Below are positions 1 through 32,872 of a stretch of DNA of 32,872 nucleotides, one piece after another. The position numbers were made by a program, and so were the translations under genes. Below the pieces are notes generated by a model, which was not told where the DNA came from, ran no database searches, and was given only the letters and a program-made list of their open reading frames with translations. Within the stretch, counting starts at the first letter, position 1. Each line of letters begins with the position of its first letter. Source of the stretch: a virus; IMG/VR virus record IMGVR_UViG_3300042292_000593, positions 1 to 32,872 of that record; one strand, given 5' to 3'.

Positions 1-79
1 TTATGATATTATTTGCAGAGCCGTAGTCCCTGCCGGCACATACAACATCAAATTGACTTATATGGCTCTGGGGTACTAA
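1..79 (+). CDS. 3' end of an unidentified gene (5' end outside window)
   Basis: An open frame runs from the window edge and stops at TAA 77-79. It encodes about 25 residues ending VPAGTYNIKLTYMALGY. The endolysin ATG follows the stop by one base, which supports a real plus-strand gene in the same transcript. The VPAGTYNIKL pattern resembles the last beta strands of phage structural or fibre proteins, but the fragment is too short for a family call. Confidence 0.5.
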   Translation, partial: YDIICRAVVPAGTYNIKLTYMALGY

Positions 80-80
80 C

Positions 81-464
81 ATGGCATACACATTGAGCGA
101 GAAATCATTACAGCGCCTTAATGGGGTGCATCCTGATCTAGTGAAGGTGGTCAAGAGAGCGATTCAACTGACTCCCATTGACTTCAGGATAACGGAGGGA
201 TTGCGCACAAGGGAGCGTCAGGCCTATCTAGTCAAGAAAGGCGCTAGCAGGACCATGCGCTCTCGTCATATTACTGGCCACGCTATTGACTTTGTGGCCC
301 TACCTAACGGCGCTGTTAGCTGGGATTTTCCGCTATACGCAAAGATAGCCGCTGCCTTTAAGGAAGCCGCTACAGAGCTAGGGGTGCCGATTGTCTGGGG
401 TGGGGACTGGAGGTTTTTTAAGGACGGTCCGCACATAGAACTGAATCGCAAACACTATCCGTAG
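81..464 (+). CDS. Endolysin, M15-family L-Ala-D-Glu-type zinc peptidase
   Basis: This 127-residue protein probably cuts the peptide stem of peptidoglycan at the end of infection. The M15/VanY-like zinc site is visible: SRHITGHAID at residues 61-70 supplies His63 and Asp70 (H-x6-D). WGGDW (106-110) and DGPHIE (115-120) supply the catalytic acidic residue and the third zinc ligand, His118. The length matches single-domain phage endolysins of the T5 type. There is no signal peptide, so export depends on a holin. The next gene begins 9 bases after the stop, behind an AGGAGG-type ribosome binding site, and looks holin-like, making a lysis cassette. The peptidase family is certain; the exact bond cut is inferred. 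Confidence 0.9.
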   Translation: MAYTLSEKSLQRLNGVHPDLVKVVKRAIQLTPIDFRITEGLRTRERQAYLVKKGASRTMRSRHITGHAIDFVALPNGAVSWDFPLYAKIAAAFKEAATELGVPIVWGGDWRFFKDGPHIELNRKHYP

Positions 465-473
465 GAGGACATT

Positions 474-635
474 ATGAAATGGGTAATAGATCAGCTAAAA
501 CAGCCGTCTACGTGGCGTGGTATTACGATGCTGGCAACATCTATGGGTATTGCTATCAAACCTGCTCTCATGGAACAGATTGTAGTAACAGGCACAGCGG
601 TTGCTGGCCTCATTGGTGTGATATTTAAGGGATGA
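474..635 (+). CDS. Small holin-like membrane protein
   Basis: This 53-residue frame (MKWVIDQLKQPSTWRG...) starts after GTAGGAGGACATT, a strong ribosome binding site. It has two hydrophobic stretches, at about residues 17-30 and 37-51, separated by a short polar segment. Its length, charged amphipathic N terminus and position directly after the endolysin fit a small holin. Its stop overlaps the next start (ATGA at 632-635), so the lysis genes are translationally coupled. The holin role is inferred from size, hydrophobicity and position, not from a recognised family. Confidence 0.65.
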   Translation: MKWVIDQLKQPSTWRGITMLATSMGIAIKPALMEQIVVTGTAVAGLIGVIFKG

Positions 636-877
636 GCGAGTTAGTCAAAGCCATCATGGTGGCCGTTGGTATTGCGATTACTATGTACGTAACGCAACGT
701 GAGCAGGTTTATCAGATCGAGGCTTTGGAAAAAAGCCTCGATCTGAGAGCAAAAGAAATGAATGAGGTGCGCAAAGATATCAATCTGATCCAGATAAGTC
801 TTGCAAGGGTGTCGTCAAGGGAATGTCAGACGACTGCTCCCGGTAGGACGTGGGAGCAGAGCTTTCTGGTACAATAA
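632..877 (+). CDS. Probable inner-membrane spanin-like protein
   Basis: This 81-residue protein has an N-terminal hydrophobic segment (about residues 5-20, AIMVAVGIAITMYV). A charged alpha-helical, coiled-coil-like stretch follows (about 25-65). One membrane anchor plus a periplasmic helix is the plan of phage i-spanins (Rz type), which fuse inner and outer membranes at lysis. The start overlaps the holin-like stop (ATGA). No embedded lipoprotein (Rz1-like) gene was found. The last 98 bases overlap the 3' end of a convergent minus-strand gene, and a 15-bp inverted repeat lies inside the coding region at 712-746. The family assignment rests on architecture and location only. Confidence 0.55.
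   Translation: MSELVKAIMVAVGIAITMYVTQREQVYQIEALEKSLDLRAKEMNEVRKDINLIQISLARVSSRECQTTAPGRTWEQSFLVQ
712..746. repeat. Perfect 15-bp inverted repeat, 5-nt loop, inside the spanin-like gene
   Basis: Arms 712-726 (TCAGATCGAGGCTTT) and 732-746 are exact reverse complements around a GGAAA loop. The repeat lies 34-68 bases beyond the stop of the last minus-strand gene, so it could end or stabilise the long minus-strand transcript where it meets the plus-strand lysis genes. There is no U-tract on either side, so it is not a standard intrinsic terminator. Confidence 0.7.
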
Positions 878-1058
878 TGGTACTGCCTGTATCGTATTGG
901 TATACAGTGGCTGATCCCTTTGGCGTAACGACTTGAGTCATGTTGTCGAATTTGTATATTGACACCTTATCACCACAGCTAGTGATAGTACCGTACGTGT
1001 AACAGCTAATGCTGGCATTTGCGGTACTACACATTAACAGCAAAAATAAAACTTTCAT
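780..1058 (-). CDS. Small secreted protein with signal peptide, unknown function
   Basis: This 92-residue protein has a clear N-terminal signal sequence: MKVLFLLLMC, then a cleavage-like ANA-S site near residue 15. Short beta-rich sequence with two cysteines (about 19 and 28, possible disulfide) follows, with a Ser/Thr/Pro-rich C terminus. Its ATG overlaps the upstream stop (ATGA at 1055-1058), so it is the last gene of the early minus-strand operon. Its 3' third overlaps the convergent spanin-like gene. I do not recognise the family. An exported product made from an early operon would act in the envelope, but that role is speculative. Confidence 0.55.
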   Translation of the reverse strand: MKVLFLLLMCSTANASISCYTYGTITSCGDKVSIYKFDNMTQVVTPKGSATVYQYDTGSTIIVPESSAPTSYREQSSDIPLTTPLQDLSGSD

Positions 1059-1261
1059 ACTGCGTCCTTTTTTAAGTCACGAGCTTTTTTCTTAGCGCCT
1101 TCAATATCCCAGCGCTCAAAGATTGTTCTTAGCTGATCGCCTGTAAAGCCAGCCATCTCAGCCATCCGGTTGACGTTTCGTTTCTCTGTCTGCTCTAAGC
1201 GCCGGGGTGTTAGCCCCGCCTTTATAAAACTAATCGCTAGCTGTTGTTCTATATAGTTCAT
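1055..1261 (-). CDS. Hypothetical protein, small and basic
   Basis: This 68-residue protein (MNYIEQQLAISFIKAG...) is mostly helical and ends in a lysine-rich tail (KKKARDLKKDAV). The middle segment RMAEMAGFTGDQLRTIFERW looks like a helix-turn-helix-sized unit, but no firm DNA-binding call is possible. It starts 32 bases inside the upstream gene, behind an AGGA site. Its stop overlaps the next start. No family recognised. Confidence 0.55.
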   Translation of the reverse strand: MNYIEQQLAISFIKAGLTPRRLEQTEKRNVNRMAEMAGFTGDQLRTIFERWDIEGAKKKARDLKKDAV

Positions 1262-1589
1262 AGTTCATCCTGAAGTTGTAGCGGTATCTGTTCTCCCTGC
1301 TGCGATCAAATGACGACATGCGGCAATCGTCGCAGCGTTTATGCTGCTCTTTGATTAGATTCTCCCTTAGCGCTTCCGGTTCAATCTCCAGCATCTCGCA
1401 ATAGATGTTCAGCCTGTCAGAGCATAAAAAGTCTATCGCGTCCTCGGCGTTATTGCATATCTCCGCCTCTTGTCCTGGGCTATTGTAGTCCATAGGGGTC
1501 TGCCTAGCGTCATGCATGGCCTGCAATATAATCGCCGCTATGAGCCGCTTATACGGCCCATAGTCCTCCATTATGCCATCAGAGATCAT
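1230..1589 (-). CDS. Hypothetical phage protein
   Basis: This 119-residue protein has a helical core with an acidic middle (AEDAIDFLCSDRLNIYCEML) followed by EPEALRENLIK. This pattern recurs in small phage proteins of unknown function that read like a sigma-factor or HTH fragment. A CDDC pair lies near residue 87. The start overlaps the end of the upstream gene by 11 bases, with AAGG upstream. An alternative ATG lies 18 bases further in (1571). The function is unknown. Confidence 0.55.
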   Translation of the reverse strand: MISDGIMEDYGPYKRLIAAIILQAMHDARQTPMDYNSPGQEAEICNNAEDAIDFLCSDRLNIYCEMLEIEPEALRENLIKEQHKRCDDCRMSSFDRSRENRYRYNFRMNYELYRTTASD

Positions 1590-1941
1590 CGGCTGCCTTT
1601 AGCAACGCCCTGCTGATCTCTCTGAGCATCTGACGCATGACGATGACGGAATGAGACAGTTCCGGGAGCTTTTCTGGGACATCACTGACAGCCTCTTGCG
1701 GTTTGGTATCCTCTTGATGGGCTAGGTTCCACCACAAGATTCCATCATCATCAGTCCATGAGATCAGCACTTTTCGCTTGGTGCGTAGATCAGCCAGTGC
1801 CTTACGGACCTTTTCACGCTTAGCGACGGGTGACAGTACGCCCATCGACTCATGATTTTTCATAGCGATGCAAACATCGTTGCTACTGGCTGGAAGGTGC
1901 ATGGATCGCACCTGTTGGTAAACAGTCTCTAAAAAGCTCAT
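1579..1941 (-). CDS. Hypothetical protein with winged-helix-like N terminus
   Basis: In this 120-residue protein, residues 1-75 read like a winged helix: helices containing MKNHESMG and VAKREKVRKALADLRTKRKV, then a WTDDDGILWW beta wing. The C terminus is a separate amphipathic helix. Such small proteins may regulate phage genes or help replication, but no named family is recognised. A GGGAGC ribosome binding site precedes ATG 1941, which follows the upstream stop by one base. Confidence 0.5.
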   Translation of the reverse strand: MSFLETVYQQVRSMHLPASSNDVCIAMKNHESMGVLSPVAKREKVRKALADLRTKRKVLISWTDDDGILWWNLAHQEDTKPQEAVSDVPEKLPELSHSVIVMRQMLREISRALLKAADDL

Positions 1942-1942
1942 A

Positions 1943-2122
1943 TTATTGCTCCCTGCTCAATTCTATTTCTATCTCACACTTACGACGAACGCTTGTACCC
2001 AGCCTGATAGACAGCGTGTCTATCTGTGCGTGTAGGTCGTCAATCTCCTGTCTAATGCGGTCATACTCCCGCACTAGGCTCCTATGCTCAATACTCTGTT
2101 TGATCTTTGCTAAAATGCTCAT
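1943..2122 (-). CDS. Small coiled-coil protein, hypothetical
   Basis: A 59-residue frame (MSILAKIKQSIEHRSL...) is highly charged. It shows heptad-like hydrophobic spacing across about residues 15-57 (EYDRIRQEIDDLHAQIDTL), so it is probably a coiled coil. It starts inside the upstream gene (35-base overlap) and ends one base before the next ATG. That nested arrangement is typical of this operon. It is homo-oligomeric by prediction only; the function is unknown. Confidence 0.55.
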   Translation of the reverse strand: MSILAKIKQSIEHRSLVREYDRIRQEIDDLHAQIDTLSIRLGTSVRRKCEIEIELSREQ

Positions 2123-2390
2123 AACATTGCGCCTCTAGTAATTGAATTTGCTCATGGGTCACCAAGTCAGTAATATCGACTACCACTTCATCAAACTTAA
2201 TCCAATCACCATTTACTTTAACTAACCCGTCTGTGACGTATTTCACCTCTTCTATGTAACCGATACCACCCTCTGCTGGATAACAGTTTTCTGGTGGTCC
2301 AGACGTGTAAGCGGGTGTATGCGGCTCAACTTCTAGCGTACACTCAACCTGTATACCATTGAGTTCACAGGTTACAGTTTCCATACTCAT
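2088..2390 (-). CDS. Hypothetical protein
   Basis: The likely start is ATG 2390 (MSMETVTCEL..., 100 residues), because it overlaps the upstream stop (TAATG) and follows a GGGGAT site. The longer open frame to 2420 would run into the small membrane-protein gene. The protein is beta-rich and acidic, with a Pro/Gly segment at 33-50 and short strands such as LVKVNGDWIKFDEVVVD. No family is recognised. Confidence 0.55.
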   Translation of the reverse strand: MSMETVTCELNGIQVECTLEVEPHTPAYTSGPPENCYPAEGGIGYIEEVKYVTDGLVKVNGDWIKFDEVVVDITDLVTHEQIQLLEAQCYEHFSKDQTEY

Positions 2391-2467
2391 TAGATCATCC
2401 CCACTACAGCGTATGCCCACAGCATAGCGATTAAGAAAACGGTAATAAAAGCGTATATAGTATTCAT
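2390..2467 (-). CDS. 25-residue single-span membrane miniprotein
   Basis: The frame encodes MNTIYAFITVFLIAMLWAYA plus five more residues, nearly all hydrophobic: one membrane helix. It overlaps the upstream stop by ATGA and the downstream start by TAATG. Translational coupling on both sides argues that it is real despite its size. The function is unknown; phages often encode such early membrane miniproteins. Confidence 0.45.
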   Translation of the reverse strand: MNTIYAFITVFLIAMLWAYAVVGMI

Positions 2468-2619
2468 TTTAGTAGCTCAAATAGTTTATAAATTACGTAC
2501 CCCATAAAAGATAGTCCGGCCAGCATCAAGCCCAATTGAGCGGCTACAATGATGCCAACGACCGTCCATTCTGCGAACTCTCTAAGATTCGCATATATAA
2601 CATCAAAAAACTTATCCAT
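2464..2619 (-). CDS. 51-residue membrane protein, hypothetical
   Basis: The frame MDKFFDVIYANLREFAEWTV... contains one long hydrophobic segment (about residues 19-45, VVGIIVAAQLGLMLAGLSFM then GYVIY). It is flanked by an acidic N terminus and a KLFELLK C terminus. A GGAGAAG site precedes the ATG. The start overlaps the upstream stop (TAATG) and the stop overlaps the next ATG (ATGA). No family is recognised. Confidence 0.5.
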   Translation of the reverse strand: MDKFFDVIYANLREFAEWTVVGIIVAAQLGLMLAGLSFMGYVIYKLFELLK

Positions 2620-2870
2620 TATTTCTTCTCCTGTGCTGAGTTCCTATCTTTCCTTTGGTGGCTAATCCACCAATGGAGCAATTCGGTCTGCGTTATCCCT
2701 GCTTCCTGATCATCATAATGCGTCAGGACTGGAAGAAACGGATTTTCTTTATACATGGCTTTTATTAGTCCACAAAGCATAGCCTCAACCCTGTCTAACT
2801 CCCGCTTGAGCGGGGGGACCTCGTTATTCCTTACATATTCGGAACTTGATCTTTCGTCATAACACGGCAT
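2619..2870 (-). CDS. Hypothetical protein (MPCYDERSS family-like)
   Basis: Start ATG 2870 is chosen because GGGAGG lies upstream at good spacing, immediately after the upstream stop. A longer in-frame ORF (to 3041) lies wholly inside the upstream gene and lacks a site. The 83-residue protein begins MPCYDERSSSEYVR and continues with helical sequence (LKRELDRVEAMLCGLIKAM) and a WWISHQRKDR segment. Proteins beginning MPCYD recur as unknowns in phage early regions. The function is unknown. Confidence 0.55.
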   Translation of the reverse strand: MPCYDERSSSEYVRNNEVPPLKRELDRVEAMLCGLIKAMYKENPFLPVLTHYDDQEAGITQTELLHWWISHQRKDRNSAQEKK

Positions 2871-2874
2871 GTTA

Positions 2875-3225
2875 TTATTCCTCCCAATCAATCTCATGGT
2901 AACTGGCTGCTTGTGGTTCGGACTCTTGCGCAGCCTCTTTAGTGTCATAAATCTGGCCGCTACTGTAGCAGCCTTCCCCAGATTCATTCTTAAATCTAGC
3001 AACCCATCCCGTCTTCTTGACGTTCGCCATAACAAGGTCATACGGGCTATCCCCTAATGGAGTATACTGGCCATCCTCTCTCCAGAAAGCCATACCTCCA
3101 AGCACCGCGCCTACGACTGGGCGGTAATCTAAAACATTAAAATAAGCTAATTGTGTTACAGGCTTTCCATCTCGTGTGCAAACCGCCTCTCCAGCTAGCG
3201 CTGCCTTTAGATCAAAGGATCTCAT
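2875..3225 (-). CDS. Hypothetical protein behind regulated leader
   Basis: This 116-residue protein (MRSFDLKAALAGEAVCTRDG...) has alternating short strands and an acidic C terminus (YHEIDWEE). Its opening resembles short phage proteins beginning 'F-D-L-x-x-A-L-x-G-x-x-V-x-T-R-D-G', whose function is unknown. The ribosome binding site GGAGGAATAATG is excellent but overlaps the 3' arm of a 14-bp palindrome (3231-3264). A consensus promoter lies just upstream, so this gene opens a second transcription unit inside the early operon. Confidence 0.65.
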   Translation of the reverse strand: MRSFDLKAALAGEAVCTRDGKPVTQLAYFNVLDYRPVVGAVLGGMAFWREDGQYTPLGDSPYDLVMANVKKTGWVARFKNESGEGCYSSGQIYDTKEAAQESEPQAASYHEIDWEE

Positions 3226-3230
3226 TATTC

Positions 3231-3264
3231 CTCCTTAACGCGGCTGAATTGCCGCGTTAAGGAG
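3231..3264 (-). promoter_or_regulatory. 14-bp perfect hairpin overlapping a Shine-Dalgarno
   Basis: Arms 3231-3244 and 3251-3264 are exact reverse complements around a 6-nt loop. On the minus strand the distal arm ends in GGAG, which is the Shine-Dalgarno of the 3225 gene. Its partner CTCC is the first four bases of the proximal arm. There is no U-tract, so it looks like a translation control or operator site rather than a terminator. The promoter next to it predicts a start within the proximal arm. Confidence 0.75.
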
Positions 3265-3265
3265 T

Positions 3266-3293
3266 ATTGTAAGGCCATGAATCTCAATGTCAA
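3266..3293 (-). promoter_or_regulatory. Sigma70-type promoter P2 (TTGACA-N16-TACAAT)
   Basis: On the minus strand a perfect -35 TTGACA (3293-3288) is followed after 16 bases by -10 TACAAT (3271-3266). The predicted +1 is near 3259. It lies between the nuclease stop and the 3225 gene. Spacing and -10 are identical to the operon promoter near 6180, so both are probably read by host sigma70 RNA polymerase early in infection. Confidence 0.8.
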
Positions 3294-3301
3294 CAAAAAT
3301 T

Positions 3302-4309
3302 TTAACTAGGCTCAACAATTTTTGCATTGAAGCGTGAGCGCAGCTCTTCCACAGTGGGATCAGCAGCCGCGCATAAAGCAGGATCAGCCAGTATCTCCCT
3401 AGAGCTGTACACTCCTGGCCCTGACACGCCGTTAGCGACTAGCTTGCCGTCAATCCTGTACTGTGGTGGGCCATCATCATTGACCGTCATAGGCCACGGT
3501 ACAAGGTCCGAATGAAGGACATGATTATCACAGCCTGATAGTTGCCAGTTATACGGGATGTCCGCACCATGAACCATGCAGCGCCATGTGCTGTTTATTG
3601 TTGGATCAGCATAAGCGCATGTTCGGCAATTCACATTCTTAGTGCATTGCGTCTGGTGGCAGAACTCCGTCATGGGACACATTTTGCACACATAGTAGTC
3701 ACCTGTTGCAGCTATCGGCTCAGGCATCCTATCAGTCATAGCGATCCGCTGGCCACGCTCGATAGCGCTGACAGCCGCCTCCCGGTTATACATAACTATT
3801 TCTGTGTGTAGCCGGTCGTCATCTTTGCAAACAGCGTAATACAACGCACGATCCAGCTTTAGTCCGTGCATGTACACCTGCATCTGTGTGTAATGTATGG
3901 GCTTAGCAAGCTGTACTCCCTTTTTCTCTAGCTCATTAAATGACTTTTTATTGTGCGTCTTAACTTCCAACAGCACCTTCGCTAGTTCATGTCCCGGTAA
4001 GCCTGTAATCACCCCATCTACACTACCGGATACATGCTGGCCGAAGTCAACGACTTGTTGCTGCTGCGTCACTTTTGCGCCGATCAATCCTAGGTACCGG
4101 ATAGCGGATGCTTCCTCGTCCTGGCCACGCTTAAACAGTCTTAGTAGCCTCCCGGGGAATTGCTGAGTGACCGCCCAATGAAAGGCCAGCCACAGGTAAC
4201 GGTCACAGGGATGGCCGAGCGTAGAGCCACCTATATGTGGTCTAGGATTCTCTACCGCTTGTTCTAGCACGTGATCTATTTGCTCTTGTAGGTTCATGTC
4301 CATGTCCAT
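3302..4309 (-). CDS. Cas4-like PD-(D/E)XK exonuclease with Fe-S cysteines
   Basis: About 335 residues from ATG 4309. It has the RecB/Cas4 nuclease signature: GSVDG near residue 96 (Asp98), LEVKT with Glu115 and Lys117, and QMQVY near 142. Cys35 in GHPCDR together with C208-x2-C211-x5-C217 matches the four-cysteine 4Fe-4S pattern of Cas4/AddB nucleases. A second cysteine group (222, 228, 231, 244, 260) may bind zinc. The likely role is DNA end resection with the neighbouring Sak4-like ATPase and DUF669-like protein in single-strand annealing recombination. The frame is open to ATG 4336, but that start lies in front of an intrinsic terminator hairpin. Known relatives begin close to the 4297-4309 methionines, though these lack a Shine-Dalgarno. 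The start is therefore uncertain. Confidence 0.8.
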   Translation of the reverse strand: MDMDMNLQEQIDHVLEQAVENPRPHIGGSTLGHPCDRYLWLAFHWAVTQQFPGRLLRLFKRGQDEEASAIRYLGLIGAKVTQQQQVVDFGQHVSGSVDGVITGLPGHELAKVLLEVKTHNKKSFNELEKKGVQLAKPIHYTQMQVYMHGLKLDRALYYAVCKDDDRLHTEIVMYNREAAVSAIERGQRIAMTDRMPEPIAATGDYYVCKMCPMTEFCHQTQCTKNVNCRTCAYADPTINSTWRCMVHGADIPYNWQLSGCDNHVLHSDLVPWPMTVNDDGPPQYRIDGKLVANGVSGPGVYSSREILADPALCAAADPTVEELRSRFNAKIVEPS

Positions 4310-4334
4310 AAAAAAAGGGGGCCGATAAGCCCCC
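4310..4334 (-). terminator. Intrinsic terminator at the nuclease start
   Basis: The minus strand reads GGGGGC-TTATCG-GCCCCC followed by seven T: a 6-bp all-GC stem (4334-4329 with 4322-4317) and a U-tract at 4316-4310. It lies inside the early operon, 29 bases after the DUF669-like gene and touching the nuclease start. A second small hairpin (TCTACA/TGTAGA, 4343-4361) lies just upstream. Together these suggest attenuation before the nuclease gene. Confidence 0.8.
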
Positions 4335-4362
4335 ATAAGGTCTCTACAGAGGAAGTGTAGAA

Positions 4363-4830
4363 CTATTTAGCCCACGGAGGGGTGTTACCAGATTTAGGCG
4401 CAGCAGAGCCTAGGGGAGCTTGTGGGAGTGCTGAGGATGGTCTGCCCCAAGAGTTTACCTCGTTTGACTCGCCATATTGCTCTGACTTGGTGATCTTGAC
4501 CTTGATACGCAAGACACCGCCGACTAGTTCATCGGAGTCGGAAATACGCTTGTTCAATGCGGCTGCAATCAAAGCAAGCTGCTCTTTCCCGATCTCCGCT
4601 ACCTTTGGGCTGGTTGGGTGAGCAAGGTTAACGCTACCGAAAACCACGCGGCCAGCATGGGTGGGGCCAGTAATATCATAGCGTATATTGATCCTGTGGC
4701 CGCCGTTCTTGGTGGGTAGGATTTCTGCCTTCTTAATCACCGCATCATACCAGCCAGCAGGTACGGGGCTATCGTCGTATGTATGCTCTACAGCGTCTTC
4801 TGGGCTAACGGAAAAACCTAAATTTGCCAT
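4363..4830 (-). CDS. DUF669-like probable ssDNA-binding protein
   Basis: This 155-residue protein has an N-terminal beta domain: PVPAGWYDAVIKKAEILPTK, then INIRYDITGPTHAGRVVFGSVNLAHP. That matches phage DUF669-type proteins, which accompany Sak4-like ATPases. The C terminus is disordered and Pro/Gly-rich, ending NTPPWAK, reminiscent of the partner-recruiting tails of ssDNA-binding proteins although not strongly acidic. It probably coats ssDNA during replication and recombination. A GGAGCAATAA site precedes ATG 4830. It sits between a small unknown gene and the nuclease in a recombination block. The assignment is by motif and context. Confidence 0.7.
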   Translation of the reverse strand: MANLGFSVSPEDAVEHTYDDSPVPAGWYDAVIKKAEILPTKNGGHRINIRYDITGPTHAGRVVFGSVNLAHPTSPKVAEIGKEQLALIAAALNKRISDSDELVGGVLRIKVKITKSEQYGESNEVNSWGRPSSALPQAPLGSAAPKSGNTPPWAK

Positions 4831-4842
4831 GTTTATTGCTCC

Positions 4843-5103
4843 TTAGTGTGGTTTGCTAATCTTTCTTGTTTCCAAGTCTAATAACCTGTCGTTCAAGTCC
4901 TCTATGGCGTTAATGCAGCCCCACATAGAATCTTCTAAAGACAGAGTGTCTCCATTGTCATCAACAAGCAAGATATTGCTTGCGTCTACACTTTCTATTT
5001 TTAGCATCTGCATGGTTGCCAGTACGCTTTGCATGAAATCAACCAGTGTGGTTTGTTTTCCTTCTTCCGTAACAAAAAACACATCTTCAGCGTTAACTTT
5101 CAT
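4843..5103 (-). CDS. Hypothetical acidic protein
   Basis: This 86-residue acidic protein (MKVNAEDVFFVTEEGKQTTL...) has a C-terminal helix rich in Asp, Leu and Glu (LNDRLLDLETRK) that could form a coiled coil. Its ATG overlaps the stop of the ATPase gene (ATGA at 5100-5103). Its place between the Sak4-like ATPase and the DUF669-like protein suggests a small accessory factor of the recombination block. No family is recognised. Confidence 0.5.
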   Translation of the reverse strand: MKVNAEDVFFVTEEGKQTTLVDFMQSVLATMQMLKIESVDASNILLVDDNGDTLSLEDSMWGCINAIEDLNDRLLDLETRKISKPH

Positions 5104-5768
5104 GCTATGATCCTCTGCATAATACCTGATAGGTCAGGCTCCATCCATTTGTCCAGCTTACCGCTACGGTCCTTTGCTAGCCACGTGCCGTCACCTTCGC
5201 ATTGTAACATGCGCACGGTCTGATTGTTGTCGTTATGCTCTACACGTAGAGCTAAGACCTCATCAAAGTAGTACGGAAGTAGCTGGCCGATTTTATTCCC
5301 CGGCATAGATGGACCGTACAGTATACGCCCCATTTCATCCTGTACCTTTTCTAGCTTTGCGCTAAAGTATACGTGCATACCGGACAAGTCTCTAAACTTG
5401 CGCACGTAGTCCTGTATCGTGTCTTGCATAACCCCGTATGCTGCGCGGGGGTCCTTATTCTTCTTCTTTTCAGCAGTCAGCACTACTTCTGCAATCTCGC
5501 TGATGCTGTCAAGACACACGGTCTGATATTGGCTAGCTTCCTCAGATTCAGCCGCCCAATGGTAGGCTTCAGCCAGATCATCCATGTTGCGGATTTCGAT
5601 GTAAGGAATATCGTAATCCCTCAGTGAAAGCAACCCAGCCTCCGCGCTTAATACGATAGGTGCTGGAGCCGTGCTTATAAGCGTAGTTTTCCCGGCGCCC
5701 GCTTGTCCGTAAACAAGGACCTTAACGCCGTTAGTTTGCAGGTGCTTAGTGTTGTTTATTTGTATCAT
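5100..5768 (-). CDS. Sak4-like RecA-fold ATPase, phage recombinase
   Basis: This 222-residue protein has Walker A GQAGAGKT at residues 21-28 and a Walker B-type TVCLDS at 83-88 (Asp87). Conserved stretches such as YFSAKLEKVQDEMGRILYGPSMPGN follow. This is the AAA_24/Sak4 single-domain RecA-like family, which anneals or exchanges DNA strands in phage recombination, usually encoded beside an ssDNA-binding protein and an exonuclease, as here. The start ATG 5768 lies inside the upstream zinc-ribbon gene (23-base overlap). The ATPase family is clear. The recombinase role is from the family and its neighbours. Confidence 0.8.
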   Translation of the reverse strand: MIQINNTKHLQTNGVKVLVYGQAGAGKTTLISTAPAPIVLSAEAGLLSLRDYDIPYIEIRNMDDLAEAYHWAAESEEASQYQTVCLDSISEIAEVVLTAEKKKNKDPRAAYGVMQDTIQDYVRKFRDLSGMHVYFSAKLEKVQDEMGRILYGPSMPGNKIGQLLPYYFDEVLALRVEHNDNNQTVRMLQCEGDGTWLAKDRSGKLDKWMEPDLSGIMQRIIA

Positions 5769-5916
5769 TGTTTATCTCTCTATTTGGGTTTCTACCTTTC
5801 CAGTCACATAACCGACATTCGTACTGTTGACTGGTCGCAATCCATATATCCGCCTTCTGTCCACAGTCCGGGCATTGGCCCGGAGCTGTGTTTGGTTGAT
5901 CAAAGTCGTCAATCAT
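5746..5916 (-). CDS. Small zinc-ribbon protein
   Basis: This 56-residue frame (MIDDFDQPNTAPGQCPDCGQ...) contains CPDC at about 15-18 and CRLC at about 34-37, a classical four-cysteine zinc ribbon. The start overlaps the upstream stop by ATGA (5913-5916). The stop lies 23 bases inside the Sak4-like gene. Zinc ribbons of this size usually bind nucleic acid or protein partners; here the partner is unknown. Confidence 0.6.
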   Translation of the reverse strand: MIDDFDQPNTAPGQCPDCGQKADIWIATSQQYECRLCDWKGRNPNREINNDTNKQH

Positions 5917-6107
5917 GCGCTGATCATTGCGCCGTTTAATTGTATGAAAGAAACATCATACTGCATCATCAACTTTTCTTGTAAATTCATTTGCTTTTGA
6001 ATCAGAGCCGCGTAAGCAGAGCGGTTCCCCGGTTTACGTGCAATTTTAAGCCCTGCTTTATGTGCTGCTACTAGCTCAAGAAACAGTGTGTCGGTTTTGA
6101 AGTTCAT
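5913..6107 (-). CDS. First gene of the early operon, small hypothetical protein
   Basis: Start ATG 6107 is preferred because AGAGGATAGGAAA precedes it. The upstream in-frame ATG (6134) lies only about 12 bases from the predicted transcription start and has no ribosome binding site. The 64-residue product (MNFKTDTLFLELVAAHKAGL...) is basic and helical. No family is recognised. Being first after promoter P1, it would be among the earliest proteins made. Confidence 0.6.
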   Translation of the reverse strand: MNFKTDTLFLELVAAHKAGLKIARKPGNRSAYAALIQKQMNLQEKLMMQYDVSFIQLNGAMISA

Positions 6108-6152
6108 TTTCCTATCCTCTGTGTGGTTCGCCATGTATCTGGCTTGGTGGGT

Positions 6153-6180
6153 ATTGTACGCGCCTCAGCAAGCACGTCAA
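6153..6180 (-). promoter_or_regulatory. Early promoter P1 (TTGACG-N16-TACAAT)
   Basis: On the minus strand TTGACG (6180-6175) and TACAAT (6158-6153) are 16 bases apart; the predicted +1 is near 6146. It fires into the recombination operon from the divergent gap 6108-6276. It shares -10 sequence and spacing with P2 near 3290. No comparably good plus-strand promoter for the primase-helicase gene was seen in the gap. Confidence 0.8.
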
Positions 6181-6276
6181 CCCCCCTGAAGCAAAAAAAG
6201 TGAAAATAATTTCTCTTGCTTGGTCAGCTACAAAGTGTAGTAGACTTGCACCCGTTTTTTCTTCAGAGGATAGAGC

Positions 6277-7863
6277 ATGAACTACGATAACATTCCTAAT
6301 GAACTCAAGGACTTAGACAGGTGGGTAGTGTGGCGAGAGGGGAAAATCCCTTACGACGCTAAGTACATAAACAGTCGTGCAAGCAGCACTAACCCGGACA
6401 CATGGGCCAGCTTTGACCAAGCGACAACCGCTTATGAGGAGTGCGAGCAGGCGCTAGGGATAGGCTTTGTGCTTAATGGTGATGGGTTGTGTGGGATAGA
6501 CATTGACCATTGCATCACTGATGACGTGATCGACCCTGCTGCCATGCACTTGCTGGACCATCTGGGTGCGAGCTATGTCAGCATCAGTCCGTCAGGGAAA
6601 GGCCTAAGAGCCTTTGGATACGCTACCCCATTGCTTCAAGGAGTCAAGGGAAGCTATGACGGACTGTCCATAGAGCTATACAGTAGCCAGCGTTACTTGA
6701 CCATCACTGACAATATAGTGCGCACAGCCCCATTGTGTCCGCTCCAGCACTTCGAGAGCCTTGCTCACTACATTAGGTCTAGTAGCCATGTAGATACCGC
6801 AACAGGGGAGATTGTAGATAGACAGCCACATGAGCGACATGCAGAGCTCGTTAAGCGCATTCTTAAGGGTGATACGTACCATGATAGTCTAAGAGACCTC
6901 GCCGCGTCTCTATGCGCTTCAGGAGCACACAACGGTGCTGTTGTGAATCATCTCAAGGCCTTAATGCAAGCCAGCGATGCAGAGCATGACCAGCGCTGGA
7001 AAGATCGCTATAAACAGATTCCTGCGTTAGTGCGTAGCGCTGCGCAGAAATATGTGACCTTTGATCCATTTGCTCCTGCACCCGTGAGAGAGGACGAGGA
7101 TTTATTTGACTCTATCGGCGCTGTCTTTGCGAATGAGATTTCAACAGACTTTAGCCCACCCGATGAACTGGTTGAGGACGTGCTGATTGCTAGAAACACA
7201 AGCATTCTATATGGAAACTCAAACTCAGGTAAGACATTCTTTGCGCTGAACATGGCGGCTGCTGTCAGTCGTGGCACAGATTTTTTGGGGAAACGCACGC
7301 AGCAAGGCATGGTTGTCTATATGGCGACTGAAAGCCCTGAGACCGTCAGAACGCGCTTGCAAGCGTACATGAAGTATCACAACTGCATTCTGGACAATAT
7401 GCTGCTTATTCAGAAGCCGGTTAACTTTTTCACTGATGACCGCGACGTGGAACGAGTGATAGCAGCTATCAAGAAAGCGGAGGACATGAGGGGCTGCAAA
7501 GCAGCACTAATCATCGGAGACACACTCGCTCGGATCAGCTCCGGTGCGAACGAGAATGCGGGTCAAGACATGGGGCCAGTGATGAACCGTATTGATTATC
7601 TCATGAACAGCACTGTTAGCAGTGTCATGATGATTCACCACTCTGGAAAAATGCAAGCGTCTGGTGCTAGAGGGTGGTCAGGCATACGTGCATTCGTAGA
7701 CACTGAGATTGAGGTTACTGACGATGAGGGCGTTCGCAAGGCTGAGATAATGAAACAGAGAGCGCTAGGCAGCAAAGGTGATGCTCTATTCTTTGACCTT
7801 CACGTAATGCATATGGGCTTTAATCGCTGGGGTCGGCCTAGTAATACTTGTGTGATTGCGTAA
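6277..7863 (+). CDS. Primase-polymerase / RepA-type helicase fusion
   Basis: This 528-residue replication protein has two parts. Residues 1-165 form an archaeo-eukaryotic-type primase/PrimPol module: GIDIDHC supplies Asp75 and Asp77, SPSGKGLR lies at 104-111, and ELYSSQR follows near 134-139. Residues 295-510 form a RecA-fold helicase/ATPase: Walker A GNSNSGKT 313-320, ALIIGDTLAR with Asp415, and MMIHHSGK around 451-458. The protein would prime and unwind at the phage origin. It is the only replication initiator seen, and no DNA polymerase is in the window. An AGAGGATAG site precedes the ATG. The gene ends 14 bases before a strong terminator, so it is a single-gene transcription unit. Confidence 0.87.
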   Translation: MNYDNIPNELKDLDRWVVWREGKIPYDAKYINSRASSTNPDTWASFDQATTAYEECEQALGIGFVLNGDGLCGIDIDHCITDDVIDPAAMHLLDHLGASYVSISPSGKGLRAFGYATPLLQGVKGSYDGLSIELYSSQRYLTITDNIVRTAPLCPLQHFESLAHYIRSSSHVDTATGEIVDRQPHERHAELVKRILKGDTYHDSLRDLAASLCASGAHNGAVVNHLKALMQASDAEHDQRWKDRYKQIPALVRSAAQKYVTFDPFAPAPVREDEDLFDSIGAVFANEISTDFSPPDELVEDVLIARNTSILYGNSNSGKTFFALNMAAAVSRGTDFLGKRTQQGMVVYMATESPETVRTRLQAYMKYHNCILDNMLLIQKPVNFFTDDRDVERVIAAIKKAEDMRGCKAALIIGDTLARISSGANENAGQDMGPVMNRIDYLMNSTVSSVMMIHHSGKMQASGARGWSGIRAFVDTEIEVTDDEGVRKAEIMKQRALGSKGDALFFDLHVMHMGFNRWGRPSNTCVIA

Positions 7864-7876
7864 ACAGTAGATACAT

Positions 7877-7912
7877 AAAAGCTGAGGGGTAACCATTTAC
7901 CCCTCAGCTTTT
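7877..7912. terminator. Bidirectional intrinsic terminator
   Basis: A perfect 16-bp stem (7877-7892 with 7897-7912) closes a CCAT tetraloop, with AAAA on one flank and TTTT on the other. It can therefore stop transcription both from the primase-helicase gene and from the convergent HNH gene, whose stop is at 7921. Confidence 0.9.
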
Positions 7913-7920
7913 TTATTGTC

Positions 7921-8391
7921 TTAAATAACGTGATATACAGACTTAGCGGCTAGATATGCTTGTCCAGCTTTCTCGGCTGTAGCAAATGTTCCTATATGAA
8001 TCAACTTGCTGTCAACTGTGATTTGCGCAACATATTTTTTGCGAAACATTGAGACGCCAATATAACCAGAGGTATTATCTTTTCGTATACTTTGATTCCA
8101 TAAGTTTTGCTGATTGGTAGCTTCGCGTAAGTTACATATCCTATTATCTGATCTAATTCTATTGATATGGTCAATCTGTTTTTCTGGAAAGCGACCATAA
8201 ACATACAGAAACGCCAATCTGTGTGCTTTATATCGTTTATTGTGTATCTTAATCAGTATATATCCATTTTCCTTTTTGCATCCAGCAATGCTTCCTGCTT
8301 TTACGCTGTTACGTTTAGAAGTCAACCATGTAAACAGGCCGGTTTCAGTATCGTAGTGCAGTAATTCTTTGAGCTGAGCTTGTGTAAGCAT
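7921..8391 (-). CDS. HNH homing endonuclease with AP2 domain (copy 1)
   Basis: This 156-residue protein has an N-terminal segment MLTQAQLKEL, then an HNH_3-type nuclease core (IDHINRIRSDNRICNLREAT, residues 73-92, with His75 and the Asn/His finger). A C-terminal AP2-like DNA-binding domain follows (about 100-150, SGYIGVSMFRKKYVAQITVD). Such free-standing enzymes cut at recombination-prone sites and copy themselves into phages lacking them. It is the only minus-strand gene right of 6277, enclosed by a terminator and its own promoter and structured leader. AAGGAG lies 7 bases before the ATG. It is a diverged paralogue of the gene at 13281. Confidence 0.9.
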   Translation of the reverse strand: MLTQAQLKELLHYDTETGLFTWLTSKRNSVKAGSIAGCKKENGYILIKIHNKRYKAHRLAFLYVYGRFPEKQIDHINRIRSDNRICNLREATNQQNLWNQSIRKDNTSGYIGVSMFRKKYVAQITVDSKLIHIGTFATAEKAGQAYLAAKSVYHVI

Positions 8392-8428
8392 ACGTGATCT
8401 CCTTGGTTATTGGCGGTTCATAGAGGAA

Positions 8429-8479
8429 GTGCGACTGTTAGTGAACCAGACTAACGAGGTTTCGAACCCTCTGTCGCAC
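8429..8479 (-). ncRNA. Three-way-junction RNA element upstream of HNH copy 1
   Basis: On the minus strand three perfect helices form a compact junction. The closing stem is GTGCGAC/GTCGCAC (8479-8473 with 8435-8429). Hairpin 1 is GAGG/CCTC with an 8-nt loop. Hairpin 2 is GTTAGT/ACTAAC with loop CTGGTTC. Single A residues link the closing stem to each hairpin and none separates the hairpins. It begins at the predicted +1 of the extended -10 promoter and ends 37 nt before the HNH ATG. The same layout precedes HNH copy 2. Confidence 0.75.
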
Positions 8480-8485
8480 GCATTC

Positions 8486-8494
8486 ATTATAACA
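8486..8494 (-). promoter_or_regulatory. Extended -10 promoter of HNH cassette 1
   Basis: The minus strand reads TGTTATAAT, a consensus extended -10 (TG-N-TATAAT); no good -35 is present, as allowed for this class. The predicted +1 is 8479, the first base of the three-way junction. Confidence 0.7.
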
Positions 8495-8496
8495 TA

Positions 8497-8528
8497 GTTC
8501 GATCCGGGGAGTGATCCCCGGATCGAAC
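8497..8528. repeat. Perfect 14-bp hairpin upstream of HNH cassette 1
   Basis: Arms GTTCGATCCGGGGA (8497-8510) and 8515-8528 are exact reverse complements around a GTGA loop. No U-tract follows on either strand. It separates the HNH cassette from the hairpin-rich region and may insulate or mark the cassette edge. Confidence 0.7.
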
Positions 8529-8975
8529 ACTTAGAGATTGTTTAGCGCTTGCTCTTTCGCTTGTACAGAAGGATATAGAGAGCAGCCCCTTGTGATTCAC
8601 ATGTTAACGCACAGTGATGGTTACCCGGCAGGTCCACGGGCCCCAACAAAACGATTCATTTCAAATGAAATGACAGACTAGCTTTCGTGTGATCCGAAAC
8701 GGTTTTTCACACAAAAGCAATATACGGCCTGCGTATATTATCGCGTCGTCAACTACGCGCCTGTCCTTGTTAAGGAGGGAGTTCGTAGCTTCACGGGCTA
8801 CAGGGTACAGGATGATGGCGCTAAGGCCGATTAAAGAGCTATCCTGATCCTCTTGATCGGGAGAGAGGTTTCCCGACTGCGTGCGAGCGTTACGCCGTAT
8901 GCCTATGTTGGCTGAGGGGTCAGTCCTCAGCCGTGTGCTATTCTAACCACACATATCACAACCTGTCAATTCCCT
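8529..8975. other. Hairpin-dense gene-free region A
   Basis: About 450 bases without a convincing ORF. Short perfect inverted repeats follow one another: 8656-8673 (8 bp), 8687-8712 (GTGTGA/TCACAC), 8719-8739 (AATATACG/CGTATATT), 8742-8759, 8764-8776, 8785-8801, 8808-8846 (CAGGAT/ATCCTG), 8858-8875 and 8910-8932 (GGCTGAGG/CCTCAGCC). The density suggests a structured RNA or a replication origin. No canonical tRNA was found, and I could not establish the strand. Confidence 0.5.
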
Positions 8976-9368
8976 ATGCAGCTAGTCCAACTACACCTCC
9001 CTTACCCACCCTCTACCAATCGCTATTGGCGCACCTTCAGAGGCAGAACTGTCCCAAGTAAGGAAGCAACGGCATTCAAGAGGATCGTCAAGGAGGCCAG
9101 CAAGCAACAGGACCTGTACAACGAGATCACCTGTAACGAGTTGTATGCTGGCGATGTTGAAGTTACAATACAGCTTCTTCCAAAGCTAACAGCAGCCGGG
9201 ATAGCTAGCAAAGTCTGCATTGACCTGGACAACTGTCTTAAGGTGTTGCTAGACGCTATACAAGGAACCTGTATTGAGGATGACAAGCAGGTTAAGCGGA
9301 TTGCTGCTGCTTACGGTGAACCTATAAAAAACGGTGGAGTGATAGTGACAGTATGCAAGATGAAATGA
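8976..9368 (+). CDS. rusA: RusA-family Holliday junction resolvase
   Basis: In this 130-residue protein the N terminus LHLPYPPSTNRYWR and the core IDLDNCLKVLLDAIQG (residues 82-97) are the RusA signature. Asp83, Asp85 and Lys89 match the catalytic metal-binding positions, and EDDKQV (101-106) supplies the last acidic residue. RusA dimers cut four-way junctions in recombination intermediates and resolve branched phage DNA before packaging. It would act on products of the Sak4-like/nuclease block. No clear Shine-Dalgarno precedes the ATG. The next gene overlaps its 3' end. Confidence 0.9.
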   Translation: MQLVQLHLPYPPSTNRYWRTFRGRTVPSKEATAFKRIVKEASKQQDLYNEITCNELYAGDVEVTIQLLPKLTAAGIASKVCIDLDNCLKVLLDAIQGTCIEDDKQVKRIAAAYGEPIKNGGVIVTVCKMK

Positions 9369-9562
9369 CGCACGTATCAGAGTATAAGCCCTACTGGAGA
9401 CACGTAGAGGACGGCCCTTACCCTAAGAATGCTAAGTGCCTATGGAAGACTGATCTAGGTGCTGCTACTATCGGAGTCTGGTACCCAGATAGCCAGTGGG
9501 TGTGGTGGTGTCCTTTACCCTCCCATCATCCCAAGGACAGGGAGCGGAGGTTGCATGGGTAA
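9365..9562 (+). CDS. Hypothetical protein, DUF551-like
   Basis: Two starts are possible: ATG 9353 inside rusA, or ATG 9365, which overlaps the rusA stop as ATGA and is preferred. The 65-residue protein is rich in aromatic residues (YWRHVEDGPYPKN, then WYPDSQWVWWCPLP). This resembles the small DUF551-type phage domain, where a tryptophan precedes a PLP motif. The resemblance is weak and the function is unknown. Confidence 0.55.
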   Translation: MTHVSEYKPYWRHVEDGPYPKNAKCLWKTDLGAATIGVWYPDSQWVWWCPLPSHHPKDRERRLHG

Positions 9563-9782
9563 GCGGCTAGAAGTGGAGGGTAAGGTGTATACACATTGGA
9601 CCGTGATCGGAGAGTCTGAGCCTGTGGACTACATCAAGAAAGGTAGGCCGGTTCAAGCAAGGGCTGTTGTAGTCCGGTGTGACTGTGGTACAATACGTTC
9701 CGTCCTACTGCATAACCTGTGCAGTAAGCGCAGTAAATCCTGTGGTTGCAGGGGTAAAACGACAACCAGAGTTTATGGGTGA
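9555..9782 (+). CDS. Small Cys-rich (CDCG/CGC) protein
   Basis: Start ATG 9555 (MGKRLEVEGKVYTHW...) is chosen because GGAGG lies 5 bases upstream; a longer frame to 9459 is an overlap artefact. The 75-residue protein contains CDCG near residue 43 and SCGCRG near 65. This zinc-binding arrangement is found alone or at the N terminus of phage HNH/AP2 proteins. A nucleic-acid-binding role is likely but unproved. Its last codons enter the first helix of hairpin-rich region B. Confidence 0.6.
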   Translation: MGKRLEVEGKVYTHWTVIGESEPVDYIKKGRPVQARAVVVRCDCGTIRSVLLHNLCSKRSKSCGCRGKTTTRVYG

Positions 9783-10145
9783 CAGGCGGTCTTAAATCCA
9801 TAGGGTTTAACAAAACGAGCCGTACTGTCACCCGCCATATAATGGTCCTCGGAATCTACTTTTCATCCTTGGGTGGGAGTCGATCAAAAATCTACCGGGG
9901 ACCAACTAACCCCGCGCCAGACGGTATCTGGCCCCGCTACGGGGATATGTAGCTACCCGCTTCATGCTCAGGGGAACAGAAGTCAGCATGACAGGCGTAG
10001 ACGGACTGCAAGCTGTCTCAATCGCTGAAGTACAGCGCGGGTTGTATGGCCCGCCGGATTAAGTCGCACCAGCTAGGGGCTTGCCCCGACACGACACTGA
10101 TCTGGAAAACACCACGCCGTCGCTGATTGGTACTCAGTGGGCGGC
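9777..10145 (+). other. Hairpin-dense gene-free region B, candidate structured RNA
   Basis: About 390 bases before the ATG at 10177 lack a convincing gene. Consecutive helices are visible: GGGTGACAG/CTGTCACCC closing 9777-9833 with an inner 8-bp stem; a 9-bp stem closing 9844-9903; GCCAGA/TCTGGC 9916-9932; CCCCG/CGGGG 9932-9944; TCATGCT/AGCATGA 9962-9991; CGCTG/CAGCG 10023-10037; GCGGG/CCCGC 10037-10054; GGGGC/GCCCC 10076-10087; and a two-part stem 10116-10145. Strand is assigned from flanking genes only. No tRNA, tmRNA or group I intron core was recognised. Confidence 0.5.
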
Positions 10146-10176
10146 ACTTAATCAAGAACTCAACAGGGGAGGAATA

Positions 10177-10368
10177 ATGGCTAACTTCGATCAGTGGTGG
10201 GATAACGATGAATCTATTGCTGATACACTCAAGATAACCAAGCAGCGTAATTACTTGATTGACCAAGTGCATCACATTGCACAGTCAATAGATAATGAGA
10301 TGCCGGACATGGCACTGATGAAGATCAGACAAACAATAGGTGTAATCAAGGAATGGAGAAATAGATAA
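10177..10368 (+). CDS. Hypothetical protein
   Basis: Start ATG 10177 follows GGGGAGGAATA, a strong ribosome binding site; the frame extends upstream to 10081 but through the hairpin-rich region. The 63-residue protein begins MANFDQWWDNDESI and is helical and acidic at the start, basic at the end (IKEWRNR). Its stop overlaps the next ATG (TAATG). No family is recognised. Confidence 0.6.
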   Translation: MANFDQWWDNDESIADTLKITKQRNYLIDQVHHIAQSIDNEMPDMALMKIRQTIGVIKEWRNR

Positions 10369-10706
10369 TGGGCATATACTATTCACTGCTAAACGACACT
10401 AAGCGCGAAAGCGTACACCTGGATCACCACGTTAAACGCGAACCGTTGACGAAAAACGCGGCTGTACAGTTTGCGTTGTGTAACTACATGATGGCAAATA
10501 CTGGCGACATGCTGCGCCTTTGTCACGATATGGGGGACTATTTGGAGGGCGACGGGTATGCAGATGTTGACTTGCTATCCTATAAGTTCCATGACCCTAG
10601 CGTGATTGATGAAATCGTCGATCTCTTAAACACAATCTATGAGGAAAATAGGTACGAGGTAGTGGATGGCGTGGGTCGTCGGTGCGACGACATAAGACAA
10701 GGGTAG
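10368..10706 (+). CDS. Hypothetical protein
   Basis: A 112-residue soluble protein, helical and acidic, containing NAAVQFALCNYMMANTGDML and a C-terminal YEVVDGVGRRCDDIRQG. It follows the upstream gene by a one-base stop/start overlap. No family is recognised. Confidence 0.55.
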   Translation: MGIYYSLLNDTKRESVHLDHHVKREPLTKNAAVQFALCNYMMANTGDMLRLCHDMGDYLEGDGYADVDLLSYKFHDPSVIDEIVDLLNTIYEENRYEVVDGVGRRCDDIRQG

Positions 10707-10710
10707 AGCG

Positions 10711-10827
10711 ATGGAAGACTCAATAAGCGGAGAGCAGTTATTCATATCGCTTACTATTATCGCAGCATTGGTTGCGTTTGCAATGCTGTTGATAATGAAA
10801 GCAACTGATGACGATAACAACAGATAA
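10711..10827 (+). CDS. 38-residue membrane miniprotein
   Basis: The frame MEDSISGEQLFISLTIIAAL... has one hydrophobic span (about residues 10-30) and a charged tail (KATDDDNNR), so probably N-out/C-in or the reverse with a single helix. It lies between two tightly packed genes. The function is unknown. Confidence 0.45.
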   Translation: MEDSISGEQLFISLTIIAALVAFAMLLIMKATDDDNNR

Positions 10828-10840
10828 TAGGACAGGAGCA

Positions 10841-11173
10841 ATGAGCGAATCATTTCAGACATTAGAATTAAAGGTCCTCCGATGGGCAGAGGCGAGAAAG
10901 ATTATCCCTAACAGTAACCCGCTGGCTCAGGCTATAAAGACGCTTGAGGAAGTAAGCGAGTTACTTACTGCGCTAAATAAGTGCAGTGTAGATAGAGAAT
11001 GGTTTCAAGATGAAGCGAGAGATGCCTATGGGGATATCCTTGTTACATTGATAATAGGTGCTGATCTATTGGGGACTGACCTGCGAAGTTGTTTAGATGA
11101 TGCTTATGAGATGATCAAGGATAGAAAGGGATACTTAACCAGTGATGGTATCTTTGTGAAGGAGGAAGAATGA
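10841..11173 (+). CDS. MazG-like nucleotide pyrophosphohydrolase
   Basis: ATG 10841 follows AGGACAGGAG and is preferred over the longer frame to 10808. The 110-residue protein has the all-alpha NTP-PPase (MazG) plan: IKTLEEVSELLTAL supplies an ExxE pair near residues 33-40, and EARDAYGDILVTLI near 58-71 supplies the second ExxD metal-binding motif. Phage MazG-like enzymes hydrolyse (d)NTPs or alarmone-type nucleotides and may keep a starved host metabolically active. Here it opens a block with a ThyX-like gene and a DUF3310 gene. The substrate is inferred. Confidence 0.75.
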   Translation: MSESFQTLELKVLRWAEARKIIPNSNPLAQAIKTLEEVSELLTALNKCSVDREWFQDEARDAYGDILVTLIIGADLLGTDLRSCLDDAYEMIKDRKGYLTSDGIFVKEEE

Positions 11174-11376
11174 GTTTAATAGGAAACTTTATTGTGGTGG
11201 CCGTTTTCTTGATGGCACTGCTCTTTCTAAGTACATTAGAGGATGAGAATAGATTCACGCAAGTGTGTATAGCAAAAGGTGGAGTGCCAAGTAAGTATTC
11301 CACGATGGTAGCTAAGACCTCTCGTAGTGAACGGCTATGTATTAAGAAAGACAACGTAATAGAGGTGGGAGAATGA
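11170..11376 (+). CDS. Membrane-anchored hypothetical protein
   Basis: In this 68-residue protein, residues 4-21 (IGNFIVVAVFLMALLFLS) form one membrane helix, possibly an uncleaved signal anchor. A charged domain with two cysteines follows. ATGA overlaps join it to both neighbours. No family is recognised. Confidence 0.5.
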   Translation: MSLIGNFIVVAVFLMALLFLSTLEDENRFTQVCIAKGGVPSKYSTMVAKTSRSERLCIKKDNVIEVGE

Positions 11377-11585
11377 ATGAGAAAATCATTATCCACTGCG
11401 ACGCATGTGACAGCACAGACGTGCTACATGAGCAAATCATCATACCCCCGCCAGAGAAACATCTGACCATGACGGAGATGGCTAACATGGCAAAAAAGGA
11501 GGTGATTACTTACGATTCATACATCTACAGTCACTACAGGATGGTTTGCAAGGATTGCGGGCATATAGTCAAGTATTATGTATGA
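11373..11585 (+). CDS. Small zinc-ribbon protein
   Basis: A 70-residue protein with CDAC at residues 9-12 and CKDC at about 59-62, separated by a helical insert (MTEMANMAKKEV). The four cysteines form a probable zinc ribbon. The start overlaps the upstream stop (ATGA). The function is unknown. Confidence 0.6.
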   Translation: MNEKIIIHCDACDSTDVLHEQIIIPPPEKHLTMTEMANMAKKEVITYDSYIYSHYRMVCKDCGHIVKYYV

Positions 11586-11602
11586 GTAACGCAGGAAGAG
11601 GA

Positions 11603-12130
11603 ATGAAAACAACTATCCATATAGAAAAGCTAGTCGATGAGCGGATCATGCGCAGAGCTTGTGATATGACACGCAAGCCAGGTATGAAGCCTAGCGAGAT
11701 GACGCTGGAGAAGATATACAGGTGCGAACATTCACCCGCAAGGACGCAAACATTCTGGATCGAGTTGCAGAACATCTATACATTGGTTAGTGTACACTTG
11801 GTGAGGCATAATGTCGGCGTGAGCCACTTTGTAGAATCTAACAGGAAGGATCGCGGAGGCAATGGTGAGGAAACTCGGTATACACCCGTGAATCATGGAA
11901 TGTTTATCAACGCTCAGGCAGCGATAAACATGAGCCTGAAGCGATTGTGTTATGCTTCTGCTCCTGAAACCGTGTCAGTGTGGATGAAGCTGAAGAAAGC
12001 GATGAAGAAGGTTGACCCAGCCTTATCAGATCACATGGTTCCGGTTTGTGTGTACAGAAATGGGATATGTCCTGAGCTGAAAGAGTGTAAGCCGGGACTT
12101 GCAAAGGTTATGCGGGCTTACGGGAGATAA
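11603..12130 (+). CDS. ThyX-like (flavin-dependent thymidylate synthase-related) protein
   Basis: Start ATG 11603 is preferred because GGAAGAGGA precedes it; ATG 11582 overlaps the upstream stop but has no site. In the 175-residue protein, FWIELQNIYTLVSVHLVRHN followed by VGVSHFVESNRKDR (residues 51-84) resembles the ThyX RHR-x7-S region, with Arg68-His69 and Ser79. The third motif residue is Asn and spacing differs from the canonical enzyme. The C terminus ends NGICPELKECKPG. If active it would make dTMP from dUMP with folate and FAD. Divergence means it could be a related non-catalytic phage family. The next gene starts immediately after the stop. Confidence 0.55.
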   Translation: MKTTIHIEKLVDERIMRRACDMTRKPGMKPSEMTLEKIYRCEHSPARTQTFWIELQNIYTLVSVHLVRHNVGVSHFVESNRKDRGGNGEETRYTPVNHGMFINAQAAINMSLKRLCYASAPETVSVWMKLKKAMKKVDPALSDHMVPVCVYRNGICPELKECKPGLAKVMRAYGR

Positions 12131-12352
12131 ATGAGCGCGAACGATAAACAGATTGCTGGTAGTCATTACCAAACCCCAATCCAAGTGTGGGATTTTATTG
12201 CAGCAAATGAGCTGGATTGGTTTCAGGGTACAATAGTAAAGTACATTACCCGCTGGCGACACAAAGGAGGCATTGATGATCTACTCAAAGCGCAGCATGT
12301 GCTGGAAAAGTATATAGAGGTTCAATGTGGAACAGAGACACGTGATCCATAA
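12131..12352 (+). CDS. DUF3310 protein (SaV-like nucleotide-kinase-associated)
   Basis: A 73-residue protein that closely fits DUF3310: KQIAGSHYQTPIQVWDFI, then GTIVKYITRWRHKGGIDDLL and a final LEKYIE helix. DUF3310 proteins are common in phage nucleotide-metabolism regions and sometimes fused to nucleotide kinases, but their biochemical activity is not settled. It begins directly after the ThyX-like stop. Confidence 0.8.
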   Translation: MSANDKQIAGSHYQTPIQVWDFIAANELDWFQGTIVKYITRWRHKGGIDDLLKAQHVLEKYIEVQCGTETRDP

Positions 12353-12497
12353 GACTTGCGAGTATTGTGAGTTTTATGACATTATTAGGACTGAGTATCG
12401 TTTAGGAAACTGCGCACTGGATCACTTTCAAGAACCTATTGAGGTTTCAGCGGATCATAGTTGCGATCAATGGTTAGAGAGGTCTGATGATGAGTGA
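12327..12497 (+). CDS. Cys-rich miniprotein with GTG start
   Basis: This 56-residue frame starts at GTG 12327, six bases after GAGG, and overlaps the end of the DUF3310 gene by 26 bases. It contains CEYC (about residues 11-14), then single cysteines near 29 and 46 with a final CDQWLERSDDE. The C-x2-C...C...C-x-x-W layout is typical of small zinc-binding phage proteins. A GTG start and small size make it easy to miss. The function is unknown. Confidence 0.6.
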   Translation: MEQRHVIHKTCEYCEFYDIIRTEYRLGNCALDHFQEPIEVSADHSCDQWLERSDDE

Positions 12498-12684
12498 ACT
12501 TTCATGTAGCGTGGGATTTCACATTGATAATCCAGGCGAAGCAAATTCAAAAGAGCGTGTTATGCTGCAATTGACTAGTGATGCATCAATAGTGGCTCAT
12601 TTACTGAGCGCTAAATCCGCACGAAATTTAGCTTTGCAGCTATGGATGATGGCTGATCAAGTGAAAGAGGATGATAATGAGTGA
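12490..12684 (+). CDS. Hypothetical protein with LWxMADxV tail
   Basis: The start is ATG 12490 or the adjacent ATG 12487; AGAGG lies 7 bases before 12490. The 64-residue protein has a beta-like N terminus (SCSVGFHIDNPG) and a C-terminal helix NLALQLWMMADQVKEDDNE. The next gene ends with a similar helix. No family is recognised. Confidence 0.5.
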   Translation: MSELSCSVGFHIDNPGEANSKERVMLQLTSDASIVAHLLSAKSARNLALQLWMMADQVKEDDNE

Positions 12685-12904
12685 ATTTGACAAATGGCAT
12701 GACGAGAACATTTGCGACTTATTACAGGGCAATTTACGGAACGGGTTGCTGGCTGCGTGGGAGGCCGCGCAAGAAGCAGAACGAGATAGACATAGAGCTT
12801 TCATAGCGAACTTAATTGAGAAATGGAAGGAGAGGCCTGAAGATGAGTTGGCTACAAGGTTATGGCTAATGGCTGATGAAGTGGAGGCCGCGAACAATGG
12901 GTGA
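12677..12904 (+). CDS. Hypothetical helical protein with LWxMADxV tail
   Basis: Start ATG 12677 follows AGAGG by six bases. The 75-residue helical protein (MSEFDKWHDENICDLL...) ends ATRLWLMADEVEAANNG, mirroring the C terminus of the preceding gene. It overlaps both neighbours. No family is recognised. Confidence 0.5.
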   Translation: MSEFDKWHDENICDLLQGNLRNGLLAAWEAAQEAERDRHRAFIANLIEKWKERPEDELATRLWLMADEVEAANNG

Positions 12905-13193
12905 AGGTAGCAAAATAGAAGCAAATGCTGTTAGACGGCCACCTAATGCTGGCAAAGGCAGAGTCAAGGGTGTACCGAATAAAACCACAGCAGACGTGAG
13001 AAACATGCTGATAGCGTCTCTCGATGCTGTTGGTGGTCAAGCTTATCTCGAAAAGCAAGCAATAGATAATCCCAAGGCTTATTTATCGCTTGTCTCTAAG
13101 GTCATACCTTCTGAGGTAAAGAGTCAAGTAACTGGCTCAGATGGCGGCCCAGTTCAACATTCTGTGACTGTTAAGTTCAATGATGTAAAATAG
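12897..13193 (+). CDS. Probable small terminase subunit
   Basis: Start ATG 12897 (MGEGSKIEAN...) gives 98 residues; the frame is open further upstream but only within the previous gene. The sequence GRVKGVPNKTTADVRNMLIASL, then VGGQAYLEKQA and NPKAYLSLVSKVIP, is the plan of small DNA-recognition proteins encoded before PBSX-type large terminases, with a basic N-terminal arm and a helical core. It would recognise the packaging site and load the large subunit. Its last bases contain the promoter of the intruding HNH cassette, which separates it from the large subunit gene. Confidence 0.7.
   Translation: MGEGSKIEANAVRRPPNAGKGRVKGVPNKTTADVRNMLIASLDAVGGQAYLEKQAIDNPKAYLSLVSKVIPSEVKSQVTGSDGGPVQHSVTVKFNDVK
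13164..13191 (+). promoter_or_regulatory. Promoter of HNH cassette 2 inside the terminase gene end
   Basis: A -35-like GTGACT (13164-13169) and a -10 TAAAAT (13186-13191) are 16 bases apart. The predicted +1 at 13198 coincides within one base with the first nucleotide of the three-way junction at 13199. The site lies in the last codons and stop region of the small terminase gene. Confidence 0.6.
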
Positions 13194-13198
13194 ATGTA

Positions 13199-13248
13199 TG
13201 CGAGACAGGGAGGCATCCCGACTGTATCGGTTAACAGTCAGTCTCGCA
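13199..13248 (+). ncRNA. Three-way-junction RNA element upstream of HNH copy 2
   Basis: The closing stem is TGCGAGAC/GTCTCGCA (13199-13206 with 13241-13248). Hairpin 1 is GGGA/TCCC with loop GGCA (13208-13219). Hairpin 2 is GACTGT/ACAGTC with an 8-nt loop (13220-13239). Single A linkers are at 13207 and 13240. Five T follow at 13249-13253, so the fold could also stop transcription and release a roughly 50-nt RNA. The HNH ATG is 32 nt downstream. The layout matches the element at 8429-8479. Confidence 0.75.
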
Positions 13249-13280
13249 TTTTTATAGCCGACCTTAAACCGGAGGTAGAT

Positions 13281-13763
13281 ATGATTACGCAAGCAAGATT
13301 AAAAGAGCTTTTTGATTACGACGCTTTAACTGGTGATTTGATCAACAGAAAGCAAAGAGGCAATAGTCCAGCAGGGAAAGCTGCGTATAGAGTGATGTGG
13401 AATGGATACAAAAGAATTACTGTCGAGTACAAGCAATATGCAGCGCACCGTTTAATTTGGATGCTTCACTATGGCGAATTTCCTAAGCATGACATTGATC
13501 ACATTAACGGGATCAGAGGTGACAACAGGATAGAAAATCTGCGTGAAGCAACAAGAAGCCAAAATATGCAAAATGAAAAAAAAGCACGATCCCCAAATAA
13601 AGTTGGTCTGTTAGGTGTGTGTGCCCACGGTTCAAATTATAGAGCGCAAATTACCATCGATGGCAAATGCGTAAGGCTTGGTACGCATAAAACACCAGAA
13701 AAAGCGCATGAGGCTTATTTGCAAGCAAAAAAAGCATTGCATCCATATCAGACTATTGCATGA
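13281..13763 (+). CDS. HNH homing endonuclease with AP2 domain (copy 2)
   Basis: Start ATG 13281 follows GGAGGTAGAT at ideal spacing; the frame opens earlier (13194) but through the structured leader. The 160-residue protein starts MITQARLKEL and carries the HNH core DIDHINGIRGDNRIENLREA (residues 71-90). Its C-terminal AP2-like domain is NYRAQITIDGKCVRLGTHKT plus a helix. It shares the full layout and much sequence with the copy at 7921-8391. It sits between the terminase subunit genes, a classical homing target. Its stop overlaps the large-terminase start (ATGA), so it is wired into that gene's translation. Confidence 0.9.
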   Translation: MITQARLKELFDYDALTGDLINRKQRGNSPAGKAAYRVMWNGYKRITVEYKQYAAHRLIWMLHYGEFPKHDIDHINGIRGDNRIENLREATRSQNMQNEKKARSPNKVGLLGVCAHGSNYRAQITIDGKCVRLGTHKTPEKAHEAYLQAKKALHPYQTIA

Positions 13764-15025
13764 CAGAGACTGACGCTCACTTTCCCGCTAAAATGAGGGG
13801 ATTGTTTGAACCCTATCGCTATAAAGTATTTTATGGCGGTAGGGGGTCGGCAAAATCATGGAGCTTCGCTAGAGCATTGTTGATTCAAGCGGCAGAGCGT
13901 CAGCTTCGCATATTGTGTTGTCGAGAAATTCAAAAATCTATCAGGCAATCAGTACACCAGCTGTTGGTTGACCAAATTCAATCGCTTGGCTTTGGGGCGC
14001 TGTTTACAGTTACAGAGACTGCAATCAAATGCTCTAATGGGTCAGAGTTTTATTTTGCTGGATTATCCACGCAAAGCGTAGAAAGCATTAAGTCTTTTGA
14101 GGGCATCGACATAGTATGGGCAGAGGAAAGCCAAGTGATTTCAAAGAAATCATGGGATATATTGCTGCCAACTATCCGCAAACCAAACTCTGAGATATGG
14201 GTTTCTCTTAACCCAGAACTAGATACTGATGACACATATCAAAGATTTATAGTTAACGCGCCCGATAATGCCTTGGTCGTTAAGGTAAATTGGAACGACA
14301 ACCCCTATTTCCCCGCTGTGCTTGAACAGGAGCGTCTGCATTGCCAGCAGCACAATGCGGCTGATTATGCGTGGATATGGGAAGGTAAGCCCAAGACAGT
14401 CGTTGACGGGGCTATCTATGCTGACGAGTACCAAGCATTGATTGATGACCATAGAGTTACTCGCGTATCACATGATCCAGTCCTGAAGACTCATTGCGTG
14501 TTTGACTTGGGATGGAATGACGCAATGACTATTATCATGGTGCAGAAGTCTGGATCAGAGGCCCGCATCATTGACTATATCGAGGAAACGCATCAGACGC
14601 TCGATTGGTACAGCAACACACTAAAACAGCGCCCCTATAACTGGGGTAAGGTATACTTACCGCATGATGCTGTCAGCAAGGACTATCGCACAGGTAAATC
14701 AGCCGCAGAGATTATGACTCAGCTAGGATGGTCTGTTGAGGTGATTCCGATTGGTGACGTAGAGCATGGGATACGCTTGAGTAGGTTACTATTTCCGCGT
14801 GTATGGATGGACAAAGAGAAAACAGCACGATTACAGGAGTGCTTAAAGCGTTATAGACGCTCAATCAATGCTACAACTAATCAACCGACCGGCCCGTTAC
14901 ATGATGAATATAGTCACGGTGCTGACGCATTCAGATATCTGGCCACAGCCATAGACTCAATGCGAAACGATAATATCCAGCGCAAGCGAAGCCTTGACCA
15001 AGGCGCTGGGTCTTGGATGTCTTAA
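13760..15025 (+). CDS. Terminase large subunit (PBSX/XtmB type)
   Basis: This 421-residue packaging motor has an N-terminal ATPase: Walker A GGRGSAKS at 26-33 and Walker B DIVWAEES at 117-124. It also has a C-terminal RNase H-fold nuclease: HCVFDLGWND with Asp249 and Asp254, and HDEYSHGADAFRY with Asp389. The length and motifs fit the PBSX-type TerL group. It cuts concatemers and pumps DNA into the prohead through the portal encoded next. The start overlaps the HNH stop and lacks its own strong ribosome binding site, so translation may depend on coupling to the homing endonuclease ORF. Confidence 0.93.
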   Translation: MTETDAHFPAKMRGLFEPYRYKVFYGGRGSAKSWSFARALLIQAAERQLRILCCREIQKSIRQSVHQLLVDQIQSLGFGALFTVTETAIKCSNGSEFYFAGLSTQSVESIKSFEGIDIVWAEESQVISKKSWDILLPTIRKPNSEIWVSLNPELDTDDTYQRFIVNAPDNALVVKVNWNDNPYFPAVLEQERLHCQQHNAADYAWIWEGKPKTVVDGAIYADEYQALIDDHRVTRVSHDPVLKTHCVFDLGWNDAMTIIMVQKSGSEARIIDYIEETHQTLDWYSNTLKQRPYNWGKVYLPHDAVSKDYRTGKSAAEIMTQLGWSVEVIPIGDVEHGIRLSRLLFPRVWMDKEKTARLQECLKRYRRSINATTNQPTGPLHDEYSHGADAFRYLATAIDSMRNDNIQRKRSLDQGAGSWMS

Positions 15026-15037
15026 CGAGAGAGATTT

Positions 15038-17191
15038 ATGAACCTAGATACAGACGCAGTGATGGATTCCTTAGGGGGGTCTGACCAAGACCCCGAGCAA
15101 AAGCTACTTAGGGAGATACGCGAACGCTTTCAGCAAGCGGTAGAGTTTGAATCTGTTAACAGACAAGATCGGCTCGATGACGTGCGTTTTGCGCGTCTAG
15201 GCGACCAGTGGCCCGAATATGCGAAATATGACCGTAATCGCCCCGGTAAAGAGCGGCCCATGCTAGTAGTCAATCGACTGCTACAGTTTAGGGATCGTGT
15301 CGTAAACGGGATCAGGCAGAATACTCCAAGCATCAGATTTCGTCCTGCTTCTAACGGCGCTGATCAAGAGACAGCAGAGGTCTTGATGGGGCTGGCTCAT
15401 CACATACAGGATAATAGTAATGCAGCCATAGCATACGATACCGCTGTTGAATGGCAGGTGGATACTGGCCTTGGTTATATCCGAGTACGTAATGACTGGT
15501 CTAGTGATACTAGCTTCGATCAAGAAATATATATCGACCGCATTCCTGATCCGTTCAAGGTCTATTACGATCCACATAGCAAGTCACCTGATGGCTCAGA
15601 CGCTTGCTGGGCGATCATAGCCGAGGAAATACCTAAAGACGAGTTCAGGCGCTTATATCCAGACGTAGACGAGACTAACTTCGACGCGGCTGGCAACGGT
15701 GATATGCAGGGCTGGTACACAAAGGACAGTGTACGCATTGCCGAATATTACTGGCTAGATCATGAGCCAGCAGAGATACAAGACCCAGAATCAGGCCAGA
15801 CACGCTCCACATTCGTCAAACGCTGCATGTGGGCTAAGTGCATCGGTGATAAGGTGCTGGAACAGACTGAGGTACCTACCAAGTACATTCCTATCGTGCC
15901 CGTTGTTGGACATGAGGTCTGGCTGCAAGGTAAGTGTTACCGCTCCGGCCTTGTACGCAATGCTAAGGACGCTCAGAGGCTCTACAACTACTATCTTTCA
16001 GCCAATGCTGAGAATGTAGCCCTAGCGCCCAAAGCCCCGTTTGTCGGGGTTGCTGGACAGTTTGAGAGTGATCCTAATTGGGGACGTGCTAATAAAGAGT
16101 CTCTCGCCTATCTTGAGTATGATCCCGTAAGCATTGCGGGGACACCTGTCGGCGCACCACAGCGCGCTATGCCTCCGCAGGCCAGCCCAGCCATCATGCA
16201 GGCTCTGCAACTCGCAGAGAATGACATCATGCAGTCAATGGGGATCTATCAGCCCAGCTTAGGTGATCAGTCTAACGAAACCTCGGGACGCGCTTTGTTG
16301 CTACGCCAGAAGCAATCCGAGGTTGGTAACTTCCATTATCAAGACAACTTGAACCGTTCTATTAGACAAGTCGGTCGCATTGTTTTGGACATGATCCCGA
16401 AAGTGTATGACAGAGCTAGAGTCCTGCGCATATTGGGTGAGGACGGTACGCCACGTGAGGTACAGATTGACCCTAATCAACAGCAGGCCTCAACGGGAAC
16501 CGATAACCCTGAGATAGATAGCATCTACAACCTCGGCCTAGGTGAGTATGACGTGGTATGCGATGCTGGCCCCAGCTACGCTACCAAGCGCGATGAAGCG
16601 GCTAACATGATGCTAGCACTCACACAGGCTAACCCGCAGCTATTCCAGACCATCGGGGACCTGATGATGAAGAATATGGACTGGCCGGGGGCAGACGAGA
16701 TAGCCAAGCGCTTGAAAATGCTGTTACCGCCTGAACTACAGCCAACAGCACAAGGAGAAAAGGTCGATCCTAGCGTTATTCAGGCCCAACGCATGATGGA
16801 TCAAATGGCTGGCCAAATGGAGCAAATGAGTCAGGAATTACAGTATTTACGTGATGAGCGGATACTGGCCATTCAAGACAAGGAACGTGAGTGGTTTGAT
16901 AGTCAGACCAAGCGAATGCAAGCAGAGGCCGGACTGATGACGCAGACCACAGGATTAGAGCAGCTAATTCAGACTAATCTGATTAAGATGCTTGGTCAAA
17001 CTACCCCAACATTCGCAGAAGAAGACGCGCAATTCGAGCAGTTAGAGCAACAGGCCATGCAAGCCGCTATGCAAGCACCACCAGAGCCACCACAAGGCGC
17101 ACCACAAGGCGCTACACGTGGACCCGGGGCAATGACACGTAAACCCGATACCGCCGCGCTAACGGGCGCACAGAAGCCAGAGCAACAGTAA
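15038..17191 (+). CDS. Portal protein, P22 type
   Basis: A 717-residue protein, close to the 725 residues of P22 gp1. The N-terminal region (QDRLDDVRFARLGDQWPEYA) and the central PIVPVVGHEVWLQGK with SGLVRNAKDAQRLYNYY are characteristic of the P22-like portal family. The dodecameric ring at one head vertex is the DNA channel and binds the terminase and gp4. The C terminus (about 580-717) is Gln-rich coiled coil, then a short PPQGAPQGA low-complexity tail, comparable in place to the P22 barrel region but less regular. It lies 12 bases after terL. Confidence 0.92.
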   Translation: MNLDTDAVMDSLGGSDQDPEQKLLREIRERFQQAVEFESVNRQDRLDDVRFARLGDQWPEYAKYDRNRPGKERPMLVVNRLLQFRDRVVNGIRQNTPSIRFRPASNGADQETAEVLMGLAHHIQDNSNAAIAYDTAVEWQVDTGLGYIRVRNDWSSDTSFDQEIYIDRIPDPFKVYYDPHSKSPDGSDACWAIIAEEIPKDEFRRLYPDVDETNFDAAGNGDMQGWYTKDSVRIAEYYWLDHEPAEIQDPESGQTRSTFVKRCMWAKCIGDKVLEQTEVPTKYIPIVPVVGHEVWLQGKCYRSGLVRNAKDAQRLYNYYLSANAENVALAPKAPFVGVAGQFESDPNWGRANKESLAYLEYDPVSIAGTPVGAPQRAMPPQASPAIMQALQLAENDIMQSMGIYQPSLGDQSNETSGRALLLRQKQSEVGNFHYQDNLNRSIRQVGRIVLDMIPKVYDRARVLRILGEDGTPREVQIDPNQQQASTGTDNPEIDSIYNLGLGEYDVVCDAGPSYATKRDEAANMMLALTQANPQLFQTIGDLMMKNMDWPGADEIAKRLKMLLPPELQPTAQGEKVDPSVIQAQRMMDQMAGQMEQMSQELQYLRDERILAIQDKEREWFDSQTKRMQAEAGLMTQTTGLEQLIQTNLIKMLGQTTPTFAEEDAQFEQLEQQAMQAAMQAPPEPPQGAPQGATRGPGAMTRKPDTAALTGAQKPEQQ

Positions 17192-17206
17192 ACACTAGAG
17201 GGCAAT

Positions 17207-18070
17207 ATGAGCGATGACATTATCGAAAGCACAGCAGAAACAATTATTGACGATGTACCTGCCGAACTCACCGATGAAAACCCGGTGGAAGTGGAGGACG
17301 CTGGACAATCGGAGGGTGAAGAAGTTCCTGAACCCAAGGCCGAAAAAGACCCTTGGTATAAGCGCAGGATCGACGAGCTAACGCGAGATAAGCATGAGGC
17401 CCGCAGACAGGCCGAGAGGCTTGAAAAGGTTTTGGAGCAGCAAGAGCAGATGCTGCGCCAATTCTCGCAAAATAACGCACCACAGGCGGTCCAAGGCCCT
17501 GTTGCGCCCAATGCTGATGACTATGTGGGCGGCGAGTTCGATCCCCGCTATATGCGTGACATGATGACGTATACACGCGAATCAGCCAAGATGGAAGCTA
17601 TTGAGGCTGTTAAGCAAGAGCAGCAGGAGACTATGCAGCGTCAGGCTTTAGCGGAGCAACAGCGTAAGCTGGAGACAGCAGAAGCGGCTGCGAGAGCCAG
17701 ATACAGTGATTATGATGGAGTGATTGAGCAAATTACGTCTGATCCCATGCTCGCGCAGAATCAGACCATTCGACAAGCGCTGTTAGGCTTGGATAATGGG
17801 CCAGAGATCGCTTACACGCTTGGAAAAAACTTGGATGTTGCGTATGAGATAGCGAACATGAATCCTATACAGGCTGGGATGAGGCTGGCCGAGATAATCA
17901 ACCGCGCACCACGCAAGATTAGCAACACGCCCACGCCGATCAAGCCTATCTCTGTAGTAGGAAATACGCCGGGAAATGCCAAGGACTACTCTCAAATGAG
18001 TACGGAAGATTACATCGCAGCGCGTAATGCTGATGAGAGGGCAGCACGTCAAGCCCAATATAAGCGGTAA
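17207..18070 (+). CDS. Scaffolding protein
   Basis: A 287-residue protein (P22 gp8 is 303). It has a highly acidic N terminus (about 1-45), charged helical coiled-coil segments (EARRQAERLEKVLEQQEQML, about 64-84; KLETAEAAARARY, about 146-158), and a basic C-terminal helix ending ARNADERAARQAQYKR. Basic C-terminal helices of scaffolds bind the coat protein. Its place between portal and coat genes supports the call. Two hairpins with terminator features follow the stop. Confidence 0.8.
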   Translation: MSDDIIESTAETIIDDVPAELTDENPVEVEDAGQSEGEEVPEPKAEKDPWYKRRIDELTRDKHEARRQAERLEKVLEQQEQMLRQFSQNNAPQAVQGPVAPNADDYVGGEFDPRYMRDMMTYTRESAKMEAIEAVKQEQQETMQRQALAEQQRKLETAEAAARARYSDYDGVIEQITSDPMLAQNQTIRQALLGLDNGPEIAYTLGKNLDVAYEIANMNPIQAGMRLAEIINRAPRKISNTPTPIKPISVVGNTPGNAKDYSQMSTEDYIAARNADERAARQAQYKR

Positions 18071-18082
18071 ATTATGTTACCT

Positions 18083-18112
18083 TAAACAGCCTCCCAAAAA
18101 GGAGGCTGTTTA
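18083..18112 (+). terminator. Terminator-like hairpin after the scaffold gene
   Basis: A perfect 12-bp stem (18083-18094 with 18101-18112) has a CAAAAA loop. The 3' flank is TTG, so the U-tract is short and efficiency is uncertain. It is the first of two stacked hairpins. Confidence 0.65.
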
Positions 18113-18125
18113 TTGCTCTACCTCG

Positions 18126-18155
18126 AAGGCGCTATGAAATACTAGCGCCTTTTTT
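18126..18155 (+). terminator. Intrinsic terminator after the scaffold gene
   Basis: A 9-bp stem AAGGCGCTA/TAGCGCCTT (18126-18134 with 18143-18151) with an 8-nt loop is followed by T to 18155. This is a standard Rho-independent terminator separating portal/scaffold transcription from coat-gene transcription. Confidence 0.85.
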
Positions 18156-18162
18156 GCTTTTG

Positions 18163-18171
18163 TGATATAAA
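18163..18171 (+). promoter_or_regulatory. Candidate extended -10 promoter for the coat gene
   Basis: TGATATAAA matches TG-N-TATAAA immediately after the terminator U-tract; no clear -35 is present. The predicted +1 is near 18178, just before the first leader hairpin. A fresh promoter is expected here because two terminators stand upstream. Confidence 0.5.
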
Positions 18172-18177
18172 GCATTC

Positions 18178-18297
18178 ACCAGTGATTCATCTAGCCGTGA
18201 ATCATTGCGGCAAGGTCAGACCATTCGAGGGAGCGGCTCCTGTCTGGACGAAATAAAAGGCTATCCACTTTTATTTTTTCTTTAGGAGGCGCCACTT
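18178..18297 (+). promoter_or_regulatory. Structured 120-nt leader of the coat gene
   Basis: The leader contains TGATTCA/TGAATCA near its 5' end (about 18183-18204). A CAGAC/GTCTG stem encloses GGAG/CTCC in the middle. An A/U-only-type hairpin AAATAAAAG/CTTTTATTT (18251-18276) is followed by TTT. It ends in AGGAGG, 8-9 bases before the coat ATG. 5' hairpins often protect abundant late mRNAs; that role here is inferred. Confidence 0.5.
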
Positions 18298-19530
18298 ATG
18301 GCTACTAATAATCTGCTTACCATTAGCATGATTACCAATGAAGCTCTGCGTATTCTGCAGAATCATCTGGTTTTCACCCGCGCTGTTTCTCGCCAGTATG
18401 ACAACAAGTTTGCGATTGAGGGTGCCAAAATCGGTACTACTATCAATCTGCGTAAACCCCCGCGCTATGTAGGGTCCACTGGCCCCGCACTGCAGGTCGA
18501 ATCCTCGGTTGAAACCTATGTACCGTTGACACTGGATACCCAGTTTCATGTTGATATGGCGTTTACCACCCAAGACATGACGATGAACATTAGTGATTTT
18601 TCTAATCGCTTCATCAAGCCAGCAGTAGCGGCTATTGCCAATAAGATCGACTATGACGGGCTTCAACAGTTCTTGAACGTCTACAATATGGTCGGCACTC
18701 CGGGCGTATTGACTGGCACCCCTACTCAGGCACAGGCTACGGCGGCTATTCTTGCTGCTCGCGCTAGACTAAATCAGGAAGCTGCCCCGGTTGACGAGGA
18801 GCGCAACATTGTTGTCGATCCGACTGTCGAGGTAGGTATCGTTTCCGGCCTTACTAACCTGTTTAATCCGACCGGCACTATCTCCCGTATCTTTGAAAAA
18901 GGTGCATTGGGCGATAGCACTCTCGGGTTTAACTTCGCAATGGATCAGAACGTCGGCAATTTTGCTGCGGGGTCTTCGACTGGCTTCACCACTTCAGCAC
19001 AGGCTGGCGGGACCATCCCAAATAACGCACAGACCTCTTTTGCTCTGACCATCTCTGCGCTTGTCGGCACTCTGCCTGTAGGTTCAGTATTCACTATTCC
19101 CGGTGTCTTTGCGGTCAACCCACAAAATCGTCAGTCTACTGGTGCGCTGCGTAACTTCGTGGTCACTGCGGCGGCTGGGGCTGGTGCGACCAGTCTTCAG
19201 GTCTTCCCGACCCCGGTGTTTGGTGGCCAGTTCCAGAACGTGACTAGCGCCAACGGTGCTATTCCTTCTGCCTCTGCAACCGTTATTTCTGGCGTCAATA
19301 CTAACCTGCCTAACGCGATTGCTTTCCACAAAGATGCATTTGCTCTGGGGACTGCTGACCTTATCTTGCCGCAGGGTGTCGATATGGCTGGCCGTGCTTC
19401 GGCTGATGGTATCTCGATTCGTCTGGTTCGTCAGTACGACATTAACAGCGATCAGTTGCCTTGCCGTCTCGACGTTCTCTATGGATGGTCAACCGTCTAT
19501 CCTGAACTCGCAACCCGCATTACTGGCTAA
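18298..19530 (+). CDS. Major capsid protein, P22 coat (gp5) type
   Basis: A 410-residue HK97-fold coat protein (P22 gp5 has 430). The N terminus LLTISMITNEALRILQNHLVF with VSRQYDNKFAIEGAKIGTTI and the KPPRYVGSTGPAL stretch are the P22 coat signature. The later segment around residues 225-330 is Ala/Thr/Gly-rich and beta-predicted, where P22 has its inserted I-domain and surface loops. It assembles with the scaffold into proheads. It has the strongest ribosome binding site in the window and its own terminator-isolated leader. Confidence 0.92.
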   Translation: MATNNLLTISMITNEALRILQNHLVFTRAVSRQYDNKFAIEGAKIGTTINLRKPPRYVGSTGPALQVESSVETYVPLTLDTQFHVDMAFTTQDMTMNISDFSNRFIKPAVAAIANKIDYDGLQQFLNVYNMVGTPGVLTGTPTQAQATAAILAARARLNQEAAPVDEERNIVVDPTVEVGIVSGLTNLFNPTGTISRIFEKGALGDSTLGFNFAMDQNVGNFAAGSSTGFTTSAQAGGTIPNNAQTSFALTISALVGTLPVGSVFTIPGVFAVNPQNRQSTGALRNFVVTAAAGAGATSLQVFPTPVFGGQFQNVTSANGAIPSASATVISGVNTNLPNAIAFHKDAFALGTADLILPQGVDMAGRASADGISIRLVRQYDINSDQLPCRLDVLYGWSTVYPELATRITG

Positions 19531-19541
19531 TAGGAGGTTAT

Positions 19542-19916
19542 ATGTCTAATCCCGGTCCAAATATTGTAGCTGAGTCACTTACACGTGGCGAAGCTGTTGT
19601 AACCGCCACCATTACCCCAGCATCTATTGCTGCTGGTGCTTCTACCGCATTTACTTCCACTGTAAGTGGTGTAGCGGCTGGTGATCACGTTAGCGTTAGT
19701 GGCGCTACAGGCGTGGCTGCTTATGCAGTAGCCGCTTATGTATCTGCTGCTAATACGGTTACGATTGTTATCAACAATCCGTCAGCAGGTGCTCTTACCC
19801 CTAGTAACAGCACCTATCTAGTGCGCGTAACGCGTCCGTTCCCTGTCGCATCCAGTGTCACCACTTTCGGTGTCAACGATCCGATGAACGCAGGCGCTAT
19901 TCCGCTCTCTAGCTGA
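19542..19916 (+). CDS. Probable small head protein (decoration-like)
   Basis: This 124-residue protein is almost wholly beta, rich in Ala, Thr, Ser and Val (VTATITPASIAAGASTAFTS, then VSGATGVAAYAVAAYVS). It lies 11 bases after the coat gene with AGGAGG upstream and is closed by its own terminator. Composition and location fit a head decoration or Ig-like surface protein; no family is recognised. Confidence 0.55.
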   Translation: MSNPGPNIVAESLTRGEAVVTATITPASIAAGASTAFTSTVSGVAAGDHVSVSGATGVAAYAVAAYVSAANTVTIVINNPSAGALTPSNSTYLVRVTRPFPVASSVTTFGVNDPMNAGAIPLSS

Positions 19917-19926
19917 TCAGCACGTA

Positions 19927-19953
19927 ATGGGGGGCCACAAGCCCCCCATTTCT
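19927..19953 (+). terminator. Intrinsic terminator ending the coat transcript
   Basis: A 9-bp stem ATGGGGGGC/GCCCCCCAT (19927-19935 with 19941-19949) has loop CACAA and is followed by TTTCT. The C/G run makes it very stable. It isolates the coat and adjacent gene as a two-gene unit. Confidence 0.85.
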
Positions 19954-19966
19954 ATAAGAGAATGTT

Positions 19967-20176
19967 ATGGGTAGACCACGCACAGTGAGACCTGAAGACA
20001 TGGAGCCACAAGCTCAAGAATTTACATCAGAAATGCCGTTAGAAGCTCCTAAAAGCGCTCCTGAGGCATTTTTGCTATTAGACCCTAGCTCACGTCCTTC
20101 TAAACGGTTAATGCGCGTACACAGCGTTACAGAGCGAGACAGGATGTTATCACGTGGATGGGTGCTACATGGGTGA
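19967..20176 (+). CDS. Hypothetical small protein
   Basis: A 69-residue protein (MGRPRTVRPEDMEPQAQEFT...) with a basic start, an acidic/proline-rich middle and a C-terminal beta-like segment (LMRVHSVTERDRMLSRGWVL). The C terminus is reminiscent of short head-completion-region proteins, but no family is recognised. It overlaps the next gene by eight bases. Confidence 0.5.
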   Translation: MGRPRTVRPEDMEPQAQEFTSEMPLEAPKSAPEAFLLLDPSSRPSKRLMRVHSVTERDRMLSRGWVLHG

Positions 20177-20519
20177 GTTTATCGCCTTGTTGTTCATGGC
20201 AAGGGATATCACGCATAGGGAACATCTGAAAACGAAATCCTATGCGCAACACATGGCTCTCGGTGAGTTTTATCCCGCTATCATAGAGTTTGCAGACAAG
20301 ATAGCCGAGGCTTATCAAGGCTGTGAGGGGAAGCTGATTACCATTCCCCAAATAAAGAATACTGCCAATGGCAGTGTTGATTCTATTTTGAGATCACATT
20401 TAGCGTGGATCGAGAAAAATAGAAAAAATCTGAGTGATGAATCATCTATTCAGAATATCGTCGATGAGATCGTGGGGCTATATCAGACCACGCTGTATAA
20501 GTTGAAATTCTTATCCTAA
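20169..20519 (+). CDS. DUF5856-like / ferritin-like helical protein
   Basis: Start ATG 20169 (MGEFIALLFMARDITH...) gives 116 residues. The four-helix plan with ITHREHLKTKSYAQHMALGEFYPAI and FADKIAEAYQG matches a widespread phage family (DUF5856) with a Dps/ferritin-like fold. The His and Glu residues of a diiron site are only partly evident. The family sits in head and tail regions of many podoviruses; its role is unknown. An alternative start at 20154 adds five residues. Confidence 0.65.
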   Translation: MGEFIALLFMARDITHREHLKTKSYAQHMALGEFYPAIIEFADKIAEAYQGCEGKLITIPQIKNTANGSVDSILRSHLAWIEKNRKNLSDESSIQNIVDEIVGLYQTTLYKLKFLS

Positions 20520-20532
20520 TGGAGCAATAACA

Positions 20533-20691
20533 ATGCCTGAGAAAATTGAGCTGTCAATCAATGTTGTAAACGCTGTCCTGACCTACCTCGGTAAACAGCC
20601 GTTTGAACAGGTTGCACCCCTGATTAACGCGATCCAGCAGGAAGCGTCCCCGCAGATTCCTGCTCCTGCTGTTGCATCTGAAGACGAGTAA
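20533..20691 (+). CDS. 52-residue conserved-type small protein
   Basis: The frame MPEKIELSINVVNAVLTYLG... is one helical unit (KQPFEQVAPLINAIQQEA) followed by a disordered Pro/Ala tail. GGAGCAATAAC precedes the start. Small proteins with this 'L-x-Y-L-x-x-x-P' helix commonly follow the ferritin-like gene in phages. The function is unknown. Confidence 0.55.
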   Translation: MPEKIELSINVVNAVLTYLGKQPFEQVAPLINAIQQEASPQIPAPAVASEDE

Positions 20692-20697
20692 ACCGTT

Positions 20698-22632
20698 ATG
20701 GCAAACATCAAGATTTCCCAGTTACCATCAGCAACTGCTGTAAGTGCAAATGTTGATGTTTTGCCTATCGTGCATACAGGGGTGACTCAAAAAGTCACCC
20801 CTGACTTGCTTGTAAACGAAGTATTAAAAGCCCCTGATTATATCGGCTCAGATACGCCAAATGACGCTGATTTTGTTGACGTAGTAATCAGCGGATCACT
20901 GACTGCATCACCTGCCAGCAAAAATATCACTCTATCCCCTACTGGTTCAGGACGCATAAACATGCTTCCCGGTGGTGGTATGACGGTAGCTCCTGTGGGC
21001 CTAGGCACAATGGACAATGTGGTGATTGGCTCAACCACAGCGCAAAGCGGTGCGTTCACGTCTCTTACGTCATCGAGTGCAACCACGCTTAATGGCACAA
21101 CCATTCCAGCCTCTAAAACACTGCTGGTAACAACGGACATAGGGTCATCCGTACAAGCGTATGACTTAGACTTGGCTGCGATTGCAGGATTAACCGGCAC
21201 TAGCGGATTTTTGAAGAAAACCGGCGTTAACTCATGGGCGCTGGATACCGTTATCTCATCCGGTACCGTCACGGACGTTGCATTAACAGCACCTACTGGA
21301 CTCACAGTGAGCGGTTCCCCTATTACCACGTCTGGAACCCTAGCGATCACATACACGTCTGGTTACTCTCTCCCCACCAATGCCTCCCAAGCTAACTGGG
21401 ATACAGCCTATGCTGATCGGCTAAAGTGGGATGGCGGTGCGACTGGACTGGTTGCGGCGACTGGTCGCACTAGCCTAGAGTTAGGAACTCTCGCAACGCA
21501 GAACGCTAACAGTGTATCTATTACGGGCGGTGCCATTAGTGGTGCATCTGGATCATTCACTACGCTGTCAGCAAGCTCTACCGTCTCCGGTACGGGTTTT
21601 AGTAACTACCTCGCCTCGCCTCCGGCTATCGGCGGCTCATCCCCTGCGGCGGGTAACTTCACTAATCTTGGCTATACCGGCACGCTCACGGGCGGTACGG
21701 GCGTTATCGCCATCGGCACTAACCAGATTTACAAGGATGCGTCTGGCAACGTGGGGATTGGGACGAGTTCTCCTGCTTATAAGTTGGATTTATCCACATC
21801 GTTCGATGGACGTGCTCGGGTTTGGTTTGCTGCGCTCGCTGTTGCCGGCAACAACAGCAACGGAACGGGTTATCAAATTCGCACACCAAGCAGCACAACA
21901 GATGGTTTTGTGCTTTCCAACGGCGGCAATTCCACTGAATTTTTGCGTGTTGACTCCTCCGGCAACCTCGGACTGGGAGTTACGCCGAGTGCTTGGAGTG
22001 GTGTAAGCAATGTTTTCCAGCTTAAAGGCAATGCTTATGTAGCAAGCACGACCCATGTGCTTAATCACACGGCAAACGCTTTTTTTAATGGATCAAACTG
22101 GATTTATACATCCAATAATTTTGCAAGCCAAACCGAACAGGTCAGCGGCCAACACCGATGGTTCACCGCCCCCTCCGGCACAGCAGGGAGTTTAATTAAC
22201 GGATCAGGAAGTTTCGGCGACCCCAAGATGACCCTGACAGCGGCGGGGGATTTGTTGGTTGGGTATACTGGAACACCGGGACAAAAAGTTTCATGGTCTG
22301 GGGCCAATGCAGGCGATAATTCCGTAATATGGTCTAATGTATCTTCTACAACTATCAATTTAGCTACAGTTTTTCCAACGCTTGTAGTTTCTTCCGGGGC
22401 CACATTAAGTGTACAAATGCAAATTTGCACAAGCTCCGCACCGGGGGCTGCTAGTTCCTATTTTATTATAGGACTGCGAAATGGCAACTCTACATGGGCG
22501 TTTTCTAGCGTTGCTTCTGCAACAACCTCTGGTGTTACTGTTACTGCATCTGGGTCTTCAAATACGATTACTTTGACATTCAGTAGCGGGGGACAGTACG
22601 GGCAATGCAAAATAACTGTTATCAGTTCCTAG
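20698..22632 (+). CDS. Tail fibre protein 1
   Basis: A 644-residue beta-structured protein. The N terminus (MANIKISQLPSATAVSANVD) is a common podovirus-type fibre attachment motif. TAQSGAFTSLTSSSATTLNG and GSFTTLSASSTVSGTGF are fibre shaft repeats. Residues 187-270 carry a module also present in fibre 2. The C-terminal part has GNVGIGTSSPAYKLDLS and GNLGLGVTPSAW repeats, then a beta tip (about 530-644) without a Peptidase_S74 chaperone. It probably trimerises and contacts the host surface. Confidence 0.8.
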   Translation: MANIKISQLPSATAVSANVDVLPIVHTGVTQKVTPDLLVNEVLKAPDYIGSDTPNDADFVDVVISGSLTASPASKNITLSPTGSGRINMLPGGGMTVAPVGLGTMDNVVIGSTTAQSGAFTSLTSSSATTLNGTTIPASKTLLVTTDIGSSVQAYDLDLAAIAGLTGTSGFLKKTGVNSWALDTVISSGTVTDVALTAPTGLTVSGSPITTSGTLAITYTSGYSLPTNASQANWDTAYADRLKWDGGATGLVAATGRTSLELGTLATQNANSVSITGGAISGASGSFTTLSASSTVSGTGFSNYLASPPAIGGSSPAAGNFTNLGYTGTLTGGTGVIAIGTNQIYKDASGNVGIGTSSPAYKLDLSTSFDGRARVWFAALAVAGNNSNGTGYQIRTPSSTTDGFVLSNGGNSTEFLRVDSSGNLGLGVTPSAWSGVSNVFQLKGNAYVASTTHVLNHTANAFFNGSNWIYTSNNFASQTEQVSGQHRWFTAPSGTAGSLINGSGSFGDPKMTLTAAGDLLVGYTGTPGQKVSWSGANAGDNSVIWSNVSSTTINLATVFPTLVVSSGATLSVQMQICTSSAPGAASSYFIIGLRNGNSTWAFSSVASATTSGVTVTASGSSNTITLTFSSGGQYGQCKITVISS

Positions 22633-22656
22633 AGCAATACAGCATAGTATTAACTG

Positions 22657-22803
22657 ATGCTTACCATCGACGGTAAAAAGGTTGATCTGACCAAGCCAGA
22701 GACGCTGAACAAAATCTCAATCAAACCGGGTGGTTACGTGGAGCAAAGAAAAAACGGTGTAACGACCCGTGTCAAAAACAAACCCAAACATCAGGAGGAT
22801 TAA
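22657..22803 (+). CDS. 48-residue basic protein, hypothetical
   Basis: The frame MLTIDGKKVDLTKPETLNKI... is short, lysine-rich and without a membrane segment. It fills the gap between fibre 1 and the next gene, which starts 3 bases after its stop. No recognisable ribosome binding site precedes the ATG. The function is unknown. Confidence 0.4.
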   Translation: MLTIDGKKVDLTKPETLNKISIKPGGYVEQRKNGVTTRVKNKPKHQED

Positions 22804-22806
22804 CTA

Positions 22807-23151
22807 ATGGCCGATTACAAAGAACAAACCGTCTCAGGCACTTCTTGGCAACGAGCATGGCAGATCACGATTGCAAACACGCTGGGTGGACCGCCGTCTG
22901 TTTGCTACAACGAGGAGAGCGTTATCAACCTCAATGACGGGCAGATACGCCAGATGCTGGGCAGTATCAATTACACGGTAGACCCCGAAGGCATCATCGA
23001 ACTGCGCGATCCAGAAACCTTGGAACTGACCGGCGAAACGATCCCGGTAGCGACGGTGCATGAAGCGCTATTCTCAGACTACATTAACAGGGCGATGGCT
23101 CGTGACGATGGGGCTAACCTAGTTCCTCCTGTTGAGCCTGTTGACGCTTAA
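22807..23151 (+). CDS. Hypothetical protein between the fibre genes
   Basis: A 114-residue protein with a strong AGGAGG site. It begins MADYKEQTVSGTSWQRAWQI and contains NLNDGQIRQMLGSINYTVDP with a Pro-rich tail. Similar short proteins occur beside fibre genes in other phages and may be accessory, but no function is known. Confidence 0.55.
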   Translation: MADYKEQTVSGTSWQRAWQITIANTLGGPPSVCYNEESVINLNDGQIRQMLGSINYTVDPEGIIELRDPETLELTGETIPVATVHEALFSDYINRAMARDDGANLVPPVEPVDA

Positions 23152-23172
23152 TTATTTTTCAGAGTAAGTATT

Positions 23173-26100
23173 ATGGCTAATCTCGGTCCGTTATATCAGA
23201 ACCAAACATACAGCAACCTATTACAGATTGATGGGGGGCTAAGCGCTGACCTGAAGAAAGTGCTGGATGGTGATGGTAACGAATCCGGGTTATCCCTGAG
23301 CTTTACAGCAGCCAGTATCACGGGTCTAGTATCAGAATCAGCTAATAACCTATACGGGGGAGCTGCTGGTACCATCCCTTATCAGTCATCCTCTAATAAC
23401 ACGGCGTTTACTACGGCTGGCCCTGTTGGTTATGTACTGTCTTCTAACGGTACTCTCCCGCCGACATGGGTCAATACTATCCCATTTTCCTCATTTGCGG
23501 CACAGGCGACCAACATCGGCGGCGGTGGCTTAGGTCAGCTTCCATATCAGGCTGATCTCAATAGCACCTCTTTTGTACCTGCTGGTACTCCTGGACAGGT
23601 ACTAGTCTCTGGTGGCCTATCTGCTCCTTTTTGGAGCAATTCAGTCCCGGCTGCTGGGACAGCCGGTACTGCTAACGCTGTCTTAGGCGGGGTAGCTGGC
23701 AACCTCCTGTATCAGTCAGGCGTTAATACTACCAGCTATGTCACCAATGGCCTGAATGGGCAATATCTGCGCTCTCAGGGCGCTCTAGCGCCTATCTGGG
23801 ACACTCTAACAGCGGGTGACGTGGGTGCTGTTGCAGCGGATGGCAGTATCGCCATGACCGGCGCACTGAATTTAGGCTCTAACCGCATTCTTAATGTTGC
23901 ACCCCCCGCCATAGGCACTGATGGCGCTAACAAGGACTATGTGGACGCGGCTGCTACAGGCCTGAAGATCAAGACGGCGTGTCGAGCGGCTACAACGGCT
24001 AACATCACCCTTTCCGGCCTACAAACGGTTGACGGTGTGGCGCTTAACAACCTTGATCGAGTGCTAGTCAAAGAGCAGGGCGCACCTGCAACTAACGGCA
24101 TCTACTTGGCCGTTTCTGGTGGTCCGTGGACCAGAACAGCCGACGCTGACACATGGAGCGAACTGTACGGCGCAACGGTATTCATCACCAACGGTACCGT
24201 CAACGCTAATAGCACATGGGCGGCTACAATCCCTTCTAGCGGTGTGTTAGGCGTAGATGAGATAAGATTCGCGCTATTTGGTGCGTCCGCGTCATATACT
24301 GCCGGTACAGGTCTGAATCTCATAGGCTCTCAATTCTCACTTGCAACCCCTGTCACTGTCTCGAATGGCGGCATAGGCGTAAGCACGATTACAGGCATCC
24401 TCAAGGGTAATGGTACCAGTGCTATATCGACGGCCACAGCCGCCGATATAGTCGGGGCTATTGGTGCTACTACGGTACAGAACGCGACAACCGCAGCTAC
24501 CTGTACAGGGAATGCCGGATCAGCCACGGTCTTAGCAACCGCTCGAACCATTAACGGCGTGGCGTTTAATGGATCAGCCAATATAAGTATTGAGTCTGGA
24601 ACCCCTAATACGCTGTCCTTTAGCGCGAGTGGCACTGGTATAAGCCCCGGTGGGTCATGGCGCGGGCTAACTGACGTAACCGTTTCTTATAACTCGATTG
24701 GCGCTGCTGCGCGTGACGGCTCAAATGTAACCAGTGTTACCCCTTGGAATATTGACATTGGCGGTAGAGCTATTGGACTGGCATCCGGTATTATTCTTCC
24801 AGCCACACAAGGCGGCACAGGGTACGGTACAAGCTCTCCATACACGGCGGGAAGCCTCCTGTATGCGTCAACACCGACCAATATAGGACAGATCAACCCA
24901 TTAGCGACAAATAACAGGGTACTGCTTAGTGGCCCAACTCCCGCGTGGGGGCGCGTGGCTCTTGCAACCGACATGGTGGACGGTGTGTTGCCTGTAATTC
25001 GCGGAGGAACGGGAAACAATGTCACGTATCTCGGGAATGCGGCTATCTATACCAATCCCACCGGAGACACTTTAATTTCTGGGAACCTGCCGGTAGCCTC
25101 TGGTGGGACCGGCGCTAATAATGCGGCACAAGCTAGGTTTAATCTGGGCAGCACGATTTTGGGCGGCAATCTCTTTACCATCCCGAATCAGGCCGCAATT
25201 ACTTTCCCAAGATTCAACGCCGATAATACTGTTTCAGCGTTAAGCGCTCCTGACTTTAGAGCGGCTATTGGTGTGGGGACTGGAACTGGTACAGTCACCT
25301 CAGTGGGATTATCTGCACCTATTGGCTTAACCGTGTCTGGCTCTCCTATTACGGGAGCAGGTACATTAGCCCTGACATATACCGCTGGATACTCTATCCC
25401 AACAACAGCAAAACAGGCTGAATGGGATGCTGCTTTTACTCAGAGATTGCAATGGGATGGTGGAGCCACTAATTTAGTCGCTGCAACAGGCCGAGCATCC
25501 TTGGGATTAGGCAATATTGCTACGATTAACACCACAGGCTCAACCACTAACTTCCTGCGTGCTGATGGGACTTGGCAAGCACCAACCGCAGCCTCTACAG
25601 GATGGACTTTAAGCGGTACAAATACATATACGAATAATGCCATTTTGCAAGGGCTTACAGCCCCGGTTGCTAATGATGTTTTCCAGTATATTTCTTGTCA
25701 GCTTGCGGGGAAAGCCGGTGATGTTGGCGGCAATTTAGGCTTAATACAATATTCAAATGACGCTAGTTGTTCATTTTTGACATTTGGTAAAAGTCGTTCC
25801 ACTATAAAAGGGGAAAACTTTACTCGAACCATTGATGGGGACGATTTAGGGGAGATCAGGTTTTCAGGAACGACTGGATCAGGGTTTAGCTCAGGTGGGT
25901 TTACCACGTCCATTGTTGAAAACATGGACACTGATGCAAAAATTTGCATGACCTACAATATATGGACAAGAAGTAGATCATTTGCCAACTACCAGATCAA
26001 TACAGCTAATGCCACAGACGGGCATTTTATAGTCAATCCTAGTGATTTTGCGCCACAGCGCACAGTGCCACCATCGACTGACCCCAATCAAGTTATTGCA

Positions 26101-26940
26101 TTTGTAAACCCCAATAATGGTCGGTTTATGCTTGGAACCAAGCAGATTCCGACTTTTACCATGTGCGCGGCTATTCATCCCGCTTACCAAAACAGAAGCG
26201 TACCGTGTCAAGCAGCAACAACGGCAAACATTACCCTATCGGGTGTGCAAACTATTGATGGGGTTGCGCTTGGGGTCAATGGGATTGTTTTGGTTAAAAA
26301 CCAAATAACGTCATCGCAAAACGGAATATATCGCGTTCAGAGTGGCGCATGGACTAGATACAACGAAACAAACGGGACTGGCAATTATACTGTTTGGACT
26401 GGATTTTATTCAGGGGGAAGATCGGCTAGATTCCACGTCTATTTTGGAACAACAAACAAGCAACAAGATTTCGTATTCTCAGGCGCAACAACCGGAACGG
26501 TAGGCAGCACAGCCATCACGTTTGCGAACGCTGATAGATGGGATTTTGGACCCGACACAAACCATGATTTTTTGGCCACATACTGGGACGGCAGCGCGTT
26601 TGCAGGTCAAAAAATACAACGGACTAGTCCAGCATCAGGGTGGGTGAACTATTCTGATGAACGAGTTAAAACCATAGTTTCTGACATTGAGAATGCAACT
26701 GCAAAGGTGTCTGGCTTGCGCAGCGTCATCGGGTACATGAATAATGACTCAAAACAGGTAAATATACCTATGCTGATTGCCCAAGACGTGCAACAAGTGT
26801 TACCGCAGGCAGTATTTGAAGACCATGATGAAGATAAAACTTTGTTGTTGAGCTATCAATCCGTCATCCCGCTACTGGTTGCAGCCATTAAAGAGCTATC
26901 AGCAAAGGTTGAAGCACTGGAGAATGCTAACAATGGCTAA
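23173..26940 (+). CDS. Tail fibre 2 with Peptidase_S74 autocleaving chaperone
   Basis: At 1255 residues this is the largest gene. The repetitive beta shaft contains TNGIYLAVSGGPW-type modules at about 266-352 and again at about 1010-1100 (shared motif AATTANITLSG). It also has AVGGTG-like repeats and a module at about 704-785 shared with fibre 1. The C terminus (about 1150-1255) is an intramolecular chaperone of the S74 type: SDERVK with Ser1161 and Asp1162, then LRSVIGY, LIAQDVQQVLPQAV and a terminal helix. It would trimerise the fibre and then cut itself off. The 3' end overlaps the next gene by 8 bases. Confidence 0.88.
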   Translation: MANLGPLYQNQTYSNLLQIDGGLSADLKKVLDGDGNESGLSLSFTAASITGLVSESANNLYGGAAGTIPYQSSSNNTAFTTAGPVGYVLSSNGTLPPTWVNTIPFSSFAAQATNIGGGGLGQLPYQADLNSTSFVPAGTPGQVLVSGGLSAPFWSNSVPAAGTAGTANAVLGGVAGNLLYQSGVNTTSYVTNGLNGQYLRSQGALAPIWDTLTAGDVGAVAADGSIAMTGALNLGSNRILNVAPPAIGTDGANKDYVDAAATGLKIKTACRAATTANITLSGLQTVDGVALNNLDRVLVKEQGAPATNGIYLAVSGGPWTRTADADTWSELYGATVFITNGTVNANSTWAATIPSSGVLGVDEIRFALFGASASYTAGTGLNLIGSQFSLATPVTVSNGGIGVSTITGILKGNGTSAISTATAADIVGAIGATTVQNATTAATCTGNAGSATVLATARTINGVAFNGSANISIESGTPNTLSFSASGTGISPGGSWRGLTDVTVSYNSIGAAARDGSNVTSVTPWNIDIGGRAIGLASGIILPATQGGTGYGTSSPYTAGSLLYASTPTNIGQINPLATNNRVLLSGPTPAWGRVALATDMVDGVLPVIRGGTGNNVTYLGNAAIYTNPTGDTLISGNLPVASGGTGANNAAQARFNLGSTILGGNLFTIPNQAAITFPRFNADNTVSALSAPDFRAAIGVGTGTGTVTSVGLSAPIGLTVSGSPITGAGTLALTYTAGYSIPTTAKQAEWDAAFTQRLQWDGGATNLVAATGRASLGLGNIATINTTGSTTNFLRADGTWQAPTAASTGWTLSGTNTYTNNAILQGLTAPVANDVFQYISCQLAGKAGDVGGNLGLIQYSNDASCSFLTFGKSRSTIKGENFTRTIDGDDLGEIRFSGTTGSGFSSGGFTTSIVENMDTDAKICMTYNIWTRSRSFANYQINTANATDGHFIVNPSDFAPQRTVPPSTDPNQVIAFVNPNNGRFMLGTKQIPTFTMCAAIHPAYQNRSVPCQAATTANITLSGVQTIDGVALGVNGIVLVKNQITSSQNGIYRVQSGAWTRYNETNGTGNYTVWTGFYSGGRSARFHVYFGTTNKQQDFVFSGATTGTVGSTAITFANADRWDFGPDTNHDFLATYWDGSAFAGQKIQRTSPASGWVNYSDERVKTIVSDIENATAKVSGLRSVIGYMNNDSKQVNIPMLIAQDVQQVLPQAVFEDHDEDKTLLLSYQSVIPLLVAAIKELSAKVEALENANNG

Positions 26941-28051
26941 GTATTACACCATTGACCTGCTGACCCCTCCCGGTAGCCAGCTAGGGTCTTGTGTCTATCA
27001 GGTATTCATCGAGAATACCAAGACACTGACCACGATCTATTCTGACGCTGCGTGTACTACTGAGATACCGCAACCAGCGGCTGTAGTCGATAACAACATC
27101 GCGTTTTATGTAGTCGATAACTCCATAAGCTACGATATCGTTATCGGTGGCGGCAATCTTTGCCAGAATGCGTGGATATACAATATCAAGGACCTTCCCG
27201 GCACCGTCTGGGAAATGGCCGACACGCTATGGCAGAATAATACGTCTGCATGGGCGGCTGCTAACCCCGTAGGCATCCTCCCATCGTCAACCAGTAATGT
27301 CGGCCAGCTATACACGGGTTTGGACCTTGTACGGGCTGCTATGCGGTTAATTCAGGTGTCCGCCGTTGATACTGACCTGACCGCAGCGGAACTCGCTGAC
27401 GGCATCCAATCACTGAACAGAATGCTGGATCAGTGGGGCGTCGAGGAACTGATGCTGTATCAGGTCAAGCGTGAAGCCTTTCAGCTAAACGCTAACCAGA
27501 ACCCGTACACAATCGGCCTAGGTGGGACATGGAATACCATTAGGCCTATTAGAATCATTGATGCTTATCTGACGCTAAACAATGGGAGCATTCCTGTTGA
27601 TTACCCCATGCAGGTGCTCAACTATGATGACTATAACGCTATCAGGCTGAAAACACTCAGCACTAACTTTCCCGGCTATCTTTACTATCAGCCGTCGTTC
27701 CCTATTGGTGAGGTGTACATCTACCCGCTGTACGCACCTAACGACCCGTCTACACAAGGCCCAGCACTGATTACGCTGACCTCATGGACCCCATTACCGC
27801 TGATTACTGATCCGACGTGTTATATTGAGTTACCTCCGGGTTATTGGGCTGCATTGGTTTATAACCTTGCTGTTGCGCTGGCAATGGAGTATCAATTCGA
27901 CTTGCGCCCAGACGTAATCGCTATGGGGCAAAATGCGTTACGCATTATTAAGAGAATGAACCAGCGTACAGTTACCTTGCAAACTGATACCGCGCTAATG
28001 TCAAGTAGGTTCTTGCGCTATAATATTTACTCGGATAGCACTGGAAGATAA
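26933..28051 (+). CDS. Head-tail adaptor, P22 gp4-like, with N-terminal fused domain
   Basis: Start ATG 26933 (MAKYYTIDLL...) gives 372 residues; P22 gp4 has 166. Residues about 130-300 contain DLVRAAMRLIQV, DLTAAELADGIQSLNRMLDQ and later segments of the P22_Tail-4 family, which binds below the portal. Residues 1-90 form a beta-rich domain (LTTIYSDAACTTEIPQPAAV, YDIVIGGG) of a type usually seen in fibres or receptor-binding proteins. The fusion is unusual. The stop overlaps the next start (TAATG). Confidence 0.82.
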   Translation: MAKYYTIDLLTPPGSQLGSCVYQVFIENTKTLTTIYSDAACTTEIPQPAAVVDNNIAFYVVDNSISYDIVIGGGNLCQNAWIYNIKDLPGTVWEMADTLWQNNTSAWAAANPVGILPSSTSNVGQLYTGLDLVRAAMRLIQVSAVDTDLTAAELADGIQSLNRMLDQWGVEELMLYQVKREAFQLNANQNPYTIGLGGTWNTIRPIRIIDAYLTLNNGSIPVDYPMQVLNYDDYNAIRLKTLSTNFPGYLYYQPSFPIGEVYIYPLYAPNDPSTQGPALITLTSWTPLPLITDPTCYIELPPGYWAALVYNLAVALAMEYQFDLRPDVIAMGQNALRIIKRMNQRTVTLQTDTALMSSRFLRYNIYSDSTGR

Positions 28052-29955
28052 TGCCAACAACCACTGAACTCGCAATACTTGGACCGGGCATCTCAGGCCG
28101 GTCCAAGGCTATTTCAGCACAAAAACGGCTTAACCTTTACATGGAGGTCAGGCGCGATAATGATAAATCCGATCTTGTCGCTTACGGTACGCCGGGACTC
28201 TCTCCTTTTGTTGATTTCGGTAATCAGCCAGCTAGGGGCATGTGGTGGTTTGAAGCAATCAACACCCTGTTTATCGTTGCTTATGACCAATTGCTTGAGG
28301 TCCGTGGTGATGGCAGCTATATCGAGCGAGGAACGCTAGAGACAACGGCTGGCAACGTCAGTATGGCCGACAACGGCTTGCAGCTAATGATTGTGGATGG
28401 GGTAACTGGTTACATCTACACTCCGACAACAGGCGACCTTGCATACAGCCGCACAGGTACGCTAGTCACGGTTACTGAGACGCTACACACTCGCAAGGAG
28501 AATGAGATTGTAAACATCGAGGGTGATGCTAACATCCCATCCGGTGCTTACATTGTCTTCAATCCTCCATTTGTCATTGGGACTAATGCCCTCGTTATCG
28601 GTACTGAGTACGTCATCACGGTCCCCGGTACAGCTAACTGGGTGGGATTGGGTGCTGATTCAACCGCTTACGGTACGGTCTTTACTGCAACCAATACCAC
28701 CACCACAGGTATCGGTACGTGTGTACCGGCTAATACATGGACCTTTTACACTGCCGTATCAGGTGCGGCTACGGGTGACATTCGAGTCGTTAACACCTTC
28801 CGCAAAATTACTAATGCTTACACTGGTATTGATTTTCCTGTTGCTAATACCGTAGCGTTCATTGACAGTTATTTTGTCGTCAACGTAACTGGCACCAAAC
28901 AATTCTGGCTATCGGGTAATTACGATGGGCTCTACTGGGACCCCTTACAGTATGCTAGCAAAGAGGCGTACACTGACAACCTTGAGGCGGTTACAGTCGA
29001 TAACGGCAATATCGTTCTTTTAGGCACTATTTCACAAGAGTATTGGCAAAATAATGGCGGCTTTCCGTTCCCGTTCGCAAGGATATCAGGATCACCGACC
29101 GACGTCGGTGTTGTTGCTCGCTGGTCTATGGCTCGCTGTGGTGGGATGCTTTTCTATCTTGGTCGCACCCGCCGTGGCAGCTTATCGGTTTTCAGCGTAC
29201 AGAATTACGCCCCTACTGTCGTTTCTACCCCGGATTTAGATTACCTCTTTAGCCAGTATCAGAATCCCGGCGATGCTGTTGCGTTTGGGTATCGTCAAAA
29301 CGGGCATGAGTTCTATCAGATTAGCTTCCAGACTGAGGGGAAGACATGGCTATATGATGCAAGCACTCAGGCATGGTCCGAACTATCATCCAATGGTGGC
29401 CGTCACTACGCTCAATGGGGAGCGCAGTTCAAGAATGAGATTGTAGTTAGTGATTATCGAACTGGTAAACTGTATAAACTGGACGCTAACATTTATACTG
29501 ATGCTGGCGATACTATTGTTAGAGAGCTGATTACACCACACACATTCTCTACCAGCACGTTCAACAGACTTCACATCTACCGCCTACGGCTCGATATGGA
29601 GCAGGGTGTAGGTCTACCCCTATCCGAGTATCAATCATCTCAAGACGCGCTCGCTACTAACTTCGATCAAGCGCTGCTAACAGAGGATAATGCTATCATT
29701 CTCCTTGAATCTGATAGCACTGTTATCAGAGAGCGAACCAATCCTCAGATTATGCTACAGGTCAGCCGTGATGGTGGTTATACCTACGGAACAGAAATGT
29801 GGATCAGGATGGGTGCAATCGGTCAGTACCTCCGCAGAGCAGAATGGAGACGGTTAGGTGTCTCTCGGTCTTATGTGTTCAAGTTCCGTATTACTGACCC
29901 GATAAAGGTCGTTATCATCGGAGCAGCGGCTTACATTGCACAGGCGGCGAAGTAA
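28051..29955 (+). CDS. P22 gp10-like DNA stabilisation / tail-hub protein
   Basis: A 634-residue protein; P22 gp10 has 472. The N terminus (AILGPGISGRSKAISAQKRLNLYMEV reads in two parts) and the segments YGTPGLSPFV and WWFEAINTLFIVAYDQLLEV fit the Phage_stabilise family, which plugs the gp4 ring after packaging. About residues 174-226 are an insert (VIGTEYVITVPGTANWVGLG, then GTVFTATN and a Thr/Gly run). The insert resembles a short module common in phage structural proteins and explains part of the extra length. It is joined to its neighbours by one-base overlaps. Confidence 0.85.
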   Translation: MPTTTELAILGPGISGRSKAISAQKRLNLYMEVRRDNDKSDLVAYGTPGLSPFVDFGNQPARGMWWFEAINTLFIVAYDQLLEVRGDGSYIERGTLETTAGNVSMADNGLQLMIVDGVTGYIYTPTTGDLAYSRTGTLVTVTETLHTRKENEIVNIEGDANIPSGAYIVFNPPFVIGTNALVIGTEYVITVPGTANWVGLGADSTAYGTVFTATNTTTTGIGTCVPANTWTFYTAVSGAATGDIRVVNTFRKITNAYTGIDFPVANTVAFIDSYFVVNVTGTKQFWLSGNYDGLYWDPLQYASKEAYTDNLEAVTVDNGNIVLLGTISQEYWQNNGGFPFPFARISGSPTDVGVVARWSMARCGGMLFYLGRTRRGSLSVFSVQNYAPTVVSTPDLDYLFSQYQNPGDAVAFGYRQNGHEFYQISFQTEGKTWLYDASTQAWSELSSNGGRHYAQWGAQFKNEIVVSDYRTGKLYKLDANIYTDAGDTIVRELITPHTFSTSTFNRLHIYRLRLDMEQGVGLPLSEYQSSQDALATNFDQALLTEDNAIILLESDSTVIRERTNPQIMLQVSRDGGYTYGTEMWIRMGAIGQYLRRAEWRRLGVSRSYVFKFRITDPIKVVIIGAAAYIAQAAK

Positions 29956-31790
29956 TGGCAACACTTGCAGAACTGTTGAAAAATCTTATCCCCGAGCAAC
30001 AGCATTATATTGCTAGATTGGTTGCTTCTTTGCCTGAAACTGAGGGGGGGTTAAACCTTCCGTTATCTAATACAGCGATGGATCGCGCAAAAGCAATGGG
30101 TGGAATTGACGTGTATCATGGAACTGCCCATGATATACGCAACATTGATCCTAAATTGTTTGGTTCTAGCACGGGCGCTGAAAGCGCAAAAAAGGCATTT
30201 TGGACAGTTAGCGATCCAAATACAGCTAGAGGATATGCTGAATATGCCGCAAGGGACGTGCCTATTAAAAAATTACTTGCTTTAGCTGAAAAAGCAGAAA
30301 AAAAAGGCGATTGGGACTTATATGACGATTATATTCGTCAAGCAGAAGAATATGAAGCGGCAATGGCAAAAGAGCCATTAGCTGGACAGAATATTATGCC
30401 ATTAGTTCAATTAGGACCCAAAAAACTTACTAAAGATTTAGGTGGTGCTGAATTTACAGACGTACAGTCAGAGATTAATCAATACTTAAATAAAGCAAAA
30501 TCATCGGGGGCAAGTGAAGCGGTATTACAAAACCTTGCCGATGACGTGTATTTTTCAGGTAGGCCAGCAACCCATTACGCTACATTTAAACCCGAATCAT
30601 TACGTTCTCGCTTTGCTGCATTCAATCCTTGGCGCAAGCATGAGGCTGATCTTCTAGCATCACATCCACTAGCCTCTGCTGGTGCTGCGTTAGCTGCTAC
30701 AGGCGGTCTATCTGGAATGGCGCGAGATTACTTGGGTCAACCGCATGACCCCGGCAACCTTTATGCCCAATATGGGATGGATGCTCCCATGACTCGCGGA
30801 GAGGCTCTGAAAGGCGCTGTAAGCGCTATTCCCGGCATAGGTGAGGTGTTATCAGGGGTAGAGGGATTACAAGCCGCTACAGAAGGGAAATGGGGTGAAG
30901 CAGGGTTAGGTGCATTAGGCGCTGCTGGGCTAGTGCCTATGGGCGGTCTTGGAGGAATGATTCGTGCTTCACACGGATCACCTCATGCGTTTGATAAATT
31001 TCAAACCAGCAAGATCGGCACAGGTGAAGGAGCGCAAGCGTATTCGCATGGGCTGTATTTTGGTGAGGGTTTTGATAGTCCTGTAGCTCAAGAATATAAA
31101 AAGCAATTAGCAGGAGACGTGTTTAATGTTGCTGGTAATGTTTTTGATCCATCATCGCTACAGCACTTAAATGTAAGATCGCTTACTAATAAAGGAAATT
31201 TAGAGGGAGCAATCAATAAAGCAAAAGAAATTGCCTCAAGTGATTCGCCTGTTGCTGGGCTTGCTAAAAACGATTTATCTATTCTTTTAGATATTCAAGC
31301 AAAAGGTGGATTAACTCCAGCACAAGGCTATTTATATAACACGGAGCTGAAATGGCCTAGCGCAGCAAAAGAAGCCTCTGACCCATTGAGTCCAGAACAT
31401 TTTATGGTGTGGGATGCGCCATATCAACAGCAAACACAAAACATTCAAGACCTGCTCAAGCAAGAGTATGAAGACGTGTTTAACAAGCGCTCTGGTATCC
31501 GTAAGAGCTTACAAGAACGGTTTGCAGCACAAGGCAAAGCGTCTCCTATGCGGTCAGAAATGTCACCGATTACAGGTCAACAATTGTATGAACATTTGGC
31601 TGCTAAATTTAACTCTCCTGCACAGGCCAGCCAATACCTAAGCTCAATCGGTATTCCTGGCATGAGATATTTAGATCAAAGCTCAAGACTGGCTGGTAAA
31701 GGCACACAGAACTATGTTGTGTATGATGAAAACATTCCTGAAATTGTCACCAGAAACAATATGAGCTTGTCTGGTTTGCTACGCAAATGA
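29955..31790 (+). CDS. Tandem ADP-ribosyltransferase-like protein, probable injected effector
   Basis: A 611-residue protein with two ART-like segments. The first spans about 40-210: RAKAMGGIDVYHGTAHDI with His55-Gly56, then FWTVSDPNTARGYAEYA at 82-98. The second spans about 335-600: RASHGSPHAFDKF with His340-Gly341, SKIGTGEGAQAYSHGLYFGE at 352-371, and C-terminal NYVVYDENIPEIVTR. The 'HG...SHGLYF...NYVVYD' pattern is typical of ART-PolyVal-type phage toxins, which modify host proteins with NAD+. A Gly/Ala-rich helical linker separates the two. The position after gp10 fits a virion protein ejected with the DNA. Codon and A/T use here is richer in A than in gp10. Confidence 0.75.
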   Translation: MATLAELLKNLIPEQQHYIARLVASLPETEGGLNLPLSNTAMDRAKAMGGIDVYHGTAHDIRNIDPKLFGSSTGAESAKKAFWTVSDPNTARGYAEYAARDVPIKKLLALAEKAEKKGDWDLYDDYIRQAEEYEAAMAKEPLAGQNIMPLVQLGPKKLTKDLGGAEFTDVQSEINQYLNKAKSSGASEAVLQNLADDVYFSGRPATHYATFKPESLRSRFAAFNPWRKHEADLLASHPLASAGAALAATGGLSGMARDYLGQPHDPGNLYAQYGMDAPMTRGEALKGAVSAIPGIGEVLSGVEGLQAATEGKWGEAGLGALGAAGLVPMGGLGGMIRASHGSPHAFDKFQTSKIGTGEGAQAYSHGLYFGEGFDSPVAQEYKKQLAGDVFNVAGNVFDPSSLQHLNVRSLTNKGNLEGAINKAKEIASSDSPVAGLAKNDLSILLDIQAKGGLTPAQGYLYNTELKWPSAAKEASDPLSPEHFMVWDAPYQQQTQNIQDLLKQEYEDVFNKRSGIRKSLQERFAAQGKASPMRSEMSPITGQQLYEHLAAKFNSPAQASQYLSSIGIPGMRYLDQSSRLAGKGTQNYVVYDENIPEIVTRNNMSLSGLLRK

Positions 31791-32482
31791 ACTTCCCCAA
31801 CGCGCCGTTCCAATCAATCATCACAGAGGCTAGCGGTAAGCTAGCGTCTGTGTGGTCGCAATGGTTTAGTCGTTTAGAGTACGTTATCAAGACGTTAACA
31901 ATGGCCGGGAGCACGTCTGAGAGGCCCACCAGTCAGCTTTGGATAGGTCAACGCTACTGGGATAGTACCCTGAACCAATTAGTCGTCTGGAACGGCTCTC
32001 AGTGGGTGAGTAGTGCTGTGGGGGCTTATGGGTCTTTCTATGATACTACCGATCAAGCAGCCACAAGCCCAACAGTCGCTTATGCTGTAAGATGTAATAA
32101 TACAGCAGAATCAAACGGTATCACGCTAGCAGACAGCAACAAGATCACGTTTCTGTACCCCGGTACCTATAACATTCAGTTTAGCTTTCAGTTCGTCAAT
32201 ACTGCTTCAGCCGAGCATGAGGTGGATATCTGGTTTCGCTTTAATGGAGCCAACATTGATAACAGCAACAGCCGATTTACTGTCCCGAGCAAGCATGGGT
32301 CTATCAACGGACACCTGATTACAGCGCTTAACTTCATCGTGTCCACAACAGCAAACAATCAGTATGTTCAGATTATGTGGTGTACAGATAGCACAACTGT
32401 TTCAATAGAAACGCTTCCCTCAGACGTTGCACCGATTCGCCCAGCTACACCCAGCGTCATCATTACCGCTCAACAAATATAA
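31787..32482 (+). CDS. Structural protein with C1q-like C-terminal domain
   Basis: A 231-residue protein. Residues 1-75 have a helical start and a recurring phage module (SQLWIGQRYWDSTLNQLVVW then NGSQWVSS). Residues 80-231 are a jelly-roll-like beta domain (ITFLYPGTYNIQFSFQFVNT, then DIWFRFNGANI) similar to C1q/TNF-type head or fibre tips. It probably forms a trimeric surface or tail appendage. It overlaps the ART gene by ATGA and is followed by TAATG overlap. Confidence 0.65.
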   Translation: MNFPNAPFQSIITEASGKLASVWSQWFSRLEYVIKTLTMAGSTSERPTSQLWIGQRYWDSTLNQLVVWNGSQWVSSAVGAYGSFYDTTDQAATSPTVAYAVRCNNTAESNGITLADSNKITFLYPGTYNIQFSFQFVNTASAEHEVDIWFRFNGANIDNSNSRFTVPSKHGSINGHLITALNFIVSTTANNQYVQIMWCTDSTTVSIETLPSDVAPIRPATPSVIITAQQI

Positions 32483-32872
32483 TGCAAGACATAACCAGCC
32501 CAGCAATCCAACAAATATACGCTCTCAAGGGCGCTATGGAAGATCGTTTCGCAGACGGTAGCATGAAAGAGGTTGATCCTCCGCTAGATCATCATTTTGC
32601 TAAGGGCTTGTATGGTCGCAGAATCTACTGCCCAGCCGGTACAACTGTGGTGACTAAAACCCACATGTCACAACACGTCTCCGTTGCTTTGCGCGGTACA
32701 TGCACAGTTTTTGATCATCACGGCAACAAGTCTAGCGTCACTGCGCCCGGTGTCTGGGTGACTGATGCCGGTACTGTCAGGGCTATTTACTGTCATGATG
32801 ATGTTGAATGGTTAACCGTTCATTCTACCGATAAAGACAATGTAGAAGACGTGGAACAAGAGATTTTCGCAG
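32482..32872 (+). CDS. Cupin-like protein, cut by window end
   Basis: At least 130 residues, open at the right edge. The sequence has GRRIYCPAGTTVVTKTHMSQ, HVSVALRGTCTVFD, TAPGVWVTDAGTVRAIY and WLTVHSTDK, a small cupin barrel common in phages. The repeated glycine-bend motifs and conserved H/T positions support a metal- or sugar-binding barrel, but no activity is predicted. The start overlaps the previous stop (TAATG). Confidence 0.7.
   Translation, partial: MQDITSPAIQQIYALKGAMEDRFADGSMKEVDPPLDHHFAKGLYGRRIYCPAGTTVVTKTHMSQHVSVALRGTCTVFDHHGNKSSVTAPGVWVTDAGTVRAIYCHDDVEWLTVHSTDKDNVEDVEQEIFA

What the first reader, a model, noticed from the sequence alone, without database searches (positions are those of the whole stretch)
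8391..8494. Two diverged HNH-AP2 genes share a 5' three-way-junction RNA with compensatory changes
Upstream of this HNH gene (minus strand) and of the copy at 13281 lies the same fold: closing stem, A, 4-bp hairpin, 6-bp hairpin, A, closing stem. No base separates the two hairpins. The gap to the ATG is 37 nt here and 32 nt there. Helix 2 differs at three of six pairs (GTTAGT/ACTAAC versus GACTGT/ACAGTC), helix 1 at two of four and the closing stem at two, yet every pair is kept. Both junctions start at the predicted +1. Seen: sequences, pairing and distances. Inferred: a conserved RNA element travels with the homing endonuclease, as 5' cap, attenuator or protein-binding site. I do not recognise it as a described RNA class.
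Basis: partly seen in the sequence, partly recalled or inferred. Interest (0 to 1): 0.9.

Follow-up and report, generated by a model that had tools for sequence, protein, structure and literature searches.

The report
Pseudoknotted RNA leader for homing endonucleases
Several kinds of selfish DNA-cutting genes in phages carry the same small folded RNA at the very start of their messages, a three-armed junction whose one arm tip also pairs with the stretch just before the ribosome site; the shape is kept while the letters change, and it matches no catalogued RNA family.

Summary
Both window elements fold as described, and shuffled copies of the window gave no match in 200 trials. Related elements occur in other phage contigs, before HNH-AP2 genes, a second HNH family and GIY-YIG homing endonucleases. 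One lies in a cultured phage, Proteus phage vB_PmiM_ZX7, found by a covariance model not trained on it. Sixteen distinct sequences keep 98% of pairs while 13 of 16 pairs change on both sides (covariation 0.686 against 0.223 shuffled, 0/500).

It ends 15-22 nt (mostly 19-20) before the start codon. A -10 box usually ends 3-7 nt before the fold, so it likely begins at +1. In a relative without the endonuclease, terS and terL overlap and the element is absent, so promoter, RNA and gene travel together.

No Rfam match was found. Function is inferred: most likely a compact leader that protects the 5' end and stops at the edge of the initiating ribosome; translational control is the main rival.

The parts
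8486..8491 (-). -10 box TATAAT with extended -10 (TGT), ends 6 nt before the RNA element
8429..8479 (-). RNA element 1: P1 GTGCGAC/GTCGCAC, linker A, P2 GAGG/CCTC (loop GTTCGAAA), P3 GTTAGT/ACTAAC (loop CTGGTTC), linker A
8415..8419 (-). 3' pseudoknot strand GAACC, pairs with GGTTC of the P3 loop (8443-8447)
8399..8404 (-). Shine-Dalgarno AAGGAG
   Evidence: sequence
7921..8391 (-). HNH_3 endonuclease ORF, 156 aa, phrog_99
13186..13191 (+). -10 box TAAAAT, overlaps the end of the terS ORF and ends 6 nt before the RNA element
13198..13249 (+). RNA element 2: P1 ATGCGAGAC/GTCTCGCAT, linker A, P2 GGGA/TCCC (loop GGCA), P3 GACTGT/ACAGTC (loop ATCGGTTA), linker A
13255..13261 (+). 3' pseudoknot strand TAGCCGA, pairs with TCGGTTA of the P3 loop (13227-13233)
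13261..13276 (+). possible P4 hairpin ACCTT-AAACCG-GAGGT covering the Shine-Dalgarno GGAGG (13271-13275); not significant over the whole set
13281..13763 (+). HNH_3 + AP2-like endonuclease ORF, 160 aa, between terS and terL

Best explanation
The element is a conserved cis-acting 5' leader RNA that belongs to self-contained homing-endonuclease cassettes (promoter, leader RNA, endonuclease gene). Shown by sequence: the three-way junction, its covariation, a pseudoknot from the P3 loop to the 3' tail, fixed spacing to a -10 box on one side and to the start codon on the other, recurrence before unrelated endonuclease families, and absence from an unoccupied site. Inferred: RNA polymerase starts at or within a few nt of P1, the nascent RNA locks into one compact fold that buries its 5' end, and the fold stops about 19-20 nt before the start codon, at the upstream edge of where a 30S subunit sits. 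The leader would make the message of an inserted endonuclease independent of its site: 5' end shielded from end-dependent decay and the ribosome site kept apart from whatever lies upstream, with expression probably modest. Sequence in the loops is free, so shape rather than a bound ligand seems to be selected.
For: Structure and covariation: 16 distinct elements, 98.0% of cells paired, 13/16 pairs with double changes, score 0.686 against 0.223 +/- 0.024 (0/500 shuffles) and at most 0.111 when slid. Pseudoknot: own-loop/own-tail sum 63.5 against a maximum of 58.5 in 200,000 permutations; it is also present in L413, L414, L436 and Proteus phage ZX7, which were retrieved without using it. The model search hit ZX7 before its GIY-YIG gene at E = 1.7e-7 although ZX7 was not in the model. 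A -10 box with 5-6 of 6 matches ends 3-7 nt before P1 in 15 of 19 elements. Distance from pseudoknot end to start codon 15-22 nt, mostly 19-20. The unoccupied terS-terL site of L411 lacks the element, and the only model hit of that contig is before a GIY-YIG gene. An HNH gene coupled to the upstream gene in L421 lacks it. Intrinsic terminators lie just upstream of two GIY-YIG copies.
Against: No transcript, half-life or translation data exist. A possible P4 hairpin over the Shine-Dalgarno in most copies would argue for translational control, although it is not significant overall (Fisher P = 0.10). One copy precedes a helicase gene (L126) and a possible one a tail-type gene (L140), so the link to endonucleases is not absolute. 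Some -10 boxes are weak (L118, L119, L145, L140). Elements from one phage group are related, so the counts are not independent.
Confidence: 0.45

Rival explanations
1. Translational gate: the pseudoknot holds an adjacent anti-Shine-Dalgarno strand in place so that a short hairpin (P4) hides the ribosome site, keeping endonuclease synthesis low or delayed, possibly relieved or tightened by a phage, host or endonuclease protein that binds the junction.
For: A 3-8 bp helix over the Shine-Dalgarno begins right after the pseudoknot strand in most copies, with covarying strands (ACCTT/GAGGT, AGCCT/AGGCT, TGACCTTT/GAAGGTTG, CTCTA/TGGAG; CCTT/AAGG in ZX7). Known precedent: T4 I-TevI, I-TevII, I-TevIII, segB and Aeh1 mobE use hairpins over the ribosome site (PMC2988022).
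Against: P4 is not significant against shuffles (Fisher P = 0.10) and is missing in element 1. In I-TevI the late promoter is placed to exclude the inhibitory hairpin; here the promoter is placed to include the whole fold. No long conserved unpaired sequence for a protein to read except the two junction A residues.
Confidence: 0.33
2. Ligand-sensing riboswitch with the three-way junction as binding pocket.
For: A junction with an invariant C-G closing pair, two A linkers and a pseudoknot near the ribosome site is a common riboswitch plan (general knowledge); invariant pairs.
Against: Almost no conserved unpaired nucleotides; downstream genes are nucleases, not metabolic or transport genes; no Rfam match even at E up to 10.
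Confidence: 0.05
3. Promoter-proximal RNA that modifies RNA polymerase (like the put antiterminator RNA of phage HK022) so that transcripts read through terminators after the endonuclease.
For: The element begins at or near +1, and cassettes sit in front of late genes such as terL.
Against: The fold differs from put RNA as I know it; the element keeps fixed spacing to the start codon, which an antiterminator would not need; at window position 8479 it drives a gene that is not followed by a long co-oriented operon.
Confidence: 0.07
4. No RNA function: shared ancestry of a DNA cassette plus inverted repeats that act in DNA (operator or cutting site).
For: Elements of one phage group are related; some P2 loops are DNA palindromes (TTCGAA, TTGCAA, ATGCAT).
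Against: Stems change letters with compensation far above shuffled and slid controls; linkers of fixed length; pseudoknot pairing; two of five 8-nt loops are self-complementary only if G-U counts.
Confidence: 0.04

Closest known systems
Leader hairpins of T4-type homing endonucleases (I-TevI/II/III, segB, Aeh1 mobE; PMC2988022)
   Same: RNA structure in the leader of phage homing-endonuclease genes, linked to a dedicated promoter
   Different: Those are simple hairpins that cover the ribosome site and, for I-TevI, are left out of the productive late transcript; here a junction plus pseudoknot is included from about +1 and stops before the ribosome site
seg43(25) leader hairpin of Aeromonas phage 25 (PMC2988022)
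   Same: Stable structure directly upstream of, not over, the ribosome site of a homing endonuclease
   Different: Described as one predicted hairpin in one case; no junction or pseudoknot in the text read
Gene 32 leader pseudoknot of T4/T2/RB69 (PMC3014915)
   Same: Pseudoknot in a phage 5' leader upstream of the ribosome site
   Different: Simple pseudoknot about 67 nt before the start codon, bound by gp32; no three-way junction; not linked to endonucleases
Flaviviral exoribonuclease-resistant RNA (xrRNA)
   Same: Topology: three-way junction whose 3' hairpin loop pairs with the sequence just 3' of the closing stem (general knowledge)
   Different: xrRNA needs RNA 5' of the junction threaded through a ring and conserved junction nucleotides; here the fold begins at or near +1 and the linkers are single A residues; no Rfam relation

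Membership tests
Any Rfam 15 family | Score at or above the curated gathering cut-off (or at least a weak match) | tested here: not met
   No match at gathering in the whole window, none at E up to 10 for element 2 or the L145 element
RBS-sequestering leader hairpins of T4-type homing endonucleases | Stable helix covering the Shine-Dalgarno | tested here: inconclusive
   Short P4 helix in most copies, not significant against shuffles
RBS-sequestering leader hairpins of T4-type homing endonucleases | Productive promoter placed so that its transcript lacks the inhibitory structure | tested here: not met
   Predicted -10 boxes place +1 at or just before the 5' end of the fold; the start sites themselves are unmapped
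Flaviviral-type xrRNA | Three-way junction plus pseudoknot from the 3' hairpin loop to the 3' flank | tested here: met
Flaviviral-type xrRNA | 5' strand outside the junction threaded through a ring, with conserved junction nucleotides | tested here: not met
   Predicted transcripts have few or no nucleotides 5' of P1
Flaviviral-type xrRNA | Resistance to a 5'-3' exoribonuclease | not testable with these tools
   needs an in vitro digestion assay
T4 gene 32 type autogenous pseudoknot | Simple pseudoknot before the gene of the protein that binds it | tested here: not met
   The fold contains a three-way junction; the downstream proteins share no single domain (the L413 GIY-YIG product ends without the AP2-like repeat)
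HEARO or other HNH-associated OMEGA-type RNA | Match to the Rfam model | tested here: not met
   No Rfam match; proteins are HNH_3, phrog_953 and phrog_314 types

The most novel reading that the evidence does not exclude
A new mobile class of structured RNA: a 5'-terminal ring-like fold (three-way junction plus pseudoknot) that caps phage messages against decay, is passed between unrelated homing endonucleases (HNH and GIY-YIG), and may dimerise through the P2 loop, because all five distinct 8-nt P2 loops hold a self-complementary hexamer.
Probability: 0.2. Interest if true: 0.88.

Novelty: new variant of a known kind. Interest (0 to 1): 0.77.

Why it matters
Free-standing homing endonucleases must be expressed wherever they land without harming the phage; how they achieve this outside T4-type phages is mostly unknown. 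Here different endonuclease families share one RNA module with its own promoter, which suggests that expression modules are traded among selfish genes. Because a cultured phage (Proteus phage vB_PmiM_ZX7) carries a copy, the structure and its effect can be tested directly with reporter fusions. If the fold protects 5' ends, it would be a short, sequence-tolerant natural mRNA stabiliser for bacteria.

Tried and rejected
Intrinsic terminator/attenuator: a U-run after P1 is present only in some copies (window element 2, L115), so rejected as a general function. tRNA T-arm likeness of GTTCGAAA: rejected because other copies have TTGCAA, ATGCAT, GTGCAT or a GGCA tetraloop; ARAGORN finds no tRNA. 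General feature of HNH-AP2 genes: rejected; about 40 other HNH-AP2 viral contigs have no model hit, 14 of 15 isolate phages none, and many of those genes overlap the preceding gene. AP2 domain as common reader of the RNA: weakened, since the L413 product ends without it and L126 is a helicase. Relaxed descriptor without A linkers: useless in GC-rich DNA, real and reversed sequences gave equal counts. Pattern GACAGRGR...: only the known window-type copies were confirmed by the model. Bacterial genomes: no hit in 399 genomes of one order and 201 of one family, with the tool's warning that an empty answer is weak. L407, L408 and L144: coding-region chance matches. L004 has a similar but looser arrangement (T linker, about 7 nt between hairpins, loop CTAACT with AGTTAG downstream) seen by eye, no model hit: left undecided. 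P4 hairpin: tested, not significant.

Full report
Observation. ViennaRNA predicts both junctions without constraint. A strict descriptor of the junction (single A linkers, no linker between hairpins, perfect stems) finds these two in the window and none in 200 dinucleotide shuffles. Both lie 31-37 nt before HNH_3 genes whose proteins are 48% identical. The window is an IMG/VR virus record.

More members. Fetching relatives of the HNH proteins gave a contig (L009) with the same junction before its own HNH gene and a second one before another HNH gene in the terS-terL gap. Pattern scans of viral contigs based mainly on the P2 hairpin brought further copies. The strict descriptor and covariance models then showed elements before HNH-AP2 genes (L115, L119, L120, L436), before an HNH gene of another family, phrog_953 (L118), and before GIY-YIG genes (L120, L145, L410-L421). 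One copy precedes a helicase gene (L126); a possible one precedes a tail-type gene in a GC-rich phage (L140). L140 and L126 were found by patterns covering part of the element, so their scores are biased upward.

Independent test. A model built from 12 sequences, none of them from this phage, hit the cultured Proteus phage vB_PmiM_ZX7 at 4059-4108, E = 1.7e-7, directly before a GIY-YIG gene between terS and terL. The sequence shows every feature: TATAAT, P1 ATGCGGC/GCCGCAT, linker A, P2 ACGG/CCGT with loop ATTGCAAG, P3 GGCGG/CCGCC, linker A, pseudoknot TGAAT/ATTCA, start codon 32 nt after P1. The deposited gene start (record position 4058) lies at the first base of the RNA, so that annotated start is probably wrong. 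Fourteen other isolate phages with HNH or GIY-YIG genes or a related terminase had no hit.

Covariation. On 16 distinct sequences, 98.0% of cells form standard pairs, 13 of 16 pairs change on both sides, and the covariation score is 0.686 against 0.223 +/- 0.024 in shuffles (0/500) and at most 0.111 when partners are slid (earlier sets). The alignment was fitted to the structure, which leans towards it, and related sequences are not independent; the contrast with the slid controls is nevertheless very large.

Pseudoknot. Reading the tails showed that the P3 loop is complementary to a stretch 5-9 nt after P1: GGTTC/GAACC, TCGGTTA/TAGCCGA, TAGTC/GACTA, TTCGCA/TGCGAA, TTCGTAA/TTACGAA, CGCTAG/CTAGCG, TCACGC/GCGTGA, GTAGTGA/TCACTAC, ACCCA/TGGGT, TGAAT/ATTCA. 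Permuting loops and tails among lineages never reaches the observed sum in 200,000 trials; against shuffled tails the combined P is 7e-7 for ten representatives. L413, L414, L436 and ZX7 were retrieved without use of the tail and still show it. L140 is weakest (4 bp).

Position. In 15 of 19 elements a hexamer with at least 5 of 6 matches to TATAAT ends 3-7 nt before P1, several with an extended -10 TG, so transcription probably starts at or next to the first base of P1. The pseudoknot ends 15-22 nt before the start codon, 19-20 in most; from general knowledge this is about the upstream edge of the mRNA covered by an initiating 30S subunit. Intrinsic terminators lie just upstream of the GIY-YIG cassettes in L145 and L412.

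Mobility. In L411 the terS stop and terL start overlap and no element is present there, while the occupied sites of the window, L124 and L115 hold promoter, RNA and HNH gene between them. Thus the RNA moves with, or arises with, the endonuclease gene. An HNH gene in L421 that overlaps the preceding gene has no element, which suggests that the RNA is used only by cassettes with their own promoter. The L009 copy in the terS-terL gap sits before a frameshifted HNH frame.

Function. The fold, not the sequence, is conserved: apart from the two A linkers and fixed C-G/G-C pairs at the junction there is little invariant sequence, which speaks against a ligand pocket. The fixed spacing on both sides suggests a leader that packs everything upstream of the ribosome into one unit. 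I favour protection of the 5' end plus isolation of the ribosome site (0.45). A short helix over the Shine-Dalgarno is seen in most copies but fails a shuffle test (P = 0.10), so translational gating, well known for T4-type endonucleases (PMC2988022), is the main rival (0.33). Self-complementary hexamers in all five distinct 8-nt P2 loops (chance about 4e-7 if the loops were independent and the test specified beforehand, which it was not) raise the possibility of dimerisation.

Known kinds. Rfam has no match. Literature searches in the open library found hairpins for T-even endonucleases, including one upstream of but not over the ribosome site (seg43(25)), and the gene 32 pseudoknot, but no three-way-junction leader of homing endonucleases. 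Most subscription papers and all preprints were not searchable. The topology resembles viral xrRNA, but its threaded 5' strand is missing.

Noticed in passing
window 8497-8528, minus strand: A perfect 14-bp inverted repeat (GTTCGATCCGGGGA-TCAC-TCCCCGGATCGAAC) lies just upstream of the -10 box of element 1, overlapping the -35 region; possible operator or terminator.
   Followed up: no
MZ424863.1 4058-4142 (L403 905-989): The annotated start of the ZX7 homing endonuclease lies at the first base of the RNA element; the likely start is the ATG at 4142.
   Followed up: partly
L009 6008-6429: The HNH gene behind the second L009 element is split by a frameshift while its RNA leader is intact; sequencing error or decay of the endonuclease.
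   Followed up: no
L120 6017-6640 and L145 12093-12758: GIY-YIG endonucleases fused to an AP2-like C-terminal repeat otherwise typical of HNH-AP2 proteins (PHROG matches to both types).
   Followed up: partly
L004 2955-3000: A looser arrangement of two hairpins in a closing stem with possible loop-tail pairing (CTAACT/AGTTAG) before an HNH-AP2 gene; may be a distant relative of the element.
   Followed up: partly
L025, upstream of the HNH gene at 29361 (minus strand), and L443 upstream of 301: A long, very stable hairpin directly before the Shine-Dalgarno of HNH genes in Salmonella phages Skate and LPSTLL; a different leader structure for the same gene type.
   Followed up: no

Follow-up and report, generated by a model that had tools for sequence, protein, structure and literature searches.

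Does a hairpin-dense stretch without genes in a phage genome hold one structured RNA, the leader of the operon that follows it, or something else? To our knowledge, few conserved structured phage RNAs are known outside the model phages. The question is raised by an IMG/VR virus record of 32,872 bases (the window, by which we mean the whole stretch of DNA analysed), which encodes P22-type portal, terminase, scaffold and coat genes. The stretch concerned, region B, its flanking genes and the elements distinguished within it are as follows.

9555 to 9782, plus strand: upstream gene, encoding a small protein (PHROG 374, E 3.8e-8).
9777 to 10145, plus strand: region B, between the small gene at 9555-9782 and the 63-codon ORF at 10177.
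9777 to 9833, plus strand: M1, with a 9-bp outer stem, a 3-bp CGG/CCG helix and the inner hairpin AAATCC-ATA-GGGTTT.
9844 to 9903, plus strand: M2, with a 9-bp outer stem, an inner hairpin and the constant 3′ motif CGATCAAA (9881-9888).
9916 to 9932, plus strand: M3, hairpin GCCAGA-CGGTA-TCTGGC.
9936 to 9953, plus strand: M3b, hairpin GCTAC...GTAGC.
10054 to 10105, plus strand: M4, a stem-loop group (CCGGATTAAGTCG...) seen only in the window and its relative L022 and predicted by two-sequence consensus.
10116 to 10145, plus strand: M5, bulged hairpin GCCGTCGCTGA-TTGGTAC-TCAGTGGGCGGC.
10177 to 10368, plus strand: downstream gene, encoding a 63-aa protein of unassigned function.

The PHROG 374 match of the upstream product falls in the interior of a phage HNH endonuclease family and outside its nuclease domain, and the stop codon of this gene shares six bases with the first stem of region B. 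Searches of PHROG and Pfam gave no match for the 63-aa protein. Between these genes, the stretch is indeed gene-free, as an earlier note on this DNA had claimed: no ORF is conserved across it, and it is non-coding in relatives. A coding reading of M1-M2 was rejected, as ORFs of about 57 aa cross the two modules in some relatives but their frame is broken by 1- and 4-base indels. The two 9-bp closing stems claimed in the same note are both present, each with an inner hairpin within it. In M1, GGGTGACAG (9777-9785) pairs with CTGTCACCC (9825-9833), leaving the motif AACAAAACGA unpaired on the 3′ side at 9809-9818; in M2, GGTCCTCGG (9844-9852) pairs with CCGGGGACC (9895-9903), one of the pairs being T:G.

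If these helices matter, their pairing should persist where their sequence does not. We obtained related contigs with proteins encoded nearby (RusA, MazG-like and 63-aa) as queries. Region B is kept in L022, L026 and L029, with divergent copies in L027 and L021/L024; at the corresponding place in a distant relative that has RusA and the upstream gene (L030), the element is absent. A covariance model of M1+M2 built from four close sequences matched both modules in L021, L024, L122, L123 and L027 (E 2e-6 to 2e-5), in L337 (3e-6) and in L262 (3e-5), and single modules more weakly in L258-L261 (E 0.002-0.01). The copies in L262, L258-L261 and L337 came from loci fetched with the downstream genes of L021 and L026, and the model recovered divergent copies absent from its training set. 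Some ten further phage contigs carry M1 and M2, their stems largely rewritten and the pairing kept.

As MAFFT misplaced the 3′ arms of diverged modules, we used hand-laid alignments, in which each row was checked to be a contiguous stretch of its source; in one alignment, L027 was joined without an extra module that it carries. Across six distinct sequences of M1+M2, 96.1% of 206 cells are paired and 15 of the 37 pairs are changed on both sides. In 500 shuffles, neither the paired percentage nor the double changes nor the covariation score was ever equalled, and when the partner was slid by one column the pairing fell to about 55%. In the counting alignments, whose 8-9 distinct rows were laid to the structure with N as filler so that the counts lean towards pairing, M1 (8 distinct rows) has 93.9% of its cells paired and 20 double-change cells, and M2 (9 distinct rows) 97.7% paired, with 13 pairs and 34 cells doubly changed. 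The covariation score was reached in 0/500 shuffles for either module; the number of doubly changed pairs in M1 was less unusual (58/500). Alignment with related phages, which the earlier note had proposed as a check, thus reveals strong compensatory change in both modules, and on this comparative evidence an RNA structure for M1 and M2 is well supported.

Both modules share one plan. They are asymmetric stem-loops of 48-65 nt, with a variable outer stem (8-14 bp across copies), an inner hairpin (stem of 4-13 bp, and 5 bp in L029 and L027) and an unpaired motif that stays constant on the 3′ side (AAYAWAACGA in M1, CGRTCAAA in M2). For the M1 outer stem, we count at least six different sequences, among them GGGTGACAG, GGGCGGCGG, GGGTGCTG and GGGAGCACT. 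The constant motif of some M2 copies could close a small third helix (AGTT-CGATCAA-AACT in L262; GGT/ACC in L027) that would present CGATCAA as a loop, an arrangement that is suggestive only. The same plan recurs in a further module that separates M1 from M2 in L262 (2838-2886) and L027 (2342-2404) and consists of GGGGCGG, an inner hairpin, ACTCAGCAAAAAA and CCGCCCC. The sequence ACCCTTTTA, or a similar one, comes after the modules in several relatives, including the L262 and L027 lineages.

Which strand, and which nucleic acid, does selection see? When the modules are read on the plus strand, the mRNA sense, their wobbles comprise 39 G:U cells versus 2 A:C cells. G:U pairs within the stems had been taken to favour RNA, and the retention of G:U with near absence of A:C bears this out. 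Together with the covariation and the loss of signal on a column shift, the preference for G:U over A:C makes selection in a plus-strand RNA the easiest explanation. The claim of a structured RNA therefore holds at the RNA level and in the operon sense. Folding energy was not used as an argument, because folding of the whole region is just mildly unusual (z -2.45 on the plus strand, where 2 in 100 shuffles are as stable, and -0.82 on the minus strand). M1 alone has z -5.85 on the plus strand (0/200 shuffles) and -3.58 on the minus strand, and among 120-base windows of region B, the one with M1 is the sole outlier, and on the plus strand only (-3.68 vs -1.22). The helices farther downstream are individually weaker; six pairs in them are doubly changed between the window and L022.

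The strand bias also bears on a reading at the level of DNA, in which the hairpins would mediate module shuffling as linkers for recombination or as a replication site. The elements do coincide with junctions of changing genes, and the loop of M3 occurs in both orientations, as GCCAGCAGGTAGCTGGC in L262 and as its exact reverse complement in L261, so M3 itself might be such an element. However, G:U kept with A:C nearly absent is not expected of a DNA palindrome, and homologous recombination would not favour stems that diverge in sequence; for the region as a whole, we consider this reading decidedly improbable.

The hairpins downstream of M2 vary in how far comparison can reach them. M3, which lies directly 5′ of a 96-aa ‘DTIT’ gene in G013, G015 and G016, shows a compensatory change from A-T to C-G. 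Instead of the M3b stem GCTAC/GTAGC, L022 has GCCGA/TCGGC, with three double changes, and L026 has CTTC/GAAG. M4 hardly varies between its two sequences, too little for covariation to bear on the structure predicted for it. M5 occurs in five distinct sequences, in L262 behind a different gene, and in several relatives a ribosome-binding site follows it closely; its covariation is weak, one double change that alone is not significant.

Other phages show how these pieces relate to one another. M1, M2, M3 and M5 each form a separate intercistronic spacer elsewhere, M1 being a separate unit in L259 and L261 and M2 in L259. L259 (contig G013) shows M1, M2 and M3 apart: M1 follows a mazG-like gene on its own, an isolated M3 precedes the DTIT gene, and a solitary M2 comes 1.8 kb beyond M1, the interval holding thyX, M3 and the DTIT gene. 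In L029 and L021, the hairpins ahead of the next start codon are the first two only. In contigs read fully, M1 and M2 occur once each, or M2 is missing where the contig ends. All copies examined lie between the stop and start codons of co-directional genes; the modules overlap the upstream stop codon or start within about 12 bases of it, and a start codon follows. The suggestion that region B is a single RNA is not supported by these observations. As the modules are separate spacers elsewhere, region B of the window joins several elements, and its long version may have arisen by loss of the genes between successive elements, or the elements may have been joined before genes were inserted. A hairpin-dense, gene-free stretch can thus be several former spacers joined rather than one RNA, a caution for similar cases.

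Nor do the modules keep to particular genes. In relatives, the place upstream of M1 is taken by thyX or other genes instead of the 9555-9782 gene; across copies, the upstream neighbours include a zinc-finger gene, thyX and mazG-like genes, and the downstream neighbours are at least five different genes. The 63-aa gene is kept in relatives, where other genes are inserted between it and the RNA. With genes changing on both sides, the proposal that region B is the leader of the operon starting at 10177 is not supported. A riboswitch for a metabolite, or a leader dedicated to the downstream gene, would suit a structured RNA upstream of genes, with thyX and mazG-like genes nearby, but the downstream genes differ in most relatives and no riboswitch family matches; the changing neighbours argue against gene-specific control, and we give this reading very little credence. 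A gene for a glycine-rich protein with GDG/GYG repeats adjoins the RNA modules in L262 (3294-3626), L259 (3289-3566) and L021 (4603-4950).

The carriers are several unrelated freshwater phages, in which the elements lie between early genes. They span at least three lineages, marked by a P22-type portal, by a lambda gpA-type terminase, or by PolA and SNF2. In one carrier (G016, the contig of L262), the terminase is of the lambda gpA type and a capsid protein is HK97-like; two others (G003 and G009) encode a family A DNA polymerase together with an SNF2-type helicase, and nothing in them matches the portal or terminase of the window. Common to these phages are M1, M2 and some small early genes, in places with 97-100% protein identity. 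Judging from these sequences, either the elements moved between lineages or the surrounding gene cassette may have done so. A pair of small RNA shapes, maintained through compensatory changes, thus accompanies shuffled early genes in phages whose capsid and packaging genes are unrelated.

We also looked for a known or wider family. No Rfam 15 family reaches its gathering threshold in the window or in five relatives; near region B, matches were at chance level. Searches by blastn gave nothing for M1-M3 among 50,697 phage records and nothing for region B among 72,556 plasmids. Motif scans of IMG/VR recovered the relatives already known, another two close copies (L122 and L123) and chance matches without the structure. 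A motif scan of genome contigs yielded 118 stretches, of which one had the inner-hairpin sequence upstream; its fold lacks the M1 outer stem, and it was rejected. No match was found in 299 genomes from the family of a Polaromonas MAG, a weak result, as the host is not identified and the search had no positive control.

Another stretch of the window, region A (8480-8975), had been tentatively linked to region B through AACAAAACGA, which occurs twice in the window, at 8645-8654 and 9809-9818. The M1+M2 covariance model matches 9777-9903 only and neither strand of region A; region A as a second copy was therefore rejected, and the shared AACAAAACGA is probably chance. On either strand, region A shows unusual structure (z about -5), and it has a perfect 14-bp hairpin at 8497-8528. 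The strongest promoter-like site of the neighbourhood lies at 8940-8969 on the minus strand (TTGACA-18-TAGAAT), with similar sequence in L022 and L026, and would drive a leftward transcript across region A. Downstream of it, GCTCTTTAA at 8831-8839 on the minus strand resembles a boxA core, is followed by a small hairpin and is identical in L022 and L026; it is possibly a nut-like antitermination site. Farther along, an HNH endonuclease gene (7921-8391, minus strand) is not seen at the corresponding place in L022 and is probably an insertion.

What, then, might the modules do? They are non-coding elements with compensatory structure on the mRNA-sense strand, each present in single copy, and they have exchangeable neighbours in unrelated lineages. 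A single transcript would run across the modules and their flanking genes. A consensus promoter scan of the plus strand over 8400-9777, with non-consensus promoters outside its reach, found none, and the module follows three cistrons; on the plus strand there is no promoter-like site in or beside region B and nothing terminator-like (a GC-rich stem with a T run) in 9777-10176.

One of the two main rival readings is that modules are cut from the operon transcript and act in trans, targeting host or phage RNA or protein through their constant motifs. Motifs that stay constant while stems are rewritten, one copy per genome, indifferent neighbours and presence in unrelated lineages would all suit such a small RNA. 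Against it, no promoter or terminator of its own was found, and the modules are always in operon sense, fitted tightly between stop and start codons; we regard a trans-acting RNA as doubtful.

The second is modelled on HK022, in which putRNA is about 70 nt with two stem-loops, and putL lies directly downstream of an early promoter and putR about 270 nt downstream (PMC9378689). The HK022 RNA is marked by its binding to the beta′ zinc-binding domain and by terminator read-through. Nascent M1/M2 would bind the elongating host RNA polymerase, which would then pass pause or termination sites down the rightward operon. M1+M2 are likewise two adjacent bulged stem-loops, and like the HK022 RNA, which belongs to early transcripts, they would be phage cis RNAs independent of neighbouring genes (PMC9378689), as exchangeable neighbours demand. 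Farther down the same rightward gene run, between the scaffold and coat genes, there is a good intrinsic terminator (18125-18152, plus strand). However, M1 and M2, adjacent in most genomes, are 1.8 kb apart in G013 and need not act as a pair, so they do not form a strict two-stem-loop unit; they lie between cistrons with no recognisable early promoter or consensus plus-strand promoter close upstream, and they match no Rfam family of any kind. A put-like role is thus unlikely in our view.

Changing neighbours count against a riboswitch, and the independence of M1 from M2 against a strict put pair; we therefore lean towards an element that acts in cis on mRNA. We propose, with a probability of roughly 0.45, that region B is a pile-up of cis-encoded structured RNA elements acting on their own polycistronic mRNA, in processing, stability or insulation; both the function and the cis action are inferred from sequence comparison. 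The modules, which sit singly between small early genes in other phages, would act on the mRNA that carries them. A host factor might read the constant motif and process or stabilise the transcript, or separate the translation of the flanking genes. Two points speak against an RNase III-like nuclease as the agent: the constant unpaired motifs are longer than needed, and the 5-bp inner stems of L029 and L027 are short. Direct translational control is not obvious, as the modules leave the ribosome-binding site uncovered. More tentatively, M1 and M2 may be founders of an exchangeable class of phage RNA that works in cis whatever the surrounding genes and is traded between unrelated lineages, probably via common host machinery such as RNA polymerase or an RNase. 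If action in cis on host machinery is correct, such a module would be a portable device that makes any inserted gene work in an operon.

Compared with the curated families of Rfam 15, the modules likewise keep their structure by covariation, and differ in belonging to none by gathering threshold. The PeSL cassettes of T4-type phages, which Arbiol and colleagues reportedly described in 2010 (a study cited in PMC4177764), are said to be stem-loops in spacers at junctions of shuffled small early genes, with an early promoter. Our modules also lie at such junctions, but no sigma-70-like promoter was found with them, and here it is RNA structure that is conserved. The RNase III sites of T7, such as R1.1, have two helical segments of about one turn each around an internal loop; the modules have outer stems of 8-14 bp and inner stems of 4-13 bp, and an internal loop would likewise lie between them. 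These sites are intercistronic hairpins of about 60 nt in polycistronic early phage mRNA (PMC4858673). The modules differ in their constant unpaired motifs of 8-10 nt and, in some copies, short inner stems; cleavage would be a candidate activity. They are like the T7 sites in being intercistronic and in mRNA sense, on what we take to be a common transcript.

Follow-up and report, generated by a model that had tools for sequence, protein, structure and literature searches.

A free-standing HNH gene in a phage terminase junction is preceded by a conserved leader RNA that probably acts as a cis-acting translational switch

RNA structure is known to limit the translation of homing endonucleases in T4-type phages, where the I-TevI, mobE and segB genes of T4 and Aeh1 carry hairpins that sequester their ribosome-binding sites (PMC3014915, PMC2988022). 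Intrinsic terminators have also been described on T4 mobE and segF (PMC2988022), and a reference cited in PMC3014915 presents I-TevI as a transcriptional autorepressor. The leader of T4 gene 32 provides a further case of translational control of a phage mRNA, through a pseudoknot that is bound by gp32 (PMC3014915). The gene order terS-HNH-terL, with a 4-base stop/start overlap, is likewise already known from Xanthomonas phage phiXacJX1 (PQ476032). The locus described here resembles the T4 and Aeh1 genes in having an RNA structure that would limit endonuclease translation, but those genes are described with single hairpins at the ribosome-binding site, whereas here a remote loop is predicted to have two alternative partners, and the cassette's own promoter precedes the whole fold. 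It shares its gene order and overlap with phiXacJX1, in which, however, our leader scan found no three-way junction, and it shares with the T4 gene 32 leader a pseudoknot, here predicted only, although the latter is bound by gp32 and has no alternative sites for the loop. The new part, on our best reading of the sequences, is thus a conserved leader with alternative loop partners, common to the Rfam family int-alpA, that would be a cis-acting translational control element.

The window analysed is a 32.9-kb IMG/VR virus record (32,872 nt; IMGVR_UViG_3300042292_000593), in which the initial annotation had placed a homing cassette between the terminase subunits. An HNH_3 endonuclease gene (gene A, 13281..13763, plus strand; 160 aa; Pfam E 1.8e-20) is indeed found there, inserted at the overlap between a putative terS (12897..13193, plus strand), whose last codons form the left flank of the cassette, and a terL of the Terminase_3 family (13760..15025, plus strand). 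The putative terS product belongs to PHROG 11043, of unknown function, and has no match of its own in Pfam or NCBIfam; the call rests on its position and on a C-terminal tail (..DGGPVQHSVxVKF) common to Terminase_2-like relatives (L088 and L093). The C-terminus of the gene A product shows a weak AP2 match. We placed the start of gene A at ATG 13281, behind GGAGG (13271-13275), because its homologues begin MxTQ at that position; a start at 13194 was rejected, since the reading frame open from there merely reads through the leader. The reported overlap of the HNH stop with the terL start was confirmed as ATGA at 13760-13763, the terL ATG lying within it, and terL does lack a strong ribosome-binding site, as had been claimed: it has no Shine-Dalgarno (SD) sequence, with an anti-SD duplex of +0.4 kcal/mol versus -10.8 for gene A. 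Gene A is a real cassette in the terS/terL junction, and the ordinary part of the finding is a free-standing HNH homing gene inside an overlapping gene pair.

Comparison with related phages locates the insertion exactly at the terS/terL overlap. In relatives without the HNH gene (L098, L103, L110), the terL start lies within the last terS codons (ATGACTGA); the empty junction of L098 reads ..AAATTTGATGACTGAAACA, with terS ending ..KFDD before its stop and terL opening ATG ACT GAA. Other phages (L104-L108 and L111-L114) carry a 582-bp cassette in the same junction, following ..TTTGRTGA and ending ..CTGATG at its boundary with GAAACA, which preserves both reading frames and places the terL start in the HNH stop. 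L493 is a further occupied phage, with the junction TAATG, and L496 a third, in which the HNH frame is broken; the stop/start form is thus ATGA in the window and TGATG or TAATG in sister phages. Among the occupied phages the cassette and its right flank are both 99.8-100% identical, while the identity of their left flanks between groups is 85-90%, a pattern compatible with recent gene conversion or with simple recombination and not proof of homing. The nearest relatives of the window itself (L091: terS 90%, terL 82%) are too distant to define base-exact cassette ends, and a distant DNA search for phages with the cassette matched only short terL or HNH pieces.

These comparisons also bear on the proposal that the packaging motor might depend on translation of a selfish gene. 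The stop/start arrangement on which that proposal rested stands, but the dependence is not novel: in the relatives lacking the HNH gene the SD of terL is weak or absent (duplex -0.4 to -4.5), and since their terL starts inside terS, its coupling to the preceding gene is ancestral. By this comparison, the insertion shifted terL coupling from terS to the HNH gene, the cassette re-creating it through ATGA. HNH-terL coupling is likely in the window, because its terL has no SD, and a side effect on terL via HNH translation is plausible.

The junction is variable in other respects. In L088 it holds an MT-A70 methyltransferase gene reaching the terL start, and in L093, L115 and L123 a gene, also reaching the terL start, whose small product (CCxC..ALNNPWP) has no known function. 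The terS products of L088/L093 and of the window are different proteins with a common tail (DGGPxQHxxxVKF) beside terL, as if the N-terminal part had been swapped while the tail stayed. In L496, an A-run near codon 70 marks a break in the HNH frame between terS and terL (from 10958), beyond which the rest of the frame still continues as far as TAATG at the junction; the break fits a mutation, slippage or an assembly error equally.

Upstream of gene A, the plus strand presents a -10-like TAAAAT (13186..13191) that overlaps the terS stop and lies 6 nt ahead of a predicted three-way junction (leader A, 13198..13249). Its stem P1 (13198-13206/13241-13249) encloses P2 (13208-13211/13216-13219) and P3 (13220-13225/13234-13239), joined by A13207 (J12) and A13240 (J31), and the loop of P3 is L3 (ATCGGTTA, 13226..13233). 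The fold has a z-score of -2.6, with 4 of 200 shuffles equally stable. The fold is followed by a terminator-like run of five T (13249..13253), then by R1 (GCCGA, 13257..13261), complementary to L3, and by hairpin P4 (ACCTT-AAACCG-GAGGT, 13261..13276), with a second L3-complementary site, R2 (AACCG, 13267-13271), in its loop and the GGAGG SD mostly in its 3' strand. Of the promoter that had been proposed within the end of terS, the -10-like hexamer is present; by itself, however, the promoter scan of the window was at chance level (1 found versus 1.0 expected), and the -10 of leader A becomes convincing only across the leader family, by sequence comparison. Likewise, the L3-downstream match of leader A alone is not significant (p=0.29), so that the case rests on the family.

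The window contains a second copy of this arrangement at a site unrelated to that of gene A. Gene B (7921..8391, minus strand) is 48% identical to gene A, and the HNH_3 domains of both exceed the Pfam cut-off. On the same strand, its leader comprises a -10 TATAAT (8491-8486), a three-way junction of the same type as in A and without a T-run (8429..8479), R1 (TGAACC, 8420-8415, within 8399..8422), R2 (AACCA, 8408-8404) and an SD (AAGGAG, 8404-8399). For leader B alone, the L3-downstream match has p=0.018. Of the phages related to the window at 7900-8970, L484 has a divergent HNH-like reading frame with a type-1 leader (score 33.8) at the gene B site, and L483 has that site without an HNH gene.

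We then searched the leaders of HNH relatives for three-way junctions in which the third loop has a match further downstream. A combined score (junction and L3 match) of at least 30 was reached by 10.4% of 240 distinct HNH leaders, compared to 0.7% of 78,924 dinucleotide shuffles. About 30 of the 240 have the architecture of leader A, their -10 box lying 4-7 nt ahead of the fold, and the majority of the HNH leaders examined lack the motif. In 26 of 30 good leaders, selected by eye from the scan results, a -10 hexamer (at least 5/6) ends 3-9 nt ahead of P1, versus 18% in shuffled upstream sequence and 4% at random positions in other HNH leaders; this placement indicates that the RNA should start at P1. 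Covariation over the whole structure (28 rows) was 0.497 against 0.196 in shuffled controls. A strict type-1 descriptor, which makes no demand on L3, gave 6 distinct matches in 3.9 Mb (both strands), all with L3 matches and five of them HNH leaders. Furthermore, a DNA pattern consisting only of the P2 hairpin and the P3 end found new leaders on viral contigs (L491, L492/L495, L493, L496), of which those of L493 and L496 are again at terS/terL and that of L491 precedes an HNH gene assigned to PHROG family 953 rather than 99. In these new leaders R1 lies about 6-7 nt and R2 about 17-19 nt past the fold, R2 of L492 requiring a G-U pair; their L3 matches are individually weak against shuffles in four leaders (p 0.02-0.21), and L493/L496 resemble the L104 group. 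Among well-known phage HNH genes the leader scan gave nothing convincing, its one match (L480) being rejected as lying in coding sequence. In a further junction variant (L036, L271, L284, L280), L3 has just one strong match, of 7-8 bp and located at the SD, and R1 is missing.

Three of the HNH leaders searched (L053, L251, L260), and only these, score above the Rfam cut-off for int-alpA (RF02996; covariance-model score of at least 35.8 bits). Leaders A and B gave no RF02996 match even at E 5, a search of the window at the Rfam gathering score returned nothing, and a snoU61 match from a permissive search of leader A was dismissed as due to chance. Leaders A and B share with int-alpA a P1 enclosing P2 and P3, an L3 complementary to R1 and R2, and, in A, a P4 with the SD, and in nearly all bacterial int-alpA loci the start codon likewise lies 26-42 nt downstream. 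In contrast, the junction sequences are A/none/A in A and B and UA/GAAAA/UG in int-alpA. Because of this difference and the missing RF02996 match, we do not file A and B as int-alpA members, and the sequences point to similarity of layout rather than membership. Rfam classes int-alpA as 'Gene; sRNA', with a consensus structure that lacks the L3 pairing, and in the searchable full-text literature the family is named in a single paper, as a list entry. It occurs in 7 of 197 genomes sampled from the order to which a Lelliottia genome belongs and in 47 of 200 from that of a Burkholderia genome. Bacterial int-alpA loci have two L3 sites in 25 of 28 cases and at least one in 27, and their L3-downstream fit was reached by none of 20,000 permutations. 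In an E. coli prophage, a related leader precedes the gene for a hypothetical protein and is flanked by genes for antitermination and for a holin, and Pfam assigned no function to nine of ten ORFs downstream of such leaders, the tenth being an RNase_T exonuclease.

The two L3 partners occupy fixed positions. In HNH and bacterial leaders taken together, R1 and R2 are both present in 46 of 56; R1 begins 7.5+-1.8 nt past the 3' strand of P1 (P1') and R2 ends 8.0+-2.7 nt ahead of the start codon, with nearly equal mean L3 pairing energies (-7.2 and -7.4 kcal/mol). In 18 HNH leaders, also chosen by eye, the fit of each L3 to its own downstream sequence exceeded all 20,000 permutations, and in L251 and L260 the three elements L3, R1 and R2 are altered together. 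On a fixed alignment, the L3:R1 helix exceeds its control only modestly (paired cells 67% versus 61%; up to 64% in slid versions). R2 sits in the P4 loop, and the SD in the P4 3' strand or loop. P4 averages -3.0 kcal/mol in 52 leaders versus 0.04 with shuffled flanks (best of 400 shuffles, -1.25), and 43 of the 52 reach -1 or better, the shuffle maximum being 24. P4 was searched for and not found in leader B and L432.

Taken together, these data make it probable that the -10 promoter, the leader with its three-way junction and the HNH ORF form one free-standing HNH homing unit, and that the leader is a mobile, cis-acting switch of translation in which L3 has alternative partners. A transcript directed by the -10 box would start at P1 and extend into the HNH gene. 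L3 would then have a choice between R1, which is free some 7 nt past the fold, and R2 in the P4 loop; kissing between L3 and R2 would lock P4 and block initiation, and pairing with R1 would free P4, making the leader a switch or brake on HNH translation. Candidate triggers are a ligand, a protein or timing, R1 being transcribed ahead of R2. Because terL starts in the HNH stop without an SD, the switch should also affect terL from that mRNA. The sequences show where the cassette is inserted, how its leader is predicted to fold, and both complementary sites and P4, with their placement and their conservation across the family; pairing in the cell, translational repression, two-state behavior and an effect on terL are what we infer; the alternative pairings that would hide or free the SD, as in a riboswitch, and P4 itself are predictions. 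If correct, a selfish gene has entered an overlapping essential gene pair without disrupting either frame, together with a translational brake of its own, and an orphan RNA family currently labelled sRNA would gain a function and a testable mechanism. More tentatively, and with doubts exceeding our confidence, int-alpA and several junction variants may belong to one widespread class of RNA switches with two states, carried along with homing endonucleases and prophage genes, L3 picking the decoy R1 or the SD-hairpin loop R2 and the conserved junction possibly sensing a ligand.

The initial annotation had instead read the fold and its five T as a transcription attenuator, in which most RNAs would terminate and the level of HNH/terL mRNA would be set. 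The strong fold and the T-run are there, a T-run also occurs in L045, the int-alpA consensus is U-rich at this position, and the terminators of T4 mobE and segF provide a precedent. However, the run follows a junction rather than a simple hairpin, the standard terminator scan found none at leader A, and the T-run is absent from many leaders, among them B, L067 and L432, and is not a general feature of the family, whereas L3, R1, R2 and P4, which a T-run leaves unexplained, are conserved, as is the spacing to the start codon. We consider attenuation unlikely, and leader A is probably not mainly an attenuator. The T-run in some members, together with the Rfam classification, would also fit release of the leader as a trans-acting sRNA of roughly 50 nt, its L3 pairing with other mRNAs, but L3 matches its own downstream sequence at fixed places, its own SD included, 26-42 nt before the start codon, and this reading seems to us quite improbable.

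Two direct copies and one inverted copy (R1, R2 and L3) close to the promoter could alternatively form a DNA operator bound by an autorepressor, be it the HNH protein, as I-TevI would suggest, or a phage repressor. Since the copies occur in the loops of hairpins (P3, P4) whose stems vary, R2 is linked to the SD and an identical layout precedes unrelated bacterial genes, we attach little credence to an operator. It is similarly hard to credit that the fold merely protects the 5' end of the mRNA and that the repeats are by-products: P1 does begin at about the expected transcript start, but R1, R2 and P4 would be left without explanation. The cis-acting switch is the reading that we retain.

Behind a minus-strand promoter (TTGACA-18-TAGAAT, 8969-8940), the window also contains 461 nt without a convincing gene (8485-8945, minus strand) that fold far beyond shuffles (z -6.2 and -6.5 on the two strands). 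This region matches no Rfam family, and L482-L484 retain its promoter-side 170-200 nt at 94-96%; its predicted folding makes it a candidate large structured RNA.
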